A stretch of 64,000 nucleotides of DNA, taken from Isosphaeraceae bacterium EP7. Its GTDB lineage: Bacteria; Planctomycetota; Planctomycetia; Isosphaerales; Isosphaeraceae. A program made the translations under genes and the position numbers. Every line of letters starts with the position of its first letter. Position 1 is the stretch's first letter. Below the pieces are notes generated by a model. That model did not search any database and was not told the DNA's origin. It saw only the letters and a list, made by a program, of their open reading frames with translations. This document shows positions 1-64,000 of this stretch, in pieces. The stretch lies in contig CP151667.1 of assembly GCA_038400315.1 (NCBI GenBank), positions 4,103,174 to 4,167,173 on the forward strand, read 5' to 3'.

Positions 1-177
1 CGCATGGGGCTACAGCCGACCCCGCCGGCCTGGCAGGTGGGAGTTTCGATCGTGCTGACCCTGGCCACGACGGTCGGTTGCGTCTGGGCGGCGGGGAAAA
101 TCTTCAGGACCGGCCTGCTCATGCACGGCAAGGCGCCGAGCTTGCTCGAGATGGCCCGCTGGGTTACCGCCCGCTGA
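1..177 (+). CDS. ABC-2-type transporter permease, C-terminal fragment
   Basis: The frame is open from the first base to a TGA at 175-177 and gives the last 58 residues of a protein whose start lies outside the window. A hydrophobic segment at about residues 13-33 is a final membrane helix, and the tail GKIFRTGLLMHGKAPSL resembles the end of ABC-2 family (NatB-like) export permeases, in which a last helix is followed by a short basic cytoplasmic tail. The assignment rests only on this short tail, so substrate and partner ATPase are unknown. A strong hairpin follows the stop. Confidence 0.55.
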   Translation, partial: RMGLQPTPPAWQVGVSIVLTLATTVGCVWAAGKIFRTGLLMHGKAPSLLEMARWVTAR

Positions 178-192
178 GCCATTCAACGACGC

Positions 193-216
193 AGGCCCGC
201 CTTTGGGGGCGGGCCT
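193..216 (+). terminator. Hairpin after the ABC permease gene
   Basis: A perfect 9-bp inverted repeat (AGGCCCGCC at 193-201, GGCGGGCCT at 208-216, 6-nt loop) starts 15 bases after the permease stop and lies between two convergent genes. There is no T-run, so termination is inferred from position and stem strength. Confidence 0.45.
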
Positions 217-250
217 GACACCGACATCGGCAAAACTTCGGGGCGGGGCC

Positions 251-391
251 TTACAGGCCCTTGCCGCCGAGGTGCTTGTGCTTCATGGGGTTACGCCCCT
301 TTTTCTTCACCCGACGCCCCTTGGCGATGGGGGAGCTGTCCGCCTTGCGCTTCCACTTGCCGCCCTTACGATGCTTCGTCTTGACCTTCAT
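251..391 (-). CDS. Very basic 46-residue protein of unknown function
   Basis: This short gene starts at an ATG (389-391) with GGAG about 10 bases upstream on the minus strand and stops with TAA. The product has 19 Lys/Arg and 3 His among 46 residues and a single acidic residue (Asp18). It begins MKVKTKHRKGGKWKRKAD and contains a second cluster, KGRRVKKKGR, at about residues 24-33. Such composition is typical of ribosome- or nucleic-acid-associated small proteins, but I do not recognise a family. A longer start at 469 would add a poorly convincing N-terminus without a ribosome binding site. Its head-on neighbour is the ABC permease gene and its promoter region is shared with the divergent PEP-CTERM gene. 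Confidence 0.6.
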   Translation of the reverse strand: MKVKTKHRKGGKWKRKADSSPIAKGRRVKKKGRNPMKHKHLGGKGL

Positions 392-572
392 CGCTGACTG
401 ATCTCCCGTCCGGTCGACTGCCTGCTCAGACCGGTCAGCCGACCGGCGAAGTCCACATTCTGTCCACAACGCCCCGCCAACGCAACCCGAACCGGGCGGT
501 GCACCGGGGAAGGAACGGGACAGGCTGGACGATCTCCGGAACGCCTTGGCTCTTTTTTACAATTGCAGGCTC

Positions 573-602
573 TTGGAATACGCACTTGTCGACGTGTAAG
601 AT
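573..602 (+). promoter_or_regulatory. Sigma-70-like promoter for the PEP-CTERM gene
   Basis: TTGGAA (573-578) and TAAGAT (597-602) are separated by 18 bases in a locally AT-richer stretch, giving a leader of about 65 bases before the ATG at 674. Confidence 0.45.
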
Positions 603-673
603 GGGCCCCGATCCATCGAAGCTTCAATGTCATACCGCCTTGTGAACTCGATCATCGAAGGAGCGAAGGCATC

Positions 674-1351
674 ATGAATGGCCGGAACCTTGCTTCGCTA
701 GCCCTGCTCGCCGGTCTGATGGTTGCCCCGAACGTCGTCCGGGCCGACTCCACCTTCTCGCTATCGCTCACCACGGGCAGCGACAATAAGCTGGACCTGG
801 GGTTATTCTCGGGCGGTTCGATCCTGAATTTCTCATTCTCGGGCCACGGCGACCTCATCGACCCGAATATCCAGGTCAACGCCGACGGCTCACTGTTCTC
901 CCCGGCCTCGTCCAACCTGGCGTTTGCGAATGAGGGCGCGGCTTACTCGACCCTCGCGGGCGGAGACGGCATCAACCACTTCGTCGGCGGCGGCCTCAAT
1001 TTCGACTCGACCGGCAGCGGCTTTGGCTTCGCCGGGAAGATGACGACCGACACGACGGATCCTCTGGCGATCCGCCATGGCGCGGTCGTCGGCACGTTCA
1101 GCGCCACCCCCGGCCGGGACGATTGGTTCCTCATCGGACTTGGGAGCGTTGTCGTCATCCCCGATGGGGGCGCCCACCTCTATTTGGCCGTCAATGAATC
1201 GATCAACTCCGACAATAATGGCGCCTACCTCGGTACCCTGACCGTGATCCCCGAGCCGTCCAGCATCGTGATGCTCGGGATTGGGATCTCCGGCGTCTTG
1301 CTCCGCATTTCGGGCCGCAAAGCCTCCCTCTCGAGGTTGACCTCCGCCTGA
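674..1351 (+). CDS. PEP-CTERM sorting-domain protein
   Basis: The 225-residue product has a Sec signal peptide (residues 1-22, ending near VVRA-DS) and a C-terminal PEP-CTERM signal: the PEP motif in VIPEPSSIVML, a hydrophobic helix and a short basic tail (RISGRKA). Proteins with this tag are exported, processed by an exosortase-type transpeptidase and sent to the cell surface or extracellular matrix. The central part is Gly/Ser/Asp-rich, predicted beta, with no catalytic motif that I recognise. The ATG at 674 follows GGAGCGAAGG and places the signal peptide at the N-terminus; the frame opens further upstream but without such a site. No exosortase gene is in the window. Confidence 0.8.
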   Translation: MNGRNLASLALLAGLMVAPNVVRADSTFSLSLTTGSDNKLDLGLFSGGSILNFSFSGHGDLIDPNIQVNADGSLFSPASSNLAFANEGAAYSTLAGGDGINHFVGGGLNFDSTGSGFGFAGKMTTDTTDPLAIRHGAVVGTFSATPGRDDWFLIGLGSVVVIPDGGAHLYLAVNESINSDNNGAYLGTLTVIPEPSSIVMLGIGISGVLLRISGRKASLSRLTSA

Positions 1352-1586
1352 CATGCGGGCGTCGTCCCACGCTGCCGAGGGAGCCTTCGCACATGGTGTC
1401 ACATTGGATAACGCCTGATTAAGGCGGGTCGTCGCGAAGATCGCGGGCCTGGGTCGCCCTCGATCTTCGGTTCGGATTGACCGAACGTGCGGCGGCCTCT
1501 ATCATCCCGGCAATCCGGAAAGGCGTCCGGAGACGGCCGGCCAAAGGCGATCGGCCCGCGTCATCAGCTCAGGGAGGAGCATCCGC

Positions 1587-2291
1587 GTGCGAGATCATAA
1601 CAAGGCGTTCTGCCAGTTCGTCTCAGAGACGTTCAACTGCCCGGGCCCCGTCTACGAGTTCGGGGCCTATCAGGTCGAAGGGCAGGTCGACTACGCCGAC
1701 CTCCGCTCGATGTTCGCGGGCAAAGAATACCTGGGCTGCGACATGCGCCCGGGGCCCGGCGTCGACCGCGTCGAGGACGTCACCGCGATCAACATGCCCG
1801 ACGGCTGCGCCGGGACGGTGCTCTGCATCGAGACCTTCGAGCACGTCTTCGAGGTGCGCAGGGCGTTCGACGAGGTCTACCGGATCCTCAAGCCGGGCGG
1901 CGTTTTCATCATCACGTCCCCGCTGAACTTCAGGATCCACGCCTATCCCGACGACTACTGGCGGATGACGCCGACCTGCCTGCGACGCCTGATGTCGAAC
2001 TATGGCGGGACGCTCTCGGGCTACCAGGGCTACCACAAGTTCCCGCACACGGTGATGGCCATGGGCGTGAAGTCGCCCGCCGCGGCCGACTTCGCCACCA
2101 AGGCGAGCACCGTCACGAACCACTACAAGTCGTGGCTCGCCCAGCAGGAATCCGGCCGCAGCCTCGGCCAGAAGCTGCGTCGTGGGTTCGGCAAGATCTA
2201 CCGGTCGAAGTGGGAGCGGTACATCTCCGACGCCTACTACCAGTCCGACTTCACCATCGACGCCCCGCGCCCCCTGGCCCGCGTCGGTTGA
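1587..2291 (+). CDS. Class I SAM-dependent methyltransferase
   Basis: The 234-residue protein starts at a GTG preceded at 7 bases by AGGGAGGAG (1571-1579). It carries a Rossmann methyltransferase fold of the Methyltransf_11 kind: YEFGAYQVEG at about residue 23 in the place of motif I, an acidic strand (LGCDMRPGPGVD) near residue 50, and the post-motif LCIETFEHV...ILKPGGVFIITSP around residues 79-112. The motif I glycines are less canonical than in textbook enzymes. It is followed by a phosphodiesterase-type gene and a membrane glycosyltransferase-like gene on the same strand, which suggests modification of a cell-surface sugar or lipid. The substrate cannot be read from the sequence. Confidence 0.75.
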   Translation: MRDHNKAFCQFVSETFNCPGPVYEFGAYQVEGQVDYADLRSMFAGKEYLGCDMRPGPGVDRVEDVTAINMPDGCAGTVLCIETFEHVFEVRRAFDEVYRILKPGGVFIITSPLNFRIHAYPDDYWRMTPTCLRRLMSNYGGTLSGYQGYHKFPHTVMAMGVKSPAAADFATKASTVTNHYKSWLAQQESGRSLGQKLRRGFGKIYRSKWERYISDAYYQSDFTIDAPRPLARVG

Positions 2292-2358
2292 GCGAAGTTG
2301 GCCGTTGTGTGCGCGTCTGAGGTCCCTGGACTCGTCCCGGTTGCGTTTGGAGATGATC

Positions 2359-4020
2359 ATGAAGACGACCGATCGCCTGGTCATCCTCGGCCTCGACGGC
2401 GCAACTTGGACCGTCCTGGACCCGATGATCCAGAACGGGGTGATGCCAAACCTGGCCGCCCTGCTCGGACGCTCGGCCTACGGCACGCTCAGGTCGACGA
2501 TTCCGCCCGTCACGTCGGCCGCCTGGACGACGATGATGACCGGCTGCGGGCCTGCGCAGCATGGGGTCTTCGACCACCGCTATTATGACGCCGCAGCCGG
2601 CCAGCTCCGGGTCAACCACTCGGGCCGGGTGAAGGTCCCCACCTTCTGGCACCTGCTCTCCGACGCGGGCCGGTCGGTCATCAGCCTGAACGTCCCGGTG
2701 ACGTTCCCTCCCTTGAAGGTTAAAGGGGTGGTCGTCTCGGGCATGGACGCGCCGCACCTTGAGGCCGCGCTGTCAGGCTCGCCCGAGTTCGCCCAGCGGC
2801 TCGCCCGCGAGGTCCCCGGCTACGCGCTCAAGTTCTTCTGGAAGAAGCCCCCGCGCAACATCGACGAGATGAACGCCGCGGCCGATCCCACGATCGAGCT
2901 GTTCAAGGCACGCGCCGAAGGGGCCTGGTCGGCCGACCGCCACGTCCCCGACTGGTCGACCTTGATGGTCCAGTTCCAGAACCTCGACCCGTTCCAGCAT
3001 CGCGCCTGGCGATACCTGAACGTCGACGAGACCGGGATCGACGACCCCGCGATGAACGCCGCCGCCCAGGGCGTGATGCGCGGGCTCGACGCCGCCATCG
3101 GCCGGGTCTGCGAACTGGCCGAGAAACGCGGCGCCACCGTCATGGTCGTCAGCGACCACGGCTTCGGCTCGTGCAAGGGGCGGGTCCACGTCAATCGCGT
3201 GCTGCTTGACGCCGGGATCGCTCGGCTACCGTCCAAATTTGGCACCCTGGCGATGGGTGCCGAGAAGATTCGCGGCCGGCTGGCCCTCTGGAACGCCAAG
3301 CGGGGCACGCCCGAGGCCCGGACGTCGTCCTTCGACCAGTCGGTCTCGGCGCAGTTCCCGTTCGACTGGAAGCGGACTCTCGCCTTCGCGCCCCACCAGG
3401 ACACGGCGGCGATGATCTACCTGAACACCGCCTCGCGCAGTGCCGGGGCGCCGCTCCAGACCTTCAGGCAGATCGACGACGCACGACAGGCGACGATTGC
3501 CGCCCTGGCCGACGCCCGCCACCCGCAGACGGGGGAGCCCCTGTTCGCCCAGATCATCGACATGGCCTCGACCCACAACCTCGACCCGGCGCGCGAAGGC
3601 TACCCCGACATCATCGCCCTGCCCGACGTGGCCTACTGGGTCCGCACCAAGCTGGCGCCCGGCAAGAGCTGGGTCGAGGCCGACGATGCGCTCCCGGGCA
3701 CGCATCGCCCCGAAGGGATCGTCGCCATCGCCGGGCCCGGGGTCACCCCCGGCCGGAATCTCAGGTCGGACCTGCGCGACATCGCCCCGACCGTCCTCCG
3801 CCTGTTCGACCTGCCCATCCCGGCGCACATCGAGGGGCGGCCGATCATCGAGGCCTGGGGCGAGTCGAACGATGCCCCGCCGGCCGCTCAGGCCCACCAG
3901 CCGATGCGTGAAGACCAGGCCCACGGCCTGGCCGGACCGCACCAGCCCGAGTTCGAGTACACCCCCGAAGAGCAGGCCATCATCGAGCAGCGCCTGGCCG
4001 ACCTCGGCTACCTGGAATGA
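2359..4020 (+). CDS. Alkaline-phosphatase-superfamily phosphodiesterase / nucleotide pyrophosphatase
   Basis: The product (553 residues) begins RLVILGLDGATW, the N-terminal metal-binding Asp motif of the type I phosphodiesterase family. A likely nucleophile region (PPVTSAAWTTMMTG) follows at about residues 50-63 and a second metal site, VVSDHGFGS, near residue 263. GTHRPEGIVAIAGPG in the C-terminal third is also typical, giving the D-T-D-H-H pattern of metalloenzymes that cleave phosphoester bonds. There is no signal peptide, so it may be cytoplasmic. I place the start at the ATG at 2359 because GGAG (2349-2352) lies 6 bases before it; an in-frame ATG at 2353 abuts that site. It lies 67 bases after the methyltransferase gene and 91 bases before the membrane protein gene, probably one operon. 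Confidence 0.8.
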   Translation: MKTTDRLVILGLDGATWTVLDPMIQNGVMPNLAALLGRSAYGTLRSTIPPVTSAAWTTMMTGCGPAQHGVFDHRYYDAAAGQLRVNHSGRVKVPTFWHLLSDAGRSVISLNVPVTFPPLKVKGVVVSGMDAPHLEAALSGSPEFAQRLAREVPGYALKFFWKKPPRNIDEMNAAADPTIELFKARAEGAWSADRHVPDWSTLMVQFQNLDPFQHRAWRYLNVDETGIDDPAMNAAAQGVMRGLDAAIGRVCELAEKRGATVMVVSDHGFGSCKGRVHVNRVLLDAGIARLPSKFGTLAMGAEKIRGRLALWNAKRGTPEARTSSFDQSVSAQFPFDWKRTLAFAPHQDTAAMIYLNTASRSAGAPLQTFRQIDDARQATIAALADARHPQTGEPLFAQIIDMASTHNLDPAREGYPDIIALPDVAYWVRTKLAPGKSWVEADDALPGTHRPEGIVAIAGPGVTPGRNLRSDLRDIAPTVLRLFDLPIPAHIEGRPIIEAWGESNDAPPAAQAHQPMREDQAHGLAGPHQPEFEYTPEEQAIIEQRLADLGYLE

Positions 4021-4111
4021 GCAGGGCGGGCCTTCCAGGCGGAGGGCCCCGCCGACCGAAGCTCGACCGACCGACACCTCGACGACGCACCCACGACGGA
4101 GCACCCGCGAT

Positions 4112-5383
4112 ATGTCCGACCGGACCGACACGCCGATGCGCGACCTCGGCCAGGCTGGGGTCGCCCCGTCCCCGAGCTGGGGCCGGGTGCTCGGCGTCTT
4201 CGCGCTCGCCCTGGCCTTCGTCGTCCTGACCCGCTGGCCGGTGGCCCGCGATGCCCCCGTGGAGACCGACGAATTCGGCTTCCTGGAGACGATCGCCGCC
4301 TACCGGATGCCGATGCATCACACGCTTTTCCTGGCGTCGGCCCGGCTGATCGGCAACGCAATCGGCGACCCGTATCGCGGGTTCATCGTCCTGGACATGG
4401 TCGTCAGCGCGCTGGCGCTGACCTCGGCCTGGTGGTGGCTGCGGGCCCTCGTCCGGCCCGCGACGGCCACGGCCGCGGTCGCCTTGCTCGCCGTCTCGCC
4501 CCTCTTCTGGGCGTATGGCGCCCTGGCCGGAAATTACACCGCGATCCCGTTGGTCGGCTGTTTCTTGCTGGGAATCGCCGTCCGCACCTATGCCGATCCT
4601 AGGCCCTGGCACCCCTACGCCGCGGCGCTAGCTCTTGCGCTGGGAACCGGGTATCGCCAGGACATCGGCACCTTCTGGCTCCCGGTCTTCTTCGTGATCC
4701 TCTGGCCGCACCGCTGGAAGGCCGCGATCGGGCCGCTGGTCGTCTTCACCCTGGTGAACCTCGCTTGGCTCGGCGGGATGGTCGCCGATGTTGGCTGGGC
4801 CCACTATCGCGAGGCCAGCGCCGAGTTCGCCCACGAAGCCGGCTACCGGAACTCGTTCTGGAATCTGGGTGTCCGCGATGCTCCGCTCCGCTACGCGGTG
4901 AAGCTGACGATGGCTCTGGCCTGGACGCTCGGGCCCGCCTTGCTGTTCGTCCCCAGAGGGATTTCGCGGACCCGCTGGCCGCTCGTGGCATTACTGGCCC
5001 TGAGCGTCGTGCCGGCGCTTGGCTTCCACCTGTTCGTCCATTTTGGCGTGCCTGGCTATAGCTTCCACGACTTGCCGGCCTTGCTGGCCCTCGTCGCGCT
5101 CGGCATCGGCCGGATTCCCTCGGCGCAGGGAATTGCGACTCGCTCGGACCAGGCGCCCGCGAGGCTCGCCTGCGTCGCCCTGGTCATGGCCGCGCTCTTT
5201 CTGGCCTATCCCACCAACTACAAGCGAGGGGGGCTCTGGGGCGATTTCGACATCGCCTTCGCCCGGCTCACGCGAGTCGGCCTGAAAATTCCCAGGCCCG
5301 ACCGAACCCCGGCCGCCTGGCCGACGGCCGTCACCAGGCCACTCGCCGGCGACTTGCTCCCCGGCGGGCGACTGGCAAACTAA
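4112..5383 (+). CDS. Polytopic membrane protein, GT39/GT83-like glycosyltransferase
   Basis: This 423-residue protein has about 9-10 hydrophobic helices, beginning at residues 22-40. An acidic motif (DAPVETDEFGF) after the first helix matches the extracytoplasmic Asp/Glu motif of polyprenyl-phosphate-sugar-dependent glycosyltransferases (mannosyltransferase / ArnT-like superfamily). The soluble C-terminal domain of many relatives is missing; the protein ends with a short tail. GGAG lies 10 bases before the ATG at 4112. Together with the upstream methyltransferase and phosphodiesterase genes it suggests assembly or decoration of a lipid-linked or surface glycan. The sugar and acceptor are unknown, and the glycosyltransferase call rests on topology and this motif. 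Confidence 0.6.
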   Translation: MSDRTDTPMRDLGQAGVAPSPSWGRVLGVFALALAFVVLTRWPVARDAPVETDEFGFLETIAAYRMPMHHTLFLASARLIGNAIGDPYRGFIVLDMVVSALALTSAWWWLRALVRPATATAAVALLAVSPLFWAYGALAGNYTAIPLVGCFLLGIAVRTYADPRPWHPYAAALALALGTGYRQDIGTFWLPVFFVILWPHRWKAAIGPLVVFTLVNLAWLGGMVADVGWAHYREASAEFAHEAGYRNSFWNLGVRDAPLRYAVKLTMALAWTLGPALLFVPRGISRTRWPLVALLALSVVPALGFHLFVHFGVPGYSFHDLPALLALVALGIGRIPSAQGIATRSDQAPARLACVALVMAALFLAYPTNYKRGGLWGDFDIAFARLTRVGLKIPRPDRTPAAWPTAVTRPLAGDLLPGGRLAN

Positions 5384-5415
5384 ATCAGCCGTGGCCGGCT
5401 CCGGGTCGCCTCAGA

Positions 5416-5916
5416 TCAGATCAGGTCGAGGCGACGTCTGGGGCTGCGCGCCCGACTGCACCTGGCACAGACCCCGGTGATCAGGAACCGGTGGCCGACG
5501 GCCCGGAATCCGTGCTCCGCGGCGATCTGATCGCGCAGGTTTTGCAGTTCCTCGTTGCGAAACTCGACCACCTCGCCGCACTCGGTGCAGTGCATGTGGT
5601 CGTGCGACGGATAGCCGTAGTCGTGCTCGTAGGCCGTCCGGTTGTTGAGCCTCAGCTCACGCAACAGGTTGGCGTCGACGAGGAGCCTGAGCGTCCGGTA
5701 GACGGTCGACCGGCTGACGGTGCGACCCGCCGAACGCAGGTCGGCGACCAGTTCGTCAGCGTCGAAATGCTTATGAGAGCTGAAGATGTGTCGGATCAGG
5801 ACCCGACGGGGTTCGGTGAGTTTCTCGCTGCGGATCTCGAGATACTCGCGGAACTTCTCTTCGGGGGATTCCGACACCGACAGCGGGACGATGGGCTCGG
5901 AGTGGAGATTCGCCAC
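5416..5916 (-). CDS. fur: Fur-family metal-dependent transcriptional repressor
   Basis: The 166-residue product has the Fur fold: a winged-helix DNA-binding domain at residues 20-100 (LTEPRRVLIRHIF...DELVADLR...SRSTVYRTLRLL), then the His-rich metal site HDHMHCTECGEVVEF and a second CxxC (GVCARC) near the C-terminus. The two CxxC pairs are the usual structural zinc site. The pattern fits Fur better than Zur or PerR, although the metal cannot be proved from sequence. The start is a GTG (5914-5916) with a weak AGGG upstream. A Fur-box-like operator (5986-6004) lies about 70 bases upstream of the start, so autoregulation is likely. It converges with the glycosyltransferase-like gene. Confidence 0.9.
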   Translation of the reverse strand: MANLHSEPIVPLSVSESPEEKFREYLEIRSEKLTEPRRVLIRHIFSSHKHFDADELVADLRSAGRTVSRSTVYRTLRLLVDANLLRELRLNNRTAYEHDYGYPSHDHMHCTECGEVVEFRNEELQNLRDQIAAEHGFRAVGHRFLITGVCARCSRARSPRRRLDLI

Positions 5917-5985
5917 GTTGAACGCCCTTCGCGAACGCGACGAGGCACGCTCGCCCGGACCAAGGGAGAGCGAGCCTCGTGTAAC

Positions 5986-6004
5986 GAGAATGATTCTTAT
6001 CTAC
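5986..6004 (-). promoter_or_regulatory. Fur-box-like operator upstream of fur
   Basis: Read on the minus strand the site matches the 19-bp Fur consensus at 13 of 19 positions. Its core is a perfect palindrome, AGAAT-G-ATTCT (5987-5997). It lies in an AT-rich patch in the gap before fur, where its promoter should be. Confidence 0.6.
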
Positions 6005-6044
6005 AGTGTAGCAGAGTCGCCTAGCCCCCGCCACTTCGGACGGC

Positions 6045-6962
6045 TCACTGAATGGGCGTCAGCCCGATCGGCGAGGGGGTTCCGAGGGGAGGAGCGGAAG
6101 GCTCGGACACGCTCGGAGGCGGCGGAGCCGGGGCGATCACCTCGGTCGAAGTCCCGTCGGCCAGAGGGGTTGAGCCGACCGCCTGGGCGGGGCCGCTGAT
6201 CTTCGCCTGAATGGCCTCGAGCGCCGTGCTCAGGTGGCGGATCGAGTGATCACACCCCTGGGGATTGCCCGAATACGAGAACGAGTTGGCCCGCAGCCGG
6301 CCCATGCTCCGCTCGTAGACGACGACCTGAACCCGCTCCATGTAGTCGGTGGCGGGCCCGCCGCAGTGTCCCTTGACCTTGAGCACGTCGCCGGCCTGGA
6401 TCGCGTCCAGGATGGGCTTGAGCGTCTCGCGGCCGACATGGTGCACGCCTTCGCCGTCAATGACGGTGCCGTCGGCGTAGACCTGGAGGAACATGGCGAA
6501 CTGCGTCCCGTTGTCCGACCGCCCGAGGGCGATCCGGGAGACGAGCGGGTCGCTGTCGGTGATCGACCGGCTATTGCGGGGCTGGGGCAGGATCCGGGGG
6601 CCCGCCGCATTGGGTCCGGCAGGGGCCGGGATGGTCGGCGCCGGGACCTCGGGCATGACGCCCGGAGTGGCGTTGGGGCTGAGATTCAGGCCCGAGCCCA
6701 GATTCGGCGGGACGGCCGACGGGTTGTAGGCCGGTGCCGGGGAGAAGTTGGGGGCCGAGTCGTAGGGCGACGGCTGCGAGGCCGGTGCGGCCCCGGGCTT
6801 CGCCACTCCGGTCGGCTTGACCTTCTCTTTGTCTTTGTCGGACCCGCCGAGGCGGAAAAAGCGGCCCAGGCCCCTGGGCTCGTCGGCCCCGGATGGGGTG
6901 GGGCCGAACGCCGCGGGCGCGGCGAGCGCCAGGGCGAGCACTGGCTTCCATGCGCGTCGCAT
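6045..6962 (-). CDS. Secreted Pro/Ala-rich protein of unknown function
   Basis: The 305-residue product has an N-terminal signal peptide (MRRAWKPVLALALAAPAAF, cleavage near SGA-DEP). A Pro/Ala/Asn-rich linker (about residues 45-130) leads to a compact domain (about 135-255, from SDPLVSRIALGRSDNG to IRHLSTALEAI) with two cysteines, and a Pro-rich tail ends the protein. I do not recognise the domain. The ATG at 6962 follows GGAGG by 6 bases; a GTG one codon upstream is possible. It is co-directional with fur downstream and the FlgM-like gene upstream, but gaps of about 130-145 bases on each side argue for separate transcription. Confidence 0.65.
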   Translation of the reverse strand: MRRAWKPVLALALAAPAAFGPTPSGADEPRGLGRFFRLGGSDKDKEKVKPTGVAKPGAAPASQPSPYDSAPNFSPAPAYNPSAVPPNLGSGLNLSPNATPGVMPEVPAPTIPAPAGPNAAGPRILPQPRNSRSITDSDPLVSRIALGRSDNGTQFAMFLQVYADGTVIDGEGVHHVGRETLKPILDAIQAGDVLKVKGHCGGPATDYMERVQVVVYERSMGRLRANSFSYSGNPQGCDHSIRHLSTALEAIQAKISGPAQAVGSTPLADGTSTEVIAPAPPPPSVSEPSAPPLGTPSPIGLTPIQ

Positions 6963-7108
6963 CACCGACCTCCTTGCCGGTTCCGATCCATTCGTGACGG
7001 GCTCCGCCCGTCAGCAGGTCTGTCGCCGTCGAGAGTCGCGGCGGAGGGCCCCCCACGGGGAGTCATCAGCCGCGTCATCCCGAACGAGGCGAGCGGACCT
7101 TGGGCAGC

Positions 7109-7393
7109 TCACCAGCCGCTGAGTTCGTCGAGCATGCGGTCGAGGGCCAGTTCCAGGCGCTCGGGAGTCTCATACGACCCCGTGGCGATCTGGCGGCGGA
7201 TCTCCTCCACCTTCTCGTGACGGATCTCGGGCAGCCGGCTGATCCCGTCGAGCATCTGGCCCAGGGGCGAGATTTCGACCGAGTCTCGCGGGGTGCCCGC
7301 GTGAACCGAGTGGCCGGTCTCGATGCTGAACGAGGCCAGTCGCGGGTAGATCGCCTGGGGCCCTTGGGCTCCCCCTGCACCGTGAATTTCCAT
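7109..7393 (-). CDS. FlgM-like anti-sigma-28 factor
   Basis: The 94-residue protein matches the FlgM C-terminal sigma-binding helices: VEISPLGQMLDGISRLPEIR, then KVEEIRRQIATGSYETPERL and the terminal helix ELALDRMLDEL. Classical FlgM is of similar size, with a disordered N-terminal half and a sigma-28-binding C-terminal half, and is exported through the flagellar hook. The ATG at 7393 is preceded by GGGGAG about 9 bases upstream. No flagellar gene lies anywhere in the window, so its partner sigma factor must be encoded elsewhere or the protein may serve another sigma factor. The family call rests on the helix pattern and spacing. Confidence 0.65.
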   Translation of the reverse strand: MEIHGAGGAQGPQAIYPRLASFSIETGHSVHAGTPRDSVEISPLGQMLDGISRLPEIRHEKVEEIRRQIATGSYETPERLELALDRMLDELSGW

Positions 7394-7673
7394 CTGAGTC
7401 GCTCCCCTCGTTGTGCGTCTGGGCCGGCGGTCGTTCCGTCGCCGCGCCGGTACGTTTCGTGACAGGCCGCTCATGGTTCCACCGCGGAGGCTGCGTCCCG
7501 ACCGGACTTGGTCCGGTCTTTCCGCTGCGTCGGGGCGGCTCGAATGCCGCCCGTTCGCCCTTCGCTGCGGCCCCGGTCCTTTGCAGTCCCAGGCCCACAC
7601 CCTTAATGATCGGCTGGAAGATGGTCCGAATTTAACCGAAGTCTGGAAAATGAGGCCTCCGACCCGAGAAGTT

Positions 7674-8951
7674 TCATTTTCGCATCCTCGGCATCGTCTT
7701 GAGCCCTTCGGCCAGATTCTGAGTCGTCTGGTTGAGCTGATTGGTCAGCCCCCAGGCTTTCTCATAGAGCTTGGCGAACGCGGCCTGCTGGTCGGCGGTC
7801 ATCGCCGTCCCCTGCATGGCCGAGAGCGTCTTCACCGAATCGTGCAGCTCCTGCGCGCCCTTGGTGAAGACCTGCGCCGTGTCGTAGACCACCTGCACCC
7901 GCACGTCTTCGGTCGTCGGCTTGTACAAAGGACTTAGGACGAACGGATTGGCGTAGAGCTTCTGGACGAGCTTGTCGCCCCAGTCGGTCGCGTCGCGGAC
8001 GTTGGCCACTGTCCGCTCGATGTCGGTCTTGTTCCGGGTCAGCATCTGGCCGGCCTGGCTGGTGAGCAGATCGGTCTGGTACAGCACGCGGTCGGCCCTG
8101 GCGCGGGTGGTGTCAAGTCCCTCGATGAGCTTGGCCACTTTGGGCCGCTCCTTGATCGCGATATCCTGCGCCGTGGCCGTCAGGTCCTTGACGCTGACCA
8201 GGGTTGCGGCCAGGTTGGGCCGGTTTTCCATGATCAGGGCATCAGCCTCGGCGGTCAGCTTCTCCAGGCGGATCAGCGTCTGCTCGATCTTGGGCCCCGC
8301 CATGTCGAGCCGCTTGGTCAGCCCTTCGACGTGCGCGATGCTCGACTCGACCTGAGGCCGCGCCGCCTCGGTCGTCTCGCGCAGCCCCGCGACCATCTCC
8401 TGGAGCGACGCGAGGACCAGGCGCGTCCTCGGGCCGACCTGGTCGACGGTCTGGCGGACCTCGGCGATGGTGTGGCTCAGGTGGTTGCGTTCCACCGGCC
8501 CCATGCCGACTTGCTCCAGGATGGGGTCGAAGAACGAGGTCTCGACTCCCTGGACCACCTGGCCGGGCACCAGCGCCACCGTCGACTTTCCCGACGACAC
8601 GATGTTGATCCGGCTCTGGCCCGTCAGGCTCGCCTGGATCGTGATCTTGACGTCCTGCTTCAGCTTGCCGGCCAGCTCCACTGGCAGGGCCAGCTTGACC
8701 CGCGCCCGCAGGGTGCCGTCAAACTCCGCGAGGTCCACGGCCAGCACGCGGCCGGCATCCAGGCCCGAGATCCGCACCGCGCTGCCGGCTCGAAGCCCCT
8801 GACCGTCGCGGAAGACGACGTCGATCGACTGGCTGGGGGCCAGGAACCCCGGTCCGCCGGTCGCCAGGGCCATCAGGCCCAGTAACGCCGCCAGGCCGAC
8901 GAGCATCGCCGCGCCGGCCCGCACCTCGCGCATCGACGATCGACGACTCAT
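7674..8951 (-). CDS. MlaD / MCE-family phospholipid-transport substrate-binding protein
   Basis: The 425-residue protein has one N-terminal membrane anchor (residues 11-32) and an MCE domain at about residues 38-120 (DVVFRDGQGLRAGSAVRISGLDAGRVLAVDL... is its start region). A long, mostly helical coiled-coil-like tail runs to residue 425. MCE proteins form hexameric rings that move lipids between membranes; the long tail is typical of forms that build a needle or barrel across the periplasm. GAGG lies 8 bases before the ATG. It follows the MlaE permease gene by 80 bases, so the two are probably co-transcribed. A nucleotide-binding partner gene is not adjacent. Confidence 0.85.
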   Translation of the reverse strand: MSRRSSMREVRAGAAMLVGLAALLGLMALATGGPGFLAPSQSIDVVFRDGQGLRAGSAVRISGLDAGRVLAVDLAEFDGTLRARVKLALPVELAGKLKQDVKITIQASLTGQSRINIVSSGKSTVALVPGQVVQGVETSFFDPILEQVGMGPVERNHLSHTIAEVRQTVDQVGPRTRLVLASLQEMVAGLRETTEAARPQVESSIAHVEGLTKRLDMAGPKIEQTLIRLEKLTAEADALIMENRPNLAATLVSVKDLTATAQDIAIKERPKVAKLIEGLDTTRARADRVLYQTDLLTSQAGQMLTRNKTDIERTVANVRDATDWGDKLVQKLYANPFVLSPLYKPTTEDVRVQVVYDTAQVFTKGAQELHDSVKTLSAMQGTAMTADQQAAFAKLYEKAWGLTNQLNQTTQNLAEGLKTMPRMRK

Positions 8952-9031
8952 GGTGGGCTCCTCGTTGAGATCAAAAAAGCAGGTTGGTGGCGAAAATGGG
9001 GGTTGAATCGAAGGTCAAGGCGTCGCGGCAG

Positions 9032-9931
9032 CTAACGCCCCGGCGGGGTCATCAGGGTGGGCCCGAACGCGGGGCCGCCGTGGTAGGCCAGCAGGAACCA
9101 GCAGGAGTTGACCACGAGGATCGCGGCCGCCGAGAAGCTCGCCGCGCGACAGGCCGCCGCCGGCACGCTGGCCGAGCCCGGCTTCGCCCCGCCCCGCAGC
9201 CCCTCGTGGCAGGCGAACAGGGCCCCGATCAGGCCGAAGGCGGCCCCCTTCAGGCCCAGTCCCACCACGTCGCGGGTCCAGAGCATCGCGGCGAACATGC
9301 CGAAGTATTCGTGCGTGCCGATGCCCAGCATCCGAGCCGCGATCAGCCAGCCGACGACGGTGCCCACGATCACGCCAAGCAGCGAGAAGACCGGGCAGGC
9401 CACCGCGCCGGCCAGCATCCGGACCGCCGCGAGCCGATGAGGGTCGGGGGCAACCCGGTCGTCGGGCCGGTCGCCCCGGACGACGTCGCGGTCGGGTACC
9501 GAGCTCGGGTCTTCATCCAGGCCCACCAGGCTGCCCGCACGCAGCTCGGAGACGTATTTCGCGGCCATCATCCCGGCCATCAGGATGCCCGTCATCAGCG
9601 GCGCGAAGTTGCGCACCAGGCCCACGCCGACGACGGCGCCCGTGCCGTCGGCGAATGTCCCGCCGAAGTACGCCTGCATCGCCAGCGACGATCCCATCGC
9701 CACGTGCACCAGGACGACCAGCGGAGTGACCATCAGCAGCATCCAGTCCCAGTGCCCCGAAACCGCCGCAAGCAGCCGCCGGCTCGGGACTTCGGGGTGC
9801 ACCAGGGCGCGAGCCGACGCCGGGACCAAGAGGCCCAGGTCGCCCAGATAGGAGAGGATGTCGTTCCCCAGCCGTCCGATCCGGGCCAGCGGGTACAGGA
9901 GTTCGTTCGACGTTGCAGTCTCGGTGTCCAT
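9032..9931 (-). CDS. MlaE-family ABC permease with a divergent coupling region
   Basis: The 299-residue protein has the MlaE layout: an amphipathic N-terminal part, then four to five hydrophobic segments beginning around residue 62 (WDWMLLMVTPLVVLVHVAMG) and ending near the C-terminus. After the second helix, KYVSELRAGS replaces the usual E-x-G-[ST]-M-x-V-x-E-Q-I-D-A-L stretch that couples to the ATPase, and a hydrophilic Asp/Arg-rich insertion (about residues 140-168) follows. Family membership is clear from topology and the neighbouring MCE gene, but the coupling region is unusual. A strong GGGAGGG precedes the ATG. It lies 66 bases downstream of the HEAT lipoprotein gene. Confidence 0.75.
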   Translation of the reverse strand: MDTETATSNELLYPLARIGRLGNDILSYLGDLGLLVPASARALVHPEVPSRRLLAAVSGHWDWMLLMVTPLVVLVHVAMGSSLAMQAYFGGTFADGTGAVVGVGLVRNFAPLMTGILMAGMMAAKYVSELRAGSLVGLDEDPSSVPDRDVVRGDRPDDRVAPDPHRLAAVRMLAGAVACPVFSLLGVIVGTVVGWLIAARMLGIGTHEYFGMFAAMLWTRDVVGLGLKGAAFGLIGALFACHEGLRGGAKPGSASVPAAACRAASFSAAAILVVNSCWFLLAYHGGPAFGPTLMTPPGR

Positions 9932-9997
9932 CGCCGCGGCCCTCCCTGGCCGGCGCCTTGGGGCGATCGGATTTCTCCCGCCCGAGGCGCGGGGACT

Positions 9998-10453
9998 TTA
10001 ACGCAAACGCCTTCGCCTGCCCAGCCCGCCTTTGCGCCCGGAGGCAAGCGTCGTCGATTGACCTCGGACCGTCGGTTTGGGCCCCGTCGCGTCGCGCACG
10101 CTGTCCTGCTCGGCGGAGCCCTGCGGCTGCTGGTCCCACCAGGTCTTCCAGCGTGCCTGGGCGGCGGCGCGTTCTGCGTTGTCGCCCCAGGGAAGGTAGC
10201 CGAAGTTCTGGCCCGTCCGCTCGCGGAGGGTCTCGTGCGCCGTCAGCCTGACGACGGGGTCGGCGTCGCCCAGGCGCTCGATCAGGGCCGGCACGGCCAC
10301 CTGATCGGGTTGCCGGTCGGAGAGCCCGGCCGCCCGGGCCCGGACGATGCCGGATGGGTGAATCATCTGGGCGAAGCTCTTGGGAGCCAGGCTACATCCC
10401 GCCCCGCTGAGCAGGCAGAGCAGCCCCGCGACCAAGGGCCCGACGAGGCGCAT
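9998..10453 (-). CDS. HEAT-repeat lipoprotein
   Basis: The predicted product (151 residues from the ATG at 10453) starts with a lipoprotein signal peptide, MRLVGPLVAGLLCLLSGAGC, the lipobox ending at Cys20. A short HEAT-like pair follows (PALIERLGDADPVVRLTAHETL, about residues 53-74), then a Trp/Gln-rich segment (ARWKTWWDQQ) and a basic tail. HEAT repeats serve protein contacts. Its place directly before mlaE and mlaD suggests a periplasmic helper of that system, but this is inference. Starts at 10501 (ATG) and 10537 (GTG) are in frame; I prefer 10453 because it gives a lipoprotein signal of normal length. No start has a convincing ribosome binding site. Confidence 0.6.
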   Translation of the reverse strand: MRLVGPLVAGLLCLLSGAGCSLAPKSFAQMIHPSGIVRARAAGLSDRQPDQVAVPALIERLGDADPVVRLTAHETLRERTGQNFGYLPWGDNAERAAAQARWKTWWDQQPQGSAEQDSVRDATGPKPTVRGQSTTLASGRKGGLGRRRRLR

Positions 10454-10777
10454 CCCCCGAAGGCCATCAACCAAGGTAAGCTCCCGTCTCTCGACATCCA
10501 TGTCCGCGACGGTCGAGGGGCCTTCATTGGCCCCCACGCTGGCGGGGTCGTCGCCGGCCCAGCCTTTGATCCCCGAGACAGGCCCACCTTGGCCACGTCT
10601 CAGGGCTCGGCGGGGACGCTAACCGATCACGTGTCCGCCGGCAATCTCAACCTCGATCGCCGGGTCGCGGGCGTGACGATCCCGCAGATTCCGGGACTTC
10701 GTCGCCCCGCGATGCATGAAACCGGCTCGGGCTTAGTCCGGTTCGATCCGAGCAGTCGAGTTCCGGCTTCAACCCGT

Positions 10778-11512
10778 CTAGACGGTGGCGTTGCGGTTCA
10801 CATACAGGGCGTTCGTGTAGTTGGCGCCGCCCAGGTTGTCGTAGACGTCCTGCTCATAGAGGGCGACGAAGCGGAAGCCGAGGGGCTCGAGGTATTCGTG
10901 GAGCTTGAAGAAGTTGGTGTGGACGTCGTCCTCGGGGTTGAGCGTGACCTCGCTGTAGACGAACTTGACCTTGCCGGAGGTGAGCATCCGCTCGGCCCCG
11001 CGGAGGACCTGGATGTCGAACCCCTCGGTGTCGGTCTTCAGGAGGTCGATCGAGGTGATCCCCTCGGCCGCGCAGAAGTCGTCGACCTTGCGAATCTGGA
11101 TCGTTTCCTTGGCGGACGACTCGGCGCTCCGTCGCTCGTTGAGCGGGGCGGTCAGGCTATTCCACTCGGAGCTCTTCTGGAGGTAGATCTCGAGCGAGCC
11201 TTCGGTGTCGCCCATCGCGAACTGGAAACAGCGGACGTTGGGCAGGCCCTTGGCGGCCACGACGAGCTGGTCGTACGTCGCCTTGACGGGTTCGAAGGAA
11301 TAGATCTTCGCCTTCGGGAAGCCCGCCGCGTAAGTCAGGACCGACCGCCCCGCATTGGCGCCGACGTCGAAGATCGTCGAGAACCGATCCGTGGATCCGA
11401 TGCGTTTGAGGTCGAAGCAGAGGTCGTTACCGACCGGAAATTGCCCAAGCCTGGAGACCCTGATCCCCATCCGAGCGAAGGAACCCTGGACGAGCTCTTT
11501 GAGGGATGTCAC
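10778..11512 (-). CDS. FkbM-family SAM-dependent methyltransferase
   Basis: The product (244 residues from the GTG at 11512) shows the FkbM pattern: IFDVGANAGRSVLTYAAGFP as the SAM-binding loop at about residues 43-63, IYSFEPVKATYDQL as the acidic motif II, and DLLKTDTEGFDIQVLRGAERML near residue 155. FkbM enzymes O-methylate sugars and polyketides and are common in surface-polysaccharide loci. An ATG at 11596 would add about 28 residues of unlikely composition; the GTG has GGAG about 11 bases upstream. No polysaccharide genes adjoin it, so the substrate is unknown. About 240 bases without a gene separate it from the HEAT lipoprotein gene. Confidence 0.85.
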   Translation of the reverse strand: MTSLKELVQGSFARMGIRVSRLGQFPVGNDLCFDLKRIGSTDRFSTIFDVGANAGRSVLTYAAGFPKAKIYSFEPVKATYDQLVVAAKGLPNVRCFQFAMGDTEGSLEIYLQKSSEWNSLTAPLNERRSAESSAKETIQIRKVDDFCAAEGITSIDLLKTDTEGFDIQVLRGAERMLTSGKVKFVYSEVTLNPEDDVHTNFFKLHEYLEPLGFRFVALYEQDVYDNLGGANYTNALYVNRNATV

Positions 11513-12026
11513 GAAAGCAAGACTCCGAGAGAATGGGGGGCTTCCGGGATGCGTATGGAACCGTCGATCTCTCGTCGAGATCCGGCCGGTCATCAATAAT
11601 CAATCGATTCGGATTCCGAGCAAGATTCCAGCAGAATCCTCGGGGGACGTCAAGCAACGCGGTCCCAGAGCGACATGGACAGTTCCTCGCGTCTACAAAT
11701 TTCGACCGCGACGGGATCCGTGGTCGCTAGTTAGGCATCGAGCTTCGCGTCAGTCGCATAAAAGGATGAATCGGGCGAACCGCCAGGGGGAGGGGCTTCA
11801 CGTTGCCGATCTCCGCACAGGTCGCTCGAAACCAGATCGCAAGGCGGGGACGTCAAGCCTCACTCGCTTCTCCACGTATCGGGAACCGATGCTACGTGAA
11901 GAGGCCCGATCCGAGCGACGCGGGCCGGGATCGTCCGATCCATGCCTCGACCTGGCCGGCGCCTCGTCCCGGCTTCTTCGCCCGGGACGGGCGCGAGCAG
12001 GCTCGCTCTGAATTCGTGGGACTCGG
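11513..12026. other. Gene-free stretch of about 510 bases
   Basis: No convincing coding frame or RNA gene is seen on either strand. The part next to the FkbM gene (11580-11640) is AT-richer and may hold its promoter. The frames that stay open here are Arg/Pro-rich, as expected of non-coding high-GC DNA. Confidence 0.5.
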
Positions 12027-12941
12027 TCAGGAGATCAGAGCCCTGAGGGCCTTGATGTGGCCCGGGATTGCCTTGAACGGGTCTTCGGGCGCCTCGTACT
12101 CCAGGACGACGTAGCCCGAGTAGCGGGCCTGCTTCAAGAGGTCGATGAACTTGGACAGGTCGGCCTCCTGCTTCTTCGCCCCCTTGATGCTGATCTCGGT
12201 CTTCACCTGGACGTTCACGGCGTACGGTGCCAGCTCGGCCAGCTCGGCGTAGGGGTCTTCGCCGTGGAAGTTGCCGGTGTCCAGGTTCACGCCGAAGTTG
12301 GGGGCATCGATCGCCTTGACCAACTTGAGCAGTTGCTTGGGGGTGGCCGTGATGCCGCCGTGGTTCTCCAGGGCGAGCGTCACGCCCTTCTCCTGGGCGT
12401 AGGGGAGGCTCGCCTTGATGCCGGCGATGGCCCGCTCGACGGCGGCCTCCTCGCTGTCCCCTTTGGGAACCGTGCCGGCGAAGATCCGGATCGTCGGGGC
12501 GTCAAGCTCGGCGGCGTGGTCGACCCAGGTTCGGACCAGCGTCAGCTGCGCCTCGCGCTCGGGGCCTTCGGGTAGGCAGAAATTATTGCCCACGGAGGTG
12601 CCGGAGACGTCCAGGCCCAGGTTGAAGGCGTGCTGCTTCAGGCGGTGCAGATACTCAGTTGTGACGTCGGGCGGGAAGTAGTAGGAGGTCAGCTCCACGG
12701 CGTCCAGCTGCATGTCGGCGGCCAGGTTCACGAAGTCGAACAGGTCGATCTTCGGCCCCTTGCCCGTCAGGGCGTCGCGGAACGAGTAGGCCGCGATGCT
12801 CAACTTCATGTGGCTGGGCCTCGTCCGGCCGATCGCGTCGATCGCTCGTGCCGTGCGCGGCAAGGCCAGGGGGGAGGTGACGACGGCCGCGGCGGCCATC
12901 GCGGACCGGGCCAGGAACGTGCGGCGGTTGGCGGGTTGCAT
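12027..12941 (-). CDS. Sugar phosphate isomerase/epimerase-like TIM-barrel protein with Tat signal
   Basis: The 304-residue protein begins with a twin-arginine signal (NRRTFLARSAMAAAAV, cleavage near ARA-ID), so it is probably exported folded. The rest is an AP-endonuclease-2-like TIM barrel (xylose isomerase-like superfamily): KLSIAAYSFRDAL near residue 42, the metal ligand strand VTLALENHGG near residue 190, VNLDTGNFHGEDP near residue 220, and a C-terminal strand YVVLEYEAPEDP with the last Glu. Members isomerise or epimerise sugars with a divalent metal, and exported versions are abundant in Planctomycetota. The start at 12941 has GGAG upstream. It is divergent from the amidohydrolase-like gene across a 317-base spacer. 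Confidence 0.85.
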   Translation of the reverse strand: MQPANRRTFLARSAMAAAAVVTSPLALPRTARAIDAIGRTRPSHMKLSIAAYSFRDALTGKGPKIDLFDFVNLAADMQLDAVELTSYYFPPDVTTEYLHRLKQHAFNLGLDVSGTSVGNNFCLPEGPEREAQLTLVRTWVDHAAELDAPTIRIFAGTVPKGDSEEAAVERAIAGIKASLPYAQEKGVTLALENHGGITATPKQLLKLVKAIDAPNFGVNLDTGNFHGEDPYAELAELAPYAVNVQVKTEISIKGAKKQEADLSKFIDLLKQARYSGYVVLEYEAPEDPFKAIPGHIKALRALIS

Positions 12942-13175
12942 GGCGTCGGTCACTCCGGAGAGGTCGAGGGCGATCGGTCCCGGGCCTCGTCTCAGCCCGG
13001 ACCGGACGGAACGGTGCATCCAGCCCGCGATCATACGACAGCGGAAACCCGCCGTGCCACGGCCGAGCCCGCCCGATCGAATCGGGGAAGATGCCCCGCA
13101 AAGTCGCCGCATTTCCTCCATCCTGGCCTTGCCGCAAGCGCAGAATCGGCCTTTCGTTGCGCAACGCCACCGGCA

Positions 13176-13204
13176 TTGACACCCCGCCCGGCCGCTCGGA
13201 TGAT
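13176..13204 (+). promoter_or_regulatory. Sigma-70-like promoter for the amidohydrolase-like gene
   Basis: A perfect -35 (TTGACA, 13176-13181) and GATGAT (13199-13204) are separated by 17 bases, about 55 bases before the ATG at 13259. The -10 is only a partial match. Confidence 0.4.
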
Positions 13205-13258
13205 GACATTCGGATTCCCTCCTCATGCAATCCACCATTCCCAGACGGGCCGCCCGCC

Positions 13259-14569
13259 ATGTTCACGTCCGAGCCCAGCCTGGCCCAGCGCATCACGCGG
13301 ATGATCGCCGAGACGCCGATCATCGATCCGCACTCCCATATCCGCTGCGATCAGCCGGGTGCCCCCGACCTGGCCGCCCTCATCGGCGAGCACTCGATTT
13401 CCGCCCAGCTCCGCTCCGTCGGCATGCCCGCCGCCGACCTCGACGCGTCGCTGCCCGCCGATGAGCGGGTGCTCCGCTCGATCCCGTTCCTCTCGAAGAT
13501 CCGCAACACGGCAAACGCCTGGTGCCTTTTCCGGATCTTCCGGGACCTCTACGACTTCGACGAACCCAACCTCACCCCGTCGAACTACCGCGGCCTCTTC
13601 GACCGGGTGCTCGCCACCGGCGGCGATCCTTCATGGGCCACCTCGGTCCTGCGCGAGAAGGCCGGGATCCAGACCGTCGTCACCACCCTCGATCACAAGA
13701 GCGCCGACCCGTCGAAGAACCCTGAGCACGTCGCCTTCCGTCTCGACCTGCACGATCTCGTCGCGCCCCGCCTCTCCCCTCAGAACAGCCTGCTAAAACA
13801 CCCCAAGGCCGACTATTACGACAGCCTGGTCGGCATCCTGGGGGGAGACCGGCCGTCGACCTCCGAACGACTCGGCCAGTTGCTGCGCGACTGGCTCGAC
13901 GCGACGGTCAGCGGATCGGTCCGCTTCTGCTCGGCCTTCCTGCCGATCGAGCAGCGGTTCCATGCTCCCGATGAGTCGCGCATCCACTTTGTTCTGAACC
14001 AGGCCGCGCACGGGCAGCCGCTGGGCGATTCGGACATCGACGAACTCGTCAGGTCGGTCACCTGGACGATCCTGGGCTGGCACCAGGACCATGGCCGGCC
14101 GTTCCAGATCGCCTTCGGGACCGAGACCCTGCCCGAAGGGGGCTGCCTCCCCAGGTCCCAGTCCAACTGGACGACGGAGATGTGCCGCATCTTCCAGCAC
14201 TTCGGCCGGGCGAAGTTCGACCTGATGCTCGCGGCCGACTCGTCGCTCGTCCAGGAGACGGCCGTCGCGGCCGGGCAGTTGGCCAACGTCTACCTGGCGG
14301 GAGACTGGTCCCACAACGTCGCGCCGCCGATCATCGAACGCACGGTCGCGGCACGGGTCCAGCTTGCCCCGATGACCAAGTTCAGCGGCTTCCTGAGCGA
14401 CGCCCGCCACGCGGAGTGGGCCTACGGCAGGCTCCAGATCGTCAAGAAGTCGATGGCCGGCGCCTTCGCCAGCCTCGTCGCCGCCGGCTACTACGAAGAG
14501 GATGAGGTCCCCCCCATCCTTCGACAGATCCTCCTCGACACGCCCCGCGACCTGTACGGGCTGTCCTGA
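13259..14569 (+). CDS. Amidohydrolase / uronate isomerase-like protein
   Basis: The 436-residue protein starts with a metal-binding motif of the amidohydrolase superfamily, ETPIIDPHSHIRCDQPG (His-x-His at about residues 24-26). FQIAFGTETLPEGG and LMLAADSSLVQE follow later, and YLAGDWSHN near residue 346 may hold further ligands. The length and the N-terminal pattern resemble glucuronate isomerase (UxaC)-like proteins, which open hexuronates for catabolism, but it is shorter than typical UxaC (about 470) and the family is broad. It is divergent from the exported TIM-barrel isomerase gene, so a sugar-related role is plausible. The start at 13259 is chosen because the protein begins just before the HxH motif. 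Confidence 0.65.
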   Translation: MFTSEPSLAQRITRMIAETPIIDPHSHIRCDQPGAPDLAALIGEHSISAQLRSVGMPAADLDASLPADERVLRSIPFLSKIRNTANAWCLFRIFRDLYDFDEPNLTPSNYRGLFDRVLATGGDPSWATSVLREKAGIQTVVTTLDHKSADPSKNPEHVAFRLDLHDLVAPRLSPQNSLLKHPKADYYDSLVGILGGDRPSTSERLGQLLRDWLDATVSGSVRFCSAFLPIEQRFHAPDESRIHFVLNQAAHGQPLGDSDIDELVRSVTWTILGWHQDHGRPFQIAFGTETLPEGGCLPRSQSNWTTEMCRIFQHFGRAKFDLMLAADSSLVQETAVAAGQLANVYLAGDWSHNVAPPIIERTVAARVQLAPMTKFSGFLSDARHAEWAYGRLQIVKKSMAGAFASLVAAGYYEEDEVPPILRQILLDTPRDLYGLS

Positions 14570-14584
14570 TCCGATCGACCGGGG

Positions 14585-14622
14585 CGACCTCCGACGCGGG
14601 CAAATGCTCGCGTCGAAGGTCG
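14585..14622. terminator. Bidirectional hairpin terminator
   Basis: The arms 14585-14598 and 14609-14622 pair at 13 of 14 positions around a 10-base loop, in the 63-base gap between two convergent genes. The plus strand continues ATCTCC rather than a T-run. Confidence 0.65.
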
Positions 14623-14632
14623 ATCTCCTCCC

Positions 14633-15814
14633 TCAGCGCGGCAGGTGTGACGGGATGGAAGGGATTGAGGGCGAGGGCCCACGCGGCAGGTGGTTGGGGA
14701 TGTAGGGGATGCCCGGCGTGTTGGCGTTCGGGGTGATGTACCACTGCCCCTGGGTGATCGTCGGGAACGGCACGACCCCGCCCCCCTGGTTGCCGCCGGG
14801 ATTGCCCCCGATCGTCGGGCCAAAGCCGCCGCGATTGAAGCCGCCGGAATTGCCCGCGAAGCCATTGCCGAATCCGTTGTTCCCGCCGAATCCGTTGTTC
14901 CCGCCGAATCCGTTGATTTCCACGAAGCCGCTATTCACCCCGAAGCCGCCGAATCCGTTATTCAGGCCGACCCCGCCGAATCCATTGCCGAACCCATTGT
15001 TGAACCCGAATCCGTTGTTCCCGACGAAACCGTTGTTGAAGCCGAAGCCATTATTCGCCCCGAAGCCGCCAAATCCGTTGTTCACCCCGAAGTTGTTGAT
15101 CCCGCCAAACCCATTATTCGCGCCGAACATGTTGGCCTGAATCCCGCGGTTCCCGCCCTGCATGGAACGGACGTTCGCCACGGCGTCGGCGGCCTGGGCC
15201 CGGCTGCGGTTGCGGTGTCCGGCCCCGGCGCGCGAGGCCTTGCCCCCCGGGCCTCGTTCCGAGACGACGGCCTGGCCGAAGCCGGCCTCGCTCGCCGAGT
15301 CGGCCGCGACGGTTTGATCCTGATCGGAAACGTCCGCCTCGGCCGACCACTCGCCGCGCTGGGCTCGTTTCGCCTCGGCCTCGCCGGCCTCGAACGCGGC
15401 CAGTTCGGCAAAGGGGACCGACTTGGAGACGCGGGCATAGCCCTTCTCGACGAGTACCTGATTGACCGGCTTGGCCTCATCGCCCGCATAGAGAAGGCCG
15501 ACTTTGTTTCGGGCCTTGACCCCATCGGGGACCGCGACGGGGACGAATCGGACCGCTTTGTCCTTGAGCTGCGCTTTCAGGACCTCGCGGCCTTCGCTCC
15601 CTTTGGTGGAGAACGCGTCGACCCCGACCAGGTCGACCGTCTGCACCTTGCCATCGAGGCGCAAGCTCACGGTCTTCACCGAGTTGACCGCCACCAACTC
15701 GGGAGCGACCTCGTCCGCGGATGCGGGGGCCAGGGCTGCCAGGCAGCCGAGCATCAGCGTGGCAAGACCTGTCACGGGGTGGCGGGGACCGATCACGGCA
15801 TATCTCCTGGGCAT
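14633..15814 (-). CDS. Secreted staphylococcal-nuclease-fold protein with an NNGFGG repeat tail
   Basis: This 393-residue protein has a signal peptide (residues 1-33, cleavage near ASA-DEV) and an SNase-like OB-fold at about residues 40-158 (VDLVGVDAFSTKGSEGREVLKAQL ... KGYARVSKSVPFAELAAFEAGEAEAKRAQRGEW is its span). The position of the first catalytic Arg in nuclease (after LxGIDAPE) is not conserved, so nuclease activity is doubtful. A Gly/Asn/Phe-rich tail (about residues 229-347) is built of NNGFGG/FGVNNGFG units, and the end is Pro-rich. Such low-complexity tails often drive self-assembly or matrix binding. The ATG at 15814 opens the signal peptide. It converges with the amidohydrolase-like gene. 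Confidence 0.7.
   Translation of the reverse strand: MPRRYAVIGPRHPVTGLATLMLGCLAALAPASADEVAPELVAVNSVKTVSLRLDGKVQTVDLVGVDAFSTKGSEGREVLKAQLKDKAVRFVPVAVPDGVKARNKVGLLYAGDEAKPVNQVLVEKGYARVSKSVPFAELAAFEAGEAEAKRAQRGEWSAEADVSDQDQTVAADSASEAGFGQAVVSERGPGGKASRAGAGHRNRSRAQAADAVANVRSMQGGNRGIQANMFGANNGFGGINNFGVNNGFGGFGANNGFGFNNGFVGNNGFGFNNGFGNGFGGVGLNNGFGGFGVNSGFVEINGFGGNNGFGGNNGFGNGFAGNSGGFNRGGFGPTIGGNPGGNQGGGVVPFPTITQGQWYITPNANTPGIPYIPNHLPRGPSPSIPSIPSHLPR
14776..15130 (-). repeat. Tandem imperfect repeat encoding NNGFG(G/F) units
   Basis: On the plus strand the units read like CCGAATCCGTTGTTCCCG, repeated with small changes at 6- to 21-base steps; the stretch around 14866-14918 is almost exactly periodic. 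It lies wholly inside the nuclease-fold gene and stays in frame. Confidence 0.75.
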
Positions 15815-15949
15815 TGCAGCCCGTCAAGGCGAGTGAGGCCTTTGATCTCACCGATCCATCACTAAGAATACGCTCCAGGGCTATCCTCTTCCTACCGACC
15901 AGTCGAAAATCAGTCTCCATCGGCGCAAAGTCGATTGGAAGATTGCATG

Positions 15950-15979
15950 GAGGTCCCCCGACGCCCGTCGGGGGACCTC
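15950..15979 (-). terminator. Hairpin after the zinc-ribbon gene
   Basis: A 14-bp perfect inverted repeat (GAGGTCCCCCGACG and its complement, 2-base centre) begins 6 bases after the stop of the minus-strand zinc-ribbon gene. A moderately T-rich stretch follows on that strand. Confidence 0.6.
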
Positions 15980-15985
15980 CCGATC

Positions 15986-16495
15986 TCAACCCCAGGCCCG
16001 ATCCGGGGTTGGCAAGTTGGCGGCGCATTCCGGGCAGGCCCGCGCCTCGCGCACGATCTCCTCGCCTGGGCTCAGGCGGAAATCCAGATTCGGACACCTG
16101 GGTGAGCGGAACACGCCGTCCCGCCCTGGCCAGCTCAACGGCACGCGCGGGCCTGGTCGCCGGCGCGTTCGCAGCGTCAGGACCACCTCGCTGGGCGAGG
16201 TCTGCTCGGCCGACTCGATGCGGCGAGCGAACCGGAGGCCCGCGCCACGGCCTGCCATCGAGCTGGCGATCCCACGCATCACATTCGACACTTCCCGATC
16301 CATGCTCGCGGGGCCGCGAGGAAGGACGGGCTGGATCGAGACGACCCGACGGGTCTCGATCACGACGCGCCGGCAGGCCGTTCCGGCCGCGACGACGTCA
16401 CCGCAGAGTTCGCATTTGAACAGGGCAGACAGCCAATGGATTGCATCCGGGGGGGCTGATGTCCCGGAAGGTCTGGAGGTGAGAGACCGGGCCAA
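15986..16495 (-). CDS. Zinc-ribbon protein of unknown function
   Basis: The predicted protein (169 residues) has two cysteine pairs: FKCELCGDVVAAGTACRRVVIETR near residue 28 and EARACPECAANL near the C-terminus. This fits a treble-clef or zinc-ribbon fold split by a variable middle part. The arrangement (a CxxC followed by VVIETR, and EIVREARACPEC at the end) makes coding very likely. Function is unknown; such proteins usually bind nucleic acid or partner proteins. The start is uncertain: the frame's first start is a TTG at 16495 without a good ribosome binding site. It is divergent from the ECF-WD40 gene across 260 bases. Confidence 0.6.
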   Translation of the reverse strand: MARSLTSRPSGTSAPPDAIHWLSALFKCELCGDVVAAGTACRRVVIETRRVVSIQPVLPRGPASMDREVSNVMRGIASSMAGRGAGLRFARRIESAEQTSPSEVVLTLRTRRRPGPRVPLSWPGRDGVFRSPRCPNLDFRLSPGEEIVREARACPECAANLPTPDRAWG

Positions 16496-16756
16496 CGCCT
16501 CGGTCTCACGGAGCCTAGCCGAAGTCCCTCGAATCGGTCAATCCATCCGATCTGAATCTCGGGCCCGATTCATGGGGTTCTCGAAGATCGTCGCGGTCGG
16601 ACATCATGCCCGGCGTCGCCCGGACCCGCCGCGGCATGCGGGTCGTCCGAGGAATTTCCCGAACAGGCCGAAGATGTCCGGAGATTTCGTATTCGGAGGG
16701 GTTCCTCACGGCACTAATCCTGGAGTCATCGCCACGAACCTGAGAGGGTTGAGCAG

Positions 16757-19700
16757 ATGGACGACAGATTCGCCGGGACCACCCTTCACGACCTGGGCAC
16801 ACTCTTCCGGTTCGGCACCGCCGCCGGCCTGACGGACGGGCAGCTCCTGGACCGCTTCACGGCTGGGGGAGACGATGCCGAGGCCGCCTTCGAAGGCATC
16901 GTCCACAGACACGGCCCGATGGTCCTGGGCGTCTGCCGCCGGACCCTGGGGCGGGTGCACTCGGCCGAGGATGCGTTCCAGGCGACGTTCCTGGTCCTGG
17001 CGATCCGTGCCCGTTCGATCAGGCGGCGAGAATCCCTGGCCCCCTGGCTCCACGGAGTCGCGTCACGCCTGTCACGCAGGACCAGGGCGATGGCTGGGCG
17101 AAGGACGGACGTTTCCTGCCCATTACCGGAGCCAATCTCGGCCGAGACGACCGGCGACCTGGGCGACCTCCGGCCGGTGCTCGACGAGGAGTTGAGCCGG
17201 CTCCCCGAGAAGTACCGCCGCCCGATCGTCCTCTGCTACCTGGAGGGGATGACCCAGGAGCAGGCGGCCGGCGCCCTGGGCTGGACCAAGGGCACCGTCT
17301 CCGGAAGGCTGGCCCGCGCCAAGGACTTGCTCCGAGGGCGACTCGCCCGCCGTGGGCTGGCCCCTGCGGTTGGCTGGATGGCGTCCGGCAGCAGCCCCGG
17401 TATCGAGGCCGCCGCGATCACCATGCCCGCGACCCTGGTCAACGCGACGACTCGGGCCGCCATCGCGGTCGGACTCGGGCTGGCGGAGTCGACAGCCACC
17501 TCGGGATCGGCCCTGACGCTGGCCCGCGGGGCGATGCGATCGATGCTCGTCGGCCGGCTCAAAGTGGCGGCCGTCGTGCTGATGACGGGAACCCTGGGGG
17601 GAGCCCTGGCGATCGGTTACGCCGGGGCAGAGGGGCGAATTCGGCCCGAGACCGAGGCCCCGCCTGCTGTGAAGCCCGTCGAGGTCGCCCTCAAGTCGGC
17701 CGACCCTTCGCTTCCGCCGGGCGCACGTGTGCGGATGGGCTCCACGTCGCTGAGGCACGAGGGCCACGTGGTACGCTCGGCCTTCTCCCCCGACGGCAAG
17801 ACCCTGGCCTCGGCCGCCTGGGACGGGGCGATCCGGTTCTGGGACCTCAAGACCGGCGAGCCCGCCCCCGGCCTCGATCCGGTCTTTGGGCGGGAGGCGA
17901 CCTATTCGCTCGCCTACTCGCCCGACGGCAAGCTCCTGGCGCTGGGCCGGACCGACGGCACGGTCCAGCTCCGGGATCTCGTCGCGCGGCGTGAGCGGTC
18001 CAGATCCAAGCTGCACAAGGGGCGAGTCACGGGCATGGCCTTCGCCCCCGACGGACTGACCTTCGCCTCTTCGAGCGACGAGGAGACGCTCGTGCGGGTC
18101 TGGGACTCCGCGACCGGGCAGATTCGTGGCACCCTGGATTTCGTCGAGGCGAGCGTCTCTCCCGGTTCCCTTGCGTTCTCGCCCGACGGCAAAAGGCTGG
18201 CTCTAGGGATAAACTCGAAGCAAGGGCTTCCTAGCACGATCCGGATCTGGGATCTCGACCTCGGCGGCAAACCGGTCGTCATCCGCAACGCGCACGGATC
18301 CAACCTGGTCGACCTCGCCTTCTCCAAGGATAGCAAGTCGTTGATCTCCAGCGGGTGCGAGCGTGCGCCCAATGACAAGGACGAACTCGGCCGCAATCAA
18401 AGGGAAATGAACCTCGTGGCGCACCTCGCCCGCTGGGATGTACGCGACGGCCGGAGGCTCTGGGAGATGGAGCCGCCGGGCGCCGGCCTCCTTGGCGGGT
18501 TCGCACTCGCGCAGGACGGCACGACCCTGGTCTCGGCCCATCAGGATCGGCTCCTGGTCTGGGATCTCGCCACGGGTCTCGTCTCCCGGACGATCCCGAT
18601 CGACCCGGCCGATTTCGGCAGCCAGGCCGACACGGTCGCCATCTCGCCCGACGGCCGGGCGATTGCAATGCTCCGCGGCGACAACCGGATCCATCTCCTC
18701 GATTTCGCCACGGGCAAGCCGCTGCTGGTCCGGCCCGAGTCCCACGACGGGCCCATCTATTCCGCCGCGTTCACCCCCGACAGCCGCACCGTCGCGACCT
18801 CGGGCGACGACGGCAAGGTCCGGATCTGGGACGCAGCCAGCGGTGCGTTTCGCCGCGTGATCGTCCCTGCCACTGTCGGCCGTGGCAACGACGTGTGCGC
18901 CTCGCCGGACGGGCGATTCCTGGCGGTTGCCAGCGAGTTTCACCGCGCCCCGGGGTTCGGCGGCTTCGCACGCATTTTCGACCTGTCCGACGGCCGGTTG
19001 ATTCACAGCTTGGAATTCGACAATCGCGCCACCCTCGTCGCCTATTCCGCCGACGGCCGGCGGATGGCCGTCTCGACCTGGAACGCCGAGGCAGAAACCG
19101 GCGTCTTTGGCGACGAACGTGACGGGTTACCCGACAACTCAATCCACCTCATCGAAATCGGCGAGGTGGCGAAGGTGAGCCCGATCAAGCTGCAAGGCCA
19201 CAAGGGCAAGATCCTCACCCTGGCCTTCGCCGCCGACGGCCGATCGCTCGTCACGGTGAGTCAGGACCGGACGTTCCGGTTCTGGGACGCCGAAACCGGC
19301 AAGGAGACGCGGCAGATCGCCTTCCAGCAGGAGCCGGAACCGAACAATGGGCCCGATCAACCCCCCCGCCAGATCACGTCCGCGTCGCTCGCACCCGACC
19401 TGAAATGGGCCGTGACCGGCATATTCGCGGACGATCGGGTCTTCGTCTGGGACCTGACGTCCGGTGAACTCCTCCGCACGGTCCGGGCCGAGAAACATCG
19501 CTCCTGGGCCGTCGCCATCTCCCCCGACGGCAAGCGTTTCAGCACCGTCTCGGACACCGCGGCCGGCCCGAACGCCGGCGACGTCCGCATCCAGATCTGG
19601 GACATGGCCAGCGGCCGCGAGTTGCTGAGCCTGGCAACCGGCGGCAGGCACGTCATCTCGCAGGCCTTCTCGCCCGACGGCCGGTCGCTCGTCACCGGCA

Positions 19701-19759
19701 TGGCGGACACGACGGCGATCGTCTGGAATCTCGACGAGGCTAAGGGCCCTCAGCCATGA
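16757..19759 (+). CDS. ECF sigma factor fused to a membrane helix and WD40 repeats
   Basis: The 1000-residue protein joins three parts. Residues 30-200 are a complete ECF sigma factor: region 2 (VHRHGPMVLGVCRRTLGR, then DAFQATFLVLA) and region 4 (LPEKYRRPIVLCYLEGMTQEQAAGAL, then WTKGTVSGRLARAKDLL). Residues 268-292 form one hydrophobic helix. Residues about 325-1000 hold a run of WD40 units (AFSPDGKTLASAAWDGAIRFWDL and later copies, at least ten). This matches the planctomycete ECF group with C-terminal WD40 extensions (the ECF01-Gob type), thought to tether sigma to the membrane and sense through the propeller. No separate anti-sigma gene is next to it. AGAGGG lies about 10 bases before the ATG. 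The repeats stay in frame throughout. Confidence 0.9.
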   Translation: MDDRFAGTTLHDLGTLFRFGTAAGLTDGQLLDRFTAGGDDAEAAFEGIVHRHGPMVLGVCRRTLGRVHSAEDAFQATFLVLAIRARSIRRRESLAPWLHGVASRLSRRTRAMAGRRTDVSCPLPEPISAETTGDLGDLRPVLDEELSRLPEKYRRPIVLCYLEGMTQEQAAGALGWTKGTVSGRLARAKDLLRGRLARRGLAPAVGWMASGSSPGIEAAAITMPATLVNATTRAAIAVGLGLAESTATSGSALTLARGAMRSMLVGRLKVAAVVLMTGTLGGALAIGYAGAEGRIRPETEAPPAVKPVEVALKSADPSLPPGARVRMGSTSLRHEGHVVRSAFSPDGKTLASAAWDGAIRFWDLKTGEPAPGLDPVFGREATYSLAYSPDGKLLALGRTDGTVQLRDLVARRERSRSKLHKGRVTGMAFAPDGLTFASSSDEETLVRVWDSATGQIRGTLDFVEASVSPGSLAFSPDGKRLALGINSKQGLPSTIRIWDLDLGGKPVVIRNAHGSNLVDLAFSKDSKSLISSGCERAPNDKDELGRNQREMNLVAHLARWDVRDGRRLWEMEPPGAGLLGGFALAQDGTTLVSAHQDRLLVWDLATGLVSRTIPIDPADFGSQADTVAISPDGRAIAMLRGDNRIHLLDFATGKPLLVRPESHDGPIYSAAFTPDSRTVATSGDDGKVRIWDAASGAFRRVIVPATVGRGNDVCASPDGRFLAVASEFHRAPGFGGFARIFDLSDGRLIHSLEFDNRATLVAYSADGRRMAVSTWNAEAETGVFGDERDGLPDNSIHLIEIGEVAKVSPIKLQGHKGKILTLAFAADGRSLVTVSQDRTFRFWDAETGKETRQIAFQQEPEPNNGPDQPPRQITSASLAPDLKWAVTGIFADDRVFVWDLTSGELLRTVRAEKHRSWAVAISPDGKRFSTVSDTAAGPNAGDVRIQIWDMASGRELLSLATGGRHVISQAFSPDGRSLVTGMADTTAIVWNLDEAKGPQP

Positions 19760-19849
19760 GAAATCCATCCGGTGTCGAATTCGTCGCCGGATGCCCCACG
19801 TCAGCCGTTCCCCACGTCCGAGTCTGGCCGGGCGAAACGAACTCAACTT

Positions 19850-20212
19850 GACCGATGCCGTTTTCGAGGGGCCGTCTTGGCGATCGCATGGGGGGCAGAC
19901 GCTCCCCAGCGACAGCCCGTACTCGCTCGCCCAGACGCTCCCTGATGCAACGCCCCCAGGCCACTCCCGCGGTCGTGGCTGCGAGGCCGCGCCTTGCCGT
20001 CCACCGCCCGCGTCGGCCGTTCGACTCCGGTCGTCGCCGCGGCCTCGTCGCTCAACGCCCGCAGCCAGGCGGCGAAGCACGCCCGTGACGCCTCGGGCCA
20101 CAATGCCATCAACACGAGGCGGAAGGCGTCCTTTCCCGGGATGCCGGAGACTGATCGAGGACCGAGGGACCTCCAACTCCCGGAATTGAGACCCGACCTC
20201 GTCCAGCCCCAT
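19850..20212 (-). pseudogene. Decayed ISAs1-family transposase (N-terminal part)
   Basis: Minus-strand frames together reproduce the start of an ISAs1 transposase. From the ATG at 20212 comes GLDEVGSQFRELEVPRSSIS. After a deletion and frameshift comes GIPGKDAFRLVLMALWPEAS and VERPTRAVDGKARPRSHDRG, the VDGK-RSHDR hallmark. After another shift comes WASEYGLSLG. At least two frameshifts and an internal deletion break it, and the C-terminal two thirds are missing. No terminal inverted repeats were recognised. It sits in the roughly 890-base gap between the ECF-WD40 gene and the subtilase gene; the rest of that gap (19760-19849 and 20213-20653) shows no gene. Confidence 0.7.
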
Positions 20213-20653
20213 CCGCCGCGAACCCGCCATCGATCATCCCCCATGCACCGTCGGGTGAAACCGCATGGAGGGTTTCCTATGCGAACCCAAGCCCCGGCGC
20301 AAGCCGTCAGGGTCCGCCAAGCCTACCCATAGGTGCGCGGTCCCTGAGTCCAACCCCCATGCGACGGGCCGGGACGGCATCCGAAATCGGCAGCAACCGA
20401 GGCAAGCGGCCCGGCTCCTCGTTCAACACGCAGCGAGACAGGTGTTCTACGCCGGTAAGCAGAGGTACTTGAGCGAGGATCCGCCTGTTGAGGTGGATGT
20501 CGAGGGGATTCTCATACGGGAGATTTCCGAATTTCGCTTAATCTTGGTGAACGTATTGCATCTCGAACCAAGGTATGTAAAAAAGAATCGGGTGTCCTGA
20601 TATGGCCACTCTGTTTGTTGCCTTACTCTCCCCCCCAATCAGAGAGGTTTCGT

Positions 20654-22513
20654 ATGAGTCGCATGCTGATTCGATCTCTTGTCCTCTCGAGCTTTGTGTG
20701 CGGCAGTGGGGCGATGTACCATGCCGACGCGGCCGACGAGCAGAAGGTAAAAGGCTCGGCCGTCGCGTTCAGCCAGAACAACGAAGTCTTGATCCTGTAC
20801 AAGGAAGGGGAGGCCGAAGCGGCCAAGACGAGCGCCACGGAAGCCGGCTTCGTCGTCGTTGAAGATTACAAGCCCGGCCGCTTCCTTCGATGCACGCCGC
20901 CCAGGCCAGCCCCGGCACCCGGCGGACGGTCCTTCGCCGCCCGCTTGAACAGCATCGCCACCTCCGAGGCGGTCCGGGTCGTCGAGCCCAACTTCGTCGT
21001 GAGCATCCCCCGCCCGCCCGTTGAGCCGGCAGGCGGGGTGGCGGTCGCGTCCGCCAAACGTCGTCAGGGAAGGGCCCGGACCACGTCCACGGCCCCCGAC
21101 GACCCGAAGTTGAGCGAACTCTGGGGCATGACGAACATCAACGCCCCGACCGCGTGGGGCAAGGTCAACGAGTCACCGGCGGTGGTCGTCGCAGTGATCG
21201 ACACGGGCGTCGATTACACGCATGAAGACCTCGCGAAAAACATGTGGAAGAACCCCGGTGAAATCCCCGGGAACGATCTTGATGACGACGGCAATGGCAT
21301 CAAGGACGACGTCCACGGCGCCAAGTTTGCCAACAACGTCGCGTCCGGCGACCCCAAGGACGACAATAGGCACGGCACCCACTGCGCGGGGACGATTGGG
21401 GCCGAAGGCAACAACCACCTGGGGGTTATCGGGGTCACCTGGAAGGTCCAGATCATGGCCCTGAAGTTCCTGGACGCCGACGGCTCCGGCACGACCAATG
21501 ACGCGATCCGTTGCATCGACTACGCGATCGCGCAGAAGAACAAGGGCGTGAACGTGCGGGTCCTGAGCAATAGCTGGGGCGGCGGCGGCGAGTCGCAGGC
21601 CCTGGCCGAGGCGATCACCCGCTCCGAACAGGCGGGCATGTTGTTCGTTGCGGCAGCTGGGAATGAAGGCAAGAACAACGACATTACGCCGAACTTCCCA
21701 TCGAACTATCCAAATCCGAACGTCTTCGCGGTGGCGGCGATCGATATTTCGGAGCAGTTGCCGAACTTCAGCTGCTTCGGGGCAACGATGGTTGACATCG
21801 GTGCGCCCGGCGTGGGCATCCTCAGCTCGATCCCAGGCAACGGGTACGAGAAGCTCACCGGCACCTCGATGGCCACGCCGCACGTCGCCGGGGCCGCGGC
21901 CCTGGCGCTGGCCCACGCCGACCACCAGAGCAAGTCGGGGCTCGAGATCAAGGCGCTCTTGATGCAGAAGGCCCGGCCGATCGGATCACTCTCGGGCAAG
22001 TGCGTCACGGGCGCCACGCTCGACATCGCGTTCCTCGGCTCGACCAACGGCGGCACGCCACCCGTCCCCATCCCCTTCCCCGAGGCGATCGCCTTCCTCG
22101 GTGAACTCTCCGGGCAGGGGGGGGCGTTCGCGCTGAACGGGTCGACCGGCGAGGCCAGGTACACCCTCGGCGGCACCCTCTTCAGCAGCAACCTCGAAGC
22201 CAAGGCCATCGAGACGACCCCCGACGGCTTCGAGGGATGGGTCTATCGGGAAGACTTCCCGACCCAGCCCTTCGACTTCCTGTTCACCCGCGGGACGATC
22301 GGCAACGCCCCCTACCACCGGGTCTACCTCCGCCCAGCCGAGGAAACGGGGGCCCAGTTCTCGTTTTATCTCGACGTCTCGCAGTCCTCGGTCTTCTCGA
22401 CCTCGGCCTCCGCGAGCGGCACCCGCCGGTACGATGTCATCAAGGAAAGGGTGGAGTCCCTGAAGCGTCAGGCCCAGCCGCAGAATAACGCTTCCAGCAG
22501 CCGGGGTCGTTGA
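20654..22513 (+). CDS. Secreted subtilisin-like serine protease (S8)
   Basis: The 619-residue protein has a signal peptide (residues 1-27, ending near ADA-ADE) and an inhibitor-I9-like propeptide at about 38-121 (EVLILYKEGEAEAAK to VVEPNFVVSIP). The peptidase domain at about 150-460 has a complete triad: Asp183 in VIDTGVD, His240 in RHGTHCAGT and Ser405 in GTSMATPH, with the oxyanion Asn337 in AAAGNEG. The C-terminal 140 residues are a beta-rich extension with a Ser/Gln-rich end. AGAGAGG lies before the ATG at 20654; an upstream in-frame ATG would spoil the signal peptide. The next gene encodes a free-standing protein like its own propeptide. A hairpin terminator follows the stop. Confidence 0.93.
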   Translation: MSRMLIRSLVLSSFVCGSGAMYHADAADEQKVKGSAVAFSQNNEVLILYKEGEAEAAKTSATEAGFVVVEDYKPGRFLRCTPPRPAPAPGGRSFAARLNSIATSEAVRVVEPNFVVSIPRPPVEPAGGVAVASAKRRQGRARTTSTAPDDPKLSELWGMTNINAPTAWGKVNESPAVVVAVIDTGVDYTHEDLAKNMWKNPGEIPGNDLDDDGNGIKDDVHGAKFANNVASGDPKDDNRHGTHCAGTIGAEGNNHLGVIGVTWKVQIMALKFLDADGSGTTNDAIRCIDYAIAQKNKGVNVRVLSNSWGGGGESQALAEAITRSEQAGMLFVAAAGNEGKNNDITPNFPSNYPNPNVFAVAAIDISEQLPNFSCFGATMVDIGAPGVGILSSIPGNGYEKLTGTSMATPHVAGAAALALAHADHQSKSGLEIKALLMQKARPIGSLSGKCVTGATLDIAFLGSTNGGTPPVPIPFPEAIAFLGELSGQGGAFALNGSTGEARYTLGGTLFSSNLEAKAIETTPDGFEGWVYREDFPTQPFDFLFTRGTIGNAPYHRVYLRPAEETGAQFSFYLDVSQSSVFSTSASASGTRRYDVIKERVESLKRQAQPQNNASSSRGR

Positions 22514-22534
22514 CCGACGACCCGGCTGCAACCC

Positions 22535-22567
22535 GACGCGAGGCCGTGGTATCCTCGGCCTCGCGTC
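22535..22567 (+). terminator. Intrinsic-type terminator after the subtilase gene
   Basis: A perfect 12-bp stem (GACGCGAGGCCG, 22535-22546, with its complement at 22556-22567), a 9-base loop and then GCTTCTTC. It lies 21 bases after the stop. Confidence 0.7.
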
Positions 22568-22710
22568 GCTTCTTCACCGAGACCCCAATCCGCCGTCCCG
22601 AGGCACGATCAAGGGCCCGCCGATGAGACAGGCCCGACATCGACTCCAAATTCGGGTAAACGTCGTCGGGCGGCCAAGGCCGACTCGACGAGATCTCTCA
22701 GGAGGCTGCA

Positions 22711-23280
22711 ATGAGACGGTCCCTGGTCGTCTGTCTGGCGATCCTTCCTCTTGTCGGGATGCTCCGGCACACTTCCGTCCAGGCGTCTCCGGCCGACCGG
22801 GAATTCATCGAAGTCAAGATCCAAGGAAAGTTGCTCGTCGGCGAGGGAGGGTCGGAAGGCCGCGCCGGTTCGCCCGTGATCACCGCGAATGGGATTTCCT
22901 TCACGCTCGAGTTCAAGAAGGATCCGCCGACGCCGGCCAGGCTGACAACCCTCCACAACCATCGGGTCGTGGTTCGCGGGACCCTGAAGAAGGGCGAGAA
23001 GGATCAACTCATCTGCGTGGTCGAGGGCGACGTGAACGAAGACAAGCCGGCGGGCCCTGTCACCCAATATCTCGTCGGATACCGGGACGGCCAGCAGTCG
23101 ACTCTCGCGGACCTCGGCCAGTCGCTAGGGATGAAGGTGGTGGACCGGAACGTGCCTGGCAAGTTTCTGATCCTCGAAACCACCGACAAGACCGAAGCCG
23201 AGTTCTTCGAGAAATTGAAGAAGGACAAGTCCGTTCGCTTTGTCGAGAAGAACCTGGAATATAAGATTCCCGAAAAATAG
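22711..23280 (+). CDS. Secreted protein with a subtilase-propeptide (inhibitor I9)-like domain
   Basis: The 189-residue product has a signal peptide (residues 1-25, ending near VQA-SPA) and a beta-rich N-terminal domain at about 30-112. The C-terminal domain (about 117-187) reads YLVGYRDGQQSTLADLG, VVDRNVPGKFLILETTD and SVRFVEKNLEYKIP. It lines up with the propeptide of the protease one gene upstream (EVLILYKEG, VVEDYKPGRFL, AVRVVEPNFVVSIP). Propeptide-like proteins without a protease domain are known as subtilisin inhibitors or folding chaperones, so control of the neighbouring protease is likely but inferred. CAGGAGG lies a few bases before the ATG. The terminator between the two genes suggests separate transcription. 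Confidence 0.75.
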   Translation: MRRSLVVCLAILPLVGMLRHTSVQASPADREFIEVKIQGKLLVGEGGSEGRAGSPVITANGISFTLEFKKDPPTPARLTTLHNHRVVVRGTLKKGEKDQLICVVEGDVNEDKPAGPVTQYLVGYRDGQQSTLADLGQSLGMKVVDRNVPGKFLILETTDKTEAEFFEKLKKDKSVRFVEKNLEYKIPEK

Positions 23281-23369
23281 ATCATGTCCCAGCGTACGAA
23301 TCGCGAGTTCAGAGCGGGTGTCCCAGACTTTGAGCATGGACCACGACGTCACGATCCCAGTGACCTGAC

Positions 23370-23932
23370 CAACCAAGGCAGCAGCTCCGATCGATTGATG
23401 GCCGAAATGCGGGGCAACCCCCGCGTGACCGAGGGTCGGCGTCGGCAACCCTCGGGGGCCATCCTCGACAGCCAGTCGACCAGGACCGCCGAAAGGGCGG
23501 GCCTCACGGTTCCGATGCATCGAAGAAGGAAAATGGCCGAAACGGCGCATCTTGGTCGACGCGCACAGCCTGAACCTGGCGGTCGTCGTCACCTCGTCCG
23601 ACGTCCAGGCGCAGGTATTGGGCCGCTTCCGGTGTTCGAGTCGACCAGCGTCGTTTCTGCCGACTGACGTGGGTCTGGGCCGAGCGGCGGGCATACCCGA
23701 TCCGGCCGGTGGTCCTCGAGCGAGAGGGGCCGGGATTCTAGGCGTCAAGCGACGGTAGGTCGTGGAGCGGACATTTTTCCGGCTGGGCCGATGCCGTCGT
23801 TCTTCCGACGATGACGAGGGGACGAACGCCAGCCGCGAGGCATTCGTGAGGCTGGCGTTGATCCACCTGATGACACCAGGGCTCGTCAAGAAGTTCCAAC
23901 AATCGCCCTTCCCATCACGCTTTGAGGCCTGA
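23370..23932 (+). pseudogene. Decayed IS5-family transposase
   Basis: Translated pieces match an IS5-type transposase in order. GAILDSQSTRTAERAG (frame 1, near 23456) is the DDE region with DSQS. KRRILVDAHSLNLAVVVTSS (frame 2, near 23540) follows after a frameshift. VKRR, a stop at 23756-23758 and then VVERTFFRLGRCRRSS (frame 2) is the C-terminal E region; the stop falls where Trp is usual in family members. The reading ends at a TGA at 23930-23932. The beginning of the gene is eroded and no terminal repeats were recognised; the left limit is approximate. It fills most of the gap before uvrA. Confidence 0.75.
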
Positions 23933-24087
23933 GTCGCGACAAACCCCGCTTGACCGCGACTTTGAGGCCCCAGAGCTGGAAGCCCGGTTTCGCCCGTATC
24001 TGCTGCGTGCCGCCGTCAAGGCCTGGCGGAGTTGGGCCCGGGTCCCACAATGGGTCCGGGGAACTGCTGGGCTTGGGGTGGGCGGCG

Positions 24088-26886
24088 ATGACTCGACGGC
24101 GGCAGGTCAGGTTGCGGGGTGTGCGGGTCCATAACCTGAAGGGGGTCGACCTCGACCTTCCCCTGGGCAAGCTCGTGGCGTTCACCGGGGTGAGCGGGTC
24201 GGGCAAGAGTTCCCTGGCGTTCGACACGCTCTATGCCGAGGGGCAGCGGCGGTATATCGAGACCTTCTCGGCCTACACCCGCCAGTTTCTGGAGGCGCTG
24301 GACAAGCCCGATGCCGACCTGATCGAGGGGATTCCGCCCGCCGTGGCCGTGGCCCAGCGGGTCTCGAAGCGGTCGGGCCGGAGCACGGTCGGCACCGTCA
24401 CCGAGACACAGGATGCCCTCGGCCTGCTGTTCGCCAAGCTCGGACGGGTCATCTGCCGGGTCTGCGGCGACGAGGTCCACCCGGCCAACCCCGCGACCGT
24501 CGAGCGGGCGATCGACGGGCTCGCCGAAGGAACCCGCTACCTCATCACCTACCCCCTCGAGGTCCGGCCCGAGTCCGACCGCGCCGCGCTGGCCGATGCC
24601 CTCCGCGAGGACGGATTCACGAGGGTCAGGGTCGGCGGTGAAGTGGTCGCCCTGGAAGAGGGCCCGATCCCCGAGCCCGGCGAGGGGGGCATTGTCGACG
24701 TGGTGGTCGACCGCCTCGTCAGGGGCTCCGACGCGACCTCTCGGCGGCTCGACTCGATCGAGACCGCCTTCTCCAAGGGGTTCGGCCGCTGCCGGATCGT
24801 CGCCGGGGACGAGGTCCTCACCTTCTACGACGGCTGGCGTTGCAGCCGCTGCGGCGCCGACTACCTGGCCCCCGAGCCCCGCCTGTTCCGGTTCAACAGC
24901 CCGCTGGGCGCATGCCCGACCTGCGAAGGGTTCGGCCGCGTGGTGGACCTCGACCTCGAACGGGTCGTGCCCGACCCCACCCGGTCCTTGCGAGACGGCG
25001 CCATCGTCCCCTGGACGACACCCGCCTACCAGAGCTGGAACGATGACCTCGTTCAGGCGGCCGGACGCATGGCGGTGCCGCTCGACGTTCCCTTCCGCGA
25101 CCTGACCCCCGAGCAGGTGGGCCGGGTGGTGAACGGCGACAAGGCGGCCGGTTTTCCGGGGCTGCGTGGGTTCTTCGCCAGGCTGGACAAGAAGGTCTAC
25201 AAGATGCACGTCCGCATCTTCCTGGCCCGCTGGCGAGGCTACAAGCCTTGCCCCGACTGCCAGGGAGCCAGGCTCCGGCCGGAAGCTCTCGCCGTGCGCG
25301 TGGGCGGGCGGAACCTGGCCGAGGTCGATTCGCTGACCATCGCGGGCGCCCTCGCGTTCCTGGACGAGGTCGCCGCGGCCGAGGCCGAGAATCCGGTGGC
25401 GCGGGGCATCCTGGCGCAGGCCCGGAACCGGCTCGACTACCTGGAGCGGATCGGCCTGGGATATCTGACGCTCGACCGGCTGGCCCGGACCCTCTCCGCC
25501 GGCGAGGCCCGCCGCGTCGCCCTGACGTCGGCCCTCGGCTCGGGCCTGGTCAACACCCTGTACGTGCTGGACGAGCCCTCGATTGGCCTCCACCCCACCG
25601 ACGTCGGCCGGCTGATCGCGGCGCTGGTCGGGCTGCGTGACTCGGGCAACTCGGTGGTCGTCGTCGAGCACGACATGGACATCGTCAGGGCCTCGGACCA
25701 CGTCGTCGAGGTCGGCCCGGGCGCGGGCGACGCTGGCGGCCGGATCCTCTTCACCGGCACGCCTGAGGGTTTGGCCCAGCTCGAAGGCTCGGCGACCGGC
25801 GATGTGTTGAGCGGCCGAGGCGCCTCGCTGGCCGTCCCCAAGACGCGGCGGAAGCCGTCGGGCCACCTGAAACTCACCGGCGCACGCGGACATAACCTGA
25901 AAGGGATCGACGTCGACATCCCGCTCGGCGTCCTCTGCGTCGTCACCGGTGTGAGCGGGTCGGGCAAGAGCACGCTCGTCGAAGACACCCTGTTCCCGGC
26001 TCTCGCCCGCAGGCTGAAGAACGAGCCGCTGCCCGCGGCGCCGTTTGACGAGCTGACCGGCACCGAAGCCCTGGGCGACGTCGCCCTCGTCGATCAGTCG
26101 CCCATCGGCCGGACCCCCCGGTCGAACCCCGTGACCTATCTGAAGGCGTTCGACGAGATCCGCAAGACGTTCGCCGAGACCCACGAGGCCAAGCTGCGGA
26201 ACTTCTCGGCCAGCCGGTTCAGCTTCAACGTCGAAGGAGGCCGGTGCGACGCCTGCGAAGGCAACGGCTACCAGGTCGTCGACATGCAGTTCATGCCCGA
26301 CGTCATGCTGCGCTGCCCGGTCTGCCGGGGCCGTCGGTACCGATCGGAAGTCCTCGAAATCACCTACCGAGGCAAATCCATCGCCGAAGTCCTCGACCTG
26401 ACCGCCCGCGAGGCGTTCCGCTTCTTCGCCAACAAGCCCAAGGTGCAGAGCAAGCTCCGCCCGCTCATCGACGTGGGCCTCGACTACCTCCGCCTGGGCC
26501 AGCCCGCCTCGACCCTCTCCGGAGGCGAGGCCCAGCGCCTCAAGCTGGCCAACTTCCTCGCCTCGACCCCGGCCGCGCTTACCCGAGCCGCCGGCGGCGC
26601 CAAGACCCTGTTCATCCTCGACGAGCCGACCACCGGCCTGCACCCGCTCGACACCCTCAAATTAATGGACGCCCTGACCAGCCTGATCGACGTGGGCCAC
26701 TCCCTCGTCGTCGTCGAGCACAGCCCCGAGTTCATGGCCGCCGCCGACTGGATCATCGACGTCGGCCCCGGCCCGGGCGCCGACGGAGGAACGATCGTCG
26801 CCCAGGGAACCCCCGAGCAAGTCGCCAAGTCCAAGACCCCCACGGGAACGGTGCTGGCCGGCAGGCTCGGCAAGAAGCCCCGCTGA
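24088..26886 (+). CDS. uvrA: Excinuclease ABC subunit A
   Basis: The 932-residue protein is close to the family's usual 940 and carries all expected parts. Walker A1 (GVSGSGKSS) is at about residue 33, and the first zinc site is CSRC...CPTC at about 251-279. The first ABC signature is LSAGEA (about 470) and Walker B1 is LYVLDEPS (about 490). Walker A2 (GVSGSGKST) is near 620, the second zinc site CDAC...CPVC near 720-745, signature 2 LSGGEAQ near 809, and Walker B2 [13 protein letters not shown] near 841. UvrA finds bulky DNA lesions and loads UvrB in nucleotide excision repair. The first signature has Ala in place of Gly. No uvrB or uvrC is in the window. The ATG at 24088 removes an unconvincing upstream stretch. 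Confidence 0.93.
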
Positions 26887-26902
26887 GACGCCGTCGGATC
26901 GC

Positions 26903-27280
26903 TCAGACCGGGGGCAGGTCGGGCTCATCCAGCTCGCTGAGTCTGGCCCGGACCAAATCCGCCAATAATTCCCGATCGAGTTCCCAGTCGACAGGGATCT
27001 GAAAACAATTTTTCATGACAACATACTTCTCCAGCCTCGCCTTGAAGTCTTCGATGACGCGGGGACTGAAGGCTGAAAATGTGAGGTGACGCTTGTAGGC
27101 GCAAACGCCAACAACATATTTCCCGTCACGGTGGATGGTGGGCACATTCCAGGAAATCTTGGACTTCAATTCCGGGAATTGGGCGACAATGAAATCAATG
27201 ACGGACCCAAGGGTCTTTGCTTTCGTCGGGTCTTGCGAGGCCAGATAGTCCTCGACCGAACTGAATTTCGGGGATTTCAT
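26903..27280 (-). CDS. DUF1801 / YdhG-like protein
   Basis: The 125-residue protein shows the DUF1801 pattern: [22 protein letters not shown] at about residues 8-29, then [36 protein letters not shown], where a small alpha-beta domain carries the conserved W-x-P and the CAYKRH-like strand. Relatives are small single-domain proteins with no firm function; some are annotated as iron chaperone-like. I use the ATG at 27280; an upstream start at 27334 would add 18 residues of uncertain value. It converges with uvrA with only 16 bases between the stops. Confidence 0.75.
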
Positions 27281-27443
27281 TTCTTGCTGACTGCCTTGGG
27301 GTGCCAAGGATGTTCTCCGCTGGAAAAACCGCAAGCAATACTCGCGTGGATCCGCCGAGGATAGGCCAAGCCGGCACTCCTTGCCAGCCCGACCGGATGG
27401 TCGACGGATTGACGCTCAGATGACAATCGAAGAGGGCCCGGCC

Positions 27444-28010
27444 ATGCCCAACTCCGCCGCCGATCGCGGATTTCGACTCACCGATGCGATGGTCATGATC
27501 TCCCTCGCGGCCATCGGCCTGGCGATGGCGGTCAAGCCCTATGAGGGCATGGATCGGCAGATGATCATCGTGATCGGAGGCTTCGACGCTCGGGCCTGGA
27601 GTTTCGCCAGGTATTACGGCTCGCTCGCCTACCCGTGCATCACCCCCCTGACTCTCGCGCTCCCGCTCCTCGCCCTGCGACGACCTCGACCACCGCTCAG
27701 CCGACTCTTCCTCCGGCCTGGCTTGGGCGGATGCGTGGCGGCATCGGTTGCGTTGCTTCTGCGAGGCCTCGAATCCCTGCCCCATTACCTTGCAGACATG
27801 GGATGGCACCAGGGGCCGATCGAGCCGTGGGTGCTGACCGGCGAGAAGGTTGGCTATTCCGTCCTCGGTGTCTGGGCAATGCTCGCTGTTGCGGGGCGAT
27901 GGCGAATCGGGCCGGGCTGGCTGGAACGCGTCGCGATTCTTGTCGGTTCGCTCTGGGCTGCCGGTGCGGTCGGTTCCGTCGCTGTCGTGCTTCGTACCAG
28001 ATGGGGGTGA
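27444..28010 (+). CDS. Multi-span membrane protein of unknown function
   Basis: The 188-residue product has about five hydrophobic segments (around residues 14-30, 55-75, 89-105, 130-150 and 160-180) joined by short loops, and a basic loop (ALRRPRPPLSRLFLRPG). I recognise no family. The ATG at 27444 is preceded about 10 bases upstream by GAAGAGGG; earlier in-frame starts exist at 27420 and 27381 but are less well placed. It is followed by the YkgJ-type gene after about 230 bases without a gene. Confidence 0.55.
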   Translation: MPNSAADRGFRLTDAMVMISLAAIGLAMAVKPYEGMDRQMIIVIGGFDARAWSFARYYGSLAYPCITPLTLALPLLALRRPRPPLSRLFLRPGLGGCVAASVALLLRGLESLPHYLADMGWHQGPIEPWVLTGEKVGYSVLGVWAMLAVAGRWRIGPGWLERVAILVGSLWAAGAVGSVAVVLRTRWG

Positions 28011-28242
28011 ATGCATCAGGATTCCGAGCTGGGAAGAGGTCAAGCAGACATTCTTGCTCTGTTACGGCTTGATCTCGACCCTGTGCATCCTTGATTTGAC
28101 CGATGGATCGACCGTCCCCATCGCGGTGCCGTTCCAGGCCGCTGCTCCCGACGCGGATCACGAAGTCAATGGCGACATCGATTCGGTTAAAATGCGGTGT
28201 TCCCGCGACGAACCTTCACGACCAGCGCGAGAAACCCTCCAA

Positions 28243-29103
28243 ATGCCAGGCAAGCCCGGACGTCCCAGACCTCCCGGAAGAAAGGCGAAGCGTGTTCGAC
28301 CTTCCTCGCGACCAAAAAGGTTCGGCGAGGAGCGTGTCGTCACTCGGGCTCGGCTCGCGGCTGCCCAGGACTCGCTGAAGATCCTGTCGGGGCCGTCGGC
28401 GGCTCTCGGTACGATCGAACTGGCGCGAAGGATCAGCGAGCTCACCGACCGGTCGATCATGCAGGTCCATGCGTCTTGCCATGACGGGAACCGGGTCGCG
28501 TGCCGGAGCGGATGCACCTATTGCTGCATGTTCCCGGTCGCGGCTTCGGCTCCCGAGGTCCTGGCCATCGCCACATTCGTCCGCGAGCGGTTCGATGAAG
28601 GGCGGCAAGCGGCCCTCGATCGTCGCGTCGAGGCGAATATCTCGGCGACCGAAGGCATGGACATGAGCCGGAGGGATCGTGTCAGGGTGGATTGCCCCTT
28701 CCTTGAGGAGGGCAAGTGCGCGGTTTACGAGGTCAGGCCCGTCGCCTGCCGGGGATACTCATCGTACAGCGTCGAGGATTGCCGGGAGGACTTCGAGCAT
28801 CCGGGGGCCGGGGTTGAAATTCATACCAACGGGCTGCGGGAACTCGTCTTCGGGGCGATCCGCGAGGGGCTGGCCGTCGCGTGCAAATCGGCCTCGGTGG
28901 AGCATCGCCTCCTGGAATTGGTCCGGGCCTACAAGATCGCCTCGGAGGATTCGACCCTGGCAGAGACCTGGCGGAGCCGACCCGGAACATTCGAAACCGC
29001 GACCGGGGAGAGCGTTTTCCCGGGCCCGTGGTCGGACGAGCTCAACCAGGACTTCGAGGACGTTTACAGTGACACTGTCAATGATCTAGAACGCGGGAAG
29101 TAG
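28243..29103 (+). CDS. YkgJ-family cysteine-cluster (zinc/iron-binding) protein
   Basis: The product (286 residues from the ATG at 28243) has the YkgJ cysteine pattern: VACRSGCTYCCMFPVAASAPE at about residues 84-104, then DCPFLEEGKCAVYEVRPVACRGYSS at about 150-174, which supplies the CxxxCxxCC and CPFL...C...RPxxCR ligands. The first 40 residues are Arg/Lys/Pro-rich and probably disordered. Family members bind a metal cluster; roles in flagellin methylation and regulation have been proposed for some, but none is firm here. The start is uncertain: an ATG at 28192 is also in frame and lies in a TTAAAAT stretch that could be a -10 element instead. Confidence 0.75.
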   Translation: MPGKPGRPRPPGRKAKRVRPSSRPKRFGEERVVTRARLAAAQDSLKILSGPSAALGTIELARRISELTDRSIMQVHASCHDGNRVACRSGCTYCCMFPVAASAPEVLAIATFVRERFDEGRQAALDRRVEANISATEGMDMSRRDRVRVDCPFLEEGKCAVYEVRPVACRGYSSYSVEDCREDFEHPGAGVEIHTNGLRELVFGAIREGLAVACKSASVEHRLLELVRAYKIASEDSTLAETWRSRPGTFETATGESVFPGPWSDELNQDFEDVYSDTVNDLERGK

Positions 29104-29241
29104 CGTTGTACATCGGGTTTTGGCGACTCAGTCAGCTTCGAATCCTTGTGGAGCGGCTGAGGCTCCTTCCCTGAGACTTGCGAGCTGCCTGACGTGGGTC
29201 GCGAGACAACGCGTCAGGGGTGACTTCGCGAGGGAGCGACC

Positions 29242-30129
29242 ATGACGACTGATCAACTGAACCGACTGATCAGCATTGTTGCCTCGATCACCTTGTTCGA
29301 GATGATGGTGGCAATCGGGCTGGGCGTGACGGTTGCCGACGTGCTGCGGGTCGCTACGGATTGGAGACTGGTTGCCAAGGCGTCGCTGGCAAGTTATGTC
29401 CTGGTTCCGGCGGCTGCGGTTGGCCTGTTAATTCTCTTTCAGGCGGACCCATACGTTGCCACGGGGTTCTTGATCTGCGCGGTTTGTCCGGGGGCACCCT
29501 ATGGCCCGCCATTGACCGGGATGGCGAAGGGAAACGTCGTCGTGTCGGTGGGGTTGATGGTGGTTCTGGCAGGGTCGTCAGCGCTCGCGGCGCCGCTCCT
29601 GTTGCAAGGGCTATTGCCCCTCGTGCTGCGGCATTTACCCGCATTGCCGCCCGACAGCCCTCTTCCAGCGATCGATGCGCGCAAAGTGGTCGCCACCTTG
29701 ATGATGGCGCAGTTCATTCCTCTGTGCCTGGGCTTGGCAATGCGCCAATGGCGGCCAACCCTGGCGGATCGCCTGAAGAGGCCGGCAAACCTTCTCAGCA
29801 TGGTGCTCAACCTGACGACCTTGAGCCTGATTCTCTTCTCGCAGTTTGAGATGCTCATCGGCGTCCCCCCGCGGGCTTATCTCGGGATGCTGGCCCTGGT
29901 TCTTGCGGGCGTTGCCGCCGGTTGGCTGCTCGGCGGAACCGGCAACGACCGCGCCATGGTGATGGCGACCTCGGTTCGCAACGTCGGCGTCGCCCTCGTG
30001 ATCGCGACCTCTGCCTTCGCCGGCACACGCGCCGTCGCCGCCGCAACCGCATTCGCCATCTTTCAGACCGTGGTCATGGCCCTAATCGCGGCCTTGTGGG
30101 GCAGGCTTGCGTCCCCGTCCGATGCTTGA
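29242..30129 (+). CDS. BASS-type (bile acid:Na+ symporter family) transporter
   Basis: The 295-residue protein has about nine to ten membrane segments and the SBF-like signatures GFLICAVCPGAPYGPPLTGMAKGN (a discontinuous helix region near residue 75) and ATSVRNVGVALVIATSAF near residue 247, where the second crossover helix would sit. The family moves organic anions, often coupled to sodium; the substrate here is unknown. GGGAGCGACC lies directly before the ATG. It follows the YkgJ gene after 138 bases, with no clear operon partner. Confidence 0.8.
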   Translation: MTTDQLNRLISIVASITLFEMMVAIGLGVTVADVLRVATDWRLVAKASLASYVLVPAAAVGLLILFQADPYVATGFLICAVCPGAPYGPPLTGMAKGNVVVSVGLMVVLAGSSALAAPLLLQGLLPLVLRHLPALPPDSPLPAIDARKVVATLMMAQFIPLCLGLAMRQWRPTLADRLKRPANLLSMVLNLTTLSLILFSQFEMLIGVPPRAYLGMLALVLAGVAAGWLLGGTGNDRAMVMATSVRNVGVALVIATSAFAGTRAVAAATAFAIFQTVVMALIAALWGRLASPSDA

Positions 30130-30538
30130 CGAGCGACTCGGCCACCTACAACCAAAGAAACCAACGTCGAACACGAGGACGGTGAAGCGCTGTCGAACGG
30201 CTGCCGCCCGCAAAGGGGACATTCTGTCGTCCCAAATGCGATCGAGAGGCCGTAGCCGACGCCTCTTTCCCGAGTCACTCTCTGTGTTGGCCTACGACTC
30301 GACCTCCCTTGAAGTGTTCTGAGCAGGCCCGATCACGGGCGGCGCGTGGAATGTTCGACAAGGGCGGCTGCAATGATTTTCCCATTTTGTCCATTTTTTA
30401 GGGACGGATCGTCCCGCTTAAGGGATAGTATTCTATAGGGCCCCACATCTCGCGCAACGACGCCCGGGACGGCCTCCTTCGCCGATGTCGGCGAAACCAC
30501 GTACAGCCTGAATCCGCACCCGGGAGCGACGCAGCACC
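30130..30538. other. Gene-free stretch with AT-rich promoter-like segment
   Basis: No coding frame is convincing. From 30375 to 30440 the base composition drops to AT-rich, with a small hairpin (GGGACG...CGTCCC, 30401-30415) and a TATTCTATAGGG stretch that could be a -10 region for the gene at 30539. Confidence 0.4.
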
Positions 30539-31816
30539 ATGGGCAAGCTCGAAGTCAGCCAGCGGCGCATCGACGCCAATCGCCGCAATGCCATGCGCAG
30601 CACGGGGCCGAAGACCGAGGAGGGGAAGGCGCAGTCGCGGCGTAATAGCCTGATTCATGGGCTGGCCGGCAACGGCGTCGTCGTTCCCGAGAACGAGGCG
30701 CAGGCCGCTCGCGAGCTGGGCGAGCAACTGGTTTCGTCGCTTCGGCCGATGAATGCGTTCGAGATGGGGCTGGTCGAGACGATCGCGATCGAGAGCGTAC
30801 GGATCGACCGCTGCCGGATCGAGGAACGGCTGGTGCGCGACGTGCGCGCCCGCCGTACGTTTTCCTGCTGGCTGGACGAGCGCAAGGCCGAGGCCGCGAA
30901 GCTGGGGAAGACGCTGGGCGACTGCCCGGATGAGGTGGCCTCGCGTTTATCGACGACTTCGGCGGGGTGCGAATGGCTGGGTGTCCGCTGGCGGGCGCTG
31001 GGCAAGGTGCTCGAAAAGAAGGGGTCGTGGAGCGACGAGCAGAAATCGCTGGCGCTGGACCTGATGGGAGTGGCCGCTGAGGTCCGCGCGATGGACAGCC
31101 CGCTCGACGCGCCCGAGGGGATTGATGCGTCGACGCACCTCCGGGACATCGTCGAGTATGAATTGGAGGCGCTGGCGCTGCGCCAGGAGGATTCGCTCGA
31201 TGCCATCGACGACGAGCTGCGCGAGGCCACTTCGCTGGGCCTGATCGCCGTGGATGACCCGACGCTCGGGCTGCTTCGTCGCTACGAGACGGCCAGCTTT
31301 CGCCGCCAGCGGTGGGCGCTGGACATGCTGCACAGGGGTCGCCAGAAGCCGGCGCCCGTCCCGACGATGACCCACGACTACGTCGAGCGGCCCCGCCCGG
31401 ATTTCTCCGTCTGGGGCACCCCTGATCCGGTCCCGCACGGCGACGAACCTTCGCCGCATCCCGACCCCGAGACACCCTCACCCGGACCCGAACGCTCCCA
31501 ACCCGGAGCCGACCATTCGCAATACGTCATTCCGGCCGAGCCCGCCGGGGTTGCCCGGCCTGAAAACCGCCAGCAATCCGCCTCGAATCTCCTCGCAGAA
31601 CGAAGCCATGGGGCCAACACGGGTCGATTCGCGGAACGAAGCCATCTTTCGGGCCTGTTGCGTCGGTTGGCCCGGTCGCTCGCCGGCCCGAAGGTGGCCA
31701 GCTTGCCCGTGAAGCCGCTCGCCAGGCCCGATCGCCGGCTGTCTCGACCCGCGATGGCCCCGGCCCGGCCGATTCGCCCGGAAATGCTCCGAATCCTCGA
31801 TGCCCCGGCCGCCTGA
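30539..31816 (+). CDS. Conserved hypothetical protein with an RSTGPKTEEGK N-terminal motif
   Basis: The 425-residue protein begins with RIDANRRNAMRSTGPKTEEG followed by RRNSLIHGL. Similar stretches (NRRNALRSTGPRTPEGK...RNALRHGL) mark a family that occurs in many copies in planctomycete genomes. Residues about 70-270 are helical and rich in Leu/Glu/Arg. The rest is Pro/Ser/Arg-rich and probably disordered, with a duplicated AERSH unit at 31598-31609 and 31634-31645. No catalytic motif is seen, and a link to mobile DNA is possible but unproved. The start is the first ATG of the frame, directly before the motif. Confidence 0.7.
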   Translation: MGKLEVSQRRIDANRRNAMRSTGPKTEEGKAQSRRNSLIHGLAGNGVVVPENEAQAARELGEQLVSSLRPMNAFEMGLVETIAIESVRIDRCRIEERLVRDVRARRTFSCWLDERKAEAAKLGKTLGDCPDEVASRLSTTSAGCEWLGVRWRALGKVLEKKGSWSDEQKSLALDLMGVAAEVRAMDSPLDAPEGIDASTHLRDIVEYELEALALRQEDSLDAIDDELREATSLGLIAVDDPTLGLLRRYETASFRRQRWALDMLHRGRQKPAPVPTMTHDYVERPRPDFSVWGTPDPVPHGDEPSPHPDPETPSPGPERSQPGADHSQYVIPAEPAGVARPENRQQSASNLLAERSHGANTGRFAERSHLSGLLRRLARSLAGPKVASLPVKPLARPDRRLSRPAMAPARPIRPEMLRILDAPAA

Positions 31817-31963
31817 ACGCCGGTTTGGATCGCTGAACATGCCTTGATCTTTGACAATTCGGAAGAATCAAGGCATCCTTGCGCGTCGGCCTGTCGCTCC
31901 CTCGGGGGAAACAGCGAATGACGGAGGCGTTACGCGCCGGCCGGACGTTCCCCCGGGAAAACG

Positions 31964-32198
31964 AGGGACAGGCACCTTCGCTTCGCTGCGGAGCCAGTCC
32001 CCGTGTTCCTTGTCACCGACCCCCGAGGTCGTCACCTGCGCTTCGCTGCGGAGGAGTTGGTCCCCCGATTTCCCGCATCGCCGGAACAGTGCGGTTCCCG
32101 CATGCCTGGCCCGGTCGAGGAAACGGGGGCGGGCTTGAGTCTGCGTCGGGTGGGCATTGTCCGCCAGGAGCGAGCCCCCGCGGTGGGCATTGCCCACC
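31964..32198. repeat. Intergenic direct and inverted repeats
   Basis: The 460-base gap after the hypothetical gene holds a 14-base direct repeat GCTTCGCTGCGGAG (31980-31993 and 32040-32053). It also has a GTGGGCATTG repeat (32150-32159 and 32183-32192) and a perfect palindrome, GGTGGGCA-T-TGCCCACC (32182-32198). The surrounding sequence has no convincing gene. Such blocks look like dispersed chromosomal repeats rather than an IS end. Confidence 0.6.
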
Positions 32199-32277
32199 CT
32201 ACGTGAATTGCTCAAATGACCAGCCGTCTGGCCCGGTCTTGGGCCAACTGCGTCACTTCTAGCGCGATCACTCCAGA

Positions 32278-34617
32278 TCAGGCCCGGAGCTGCCAGAGGC
32301 GGACGGATCGGTCGTCGCCTCCGGAGAAGGCGAAGCGGCCGTCGGGGGTGAAGCCCAGGCAGCGGACCGGGCCGGAATGACCGATGAAGGAGTCGGGCTC
32401 GGCCTCGTCCTGGAGATTCCAGCCCAGGATCAGGCCATCGGCGCCGCCGGCCATGATGGACCGATCGCCGGGGGCGAACGCGACGCATCGGATCGCGGAG
32501 GAATGGCCTTCGTAGCCTTTGGGGCCGCGTGCGGTGTCCAGGTGCCAGATGCGCAGGCGGCCGGAGTGATCGCCGGAGGCGAGGCGGCGGCCGTCTTCGG
32601 AGAAGGCCAGGGCGAGCACGGCGGAGGAGTGGCCCGCGTACCGCCTCCGCTCCTTGCCTTCGCGCAGGCTGTAGACCCGGATCGTGCCGTCGGCCCCTCC
32701 CGCGGCCAGTTTCCGGCCGTCGGGCGAGGTCGCCAGGCAGCGGACTTCCAGATCTTCGGCCACGATCTGGTACGACTCCGTGCCGGTCGCGACGTCCCAG
32801 ACCCGGATGACTCCGTCGGCCCCCGCGGAGATGCCTCGGGACCCGTCGGGGGTCAGGACCAACGCGTCGATGGGCCCCGTCCGGCCGCTGAACTTCGAGG
32901 CGACGACCCCTTCCTTCAGGTCCCAGAGCGCCAGGCCTTCATTCAGGGCGAAGAGCATCCGACGGCCGTCGAGGCTCATCGACAGGCCGCCCGACCACGA
33001 CTCGTGCCCCAGGTAGATGCGGACGGGCTTGCCCGTCTCGACCTCCCAGAGCGTCGCCGTCCGGTCGCCGCCGCAGGAGAGGATCCGCGAGCCCTTGCGC
33101 GAGGCGCGGACCGCGAGCACCGGCGCGGTGTGGCCCTCGAACTTGCGGATTGCGGAATGGCCGGCCGACAGCGCGGCCACCGAGGTCGGGTCAGACCAGT
33201 TGATGCCGCTCCTCGCCGCGACCGGGGACGGGCTCGGGCTCGGGTTGCGCGGGGGAGGTGCCTGTGCCTTTGCCTGCGTCGCGGGCCGCCTCTTCGGGAT
33301 CGGGGGGGCGGGGATCGAGGCCGAGATGCTCGCCGAGCCGATGCTCGATCGGATCGCGTCGAGCTTCTCGCCCAGGTCGGCGGCGTCGAACGGCCGGTCG
33401 GCCGGGTCGTCCTCGAAGCAGGACGCCAGCAGCTCGATCATGGCCGTGGGCACCCCGCGCAGGGCCAGCTTGACCGTCCAGCGCGAGCCGCCGGGCTGGC
33501 CCCGGGTCATGTCGCCGGTGAGGAGCTGATGCCACATGATCCCGAGCGAGTAGACGTCGTCGCGCGGGTCGGCGTCGTCCCCCCGCTTCTGCTGCGGCGA
33601 CGAGTAGAGCGGCGTGTGCGCACCCCGGATCGCCGTGACCAGGAACTGGTTGGCCCCGTCCTTACCGGTCTCGCGGGCCAGCGCCTTGTTGGCCACCAAC
33701 GCCCCGATGCCGAAGTCGGCCACCTTCAGCTCGTGCCGTCCGTCGTCGCGGCGGCGGACCAGGATGTTCGACGGCTTCAGGTCGCGATGCACGATGGGGG
33801 GCGAGAGCCGGTGCGCGGTGCCGAGGATCCTGGCCAGGCGGCTGACGACCTCGGTGGCCCGCTTCAGGACCGACTCGGGCTTGGTCCTGTCCCACCGACG
33901 GGCCATGGCGAAGAGGTCGCCGCCGTCGATGTACTCATATTCCAGGCACGGATACTCGGCGCCGAGATAGGTGTGCTGGAGCGTGACCACTCCGGGGTGC
34001 CGGCCGTGGCGCATCACCTCGTTGAGAATGGCGGCCTCATGCCTCAGAATCGTGTCCTTCATGTCGCGGTCGAGGCAGAACTTGAGTGCGACGGGGGGGA
34101 CCCCGTCGAAGTGCGGGTTCTTCGCCTTCCAGACCTCGCCGAAACCGCCGGTGCCCAGCAGCTCGACCAGCTCCCAGTCGACGCCCGGCAGCGGGCGTTC
34201 GCCGGCCCTGAAGCGGGGCAGGGCGGTGGGCAGGAAGGGGAGCAGCTCCTCGGCCTTGTCCAGCGAAAGGACGCCCGCCTGCGCCATCGTGCCGGAATGC
34301 GGGGTCGGGCCTCGCATCGACCGCCGGATCGCGTCGGGGACGTGCTCCAGATAGGCCCGCAAGTTCCCCTTCATCTCGGGAGACTCGTCGGGGGCGATCC
34401 GGTCGATGACCGAGGCGACCCGCTGCCGGACCTCGTCGCGCGGCGACGCGGCCAGGTCGGCGACCTCGGCGCGGCGCCGGTCGGGGTCGGCCAGGGCACC
34501 CCTCCAGAGTTCCATGGTCCCCTGCGCCACGCGCGGCAAGTCCTCGACCAGGCGGCCTCCCGGCTTGCCCGCCCACGTGTCAAGCAGCGATTGCCCGATC
34601 GCCTGGAGGAAATCCAT
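32278..34617 (-). CDS. Ser/Thr protein kinase with WD40 propeller
   Basis: The 779-residue protein has a helical N-terminal part, an eukaryotic-type kinase domain at about residues 147-440 and a WD40 propeller from about 495 to the end. Kinase motifs are complete: LLGTGGFGEVW (Gly loop), VALKF (the Lys), HRDLKPSNIL (catalytic loop), DFGIG in place of DFG-x, and YSSPQQKRG in the activation region. The propeller has about seven units (AVRASRKGSRILSCGGDRTATLWEV is the first). No transmembrane helix is seen, so it is likely cytoplasmic; the propeller probably selects partners. The ATG at 34617 starts the compact N-terminal part; an ATG at 34710 adds a weak stretch. It is divergent from the exporter gene. 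Confidence 0.9.
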   Translation of the reverse strand: MDFLQAIGQSLLDTWAGKPGGRLVEDLPRVAQGTMELWRGALADPDRRRAEVADLAASPRDEVRQRVASVIDRIAPDESPEMKGNLRAYLEHVPDAIRRSMRGPTPHSGTMAQAGVLSLDKAEELLPFLPTALPRFRAGERPLPGVDWELVELLGTGGFGEVWKAKNPHFDGVPPVALKFCLDRDMKDTILRHEAAILNEVMRHGRHPGVVTLQHTYLGAEYPCLEYEYIDGGDLFAMARRWDRTKPESVLKRATEVVSRLARILGTAHRLSPPIVHRDLKPSNILVRRRDDGRHELKVADFGIGALVANKALARETGKDGANQFLVTAIRGAHTPLYSSPQQKRGDDADPRDDVYSLGIMWHQLLTGDMTRGQPGGSRWTVKLALRGVPTAMIELLASCFEDDPADRPFDAADLGEKLDAIRSSIGSASISASIPAPPIPKRRPATQAKAQAPPPRNPSPSPSPVAARSGINWSDPTSVAALSAGHSAIRKFEGHTAPVLAVRASRKGSRILSCGGDRTATLWEVETGKPVRIYLGHESWSGGLSMSLDGRRMLFALNEGLALWDLKEGVVASKFSGRTGPIDALVLTPDGSRGISAGADGVIRVWDVATGTESYQIVAEDLEVRCLATSPDGRKLAAGGADGTIRVYSLREGKERRRYAGHSSAVLALAFSEDGRRLASGDHSGRLRIWHLDTARGPKGYEGHSSAIRCVAFAPGDRSIMAGGADGLILGWNLQDEAEPDSFIGHSGPVRCLGFTPDGRFAFSGGDDRSVRLWQLRA

Positions 34618-34873
34618 GGTCCCTAGCCCGGTAGGTGGTTCATCCGGCGGAGTCAGCATCATGCTCCAGGCCATACGCGGCGAGCGGCCCCGGCGGGACA
34701 GGCCAAACACGAACGGGTCGGATGCCCCTGTGTCGAACCCACCCGCCGCGCATCCAGTCTATCACCCTGGCCACCCCGGGTAGAATCCACTTCAACGCCG
34801 GACTGCGCCACAATCTGCGCAATCAGCACGCGGACCCCCGGTCCCTCGGTTCGGTCGCCAACAAGGAGCATCC

Positions 34874-36463
34874 ATGAGTCGGGCGGAGGAAACGGATTGT
34901 CAAACGCACAAGGACGTTACGTTGAGGGAGGCTGCCGAATCGGGGAGGCCCGAAGTCGACCGGGGGATGATCACCCTGGCGCTTTTGTTGGCCATGGCGG
35001 TGACGGCGCTCGAGCAGACGGTCGTCTCGACGGCCATGCCCAGCATCATCTCCAGCCTGAACGGGCTGGAAATCTACCCCTGGGTTTTCTCCGCCTACCT
35101 GCTGGCCGCCACCGTCAGCACGCCCCTTTATGGCAAGCTGGCCGACCTGCTCGGCCGTAAGCGGGTGCTGCTCTTCGGGCTCTTCCTCTTCAGCCTGGGG
35201 TCGATCCTCTCGGGCCTGTCCCGGAGCATGCCCGAGCTGATCGTCATGCGCATCGTCCAGGGGCTTGGCGCCGGCGCCGTCGCCCCGGTGGTGCTGACGA
35301 TGCTGGGCGACCTGTTCAGCATGCAGGAGCGGGCCCGGGTGCAGGGTCTCTTCAGCGCCGTCTGGGGCGTCTCCAGCCTGGCCGGCCCGACCCTGGGTGG
35401 CTACCTCACCGACTCGATGTCGTGGCGGGCCGTCTTCTTCGTCAGCGTCCCGTTCGCCGCCGTGGCCATCTGGATCCTGATGGCCTACGTGCGCGAGACC
35501 CTCGGCCATCGCGAGGTCCTGCCGATCGACTGGCCGGGCGCCGCGTTGCTGGCCGGCGGCTCGACCTTGCTGCTGCTGGGCCTGCTCCACGGCGGGAGCG
35601 GCGGCTGGACACGCACGGCGGGCCTGATCGGGCTCTCCCTGGCCTTCCTCGTCGCCTTCATCAGGCGTGAACTGGTTGCCGAAGACCCGATCTTGCCGAT
35701 GGATCTGATGACCACGCCGACGATCCTGGCCGCCAACGTCGGCAGCTTCGTCATCGGCGGGCTGCTGTTCGGGCTCGACACATACATCCCGCTGTATGTC
35801 CAGGGGGTGCGCGGGGGGACGGCCTCCGACGCGGGCCTGATGGTCACGCCGCTGTTCCTCTCCTGGTCGATCAGCGTGGCGGTCGCGGCCAGGGTCGCGG
35901 TGCGATTCGGCTTCCGGGCGACGGCCCTGGTCGGCTCGGTCCTGATCACCCTGGGGATGTTCGCGATCGCCGCGGGGGCGCAATGGCCGGCCTGGTCGAA
36001 GGCGTCGTTCCTCGGCGGGATGTTCATCATCGGGCTGGGGATGGGGCCGACCTCGCTGAGCTACATCCTGGGCGTGCAGAACGTCGTGCCCTGGGGAAGA
36101 CGGGGGGTGGCCACCGGCGGCGTGCTCTTCTTCAGGACCGTCGGCGGCGCCCTGAGCGTGGCCGTGCTTGGTGCCTCCCTGGGCGCCGGCTTGACGAGCC
36201 GGCTGGCCGCCGGGAAGGCCGTCGGCATCGACGTCTCCAAGGCCCTCAGGCCCGAGACCCACTCCTTGCTCCCTCCCGACCAGTTGCTGGCGGTGCAGGA
36301 CGCCCTCGGTCAGTCGCTGACGATGGTCTTCCTGGAAATGTGCGGCCTGGCCCTGCTGGCGCTCGTCTGCTCCAGCCGCCTGATCCGGGGCATCGGCGCC
36401 GACCCCGTCACGACCGACGGGCACCAGCCCGGCGCCGAGTCGGCCATGGTCCTGATGGAATGA
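34874..36463 (+). CDS. MFS drug exporter, 14-helix DHA2 (EmrB/QacA) type
   Basis: The 529-residue protein has about 14 membrane helices. Motifs match the DHA2 family: LEQTVVSTAMPSI in helix 1 (the LDxTVVNVALP position), LADLLGRKRVLLFG as MFS motif A near residue 95, and GAVAPVVLTMLGDLF...GPTLGGYLTD as motif C in helix 5. Such pumps use proton antiport to expel lipophilic cations, dyes or antibiotics; the substrate is not readable. The N-terminus is a 30-residue hydrophilic tail. No adjacent TetR/MarR regulator is seen; the divergent gene encodes the kinase-WD40 protein. Confidence 0.9.
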   Translation: MSRAEETDCQTHKDVTLREAAESGRPEVDRGMITLALLLAMAVTALEQTVVSTAMPSIISSLNGLEIYPWVFSAYLLAATVSTPLYGKLADLLGRKRVLLFGLFLFSLGSILSGLSRSMPELIVMRIVQGLGAGAVAPVVLTMLGDLFSMQERARVQGLFSAVWGVSSLAGPTLGGYLTDSMSWRAVFFVSVPFAAVAIWILMAYVRETLGHREVLPIDWPGAALLAGGSTLLLLGLLHGGSGGWTRTAGLIGLSLAFLVAFIRRELVAEDPILPMDLMTTPTILAANVGSFVIGGLLFGLDTYIPLYVQGVRGGTASDAGLMVTPLFLSWSISVAVAARVAVRFGFRATALVGSVLITLGMFAIAAGAQWPAWSKASFLGGMFIIGLGMGPTSLSYILGVQNVVPWGRRGVATGGVLFFRTVGGALSVAVLGASLGAGLTSRLAAGKAVGIDVSKALRPETHSLLPPDQLLAVQDALGQSLTMVFLEMCGLALLALVCSSRLIRGIGADPVTTDGHQPGAESAMVLME

Positions 36464-36575
36464 GCCCGGTCCGGCTCGAGCTGCCCGGCTTGTCCCCGCC
36501 CGGCCCTTCGGCTAACCTCCGACCCGGATGGCCGGCCGGGTGGCGGGCCCCTTTGGATGAGGATGACCGAGGCGG

Positions 36576-37043
36576 ATGGCATACTGGCTTCTGAAGTCCG
36601 AGCCCGACTGCTTCGCGTTCGGCGACCTGATGGCCGCCGAAGGTCGTATGACCGGCTGGGACGGCGTGCGGAACTTCCAGGCCCGTAACTACTTGCGAGA
36701 CTCGATGAAGGTCGGCGACGGGGTGCTCTACTATCACTCCAACGCCAATCCCCCGTGCATTGCCGGGATCGCCGAGGTGGTCGAGGCCGGACACCCGGAC
36801 CCGACCGCCTTCGACGAGACGGCCGACCACTACGACCCCAAGAGCCAACTGCACGCCCCCACCTGGTTCCAGGTGACCATCCGGGGCGTCCGCCCCGCGG
36901 GCCGCGAGCTGGGGCTGCCGCTGCTGCGAACCATCCCCGAGCTGGCCGGAATGGAGCTGCTCCGCAAGGGGAGCCGGCTGTCCGTGCAAGTCGTCAGGCC
37001 CGAGGAATGGGCCGCGATCCTCGGGCTGATCGACGCCCCTTGA
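36576..37043 (+). CDS. EVE-domain protein
   Basis: The 155-residue protein is a single EVE (PUA-like) domain: it starts MAYWLLKSEPDCFAFGDL and continues TGWDGVRNFQARNYLRDSMKVGDGVLYYHSN at about residues 26-56, with LHAPTWFQVTIRG near 90, matching the thymocyte-nuclear-protein-1 type. EVE domains bind modified bases in DNA or RNA. Here it is a stand-alone protein followed after 34 bases by a glyoxalase-fold gene, probably one transcript. The ATG at 36576 follows ATGACCGAGGCGG, a moderate ribosome binding site. Confidence 0.9.
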   Translation: MAYWLLKSEPDCFAFGDLMAAEGRMTGWDGVRNFQARNYLRDSMKVGDGVLYYHSNANPPCIAGIAEVVEAGHPDPTAFDETADHYDPKSQLHAPTWFQVTIRGVRPAGRELGLPLLRTIPELAGMELLRKGSRLSVQVVRPEEWAAILGLIDAP

Positions 37044-37077
37044 TTCCTGACACCCAACGACCGCGAGACGACCCCCA

Positions 37078-37461
37078 ATGGCCAAGATGGAACACTTCGC
37101 CCTGTTCGCCGCCGACCTGGCCGCGCTCAGGGACTTCTACGTCGAGGCCTTCGGCTTGAAGGTCATCGTCGACAACAGCAAGGCGCCGACCCCCGGTTAC
37201 TTCCTGGCCGACGACGGCGGCGGGGCCCTGGAGATCATCGGCCGGCCGGCCGGCGAGAAGGGGGCCGACACTCGCTATGTCTGCCACGTCGCGTTCCTGG
37301 TCGACGACGTCGCCAAGGTCCGCGCCTCGCTCGAGGCCCGGGGCATCGCGTTCGAGACCGGCACCGAGGTGGACAATGCGGAGATGAAGACCGTCTTCTT
37401 CCGCGATCCCGAGGGCAACCGCACCCAGATCGTCTCGCGATCGGCGCCCCTGGGAAGCTAG
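37078..37461 (+). CDS. VOC-family (glyoxalase/bleomycin resistance-fold) protein
   Basis: The 127-residue protein has the two beta-alpha-beta-beta-beta units of the VOC fold: EHFALFAADLAALRDFYVEAFGLKV at residues 4-28 and CHVAFLVDDVAKVRASLEARG at about 71-91, then FFRDPEGNRTQIV with the last metal-ligand position. Members are metal-dependent lyases, isomerases or dioxygenases, or antibiotic-binding proteins; the substrate is unknown. It converges with the large hybrid kinase gene with 9 bases between the stops. Confidence 0.85.
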   Translation: MAKMEHFALFAADLAALRDFYVEAFGLKVIVDNSKAPTPGYFLADDGGGALEIIGRPAGEKGADTRYVCHVAFLVDDVAKVRASLEARGIAFETGTEVDNAEMKTVFFRDPEGNRTQIVSRSAPLGS

Positions 37462-37470
37462 CCGAGTCGG

Positions 37471-41205
<3,735 letters not shown>

Positions 41206-41206
41206 T

Positions 41207-41578
41207 TCAGTTCGCCCCCAGAAGTCCGCGGATTGCCTCGAGCAGCACGGCCTCGTCGATCGGCTTGGTCACCAGTGCCGTCACCCCGGAGGCGAGGATC
41301 GACTCCGTCTCCCCCTTGACCGCGTGCGCCGTGATGGCGATCACGGGCGTGCCGCGCAGGATCGGGTCGGCGCGGATCCTCCGGGTCGCCTCGCAGCCGT
41401 CCATGCCGGGCAGCGAGATGTCCATGAGCACCAGCCCGAAGGGGCGGGACCGCAACGCCTCGAGGCCGGCCTCGGCGGTCCCGTGGCACTCGAACTCGTG
41501 ATCCTCGTCCTCCAGGAGCCAGGCGAGCAGCTTCTGGTTGTCCGGATTGTCCTCGATCACCAGGATTCGGTCGCTCAC
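41207..41578 (-). CDS. Single-domain response regulator (DivK/CheY-like)
   Basis: The 123-residue protein is one receiver domain without an output: ILVIEDNPDNQKLLAWLL with the acidic pair, phospho-acceptor Asp in LVLMDISLPGMDGCEA (about residue 53), the Thr/Ala switch AITAHA, and Lys in TKPIDE. Receivers of this type shuttle phosphate between hybrid kinases and other proteins. The ATG overlaps the stop of the upstream kinase gene by four bases, and the next kinase starts one base after its stop, so it is firmly embedded between two hybrid kinases. Confidence 0.93.
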   Translation of the reverse strand: MSDRILVIEDNPDNQKLLAWLLEDEDHEFECHGTAEAGLEALRSRPFGLVLMDISLPGMDGCEATRRIRADPILRGTPVIAITAHAVKGETESILASGVTALVTKPIDEAVLLEAIRGLLGAN

Positions 41579-44415
41579 GCCACGGCCTCCCGTATCTTGG
41601 CCTGGCCGGCGCCGTTGGCGCTGACGCCCAGGATCGCCTCGACCAGGCGCTGGGTGTCGGTCCGGCCCTTGGTCATCACCGTCGCCCCGATCCGCCTCAG
41701 CTTCAGCAACTCCTGCGGCTCGAGCTCCTTGGCGGTGACGATGACCACGGGGATCGTCTTCCAGAGGGGGTCGAGCTGGAGGTGGTCCAGGAACGAGAAG
41801 CCGTCCATCCCCGGCATCATCAGGTCCAGCACGATCACCGAGGGCGTCGCCTCCGCCAGCCTGGCCAGGCCCTCGCGGCCGTCCGAGGCGATCCGGATCT
41901 GCATGCCCGCCTCGAAGAGCGTCGCGGCCATCAGCTTGGCCAGGTCGGGGTTGTCCTCGACGATCAGGGCGCTGCCCAGCCGCTTGCCCAGCAGGTCGCG
42001 GACCGTCGTGACCAGGCCCGACGCGTCGACCGGCTTGGCCAGGTAGGATCGGGCCCCCGCGGCCAGCGCCTTCGACGGCTCGCCGTTGGCCGAGACCACG
42101 ACCACGGGGATATCCGCCAGGTTGGGGTCGGCGTGCAGGCTCCGCAGCACCTCCATGCCATCCTTGCCGGGCATCGACATGTCGAGGCAGATCAGGTCGG
42201 GGCGCTTCTGCCTGGCCTGGATCAGCGCCGCGTCGTGCCCGTCGGCGAGGATCGCGTCGTAGCCGACGTCCTGGAACGTCAATTGCAGATACTTCAACGC
42301 GTCGGGCTCGTCGTCGACGCAGAGGATCGTCACGCCTTCTCCGGCGCCGGGGGGCCTTGCCAGGTCGGCGTGTCCGGCGTGCGGGGCCTGTCCTGTCGCC
42401 TTCGATCCGTCCGCGTTCGTGACCGCCAGCGGGATCAGGACCGAGAATTCGCTCCCCTCGCCGTAAACGCTCTGCACGTCGATCCGGCCGCCGTGCATCC
42501 GCGCGTAGCGGTCGCTGAGCACCAGGCCGAGGCCGGTCCCGCCCACCTTGCGGGTGTAGCCCTCGTCGAGCCTGGCGAAGTTCTGGAACAGCCGACAGTG
42601 GTCCTCGGGCTTGATCCCGATGCCCGTGTCACGCACCGAGAGCCGTGCCACCGGGCCGAGCCGGTCGTCCTCCGCCAGGCCCACCGACACGGTCACGCAC
42701 CCCTGCTCGGTGTACTTGATCGCGTTGGAGATCAGGTTCATCGCCACCTGACGCAGCTTCATCCGGTCGCCGACCAGCGGGATTGGCCGTGCCGGCGCCT
42801 CGAAGACCAGCTCGATCGGCTTGCCGTCGACCAGCGCCGCCGACTGGTCGTGCGCCTCGCGGGCCGCCTGCACCAGGTCCAGGTCGGCCCGGTCCAGCTC
42901 CATGTGCCCCGCCTCGATCTTCGACAGGTCGAGGATGTCATTGATGAGCACAAGCAGATGCTTCGCGTTGCGGTCGACCGTGCGCAGGGCGTCCAGCTCG
43001 CGCTCGGGGAGCTGGGCACCGAGCTTGCGGATCAGCCTCGCCGTGAAGCCCATGATCGAGTTCATCGGCGTCCGCAGCTCGTGCGACATGCTCGCCAGGA
43101 ACTCGCTCTTGACCCGGCTGGCCCGCTCCGACTCCCGCCTCGCCTCCTCGAGCGCCCTGGATTGGACGCGCAGGTCGGTCAGCAGCTTCATCCGCTGCTC
43201 CTCGACGCCGAACGCGTTGACCCGCACCGCGAGCTGGTCGAGCGAGGCCATCAGGAAGACCTCCTGCTCCTCGTTCGGCATCGAGACGTGCGCCGTGACG
43301 AGCACCCCGACGCACCGGTCGTTGAACATCATCGGCCACCCCTTGATGGCGCACAGCTCCAGCTCGAAGAGCCCCCCCCTCATCCTCAGCCCTCCGTCGC
43401 CGAAGGGGCCGCGGAGCTCGAACGGCCGGCCCGACCGGGCCACCGAGGCGGGCAGGCCGTCGCCCTGGAACTCGGACGTCTTCAGCGGGCGCTCGTCCAT
43501 GGTGTAGGAGCAGCGAGCCACCGGCGTATCGTCGTCCGGGGCGATGGTATACAGCGCCGAGCAGGGGATGCTCAGCGTCCGCCCCAGGCAGGTCACCGCC
43601 GCCTGGAACGTCTCCAGCGCCTCGGCCTGGTTCAGTGCCGCGGAGAACTCCGCCGAGGCCGAGAGTCGTGCGTCGCGCACCTTGAGCAGGTCGGCCGTCC
43701 GGTTCAATTCCGCCGTCCTGCGGCGGACCGTCTCCTCGACCCCGGATTGGGTCGCCTCCAGCATGGCCCGCTGCTCGGCCACGGCCCGCATCTCGGCGAC
43801 GGACCGCATACACGAGCGGATCAGGAAGTAGGCCATCAGGATCACCCAGCCCGAGTGCTCGATCGCCCGCCAGGGGCTCACCCTAATCACCCCGTAGGCC
43901 GACCTGGGCCAGAAATAGCCCCGCAAGACGTGGTCGGCGGCGGCGACCAGTGCCGCCGTGACGATCACCTTCCAGTCTCGATAGAAGGCGAGGACCGCCA
44001 GCGACCCGAAGACGTGGAAATGGGTCTCGACCCGCCCGCCCGCCAGGTGGATGAACAGGGCGCCCATCAGCATCTGCGCCGTGGCCACCGCCTGCCTCGT
44101 GCGGGCCGCCGCCGGCGAGCTCCAGATCAGCGCCAGCGGCAGCGAGACGATCCCGGCCCCCAGCGCGACGGCCGTCCAGACGTGCTCGTGGATCTGGCTC
44201 CTGTCCCCCTCCCAGGTCAGCGGAGAGACGGTCACCGACACGATGATGGCGGCCAGCCACTGGAACGCCAGCAACCCAGCGAAGAGGTGGTCGGTATGCC
44301 GGTGGATGGCGTCCAGCGCCTGCCTCAAAAGGATCTCGGTGCGTGCCGCGACGCCCCTTGACGGGACGTCGATCGCGGAGATTTGCTCGTCTTCTTGTCG
44401 CTGGTCAGCGGGCAT
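41575..44415 (-). CDS. Membrane hybrid histidine kinase with two receivers
   Basis: The 946-residue protein has an N-terminal membrane region of about six helices (residues 45-215), a coiled-coil, a GAF-like domain (about 255-405) and a kinase core with His445 in ASMSHELRTPMNSI. The ATP-binding motifs are NLISNAIKYTE, DTGIGIKPED and GTGLGLVL. Two receivers follow (VTILCVDDEPDALKYL...DMSMPGKDG and ALIVEDNPDLAKLM...DLMMPGMDG). The start at 44415 has GAGGGG upstream and overlaps the end of the thioredoxin-fold gene by 11 bases. It probably reads an external or membrane signal and feeds the small receiver and second kinase encoded downstream. Confidence 0.92.
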   Translation of the reverse strand: MPADQRQEDEQISAIDVPSRGVAARTEILLRQALDAIHRHTDHLFAGLLAFQWLAAIIVSVTVSPLTWEGDRSQIHEHVWTAVALGAGIVSLPLALIWSSPAAARTRQAVATAQMLMGALFIHLAGGRVETHFHVFGSLAVLAFYRDWKVIVTAALVAAADHVLRGYFWPRSAYGVIRVSPWRAIEHSGWVILMAYFLIRSCMRSVAEMRAVAEQRAMLEATQSGVEETVRRRTAELNRTADLLKVRDARLSASAEFSAALNQAEALETFQAAVTCLGRTLSIPCSALYTIAPDDDTPVARCSYTMDERPLKTSEFQGDGLPASVARSGRPFELRGPFGDGGLRMRGGLFELELCAIKGWPMMFNDRCVGVLVTAHVSMPNEEQEVFLMASLDQLAVRVNAFGVEEQRMKLLTDLRVQSRALEEARRESERASRVKSEFLASMSHELRTPMNSIMGFTARLIRKLGAQLPERELDALRTVDRNAKHLLVLINDILDLSKIEAGHMELDRADLDLVQAAREAHDQSAALVDGKPIELVFEAPARPIPLVGDRMKLRQVAMNLISNAIKYTEQGCVTVSVGLAEDDRLGPVARLSVRDTGIGIKPEDHCRLFQNFARLDEGYTRKVGGTGLGLVLSDRYARMHGGRIDVQSVYGEGSEFSVLIPLAVTNADGSKATGQAPHAGHADLARPPGAGEGVTILCVDDEPDALKYLQLTFQDVGYDAILADGHDAALIQARQKRPDLICLDMSMPGKDGMEVLRSLHADPNLADIPVVVVSANGEPSKALAAGARSYLAKPVDASGLVTTVRDLLGKRLGSALIVEDNPDLAKLMAATLFEAGMQIRIASDGREGLARLAEATPSVIVLDLMMPGMDGFSFLDHLQLDPLWKTIPVVIVTAKELEPQELLKLRRIGATVMTKGRTDTQRLVEAILGVSANGAGQAKIREAVA

Positions 44416-45022
44416 CGGCCACCCCTCTCCGATTGGCGATAGTGCAGCCGTAGACCGGCGTCGAGGCGCCCCTCGGTCCATCGCCGCGGATCAGGCCGGC
44501 GATGGTCGATGCCCCTTCATTGTCCCCCTCGTGGGCACGTCCGGGCGTGATCCCGCCATCGAACAGCCTGGCGCCGTCCGGCCCGTAGAGGTGGGAATGC
44601 CCCGACGTCAGGGAGCCAAACTCGGCCGCCAGGCGCCCCCCCTCGTCACCCACGATGCGCAGGCCGGGGGTCGCCGTCGCAGCGTCCATCAGGGCCCCCT
44701 CGGCCCACGATTCGGGCGTGCCGACCGGCCTGTACAGGTGGAGCTGGGCCACCAGCCGACCGTCGAATCGGGCCAGCAGCTTCGCAAGCTCGGCCAGCGT
44801 GGCGCGGGTGCAGGGGCACCTCGGGTGCGCGAAGATGACGAGGTTGAATCGCCCTGGTTCCAGGGCCAGGTCCGAAGCCCCGGGCTGCGTCGCCAGAGGT
44901 GGACCCGCGGGGCCGGGCGACGACTCGTGCCTGATCAGGGCCGCGAAGCCCGTCGTGACGAGCGTCCCCCAGCAAAGCCAGATCATGCCGCCGACCAGGC
45001 GCTTCCTGCCCTCGAGGCCCAT
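44405..45022 (-). CDS. Membrane-anchored thioredoxin-fold protein
   Basis: The 205-residue protein has one N-terminal helix (about residues 8-30) and then a thioredoxin-like domain. FNLVIFAHPRCPCTRATLAELAKL at about residues 59-82 places a CxC pair (CPC) where thioredoxins have CxxC. HSHLYGPDGARLFDGGITPGRAHEGDN follows as the C-terminal strand region. It resembles SCO- or peroxiredoxin-like proteins facing the periplasm; redox activity with a CxC pair is uncertain. GGAGGGG lies about 6 bases before the ATG. Being first in an overlapping operon with two hybrid kinases suggests it takes part in redox sensing, which is inference. Confidence 0.7.
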   Translation of the reverse strand: MGLEGRKRLVGGMIWLCWGTLVTTGFAALIRHESSPGPAGPPLATQPGASDLALEPGRFNLVIFAHPRCPCTRATLAELAKLLARFDGRLVAQLHLYRPVGTPESWAEGALMDAATATPGLRIVGDEGGRLAAEFGSLTSGHSHLYGPDGARLFDGGITPGRAHEGDNEGASTIAGLIRGDGPRGASTPVYGCTIANRRGVADAR

Positions 45023-45233
45023 CGTCGCCCCTCCAAACCCAGCATCCCATCCGACCGCCGCCATGCCTTCAACCTAGGTCATGTCTGCGGCGGCGGCGGG
45101 CTTGATCTGGGGATTTCGGGCGAACCCGGCGCGGGTTACCTTCCACCGGGCCGATGGCCGGTCGGGCCCTGGTTTGCCGGCATGCGATCGCGATGCGAGC
45201 CGGCGGAGGGGCGCCGGCCCGCATCGCCGACCA

Positions 45234-46196
45234 TCAACGGACGATGATGAACTCTTTGATCTTCGAGAACGTGTCTTCCTTGATCCCCTTGACGGTCATC
45301 ACGTCCTCGACCGTCTTGAACGGGCGGGCATCGATGATCGCCTGGGCCTTCACCGGGCCGATCCCCGGCAGGGCGTCGAGCTTGTCCTTCGTGGCCGTGT
45401 TCAGGTTGACCTTCTCATTGGGCGCCAGCTTCGGAACCGCCGACTTGGTGGCGGCCGTGGCCTCGCCCTTGGGCATGGCCGCCTTCTTCGCCGCCGACTT
45501 CTCGGCGGGCGCGGCGGGAATCGGCGTGGGGGCGGGGGCCGGCTTGCTGGCGACGACCTTCCCCTTCAGCTCGGCGAGCTTGGCCGGTCCCATCCCGCTG
45601 ACTTTCGACAGCTCGTCGACCGTCGCAAACGGGCGTCCCGCGACGATCTCTTTCGCCAGCACGGGGCCGATTCCGGGCAGGGTCTGGAGCGTCTCCAGGT
45701 CGGCCGTGTTCAGGTCAACCGGGCCGTCCGACGGGGGCTCGTCCTTGGTCGCTTCCTTGGTTGCGGCCTTGGCCTTCGCTTTCGCCTTGGGCATTTCCTC
45801 CTTGGTCGTTTCCTTGGACGCCGCCTTGGCCTTAGCCTTGGGGGTCTCTTCCTTGGCGTCTTCGGCCTTCGGGCGGCGGGCGATGACCTTTCCCTTCAGC
45901 TCGGCGAGCTTTGCGTCTCCCAGCCCGCTGATCTTCGAGAGCTGGCTGACGTTGGCATACGGGCGGCCGGCGACGATCTCTTTCGCCAGCACGGGGCCGA
46001 TTCCGGGCAGGGTCTGGAGCGTCTCCAGGTCGGCCGTGTTGATGTCGATCAGGACGTCGTCCGCCTTCGACTTGGCGGCCTCGGTCTTGGTCGGCAGGGT
46101 CGCCTTGGGCGTGACCTGATAGGCCCCCGCAGAAGACGCGCCGAAGGTAAGGACGAGGGCGAGCAACGACGCGGATCGGGTCGCGAGGCGCCTCAT
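45234..46196 (-). CDS. Secreted protein with three ComEA-type helix-hairpin-helix domains
   Basis: The 320-residue protein has a signal peptide (residues 1-25, ending near AGA-YQV) and three ComEA-like (HhH)2 domains: about 50-108 (INTADLETLQTLPGIGPVLA), about 158-218 (LNTADLETLQTLPGIGPVLA) and about 262-320 (LNTATKDKLDALPGIGPVKA). Long Lys/Ala-rich linkers separate them. Single-domain ComEA binds double-stranded DNA at the surface during natural transformation; three copies with basic linkers suggest multivalent DNA binding. No other competence gene is nearby. The ATG at 46196 has GGAG 9 bases upstream. Domains one and two share an exact 70-base DNA block. Confidence 0.85.
   Translation of the reverse strand: MRRLATRSASLLALVLTFGASSAGAYQVTPKATLPTKTEAAKSKADDVLIDINTADLETLQTLPGIGPVLAKEIVAGRPYANVSQLSKISGLGDAKLAELKGKVIARRPKAEDAKEETPKAKAKAASKETTKEEMPKAKAKAKAATKEATKDEPPSDGPVDLNTADLETLQTLPGIGPVLAKEIVAGRPFATVDELSKVSGMGPAKLAELKGKVVASKPAPAPTPIPAAPAEKSAAKKAAMPKGEATAATKSAVPKLAPNEKVNLNTATKDKLDALPGIGPVKAQAIIDARPFKTVEDVMTVKGIKEDTFSKIKEFIIVR
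45641..46040 (-). repeat. Exact 70-base duplication inside the helix-hairpin-helix gene
   Basis: Bases 45641-45710 and 45971-46040 are identical over 70 positions, including codon third positions, and encode ADLETLQTLPGIGPVLAKEI. The two copies are 330 bases apart; the sequence around them has diverged. Confidence 0.85.
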
Positions 46197-46335
46197 GGTG
46201 CTGACTCCAAGGGAGATGATGCAGACTGGGGCGCGGGGCAGTGATCGATCAAAGATATGCCAATTTTCGGCCGACGCCAATGCCCCGCCGCGACGAACGT
46301 TGACGGCTTCGTTTTACGCCTAACTCTTGCGAGAT

Positions 46336-49488
<3,153 letters not shown>

Positions 49489-49928
49489 CGAGGCGGTCGC
49501 ATGGTGGTCGCGTCTTCTAGTTGACCTCACAGGGCGACGAAAGACAAGCGAATCGTGTCGAAATTTCGGCGCCGGACCAGCAGTTGGCGAAAAGACATCA
49601 GCATTGTTAGCCGACTCGTCGTCGTCGCCAGGTCTTAATCCTGAGAGAGTTCTCCAGTCCGCCAAAGTCGATTTTGCCTTCGGACGATGCGTAAATCACC
49701 TATTTTATGAGAATTTGGGGGATATGGGTTGGATGGGGACTTATTCAGATTCCGAGTAGCGAAAATTCGTCAGTCCCGTCATCCAGAATTTCACCAAATT
49801 GCGTCGGTCGTGCTGGGTGTCGGATTGGCGAAATGGTGGAATTTCTCCTGCGGTACGAAACCTGCCTTATAGCTACCCGCAAAGCACCTCCGACGTTCAT
49901 CGACTTGCAGTGCTCGCGGGAGAAACTC
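49489..49928. other. AT-richer divergent promoter region
   Basis: About 440 bases separate the divergent sigma-54 activator and hydrolase genes. From 49660 to 49860 the composition is clearly less GC-rich than the rest of the window, and both promoters probably lie there. No gene or clear -35/-10 pair can be fixed. Confidence 0.4.
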
Positions 49929-50789
49929 ATGAGGCTTGGAACTCGCAGGCGTGGCGACTATTCTGCTTCATGGAATGCGGTCGAAGGGGACCGAACACAG
50001 ATCCGTGTGGGTCGAGGCATGGCCGAGATCGTTCGGCTCGGCCAGGGTGATCCGATCGTCATGGTCCCGGGTCTCGCGGGGGGCTGGAAGCTGCTGGCGC
50101 CCCTGGCCAGGTCGCTCGCCCGCACGCATCAGGTCGTCCTCTATGATATGAGGGGCGATCGCGACTGGATCGGCTCGCCGAGCGCCCTGGATCTCGGCGA
50201 ATATGCCGATGACCTGGCCGGCGTGATCGAGGGGACTGGCCTCGAGCGGCCGGCCGTTTTCGGCGTCTCCTTCGGCGGTGCCGTCGCGCTCGAGTTCGCT
50301 CTGTCCCATCCGGGACACGTCTCATCCTTGATTCTCCAGGGTGTCGAAGCTCAGTTCGAGCGCACCATCGGCTCGCATATCGCCCGCTGGGCCCTGGAAC
50401 GCTTCCCTCTGCCCGCCGATAGCCGGTTCATCAACCAGTTCTTCAACTTGCTGCATGGCAAGAAGCCCCAGCCGGGCCCCCTGGTCGACTTCATCGCCGA
50501 GCGGATCTGGAAGACCGACCAGTCGGTGATCGCCAACCGGCTCGCCCTGGTCGAGCAGTTCGACGTCTCCGACCGCCTCTGGCAGCTCGACCTGCCGACG
50601 TTGGTGATGGCCGGATCGCGCGACGCGATCATCACCCCGGCTCGCCAGCGGATGTTGGCCGATTCCATCGCCGGCTCGAAGTTCCAGGCCATCGAGGGGG
50701 CGGGGCACGTCGGCTTCCTCACGCACCGCAAGGAAACGGCCGCCGCCGTCCGCGGCTTCGTCCGCAGCCTGGCCCATTCTTCCTGCTAA
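49929..50789 (+). CDS. Alpha/beta-fold hydrolase
   Basis: The 286-residue protein has the alpha/beta hydrolase pattern: IVMVPGLAGGWKLLAPLARSL (oxyanion loop) at about residues 44-64, nucleophile elbow GVSFGG near residue 114, Asp in LVMAGSRDAIITP near 235 and His in GAGHVGFL near 260. The triad is complete. Substrates of this superfamily (esters, amides, epoxides) cannot be told from sequence. The ATG at 49929 has GGGAG 6 bases upstream. The next gene follows after 45 bases, so the two are probably co-transcribed. Confidence 0.85.
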   Translation: MRLGTRRRGDYSASWNAVEGDRTQIRVGRGMAEIVRLGQGDPIVMVPGLAGGWKLLAPLARSLARTHQVVLYDMRGDRDWIGSPSALDLGEYADDLAGVIEGTGLERPAVFGVSFGGAVALEFALSHPGHVSSLILQGVEAQFERTIGSHIARWALERFPLPADSRFINQFFNLLHGKKPQPGPLVDFIAERIWKTDQSVIANRLALVEQFDVSDRLWQLDLPTLVMAGSRDAIITPARQRMLADSIAGSKFQAIEGAGHVGFLTHRKETAAAVRGFVRSLAHSSC

Positions 50790-50834
50790 TCGAGCGATCG
50801 TCCGGACCGGCTTACCGTTTCCCGGAGAGCCGCC

Positions 50835-51398
50835 TTGCTGCTGAGCCTGACCCTCGAACGGGCCCTCCGTTGGGCGGCGACCTGCCATCAGGGGCAGGTT
50901 CGCCGGGGGAGTAACGCCCCCTACGTGGAGCATCTCGTCGGGGTCGCCTGGATGCTCGACCGCCTCGGGTATCCCGAGCACGTCGTCATCGCCGGCCTGC
51001 TCCATGACGTCGTCGAGGACACGCCTGCCACCCTGGCCGAGGTCGAAGCCTCGTTTGGCGCCGACGTCGCAGCGATCGTCGGGCATTGCAGCGAGGTCAA
51101 GCTCGACGAAGCTGGTGCCCAGCGGCCCTGGGCCGACCGCAAGCGAGATCACCTGGCCGCCCTGACCCTGGCCCCTGCCGAGGCCAGGGCCGTCGCGCTG
51201 GCCGACAAGGTGCACAACCTCCTGAGCATCGCCCTCGACCTGCGAGAGGGGCGCGACGTCTGGTCGCAGTTTCACGCCGACCGGGCACGGGTGCTGGCCT
51301 ATTACCTCGAGGCCATCCGGACCCTGGGTTCGGGCGATGCGCGGCTCTCGAAGCTCTCCGCCGAGGCGACGGAACTCCTTGCCTTGATCGGGGATTGA
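50835..51398 (+). CDS. HD-domain phosphohydrolase, RelA/SpoT hydrolase (MESH1)-like
   Basis: The 187-residue protein matches the HD domain of small ppGpp-hydrolase-like proteins: RRGSNAPYVEHLVGVAWML with the first His, the HD pair in LLHDVVEDT (about residues 56-64), and the later Asp in ALADKVHNL (about residue 123). Length and motif order fit MESH1-like proteins, which cleave ppGpp or NADPH; the true substrate is unknown. The start is a TTG (50835) with GGAGAG upstream. The aroF leader region begins about 45 bases after its stop. Confidence 0.8.
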   Translation: MLLSLTLERALRWAATCHQGQVRRGSNAPYVEHLVGVAWMLDRLGYPEHVVIAGLLHDVVEDTPATLAEVEASFGADVAAIVGHCSEVKLDEAGAQRPWADRKRDHLAALTLAPAEARAVALADKVHNLLSIALDLREGRDVWSQFHADRARVLAYYLEAIRTLGSGDARLSKLSAEATELLALIGD

Positions 51399-51440
51399 GT
51401 GTTGTCACCCGAAAACTTTCGAAATCATCGCTTCTGCCCG

Positions 51441-51468
51441 TTGATCCTCGATGCCTCGAGGCTATATT
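51441..51468 (+). promoter_or_regulatory. Sigma-70 promoter for the aroF leader transcript
   Basis: TTGATC (51441-51446) and TATATT (51463-51468) are 16 bases apart, one of the best promoter matches in the window. A start near 51475 would give an mRNA leader of about 525 bases before aroF. It lies just after the HD-domain gene. Confidence 0.6.
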
Positions 51469-51602
51469 GAAGGTGTCGGACGCGGCAGACGAAGCCCGGA
51501 CGACTGGGTCGTGCGGACGTGGCACGACTGGCCGAAGCCCGCTCCTGCTCGAGGCTGGACTCCCTCAGGACCGGGGTGGCTTTTCCGGAAGGAGGTGATC
51601 AC

Positions 51603-51635
51603 GTGTGTAGTGAGAACCAGAGGCGGCTCGCCTAA
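51603..51635 (+). CDS. Possible 10-residue upstream ORF with a very strong ribosome binding site
   Basis: A GTG start, ten codons (M-C-S-E-N-Q-R-R-L-A) and TAA are preceded by AAGGAGGTGATC (51589-51600), which would pair 12 of 12 with the usual 16S 3' end; the GGAGG core is 7 bases from the GTG. A hairpin (GCGGCT 51623-51628 with AGCCGC 51663-51668, enclosing GACGGG/CCCGTC) covers the last codons. It has no aromatic codons. It may be a leader peptide or a very small gene; translation is inferred only from the ribosome binding site. Confidence 0.4.
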   Translation: MCSENQRRLA

Positions 51636-51694
51636 CGGCGACTGACGGGTTGCCCGTCGGGCAGCCGCATCTTCCGCTGACACGGTCAGCACGA

Positions 51695-51736
51695 CCCGGC
51701 CAGGCCAGCAATCAAGCCGGCCTGGCTGGGTTTCTC
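51695..51736 (+). terminator. First hairpin terminator in the aroF leader
   Basis: A 12-bp stem with one G-U pair (51695-51706 with 51719-51730) and a 12-base loop is followed by TTTCTC. It lies 59 bases after the small ORF's stop. It could end a short RNA of about 260 bases from the 51441 promoter, or act as a first attenuator. Confidence 0.5.
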
Positions 51737-51779
51737 AATAGATTCACAGGCCAGTTTCAAGACAGAGGCGAGTGAGTCG

Positions 51780-51893
51780 GTGAACGCGTCGTCCTTCGGT
51801 CAGTATGGCTTCGGCTCCTTTACCGCTTGGTGGTACCGGTTTTTTACCGGGATCGCCGATCGAGGTGCCGGGCCGTGGACTGACCGACCTTAG
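51780..51893 (+). CDS. Aromatic-rich leader peptide of aroF (attenuator ORF)
   Basis: A GTG-started frame of 37 codons ending in TAG. Nine of the first 22 residues are aromatic: F6, Y9, F11, F14, W17, W18, Y19, F21 and F22, with the core WWYRFF (51828-51845) and one more W33. All three aromatic amino acids are represented, and the rare TTT codon is used at F14, F21 and F22. This is what a trp-, phe- or tyr-type leader peptide looks like. A GAGG lies 11 bases before the GTG, so initiation may be weak; no better in-frame start is seen. It sits 42 bases before a perfect terminator and 108 bases before aroF. Confidence 0.75.
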   Translation: MNASSFGQYGFGSFTAWWYRFFTGIADRGAGPWTDRP

Positions 51894-51932
51894 ACGAGTC
51901 GTCCACCGATTCACTCTCTCGCGAGAGAATTC

Positions 51933-51970
51933 GAAGCCCCGGGACCTGATCGGTCCCGGGGCTTTTTTTT
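51933..51970 (+). terminator. Attenuator terminator before aroF
   Basis: A perfect stem (GCCCCGGGACC 51936-51946 with 51952-51962, extendable by two A-T pairs) with a TGATC loop runs straight into eight T (51963-51970), 32 bases before the aroF start. Its left arm can instead pair with GGTGCCGGGCC at 51864-51874 (9 of 11), inside the leader ORF after the aromatic codons. That is a candidate antiterminator. Confidence 0.85.
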
Positions 51971-52001
51971 GTCCCCAGATTTTCCACGAGGGCGGCCCAC
52001 C

Positions 52002-53015
52002 GTGATTGTCGTGATGAAACCAGGCGCATCTTCCGAGCAAATCAACCACATGGTCGCCCACATCACGGCCCTGGGCATGAGCCCTCAGGTGCTCGTCGGC
52101 ACCCAGCGAACCGTGATCGCGGCCATCGGCGAGGAGCGTGCAGGCCTCCTGGAAGCCCTCGAGCCCGGCGAAGGGGTGGAGAAGGTCTTGCCGATCGTCG
52201 CCCCCTACAAGCGGGCCAGCTCCGAGCTGAAGCGCGAGCGGACGGTGGTCCGGGCCCTCGGCCTGGAGATCGGCGGCACCAAGGTCGCCGTCATCGCGGG
52301 CCCCTGCACGGTCGAGAGCGAGGCCCAGATCGTCGGCCTGGCCGTTCAGCTCAAGGAGAAGGGTGCCCACGGGTTGCGCGGCGGTGCCTACAAGCCCAGG
52401 ACGAGCCCGTACAGCTTCCAGGGGCACAAGGAAGACGGCCTCAAGATGCTTGCCGCCGCGCGTGACGTGACCGGCCTGGCCATCGTCACCGAGGTCATGG
52501 CTCCCGAGCACGTCCCCCTGGTGGCCAAATATGCCGATATGCTCCAGATTGGCGCCAGGAATATGCAGAATTACCAGCTCCTGCAGGCCGTGGGCGAGTC
52601 CGGCAAGCCGGTCCTGCTCAAGCGAGGGATGAGCGCGACGATCGAGGAATTCCTGCTCGCCGCCGAGTACATCCTCGACCGAGGCAACCCCGACGTGGTC
52701 CTCTGCGAGCGGGGCATCCGCACCTACGAGACCCACACCCGGTTCACGCTGCCGCTGGCCACCGTCCCCTACCTTCAGGAGAAGAGCCACCTCCCCGTGG
52801 TGGTCGACCCCTCGCACGGCACGGGCAAGGCCAGCCTGGTGCTGCCGATGGCCAAGGCCTCCGTGGCCGCGGGCGCCGATGGCCTGATCGTCGAGGTTCA
52901 CGACGATCCGGAGCACTCCTTCAGCGACGGCTCGCAGACGATCACGCCGGCCGCCTTCAGCCTGATGATCGACCAGTGCCGCCGGGTTGCCGAGGCCGTC
53001 GACCGCTCGCTCTGA
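52002..53015 (+). CDS. aroF: 3-deoxy-7-phosphoheptulonate (DAHP) synthase
   Basis: The 337-residue enzyme condenses PEP and erythrose 4-phosphate, the first step of aromatic amino acid synthesis. It has the Thermotoga-type layout: an N-terminal ferredoxin-like regulatory domain (residues 1-70, [18 protein letters not shown]), then the catalytic barrel with GPCTVES near 99-105, [16 protein letters not shown] near 127-142, [10 protein letters not shown] near 183, LKRG near 205 and [11 protein letters not shown] near 266. In relatives, Tyr or Phe binding to the N-terminal domain inhibits the enzyme. The GTG at 52002 opens the regulatory domain and follows GAGGG. An attenuator precedes it, so transcription probably also responds to aromatic amino acids. 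Confidence 0.95.
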
Positions 53016-53041
53016 GCTCGATCCTCGACGCCGCGCAAAGC

Positions 53042-53068
53042 CGCCGGATCGCCCTTGGCCATCCGGCG
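53042..53068 (+). terminator. Hairpin after aroF
   Basis: An 8-bp perfect stem (CGCCGGAT 53042-53049 with ATCCGGCG 53061-53068) lies 26 bases after the aroF stop. No T-run follows, and its right half overlaps a promoter spacer. Confidence 0.4.
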
Positions 53069-53083
53069 TGCCCGTTGTATCAT
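53055..53083 (+). promoter_or_regulatory. Sigma-70-like promoter for the HEAT lipoprotein gene
   Basis: TTGGCC (53055-53060) and TATCAT (53078-53083) are 17 bases apart, about 100 bases before the GTG at 53181. Confidence 0.45.
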
Positions 53084-53180
53084 CCCCGCCGCCCGAGTCG
53101 GCGCGCACCCATCGCGTGCGCCCGGCCGGCGATGGCACGTAAGCCCCGGCACGTCCGGGCGTCGGCAAGGAGGCCGTACG

Positions 53181-53966
53181 GTGACTCGAAGCCAGACATC
53201 CCGGCCGCACCGCGGCGCCTCGAAGCTGGGCCTCCTCGCCCTGGTGCTCTCCCCCCTGGTCGCGGTTGGCTGCGCCAATTTCCAGGGGACGACCGCCGCG
53301 AGCTTCATGAAGACGCTGCAGACCAGCGACGACCCCAACCGCCGCTACGTCGCCTATTCCAAGCTCGGCTCGGCGAATTGCTACGACACCCCCGAGCAGC
53401 GTGAGCAGGCCGTCAAGATCATGGTCGCCAGCCTGGAGTCGGGCAAGGAACCGATCGCCACCCGTGCGATGATCTGTCGGAGCCTGGGCAGCCTCGCCCT
53501 CCCCGAAGGCCGTGGCGCGCTCTTGAAAGCCGTGCAAGACCCCGACGGCGTGGTCCGCACCGAGGCCTGCCGCGCGCTCGGTCGAGTGGCCCAGCCCGAG
53601 GACGCCACCGTCTTCGCCCGGGTCATGGCCGTGGAGACGATGGAAGATTGCCGGATCGCCGCCATCGAGGCCATCGGCGCGATGAAGGCCAAGGACCAGC
53701 GGGTCCAGTCGATGCTCGTCAGCGGGCTGGAAGACGACGACCCCGCCATCCGCCTGGCCTCGTTGAACGCCCTCCGCGCCATCGCCGGCAAGGACCACGG
53801 GATGCTCGCCACCGACTGGACCACCGCCCTGAATCTGCCCACAACGTCCCCCGCCAAGCCCGACCCCGCCGCCGCTGTCGTCGAGGCCCCGACCTTGCCC
53901 CAGCGTGCGCCCGAGGACACGCAGACCCAGCCCGCAACCTACCCGGGCTTGCCGCCGATCCCCTGA
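53181..53966 (+). CDS. HEAT-repeat lipoprotein
   Basis: The 261-residue protein has a lipoprotein signal (LGLLALVLSPLVAVGC, lipobox Cys at about residue 32) and then four to five HEAT-like helix pairs (about residues 45-215; GRGALLKAVQDPDGVVRTEA and the following DDDPAIRLASLNALRAIAG are good examples). A Pro-rich tail ends it. HEAT arrays mediate protein contacts, and the lipid anchor places it at a membrane facing the periplasm. Function is unknown. The start is a GTG with AAGGAGG about 7 bases upstream, one of the clearest ribosome binding sites here. It lies between aroF and fdhD but has its own promoter-like site. Confidence 0.8.
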   Translation: MTRSQTSRPHRGASKLGLLALVLSPLVAVGCANFQGTTAASFMKTLQTSDDPNRRYVAYSKLGSANCYDTPEQREQAVKIMVASLESGKEPIATRAMICRSLGSLALPEGRGALLKAVQDPDGVVRTEACRALGRVAQPEDATVFARVMAVETMEDCRIAAIEAIGAMKAKDQRVQSMLVSGLEDDDPAIRLASLNALRAIAGKDHGMLATDWTTALNLPTTSPAKPDPAAAVVEAPTLPQRAPEDTQTQPATYPGLPPIP

Positions 53967-54083
53967 TCGCGGGCTCACGCGATAGACTTCGCACCCGGTC
54001 AGGCTAGACTTGAAGTAGCCGGGGCCGGCTCGATTCGTCGTGCGTCGAGCTGGATGTCGAGCACGCCCCGGCTGACCCGGATC

Positions 54084-54141
54084 GGGGCATTGTCTTCAAT
54101 GCCCCGCGTTCGAGCGTTCGTCACTCGAGCGGGGCGTTCCC
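54084..54141 (+). promoter_or_regulatory. Structured fdhD leader with two exclusive hairpins
   Basis: Hairpin A is a perfect 9-bp stem (GGGGCATTG 54084-54092, TCTT loop, CAATGCCCC 54097-54105). Hairpin B pairs GCCCCGC (54101-54107) with GCGGGGC (54129-54135), helped by CGAG/CTCG inside. B covers the AGCGGGG region just before the fdhD ATG (54142), and A and B share bases 54101-54105, so they cannot form together. That looks like an on/off switch for translation; the ligand or trigger is unknown. Confidence 0.5.
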
Positions 54142-55026
54142 ATGAGCCGCCTGAGCTCGATCGATCTTGCGAGCAACCCGGCAGGGGCGTCGCCGGCCCT
54201 CCTCGCCAGCGTTGCGTCCGCTCGCGTCTTGATCTCCACCGGCGACGGGATCGAAGATCGGACCGATTGGGTCGTGGTCGAGGAGCCGCTGGAGATCCGC
54301 GCCGGCGGCTTCGGCCAGGCTCCGATCAGCGTCGCCGTCACCATGCGCACGCCCGGCCATGATCCCGAGCTTGCCGTGGGGTTCCTCTGGACCGAGGGGC
54401 TGATCGCCCCGGGCGTCGAGGTCATCTCGGCCACTCCCTGCGGGCCGAAGGGGCCCGATGGGGGTTCCAACGTCATCCGGGTTGTCCTATCGGAACCCTT
54501 CGACGGCTCGGGCTTGAAGCGGAACTTCTTCGCCACGTCGAGTTGCGGCATCTGCGGCAAGGCAACCCTCGATCAGGTCGCCCTGCGTTGCCCGGTTGTG
54601 GCGCCCGGCCCCGTCGTGGGTCGTTCCACGCTCCTGGAACTCCCCGGCCTGCTGCGGCAGGCGCAGGCGGCGTTCGACCGGACCGGCGGCCTGCACGCGG
54701 CGGGGATCTTCGACGCCGACGGCCTGCCGATTGCCGTTCGAGAGGATGTCGGCCGGCACAACGCGGTGGACAAGCTGATCGGCCGGGCCTTGCTCGACGG
54801 CAAGCTGCCACTCTCCGGGCACATCTTGATGGTTTCGGGCAGGACGAGCTTCGAGATCTTGCAGAAGGCCGCCGCGGCCGGCCTGCCCATCGTCTGCGCC
54901 GTCTCGGCGCCTTCCAGCCTGGCGATCTCCGCGGCCGATCAACTGGGAATCACGCTCGTCGGCTTCCTCAGGGGCTCGACGTTCAATCTCTATACCCATC
55001 CGGGACGCATCGACGCGGGCCGCTGA
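54142..55026 (+). CDS. fdhD: Formate dehydrogenase accessory sulfurtransferase FdhD
   Basis: The 294-residue protein matches FdhD: EEPLEIRAGG near residue 46, PGHDPELAVGFLWTEGLI near 70-90, the active CxxC (Cys135 and Cys138 in SSCGICG), GGLHAAGIFDADG near 182, EDVGRHNAVDKLIG near 200, and SGRTSFEILQKAA near 233. FdhD carries sulfur from a cysteine desulfurase to the molybdenum cofactor of formate-dehydrogenase-type enzymes, and such an enzyme gene follows after 21 bases, so the two form an operon. A hairpin leader covers its ribosome binding site region. Confidence 0.95.
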   Translation: MSRLSSIDLASNPAGASPALLASVASARVLISTGDGIEDRTDWVVVEEPLEIRAGGFGQAPISVAVTMRTPGHDPELAVGFLWTEGLIAPGVEVISATPCGPKGPDGGSNVIRVVLSEPFDGSGLKRNFFATSSCGICGKATLDQVALRCPVVAPGPVVGRSTLLELPGLLRQAQAAFDRTGGLHAAGIFDADGLPIAVREDVGRHNAVDKLIGRALLDGKLPLSGHILMVSGRTSFEILQKAAAAGLPIVCAVSAPSSLAISAADQLGITLVGFLRGSTFNLYTHPGRIDAGR

Positions 55027-55047
55027 CGGTCTACGCGAGGGGGTTCT

Positions 55048-57384
55048 ATGTCCGTTCTCGATCCGAACAGCAAGACCGTAGCGGGACCGGCGAACGAGGC
55101 GGGCGCGGCCCCCGTCGAACTGGCCCAGATCGACCTCCGGCCCTATCATCACGCGGCCGGCGGCCTGGGCGCCATCGTCAGCACGTTCAAGCAGTCCTTG
55201 CCGCAGATGGGCGTCGTGCGCACGGGCCTGACTCTCTTGAGGCTCAACCAGCCGGGCGGCTTCGACTGCCCCTCGTGCGCCTGGAGCGAGCCCGACCCCG
55301 CCCATCGGGCCATGGCCGAGTTCTGCGAGAATGGCGCCAAGGCCGTCGCCGCCGAGGCGACCCTCGCGCGCTGCACCCCCGAATTCTTCCGCGAGTGGTC
55401 GGTCACCCGACTCCTGGATCAGCCCGACCACTGGCTCGAAGCCCAGGGGCGACTCACCCATCCGATGCTCCTTCGCGAGGGCTCCGACCACTACGAGCCC
55501 GTCTCCTGGAGCGAGGCCATCGGCCTCATCGCTGCCGAGTTGAAGGCCCTCGGCTCGCCCGACGAGGCCATCTTCTACACGTCGGGCCGGACGAGCAACG
55601 AGGCCGCGTTCCTCTATCAACTCTTCGTCCGGATGACCGGCACGAATAACCTGCCCGACTGCTCCAACATGTGCCACGAATCCACCAGCGTGGGCATGGC
55701 CGAGACCCTCGGCGTGGGCAAGGGAACCGTCTCGATCGAGGATTTCAACCACGCCGACGCCATCTTCCTGATGGGCCAGAACCCGGGGACCAATCACCCG
55801 CGGATGCTCACCACCCTGGAACACGCGGCCAGGCGTGGCTGTCATATCGTCGCCATCAACCCGATCCACGAGCTTGGCCTGTCCAGATTCGCCCATCCCC
55901 AGAGCCCGGTCGACATGCTCACCGGCGGCCGGCAAATCTGCGAGCTGTTCCTGCAGGTACGCATCAACGGCGACGTCGCCCTCCTGAAGGGGATCATGAA
56001 GGAAGTGCTTGAGGAGGAGCGTCGCCGCCCCGGCGAGGTCCTCGACCACCGCTTCATCGACGCCCACACCTCGGGCTTCCGGGAGTTCGCCGCCGACATC
56101 GAGGCCGCCTCCTGGGACGAGATCGTCGAGAGTTCCGGCATCGATCGGGAGCTGATTCGCAGCGCCGCGCAAATTTATATCAATGCGAAGGCGACCATCA
56201 TCTGCTGGGCCATGGGACTGACCCAGCACAAGAACGGCGTCGCCAACATCAAGGAGATCATCAACCTCCTGCTGATGAAGGGAAACCTCGGCCGCCCCGG
56301 CGCCGGCCCCAGCCCCATCCGCGGGCACAGCAACGTGCAGGGCGACCGGACGATGGGCATCTACGAGCGCCAATCCGACGCCGTGCTCGACGTGCTCGCC
56401 AAGACGTTCGACTTCGAGCCCTCACGCGAACACGGCTACGACGTCGTTGCGGCCGTCAAGGCGATGCACGAGGGCAAGGCCCGCGTCTTCCTCGCGATGG
56501 GCGGCAACTTCCACTCCGCCGCGCCCGACACCCATTACACCGCCGAGGCCCTGCGCAACTGCCGCCTCACCGCGCACGTCTCCACCAAGCTCAACCGCTC
56601 GCACCTGGTCCATGGCAAGCTCGCCCTGATCCTGCCCTGCCTGGGCCGCACCGATCTCGACATCCGCGGCTCAGGGCCGCAGTTCGTCACCGTCGAAGAC
56701 TCGATGAGCAACATCCACTCCTCCGAGGGGAAGCTGACCCCCCCCTCCGAGCACCTGCTCAGCGAGCCCGCCATCGTCTGCGCCCTGGCCGAGGCTGTCC
56801 TCCCTCCCAACCCGCGCCTCGACTGGCCCGCGATGGCGGAGAACTACGACCTCATCCGCGACCAGATCGCCAAGGTGCACCCCGACTTCCACGACTTCAA
56901 CGCCCGCGTGCGCGTCCCCGGCGGCTTCATTCTTCCCAGCCCGGCCAACGCCTACAACTTCAAGACCGAGACCAAGAAGGCCATGTTCACCGTCCAGCCC
57001 ATCCCCCACATCCCGCTGGGCCCCGGGCAGTTCCTGATGATGTCCATCCGCAGTCACGACCAGTACAACACGACCATCTACGGGCTGGATGACCGCTACC
57101 GGGGCGTCTACAACGAGCGCCGGGTCGTCTTCCTCAACCCCCTGGACATCGACGACTTGGGCCTCGTCCCCAAGCAGGTCGTCGACCTCATCGGCGAGTA
57201 TGGCGAAGAGCGTCGCTACGCCCCCCGCTTCATCGTCGTCCCCTACGATATTCCCCGCCGCTGCGCCGCCACCTACTACCCCGAGACCAATGTCCTCGTC
57301 CCCGTCGACGACAAGGCCGACTACAGCTTCACCCCCGCCTCCAAATCCACCGTCATCCGGATCGTACCCGCCGGGACGAGTTGA
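55048..57384 (+). CDS. Molybdopterin oxidoreductase, YdeP/FdhF family
   Basis: The 778-residue protein is a molybdopterin-guanine-dinucleotide enzyme of the YdeP branch: FDCPSCAWSEPDP near residue 73, FYTSGRTSNEAAFLYQLFVR near 173, CSNMCHESTSVGM near 205 with Cys209 as the likely Mo ligand, MGQNPGTNHPRML near 243, and MGGNFHSAAPD near 489. The C-terminal domain (about 620-778) is the beta-barrel cofactor-binding domain. Unlike classical formate dehydrogenase there is no four-cysteine iron-sulfur motif at the N-terminus. YdeP-type enzymes are linked to acid resistance in enteric bacteria; the substrate here is unproved. GAGGGGG precedes the ATG. The stop lies 3 bases from the convergent gene. 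Confidence 0.9.
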   Translation: MSVLDPNSKTVAGPANEAGAAPVELAQIDLRPYHHAAGGLGAIVSTFKQSLPQMGVVRTGLTLLRLNQPGGFDCPSCAWSEPDPAHRAMAEFCENGAKAVAAEATLARCTPEFFREWSVTRLLDQPDHWLEAQGRLTHPMLLREGSDHYEPVSWSEAIGLIAAELKALGSPDEAIFYTSGRTSNEAAFLYQLFVRMTGTNNLPDCSNMCHESTSVGMAETLGVGKGTVSIEDFNHADAIFLMGQNPGTNHPRMLTTLEHAARRGCHIVAINPIHELGLSRFAHPQSPVDMLTGGRQICELFLQVRINGDVALLKGIMKEVLEEERRRPGEVLDHRFIDAHTSGFREFAADIEAASWDEIVESSGIDRELIRSAAQIYINAKATIICWAMGLTQHKNGVANIKEIINLLLMKGNLGRPGAGPSPIRGHSNVQGDRTMGIYERQSDAVLDVLAKTFDFEPSREHGYDVVAAVKAMHEGKARVFLAMGGNFHSAAPDTHYTAEALRNCRLTAHVSTKLNRSHLVHGKLALILPCLGRTDLDIRGSGPQFVTVEDSMSNIHSSEGKLTPPSEHLLSEPAIVCALAEAVLPPNPRLDWPAMAENYDLIRDQIAKVHPDFHDFNARVRVPGGFILPSPANAYNFKTETKKAMFTVQPIPHIPLGPGQFLMMSIRSHDQYNTTIYGLDDRYRGVYNERRVVFLNPLDIDDLGLVPKQVVDLIGEYGEERRYAPRFIVVPYDIPRRCAATYYPETNVLVPVDDKADYSFTPASKSTVIRIVPAGTS

Positions 57385-57387
57385 TGC

Positions 57388-58896
57388 TCAAGGCAGGTTG
57401 TAGTCGCGGAGGAACTCGGCCGGCGGGTTCTCGGCGGGGATGGTGATTGACTCGATGGGGATATTACCGGGGCCGCTCAGGTCATACTTGCCGGCGGGGA
57501 GCAGGATCCTGTATCGGCCGGCTTCATCGGTCCCTCCGGAGAATCGAATTCGCATTTGCTGATTGAATTCGGCGCCCTCGCGGCGAATCTTTTCGGGTAT
57601 GCTGCCGAGTTCGATCCTTGCATCGAGATATTGGAGGGGGGCAGGGACGGCCATTATCCCCTTGGTGACCGTCCCGTGCATCCAGGTCCCGTGCCGGAGG
57701 ATCATGTCCTCGGCTTCGGTCCGCTCGCCAGGTCTCGTGATCAGGACGGACTTTCCGAAGCCTATCAAGTCGCCCTTAGTCGCGGTTACAACGTAGGCGA
57801 GATTGCTGTTCGTTAACATTGAATATCGCCCTTCGCTGTCCGTGACGTCGGTCCCTGGTATTTCCATCGGAAAGTTACCGCCGGAGCCAAATCCCTTCGC
57901 CTTGACGCCAGCACCGCTCACCGGTTGCCCGTCAGCGGTCCTGATGATGCCCGAAAGGTGGCTAAAGCGGACGTGGGCGAGGATCTGATCGGTCTCAATC
58001 GAAGTCGATAGCCGTGGGAGTACGTTCTTTGGATGGTATTCGTGCGAGTCTGTGAAGACGTTGACCGGGTCTCCGATGTCTCGCGGCAGCCAGTCGACGA
58101 CCGCGACTCCGTCTTGGCCTGTCTGGGTCTTTGAGAATCGCCCCAGGCCACCCGAAACATCCACCCCAGCGACCTTGAAGAGTGGAACGGAGAGATTTAA
58201 TTCGGGGATGGGCTCGCCCCGTTCATCCACCGCCTTGATCTTCAGCGGCGGCCCAACGCCTTCAAGCTTCATGGAGATCGAATCGGGCAGAGGATGAGTG
58301 GGAGCTGTGACATTCGAGTTCGGACGGGTTGATACAAATGCGATTCCAACCTTAGGTTTCAAGGCCGCTACGCTGGCCTTCGCCAAGTCTACCGGCATCG
58401 AAAACGAGAGGTGCCCATCCGGTCCCGTCTCTCCTTCGAAGACGCAGGTCCAATCGGACATCGCCACAATCGAGGCCCCGGCGACCGGATTTTCCTCTGC
58501 GTCGACCACAAGAACGCGGATCGTACGCCCAGTCTTGACGACAATTCGGACGGGTTCAGTTCGCTTCAATGCACCGACGCCAAAGACACCGAGGCGACCA
58601 TCATCGGTCTTCGCCACCAGGCTGAAGCTGTGATGATCCATGAGAAGTGACATGTCCTGAATCGAGACAGAAAACTCTCCGTCGAGTCCGGTCCGGCATC
58701 TCCATTCTTTGAGATCTCGATAGAGGACCATCGCGCCAGCGACGGGCTTTCCAGCCTCGTCGACCACCTGGCCCGACATGGTTGCCCTGGAATACCGGCT
58801 GTCTTCGTCGGCGGGCGATGGTTGCGGCGCCGAGGCGAGCCAGCAAGCTAGGAGGAGAAAAGAACGGGCGTGGTGGGCGCTCCTCGATTCGAGCAT
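57388..58896 (-). CDS. Secreted protein of carboxypeptidase-regulatory-like domains
   Basis: The 502-residue protein has a signal peptide (residues 1-30, ending near SPA-DED) and four or five beta-sandwich units of the carboxypeptidase-regulatory / DUF4198-like type. Each has the pattern of GQVVDEAGKPVAGAMVLYRD (about residue 41), later VLVVDAEENPVAGASIVAMSD, IRTADGQPVSGAGVKAKGF and GTDEAGRYRILLPAGKYDL. Such domains are structural or binding modules at the cell surface, abundant in Planctomycetota. No enzyme domain is seen. The start at 58896 gives the signal peptide. It is convergent with the oxidoreductase gene and divergent from mutS2. Confidence 0.75.
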   Translation of the reverse strand: MLESRSAHHARSFLLLACWLASAPQPSPADEDSRYSRATMSGQVVDEAGKPVAGAMVLYRDLKEWRCRTGLDGEFSVSIQDMSLLMDHHSFSLVAKTDDGRLGVFGVGALKRTEPVRIVVKTGRTIRVLVVDAEENPVAGASIVAMSDWTCVFEGETGPDGHLSFSMPVDLAKASVAALKPKVGIAFVSTRPNSNVTAPTHPLPDSISMKLEGVGPPLKIKAVDERGEPIPELNLSVPLFKVAGVDVSGGLGRFSKTQTGQDGVAVVDWLPRDIGDPVNVFTDSHEYHPKNVLPRLSTSIETDQILAHVRFSHLSGIIRTADGQPVSGAGVKAKGFGSGGNFPMEIPGTDVTDSEGRYSMLTNSNLAYVVTATKGDLIGFGKSVLITRPGERTEAEDMILRHGTWMHGTVTKGIMAVPAPLQYLDARIELGSIPEKIRREGAEFNQQMRIRFSGGTDEAGRYRILLPAGKYDLSGPGNIPIESITIPAENPPAEFLRDYNLP

Positions 58897-59165
58897 GCGG
58901 GATTCTCGTTCGACGTGATTTCGAGATCTGTCTGGGAGAGCGGTGCGATCCAGGCTAGCAGAGCCCAGTGGGCGATTCTCGGAATTCCAGCGGGCGGGGT
59001 CGGAATCGAGTTGGGTCTGACCTTGCACGCGGGCGCAAGGGGACGGGACAATCGTTTAGTAGGGTGGGCGGGCGAACCGTCGGGCGGGGTTTTGTGTCCG
59101 GGACGGACGCAGGGGGCTTGGCTCGGGCGCGGGGCTCGGTGGGTCGGTCGGGCTTTCGAGGTGAC

Positions 59166-61214
59166 ATGGATACGCATACGCTGGGTTTGCTCGACTTCGA
59201 CAAGATCCGCGCGATCGTCGCCACGTATGCGGCCTGCTCGCTGGGCAAGGGCGAGGCCCGGGGGATGGAGCCGAGCATCGAGCCAGGAGTCGTCCGCGAG
59301 TCGCAAGCCCTGACGACCGAGATGGCCGAGGCGCTTTCGGCCGGGATCTCGCCCCCGTTCGGCGGGCTTCATGACATCCGGCCGCTTGTCAGGCGCGCCC
59401 AGATCGGCTCGACGCTGGCCGCCGAGGAGCTGGCCGAGACGGTCGAGACGTTGCATGCCGTCGAGGGATTGGGGCGGTGGCTCAAGAAGGTGGGCGAGGA
59501 GTTCCCCAGGCTGGGAGGGATGGCGCTGGGGGTCGGGGAGTTCGCCGGGGTCGTCAACGCGATCGAGGCTTGCCTGGACAGCCGCGGGAATGTGCTGGAT
59601 ACCGCCAGCCGCCGACTGTCGGTGATCCGCGGCGAGATCCGCAAGGTCGAGGAGCAGATCCAGGAGATCCTCAAGCGGATGCTGCGGTCGCCCGAGATCA
59701 AGCGCATCCTCCGCTTTCCCAACTTCACGATGGTGGGCGAGCACTACGTCCTGCCCATCTCCAAGGATCACCGGGGCGAGATCCAAGGGTCGGTGCACCG
59801 CACCAGCGCCAGCAACGAGACGGTCTACATCGAGCCCCAGGCCATCGCCGAGAGGTCGGCCCAGCTCTCGTTCCACAAAGCTCAGGAAGCCAAGGAGATC
59901 CGGCGGATCTTGCGGTACCTGAGTGCCCAGGTGGGCCAGGTGGCGGAGTCGCTGCTGGAAAGCCTGGAAACCCTTTCGCAGCTTGACCTTATCTTTGCTC
60001 GGGGGCGGTACAGCCTCGACTTCAGGATGAGCCCGCCGGACCTCAACCAGGAGGGGAAGCTGTCCCTCAGAGGCGCCCGGCACCCGATCCTGGAATCGCT
60101 GTTCCGCGCCGAGGCCCAGCCCAGAAAACGAAACGAACCCGAACCGGGCGAGGAGGCGGAGGCCGAGGCCGCCCAGCCCGAGCTGCCGCCGAAGGCGCGG
60201 ACGGTCACCCCGATCGACGTCCACCTGGGCATCCAGCACCAGATCCTGATCGTCACCGGGCCCAACACGGGCGGCAAGACGGTGGCCATGAAGACGATCG
60301 GCCTGCTGGCGGTGATGGCCCAGTGCGGCCTGCACATCCCGGCCAGCCAGGGTTCGCAGCTCCCCTTCTTCGATGACGTGCTGGCCGATATCGGCGACGA
60401 GCAGAGCCTGGAACAGTCGCTGTCCACCTTCTCGTCGCACGTCCGGCGGGTCTCGGAGATCTTCAAGCGGGCGACCCCTCGCTCGCTGATCTTGATGGAC
60501 GAGATGGGCGCGGGGACCGACCCGATCGAGGGGGCCGCGCTGGGGCGGGCGATCCTCGACGAGATCGACAGCGTTGGCTGCCTGGCCCTGGTGACGACGC
60601 ATATCGGCGACCTGAAGACTTACGCGTTCAACAACCCGAGGGCCCAGAATGCGGCCGTCGAGTTCGACCTTGAAACGCTCAAGCCGATGTACCGCCTGCA
60701 CATCGGCGACGTCGGCCAGTCGAACGCCCTGGAGATTGCCCGCCGCCTGAACCTGCCCGAGCACCTTGTCGAGCGTGCGTCGCGGTATCTCAACCAGGCG
60801 AGGGGGGCCGATCAGCCGGAGCTGGAGATGCTTCAGAAGCTCCGCAGGGAGGCCGAGGTGGCGAAGCTCGCGGCGTTGCAGAGCCAGGCCGAGGCCGAGC
60901 AGACGCGCGAGGCCCTGAACAGGCGGCTGGCCGACCTGAACCAGCAGACCGAGATCGACGCGCGCCTGGTCGAGGCCCGCGCCAGGCTCCAACCCGGCGA
61001 CCGCGTCGTCGTCCCGAGGTTCGGCTACGACCGGCCCGGACGGGTCGTGAAGATCGACGCCCGCAAGAAAACGGCGTCGGTCGCCATCGGCCGGATGAAC
61101 TGGGACGTCCCGATCGAGGAGCTGATCCCCCAGATCATCAAGACCCCCGACATCGGCCCCGACACACCGCCGGCGGGGAAGAAGTTCGGCCGGTTCGACG
61201 ACTTCAAGGGCTGA
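59166..61214 (+). CDS. mutS2: MutS2 ATPase lacking the C-terminal Smr domain
   Basis: The 682-residue protein has MutS2 core and clamp regions (residues 1-330; TLGLLDFDKIRAIVATYAAC at the start, RGARHPILE near 305) and the ATPase. Walker A is VTGPNTGGKTVAMKT at about 362-374; the ABC signature region is LSTFSSHVRRVSEI near 420; Walker B is LILMDEMGAGTDPIEG near 440; the His switch is VTTHIGDLK near 478. A coiled-coil follows (about 530-600), then a KOW-like end (PGDRVVVPRFGYDRPGRV). Family proteins are usually about 780 residues with an Smr nuclease domain at the end; here the chain stops after the KOW-like part. MutS2 acts on recombination intermediates and stalled ribosomes. Confidence 0.93.
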   Translation: MDTHTLGLLDFDKIRAIVATYAACSLGKGEARGMEPSIEPGVVRESQALTTEMAEALSAGISPPFGGLHDIRPLVRRAQIGSTLAAEELAETVETLHAVEGLGRWLKKVGEEFPRLGGMALGVGEFAGVVNAIEACLDSRGNVLDTASRRLSVIRGEIRKVEEQIQEILKRMLRSPEIKRILRFPNFTMVGEHYVLPISKDHRGEIQGSVHRTSASNETVYIEPQAIAERSAQLSFHKAQEAKEIRRILRYLSAQVGQVAESLLESLETLSQLDLIFARGRYSLDFRMSPPDLNQEGKLSLRGARHPILESLFRAEAQPRKRNEPEPGEEAEAEAAQPELPPKARTVTPIDVHLGIQHQILIVTGPNTGGKTVAMKTIGLLAVMAQCGLHIPASQGSQLPFFDDVLADIGDEQSLEQSLSTFSSHVRRVSEIFKRATPRSLILMDEMGAGTDPIEGAALGRAILDEIDSVGCLALVTTHIGDLKTYAFNNPRAQNAAVEFDLETLKPMYRLHIGDVGQSNALEIARRLNLPEHLVERASRYLNQARGADQPELEMLQKLRREAEVAKLAALQSQAEAEQTREALNRRLADLNQQTEIDARLVEARARLQPGDRVVVPRFGYDRPGRVVKIDARKKTASVAIGRMNWDVPIEELIPQIIKTPDIGPDTPPAGKKFGRFDDFKG

Positions 61215-61221
61215 GCCCCGG

Positions 61222-62259
61222 TCAGTCTTGCTTCGGCCCGCGTCGGACCGAGCCGAGCAGGTAGGTGGTCTTGGACTGGGACTCGTAGTAGGTGCGCATC
61301 ACCATCTCGGCAAGCACGCCGAGCATGATGCTCTGCAACCCGCCCAGGAAGAACATCACCGCGAGCAAGGGGAGGGGGGTCTCCACGAACGTCTTGGGCG
61401 GGAGATTCCAGCCCATCGGCCAGGGAAAGATGTACTTGAAGTAGAGCATCGCCGCGAACGAGAGGATGCTGAGCAGGATCGACCAGAGCCCGATCCGGCC
61501 GAAGAGGTGGATCGGCCGCTGGGAATAGCGTTCGAGGAACCGGATCAGGATCAGGTCGAGCACTACGTTGAAGATCCGGCCCAGCCCGTACTTGGTCCGG
61601 CCGGCGGTCCTCGGTCGGTGGTTGACGACCATCTCGGTGACCCTCGCCCCCTGCCAGGTGGCGTAGACCGGGATGAATCGGTGCATCTCGCCGTAGAGCC
61701 TGATCCCTTCGAGCACCCGCCGGCGATATGCCTTCAGGGTGCAGCCGAAGTCGTGGAGCGGGACGTGCGAGAGCCGGGCGACGATCCGGTTGGCGACCCA
61801 CGACGGGATCCGCCGGGAGATGAGCTTGTCCCGCCGGTCGCGCCTCCAGCCCGAGACCACGTCGAAGCCTTCATCCAGCCTGGCCAGCATCCTGGGGATA
61901 TCCGCCGGGTCGTTCTGGAGGTCGCCGTCGATCGGCACCAGGACCGACCCCCTGGAAAGGTCGAGCGCCGCCGAGAGCGCCGCCGTCTGGCCGCAATTGC
62001 GGCGCAGGGATGCGACCAGGACGTGCTCGGGGTCGGCCGCCTGGATCGCCTCCAGCCGGTATGCGGTTCCGTCCGTCGACCCATCGTCCACGAAGATGAT
62101 CTCGTAACGCAGGCTCGTCTGAGCCAGCGCCTCGGTCAGCTCGCGGTGCAGCGGGCCGACGTTCTCGAGTTCGTCGTGCACCGGGATCAGGATCGACAGG
62201 TCGATGGGCAGGGCATCGGTGTCGGTCGTGGGCGAGTCGTCGATGATGTCGGGTTGCAT
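61222..62259 (-). CDS. Family 2 glycosyltransferase (DPM1/ArnC-like) with two membrane helices
   Basis: The 345-residue protein has the GT2 motifs LSILIPVHDELENV near residue 21, IIFVDDGSTDGTAY near 53, VLVPIDGDLQNDPADI near 106 (DxD as DGD) and a later GCTLKAYRRRVLEG region. Two C-terminal membrane helices (about 250-280 and 285-320) complete the polyprenyl-phosphate glycosyltransferase layout. It moves a sugar from a nucleotide donor to undecaprenyl phosphate or a related lipid. Its start overlaps the stop of the isomerase-like gene by one base (TGATG on the minus strand), so the two are translationally coupled and may share a sugar pathway. It converges with mutS2. Confidence 0.9.
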   Translation of the reverse strand: MQPDIIDDSPTTDTDALPIDLSILIPVHDELENVGPLHRELTEALAQTSLRYEIIFVDDGSTDGTAYRLEAIQAADPEHVLVASLRRNCGQTAALSAALDLSRGSVLVPIDGDLQNDPADIPRMLARLDEGFDVVSGWRRDRRDKLISRRIPSWVANRIVARLSHVPLHDFGCTLKAYRRRVLEGIRLYGEMHRFIPVYATWQGARVTEMVVNHRPRTAGRTKYGLGRIFNVVLDLILIRFLERYSQRPIHLFGRIGLWSILLSILSFAAMLYFKYIFPWPMGWNLPPKTFVETPLPLLAVMFFLGGLQSIMLGVLAEMVMRTYYESQSKTTYLLGSVRRGPKQD

Positions 62260-63173
62260 CAGGCGATGAACTGCTTGAGGTAGCGGCCGGCGATTCGCAG
62301 GGCCTCTTTCCGCTTGTCGAGGGAGCCTTCGAAGGCACGATCCTCGACCTCGATGGCGACGTGCCCGTCATAGCCGGCGTCGGTCAGGGCGCCGAAGAAC
62401 TTGCCCCAGTGGATGTCGCCCATCCCGGGGATCTTGGGCGTGTGCCAGAGCCCCGGATACGACAGGACCCCGTGGTCGTTCACCGAGTCGAGGTCGAGCC
62501 TCGCGTCCTTGGCATGGACGTGAACCAGCCGACTCTTGAAGTCCTTCATCGGCCTGAGGTAGTCCATCTGCTGCCAGACCATGTGCGACGGGTCGTAGTT
62601 CAGGCCGAAGGACTTGCTGGGGATCGCCTCGAACATCCGCCGCCAGATCGCCGGGCTGGTCGCCAGGTTCTTGCCCCCCGGCCATTCGTCGGCCGAGAAC
62701 AGCATCGGGCAATTCTCGATTCCGATGCGCACCCCTCGCTCCTCGGCGCGGCCGATCAAGGGGGTCCAGACCTCCAGGAATCTCGGCCAGTTGGCGTCGA
62801 CCGTCCTGGCCGGGTCGCGGCCGATGAAGGACGTGACGGTGTCGAGTCCCAGTTCAGGCGCCAGGTCGATGACCGTCCGGAGGTGGTTGATGGCGACTTC
62901 GGACTCGGCGGCGTCGGCCGACAACGCGTTGGGATAATAGCCCAGGGCCGAGGCGACGACGCCGGTCGTCTCGAATAACGTCTTCAGCCTCGTTCGGGTC
63001 TCCTCGACCGGCTGGCTGGCGTCGATGTGGGTCGTGCCCGCGTATCGCCTCAGGGCCTTGCCCGGCGGCCAGCACATGACCTCGACGCTGGCGAAGCCCG
63101 CCTCGCCGGCGAACTCGAAGACCTCTTCGAGGGTCAGCTCCGGGAAGATCGCCGAGACGAATCCGAGTTGCAT
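62259..63173 (-). CDS. Sugar phosphate isomerase/epimerase-like TIM-barrel protein
   Basis: The 304-residue protein is a cytoplasmic AP-endonuclease-2-type barrel: FVSAIFPELTLEEVFEFAGE at the start, VEVMCWPP near residue 34, VRIGIENCPML near 165 with the metal Glu, FGLNYDPSHMVWQQMDYLRP near 200, VHVHAKDARLD near 228, and HVAIEVEDRAFEG near 280. Unlike the similar protein at 12027-12941 it has no signal peptide. The reaction is probably isomerisation or epimerisation of a sugar, or a related dehydration; the substrate is not readable. The ATG at 63173 has GAGGGG upstream. It is the first gene of a pair with the glycosyltransferase. Confidence 0.88.
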   Translation of the reverse strand: MQLGFVSAIFPELTLEEVFEFAGEAGFASVEVMCWPPGKALRRYAGTTHIDASQPVEETRTRLKTLFETTGVVASALGYYPNALSADAAESEVAINHLRTVIDLAPELGLDTVTSFIGRDPARTVDANWPRFLEVWTPLIGRAEERGVRIGIENCPMLFSADEWPGGKNLATSPAIWRRMFEAIPSKSFGLNYDPSHMVWQQMDYLRPMKDFKSRLVHVHAKDARLDLDSVNDHGVLSYPGLWHTPKIPGMGDIHWGKFFGALTDAGYDGHVAIEVEDRAFEGSLDKRKEALRIAGRYLKQFIA

Positions 63174-63276
63174 CGCGGTCGATCCCCTCATCCCCATTCA
63201 ATCGTGGCTTGGCCCCATCTTAAGGGGCGTCCGCGGGCGAATAAAGGCCGCGCATCTGGAAAGCTCGGATCATGGG

Positions 63277-64000
63277 TCAGTAGCGCATGAATCCGAAGAC
63301 CATCCCGACGAGCAGTCCGCCCACATGAGCCCCGTTGGCGATCGGGCCCACGACTCCGGTCATGCAGATGATCAGCCAGATGACCATGATGTTGACCACC
63401 TGCGGGCGGATGGCGATGCCGTCGCCGAGGTCGAAGATCGTCTTGCCCCAGAGGTAGCCGAACAGGGCGTAGACCACCCCCGACATCCCCCCGAACAGGG
63501 TCGGGACGCCGTGGGAATGGACCGACCAGGCATGCTGCGCGAAGTTGGAGAGGAGGGCCGAGACCAGGACCAGGACGGCAAGCTTCCCGATCCCCTTGCG
63601 GTCTTCGATCAGGCGACCCAGGTCGAGCATCCACCACATATTGAAGAGCAGGTGGAAGCCGTCGAAGTGGACGAAGATCGGCGTGATCGCCCGCCAGATC
63701 TGCCCCTGCCCGAGCTTGCCGAAGCCCATCGGGTCATCCAGGACGACGTGCCGCCCGAGGATGTGGTACGAGTCGAACGTGAGGTAGCGGAGGATCGAGG
63801 TGTAGTCGTGGCCGAAGTTCGTCGCCAGCGAGGCGGCGATGCTCGTGAGGATGAGCACCGAGGTCAGCGGCCGACGCCGCCACTCGGACAGCGTGCTGCG
63901 TTCGCTCACATGACGGACCTGCTTGCGATACGACTTCTCCGCGCGTTCTTCCTCGCGACGCACCTTCCCGGCGACCTCCTGGGCCGCCCTGAATCTGGCG
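63277..64000 (-). CDS. Rhomboid-family intramembrane serine protease (N-terminus outside window)
   Basis: The frame ends at a TAG at 63277-63279 and stays open to the window edge, so the N-terminus is missing. The visible 241 residues start with a charged cytoplasmic segment (ARFRAAQEVAGKVRREEERA), as in rhomboids with a GlpG-like N-terminal domain, then six membrane helices. The catalytic Ser is in GGMSGVVYALFGY and the His in NGAHVGGLLVG; HLLFNMWWMLDLG holds the family's HxxxN element. It should cleave membrane protein substrates within the bilayer. A GTG at 63963 is an in-frame start, but the conserved-looking sequence before it suggests the gene continues. Confidence 0.9.
   Translation of the reverse strand, partial: ARFRAAQEVAGKVRREEERAEKSYRKQVRHVSERSTLSEWRRRPLTSVLILTSIAASLATNFGHDYTSILRYLTFDSYHILGRHVVLDDPMGFGKLGQGQIWRAITPIFVHFDGFHLLFNMWWMLDLGRLIEDRKGIGKLAVLVLVSALLSNFAQHAWSVHSHGVPTLFGGMSGVVYALFGYLWGKTIFDLGDGIAIRPQVVNIMVIWLIICMTGVVGPIANGAHVGGLLVGMVFGFMRY

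Follow-up and report, generated by a model that had tools for sequence, protein, structure and literature searches.

The window analysed here is a stretch of 64,000 nucleotides that forms part of contig 1 of a 7.2 Mb genome (G000), whose genes suggest a planctomycete. Two of its genes follow each other on the same strand with a gap of 197 bp, one encoding a secreted subtilase and the other a small protein, referred to below as the partner. The features of the two genes are as follows.

20654 to 22513, plus strand: secreted S8 subtilase of 619 amino acids (open reading frame; Peptidase_S8 at E 1.6e-56; S8 motifs)
20777 to 21022, plus strand: the subtilase's own I9-like N-terminal propeptide (BLASTP against the partner, hhalign, local I9 HMM)
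21179 to 21973, plus strand: S8 catalytic domain (Pfam, residues 176-440)
22040 to 22510, plus strand: C-terminal domain of the subtilase, about 155 residues, without a Pfam match
22534 to 22568, plus strand: hairpin with a 13-bp stem, 20 bases after the protease stop (fold of 22514-22600, z-score -3.56)
22711 to 23280, plus strand: partner protein of 189 amino acids with a signal-like N-terminus (open reading frame; relative in genome G040)
22711 to 22788, plus strand: Sec-type signal peptide, about residues 1-26, read from the sequence by eye
22795 to 23040, plus strand: N-terminal domain (N-domain), about residues 29-110; rare, and also downstream of same-clade subtilases in genomes G351 and G113
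23053 to 23277, plus strand: free-standing I9-like propeptide domain, about residues 115-189 (PF22148; AF2 model; Foldseek)
23242 to 23277, plus strand: putative helix caps (E179, N181) followed by the tail LEYKIPEK, in which Y184 is the P4-equivalent (sequence; analogy to BPN' and SUB1-ProM)

The subtilase frame begins with an ATG at 20654 and its stop codon ends at 22513, and the earlier note had placed both frames correctly; an alternative TTG start at 20615 would give a protein of 632 amino acids. A signal-like N-terminus is followed by the propeptide, the S8 domain and the C-terminal domain, and the motifs of the catalytic triad are intact (DTGV, HGTHCAG and GTSMATPH). Pfam does not recognize the propeptide; the local I9 HMM matches it at 1.1e-15, with this same propeptide among the training rows of the model. 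The C-terminal domain is present in two of the 397 class genomes, and these are the two genomes that contain the gene pair, G000 and G040. The G040 subtilase matches that of the window over almost its full length (residues 14-610, 57%, in the search of 45 family genomes), and among the matches listed from these genomes all of the others stop at residue 515 or earlier.

The G040 protease gene also has a strong stem behind it (z -2.99). No stem of such length was seen downstream of the G113 and G351 proteases in a single fold without shuffles, and the terminator scan gave no match at the window hairpin. Possible roles for the hairpin are those of a terminator, an attenuator or an mRNA stabilizer. 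It may end or damp transcription, so that the two genes would not necessarily share one transcript. Upstream of the pair, at 16757-19759, the window has an open reading frame of 1000 amino acids in which a sigma-factor-like domain and a long WD40-type repeat region can be read by eye.

The partner is a separate gene product; its frame starts behind the stop codon of the subtilase, and it has no S8 domain. Its residues 121-181 belong to PF22148, the Fervidolysin N-terminal prodomain, at E 2.5e-7 and with 31.4 bits, which is above the curated cut-off of 21. PF05922 (Inhibitor_I9) matched neither of the two window proteins at E<=1 and nothing genome-wide in G000 at E<=0.001, and so, the partner is not assigned to that family. 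The earlier note had named a predicted fold unlike I9 as a point that would count against its reading, and the prediction came out I9-like: the AF2 single-sequence model of residues 112-189 has a pLDDT of 78 and the order E-H-E-E-H-E, and rows one to three of the Foldseek list are taken up by two chains of pro-subtilisin E (3whi) and by the BPN' prosegment (3cnq_P), all weak matches at E 2.2e-3 to 8.6e-3. The fourth row is NapD at E 8.6e-3, and other ferredoxin-like folds come straight after the prosegments. The pro-subtilisin E chains and 3cnq_P also top the Foldseek list for a model of the whole partner, which is poor beyond the I9 domain (pLDDT below 50 for residues 1-116). By VIA-align Z, the best chain is the unrelated 1vi7 at 8.8, and the best subtilisin prosegment, 3cnq_P, ranks 31st at 7.3. 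As the ferredoxin-like fold is common and unrelated chains reach a higher Z, the assignment to the I9 family comes mainly from the sequence.

Other searches with the partner returned little. Against the PDB, phmmer gave a single irrelevant row for the partner at E 0.59; with the I9 profile, designed trefoils came out on top through a short G-x-[FY]-L stretch, and the subtilisin prosegments appeared at E 0.23-0.38 only. Two scans of genome contigs and one of viral contigs gave no relative of the partner. For the N-domain, the apparent order of strands and helices, taken alone, suggests an OB-like fold. For proteins that carry the N-domain, Pfam gives DUF5818 and DUF4431, both short of the cut-off.

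The proposal that the C-terminal half of the partner resembles the propeptide of the upstream subtilase, also made in the earlier note, is borne out by three comparisons. These are the PF22148 match, BLASTP of the subtilase against the partner (24% identity over 76 amino acids, E 0.002 as a single comparison) and hhalign of the two free-standing I9 domains against three subtilase propeptides (probability 94.7, E 6e-8, again as a single comparison). When 37 I9 domains were placed in a tree, those of the window and G040 partners fell together (99/97), and a branch with 98/94 set these two and the four propeptides of the subtilase clade described below apart from the rest; an earlier tree, with 38 rows and no G113, groups the corresponding five rows at 96/90. 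The two I9 trees kept 90 and 89 columns, are unrooted and contain several long branches, about which the program gave warnings. Loci L057, L066, L073, L080 and L084, each cut short, were omitted from both, the weak-match loci L049, L050, L052 and L053 were left unused, and the long-branch rows L081 and L085 were removed for the 37-row tree. With so few columns, no root and long branches meeting, these trees speak for the I9 group as a whole and not for the branching order inside it. The two partner I9 domains are 33% identical, as against 51% for the two paired propeptides. On the simplest reading, the I9 domain would have been copied from a propeptide of this clade and fused to an existing N-domain partner.

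A relative of the partner is present in two of the 45 family genomes, G000 itself and G040, which belongs to another genus, and the idea that I9 partners are common was rejected on this count. The G040 partner is 35% identical (E 1.8e-21), and a two-row profile finds the same two genomes. When the 392 phylum genomes were searched with the partner profile, there were no more full-length relatives, only four partial matches. The G040 partner likewise lies directly downstream of its subtilase, with a gap of 198 bp. Comparing the window with 16 kb around the G040 pair, only WD40-type proteins match beyond the pair genes, and therefore the flanking genes of the two pairs are not shared. Co-occurrence had been put forward as a check on a dedicated pairing of protease and partner, and it speaks for such a pairing: the pair occurs in two genera in the same order and with different flanks.

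Free-standing I9 domains of this type were also sought throughout the phylum. PF22148 was found in 104 of the 392 genomes at E<=0.01, and 91 were over the cut-off. Such a domain usually sits in the same frame as an S8 domain (67 of the 83 I9-bearing frames, at 117 loci), unlike the I9 domain of the window partner, the presence of S8 being scored by phmmer with the window S8 domain at E<=1e-5. Thirteen of the 16 frames without S8 are repeats of the window and G040 partners, and the others are from G389 and G142 and one chance HslV-like match. Among the PF22148 matches listed, eight with frames of 371 amino acids or fewer were inspected, of which those of G000, G389 and G142 are true free-standing I9 proteins. 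G040 adds a fourth that was missed by Pfam, its partner having no Pfam family at E<=1. The protein of G389 has I9 only, behind a signal-like N-terminus, and its gene immediately precedes that of a subtilase which has retained its own propeptide. The I9 domains of these two proteins share about half of their residues and pair with each other at 95/84 in the 38-row tree and 97/97 in the 37-row tree. In G142, the I9 domain stands behind a CarboxypepD_reg-like domain (E 8.5e-5, below the curated cut-off) and has a separate tree position (98/94 with 38 rows, 94/96 with 37 rows); the contig starts 144 bases before the I9 frame, and there is no S8 domain on it. Going by these trees, the phylum would have gained free-standing I9 proteins on at least three occasions.

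The other five of these eight candidates for free-standing I9 proteins were rejected. One in G193 and two in G158 are cut or broken subtilases, and those of G222 (L088) and G075 (L093), which have no S8 domain, were read by eye as HslV. These HslV-like proteins match PF22148 weakly, at E 8.8e-4 and 4.5e-3, which calls for caution with such E-values.

One could suppose that the partner is an unrelated or decaying neighbour, that is, a duplicated piece of propeptide without a present function. The fast divergence of the I9 domains, the rarity of the pair within the family and the possible terminator between the genes would all fit such a history. However, the frame is intact and has a signal-like N-terminus in two genera, beside the same subtilase and with different flanks, and G389 has a parallel pair of I9 protein and subtilase; we regard decay as very unlikely.

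The earlier note described the part of the partner before the I9 domain as an extra N-terminal domain. That it is a separate domain holds good, but it is not a mere extra, as it adjoins subtilases of the same clade, without I9, in G351 and G113. The N-domain occurs on other secreted-looking proteins without I9, which account for three of the four partial matches to the partner profile, and hhalign of the two-row family N-domain profile against four other N-domains gave a probability of 94.8 and E 5e-8. A seven-row N-domain profile was then run against 71 genomes, a hand-made list (45 of the family, 23 of the class and three others), and matched eight of them at E<=0.001, with one gene in each; within the family, the domain is limited to the two pair genomes. 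G351 belongs to another family and has a subtilase with a propeptide that groups with that of the window subtilase; the next gene downstream encodes a protein that has two N-domains but lacks I9. In G113, which is likewise of another family, an N-domain gene without I9 also lies directly downstream of a subtilase, and the protein has one clear copy of the domain and a doubtful second one (iE 0.71). Thus, four of the eight N-domain genes adjoin a subtilase, and around those of G196, G383, G377 and G165 no S8 domain was found within at least 8 kb on either side.

The subtilases of the window, G040, G351 and G113 form one clade (100/98) in a tree built from 47 S8 domains, and each of the four has an N-domain gene downstream of it. 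This adjacency is biased by the way in which the members were found, since the work began with G000 and G040, while G351 was reached by way of its propeptide and G113 by way of the N-domain profile; G113 is the least biased case, being absent from the profile that found it. The tree includes 12 of 30 PF22148 loci, picked by hand, and family subtilase matches without a locus are outside it. The local I9 and N-domain HMMs were trained on the window, G040 and other sequences discussed here, and matches to those sequences arise by construction. As G351 and G113 have the N-domain without I9 next to subtilases of this clade, the partner probably began as an N-domain protein to which I9 was added later. 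The same two genomes imply that the original job of the partner did not need I9.

The place of the N-domain in these genes could be explained if the I9 domain were a mere docking handle that brings a surface-, substrate- or matrix-binding N-domain to the protease, with no lasting inhibition. The N-domain is the element common to the partner genes of all four genomes, it occurs on the I9-less proteins mentioned above, and the faster divergence of the partner I9 domains than of the paired propeptides is in keeping with such a role. Against it, an I9 domain docked over the active site would normally obstruct the cleft, and the N-domain is not known to have a ligand. An adaptor or anchor of this kind seems unlikely to us.

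Our first choice among the readings, and one towards which we lean modestly, is that the partner is a secreted regulator that inhibits the adjacent subtilase reversibly in trans. The domain family, the relation to the propeptide, the pairing and the tree grouping were observed, and from them we infer how the partner might dock and inhibit, where in the cell it would act and what the N-domain might do. According to PMC6993865, propeptides grip their protease by a helix-capping Glu and Asp, with the tail in the active-site groove; the caps are Glu69/Asp71 in BPN' and Glu146/Asn148 in SUB1-ProM, where Val151 is at P4. By analogy, the subtilase would first remove its own propeptide, and the I9 domain of the partner would then dock where that propeptide had sat on the mature catalytic domain. 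Two surface helices of the subtilase would receive E179 and N181 as caps, and the tail would occupy the substrate cleft, Y184 serving as P4, which would give reversible inhibition in trans. The purpose might be self-protection, or restraint of the protease, be it in the periplasm or extracellularly. The N-domain, as the older part to which the duplicated propeptide was presumably fused later, might act as a second contact or a tether.

The G040 partner keeps equivalents of the Glu and the Tyr, and its second cap is Glu, not Asn. The window tail has Pro at the P1-equivalent and two residues beyond it, and it is therefore not a plain cleaved propeptide end. A clear P1 assignment was given up, as three of the four clade propeptides have Pro there too. 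Inhibition by I9-type domains has precedents: the propeptide of pernisine inhibits its own protease in the nanomolar range (PMC10580911), and PMC6993865 lists POIA1, the yeast peptidase B inhibitor and Arabidopsis SPI-1 as subtilase inhibitors, TgMIC5 as a regulator of a subtilase and SUB1-ProM, which is encoded beside subtilase genes, as an inhibitor of SUB1.

The gene order would also suit an external chaperone, or foldase, that aids folding of the subtilase and is later released. In Aeromonas, the ORF2 gene likewise lies directly downstream of the gene for the subtilase ASP, and PMC5638518 places the C-terminus of ORF2 at the catalytic site of ASP and reports inhibition with an IC50 of 84.3 nM. 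However, ASP is called propeptide-deficient (in the title of a reference in PMC5638518), whereas the window subtilase keeps its own propeptide at 20777-21022, which makes a chaperone role less likely, and the lack of I9 in the G351 and G113 partners also stands against it. We judge this role to be distinctly unlikely.

As an inhibitor, the partner would join some known systems. Like POIA1, the yeast peptidase B inhibitor and SPI-1 (MEROPS I9, clan JC), it has a free-standing propeptide fold with its own gene, and as with these, its target is expected to be a subtilase. Those three are eukaryotic and without significant sequence similarity (PMC6993865); the window partner, in contrast, is bacterial, can be aligned with the propeptide of its neighbour and has two domains. 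With SUB1-ProM it has in common that it is an apparently secreted propeptide mimic encoded beside a subtilase, and the Glu/Asn caps and hydrophobic P4 of SUB1-ProM correspond to E179, N181 and Y184. SUB1-ProM and Toxoplasma MIC5 are eukaryotic, however, and inhibition by SUB1-ProM has been demonstrated, whereas for the window partner it is a prediction; unlike either, the window partner has a protease-linked N-domain before I9. The well-characterized stand-alone I9 proteins named in PMC6993865 are eukaryotic and by that account have no significant sequence similarity to propeptides, for which the paper suggests convergent evolution.

The balance is even, in our judgement, for the broader proposal that Planctomycetes have an undescribed subtilase control unit. 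Such a unit would consist of a protease clade with dedicated downstream secreted N-domain partners, onto which a propeptide was grafted in one lineage, in a phylum that acquired propeptide inhibitors of the free-standing kind at least three separate times; it would be a bacterial counterpart of SUB1-ProM whose origin by propeptide duplication can still be read. No description of such a bacterial pair was found in the literature searched, which is weak evidence of novelty, as most subscription journals were outside its coverage. The case would matter because a stand-alone I9 domain from a bacterium can still be placed with the propeptide of the protease encoded next to it, and its fusion to an older domain can be traced through four genomes, and so, the birth of a protease regulator in trans from a propeptide in cis becomes testable. 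It also points to an unrecognized secreted partner of a subtilase clade.

Two minor observations concern the proteins around the N-domain. In G383, G377 and G165 (L038, L039 and L041), the N-domain is part of signal-bearing frames of 240, 397 and 261 amino acids, where it is terminal or internal and stands behind a shared domain with W-x-x-L-W, DF and GPG-GY motifs, which has no Pfam match over the cut-off. The subtilase of G113 has a very Cys/His-rich end of about 40 residues (L114:10499-10618, minus strand), which by its look would bind metal.
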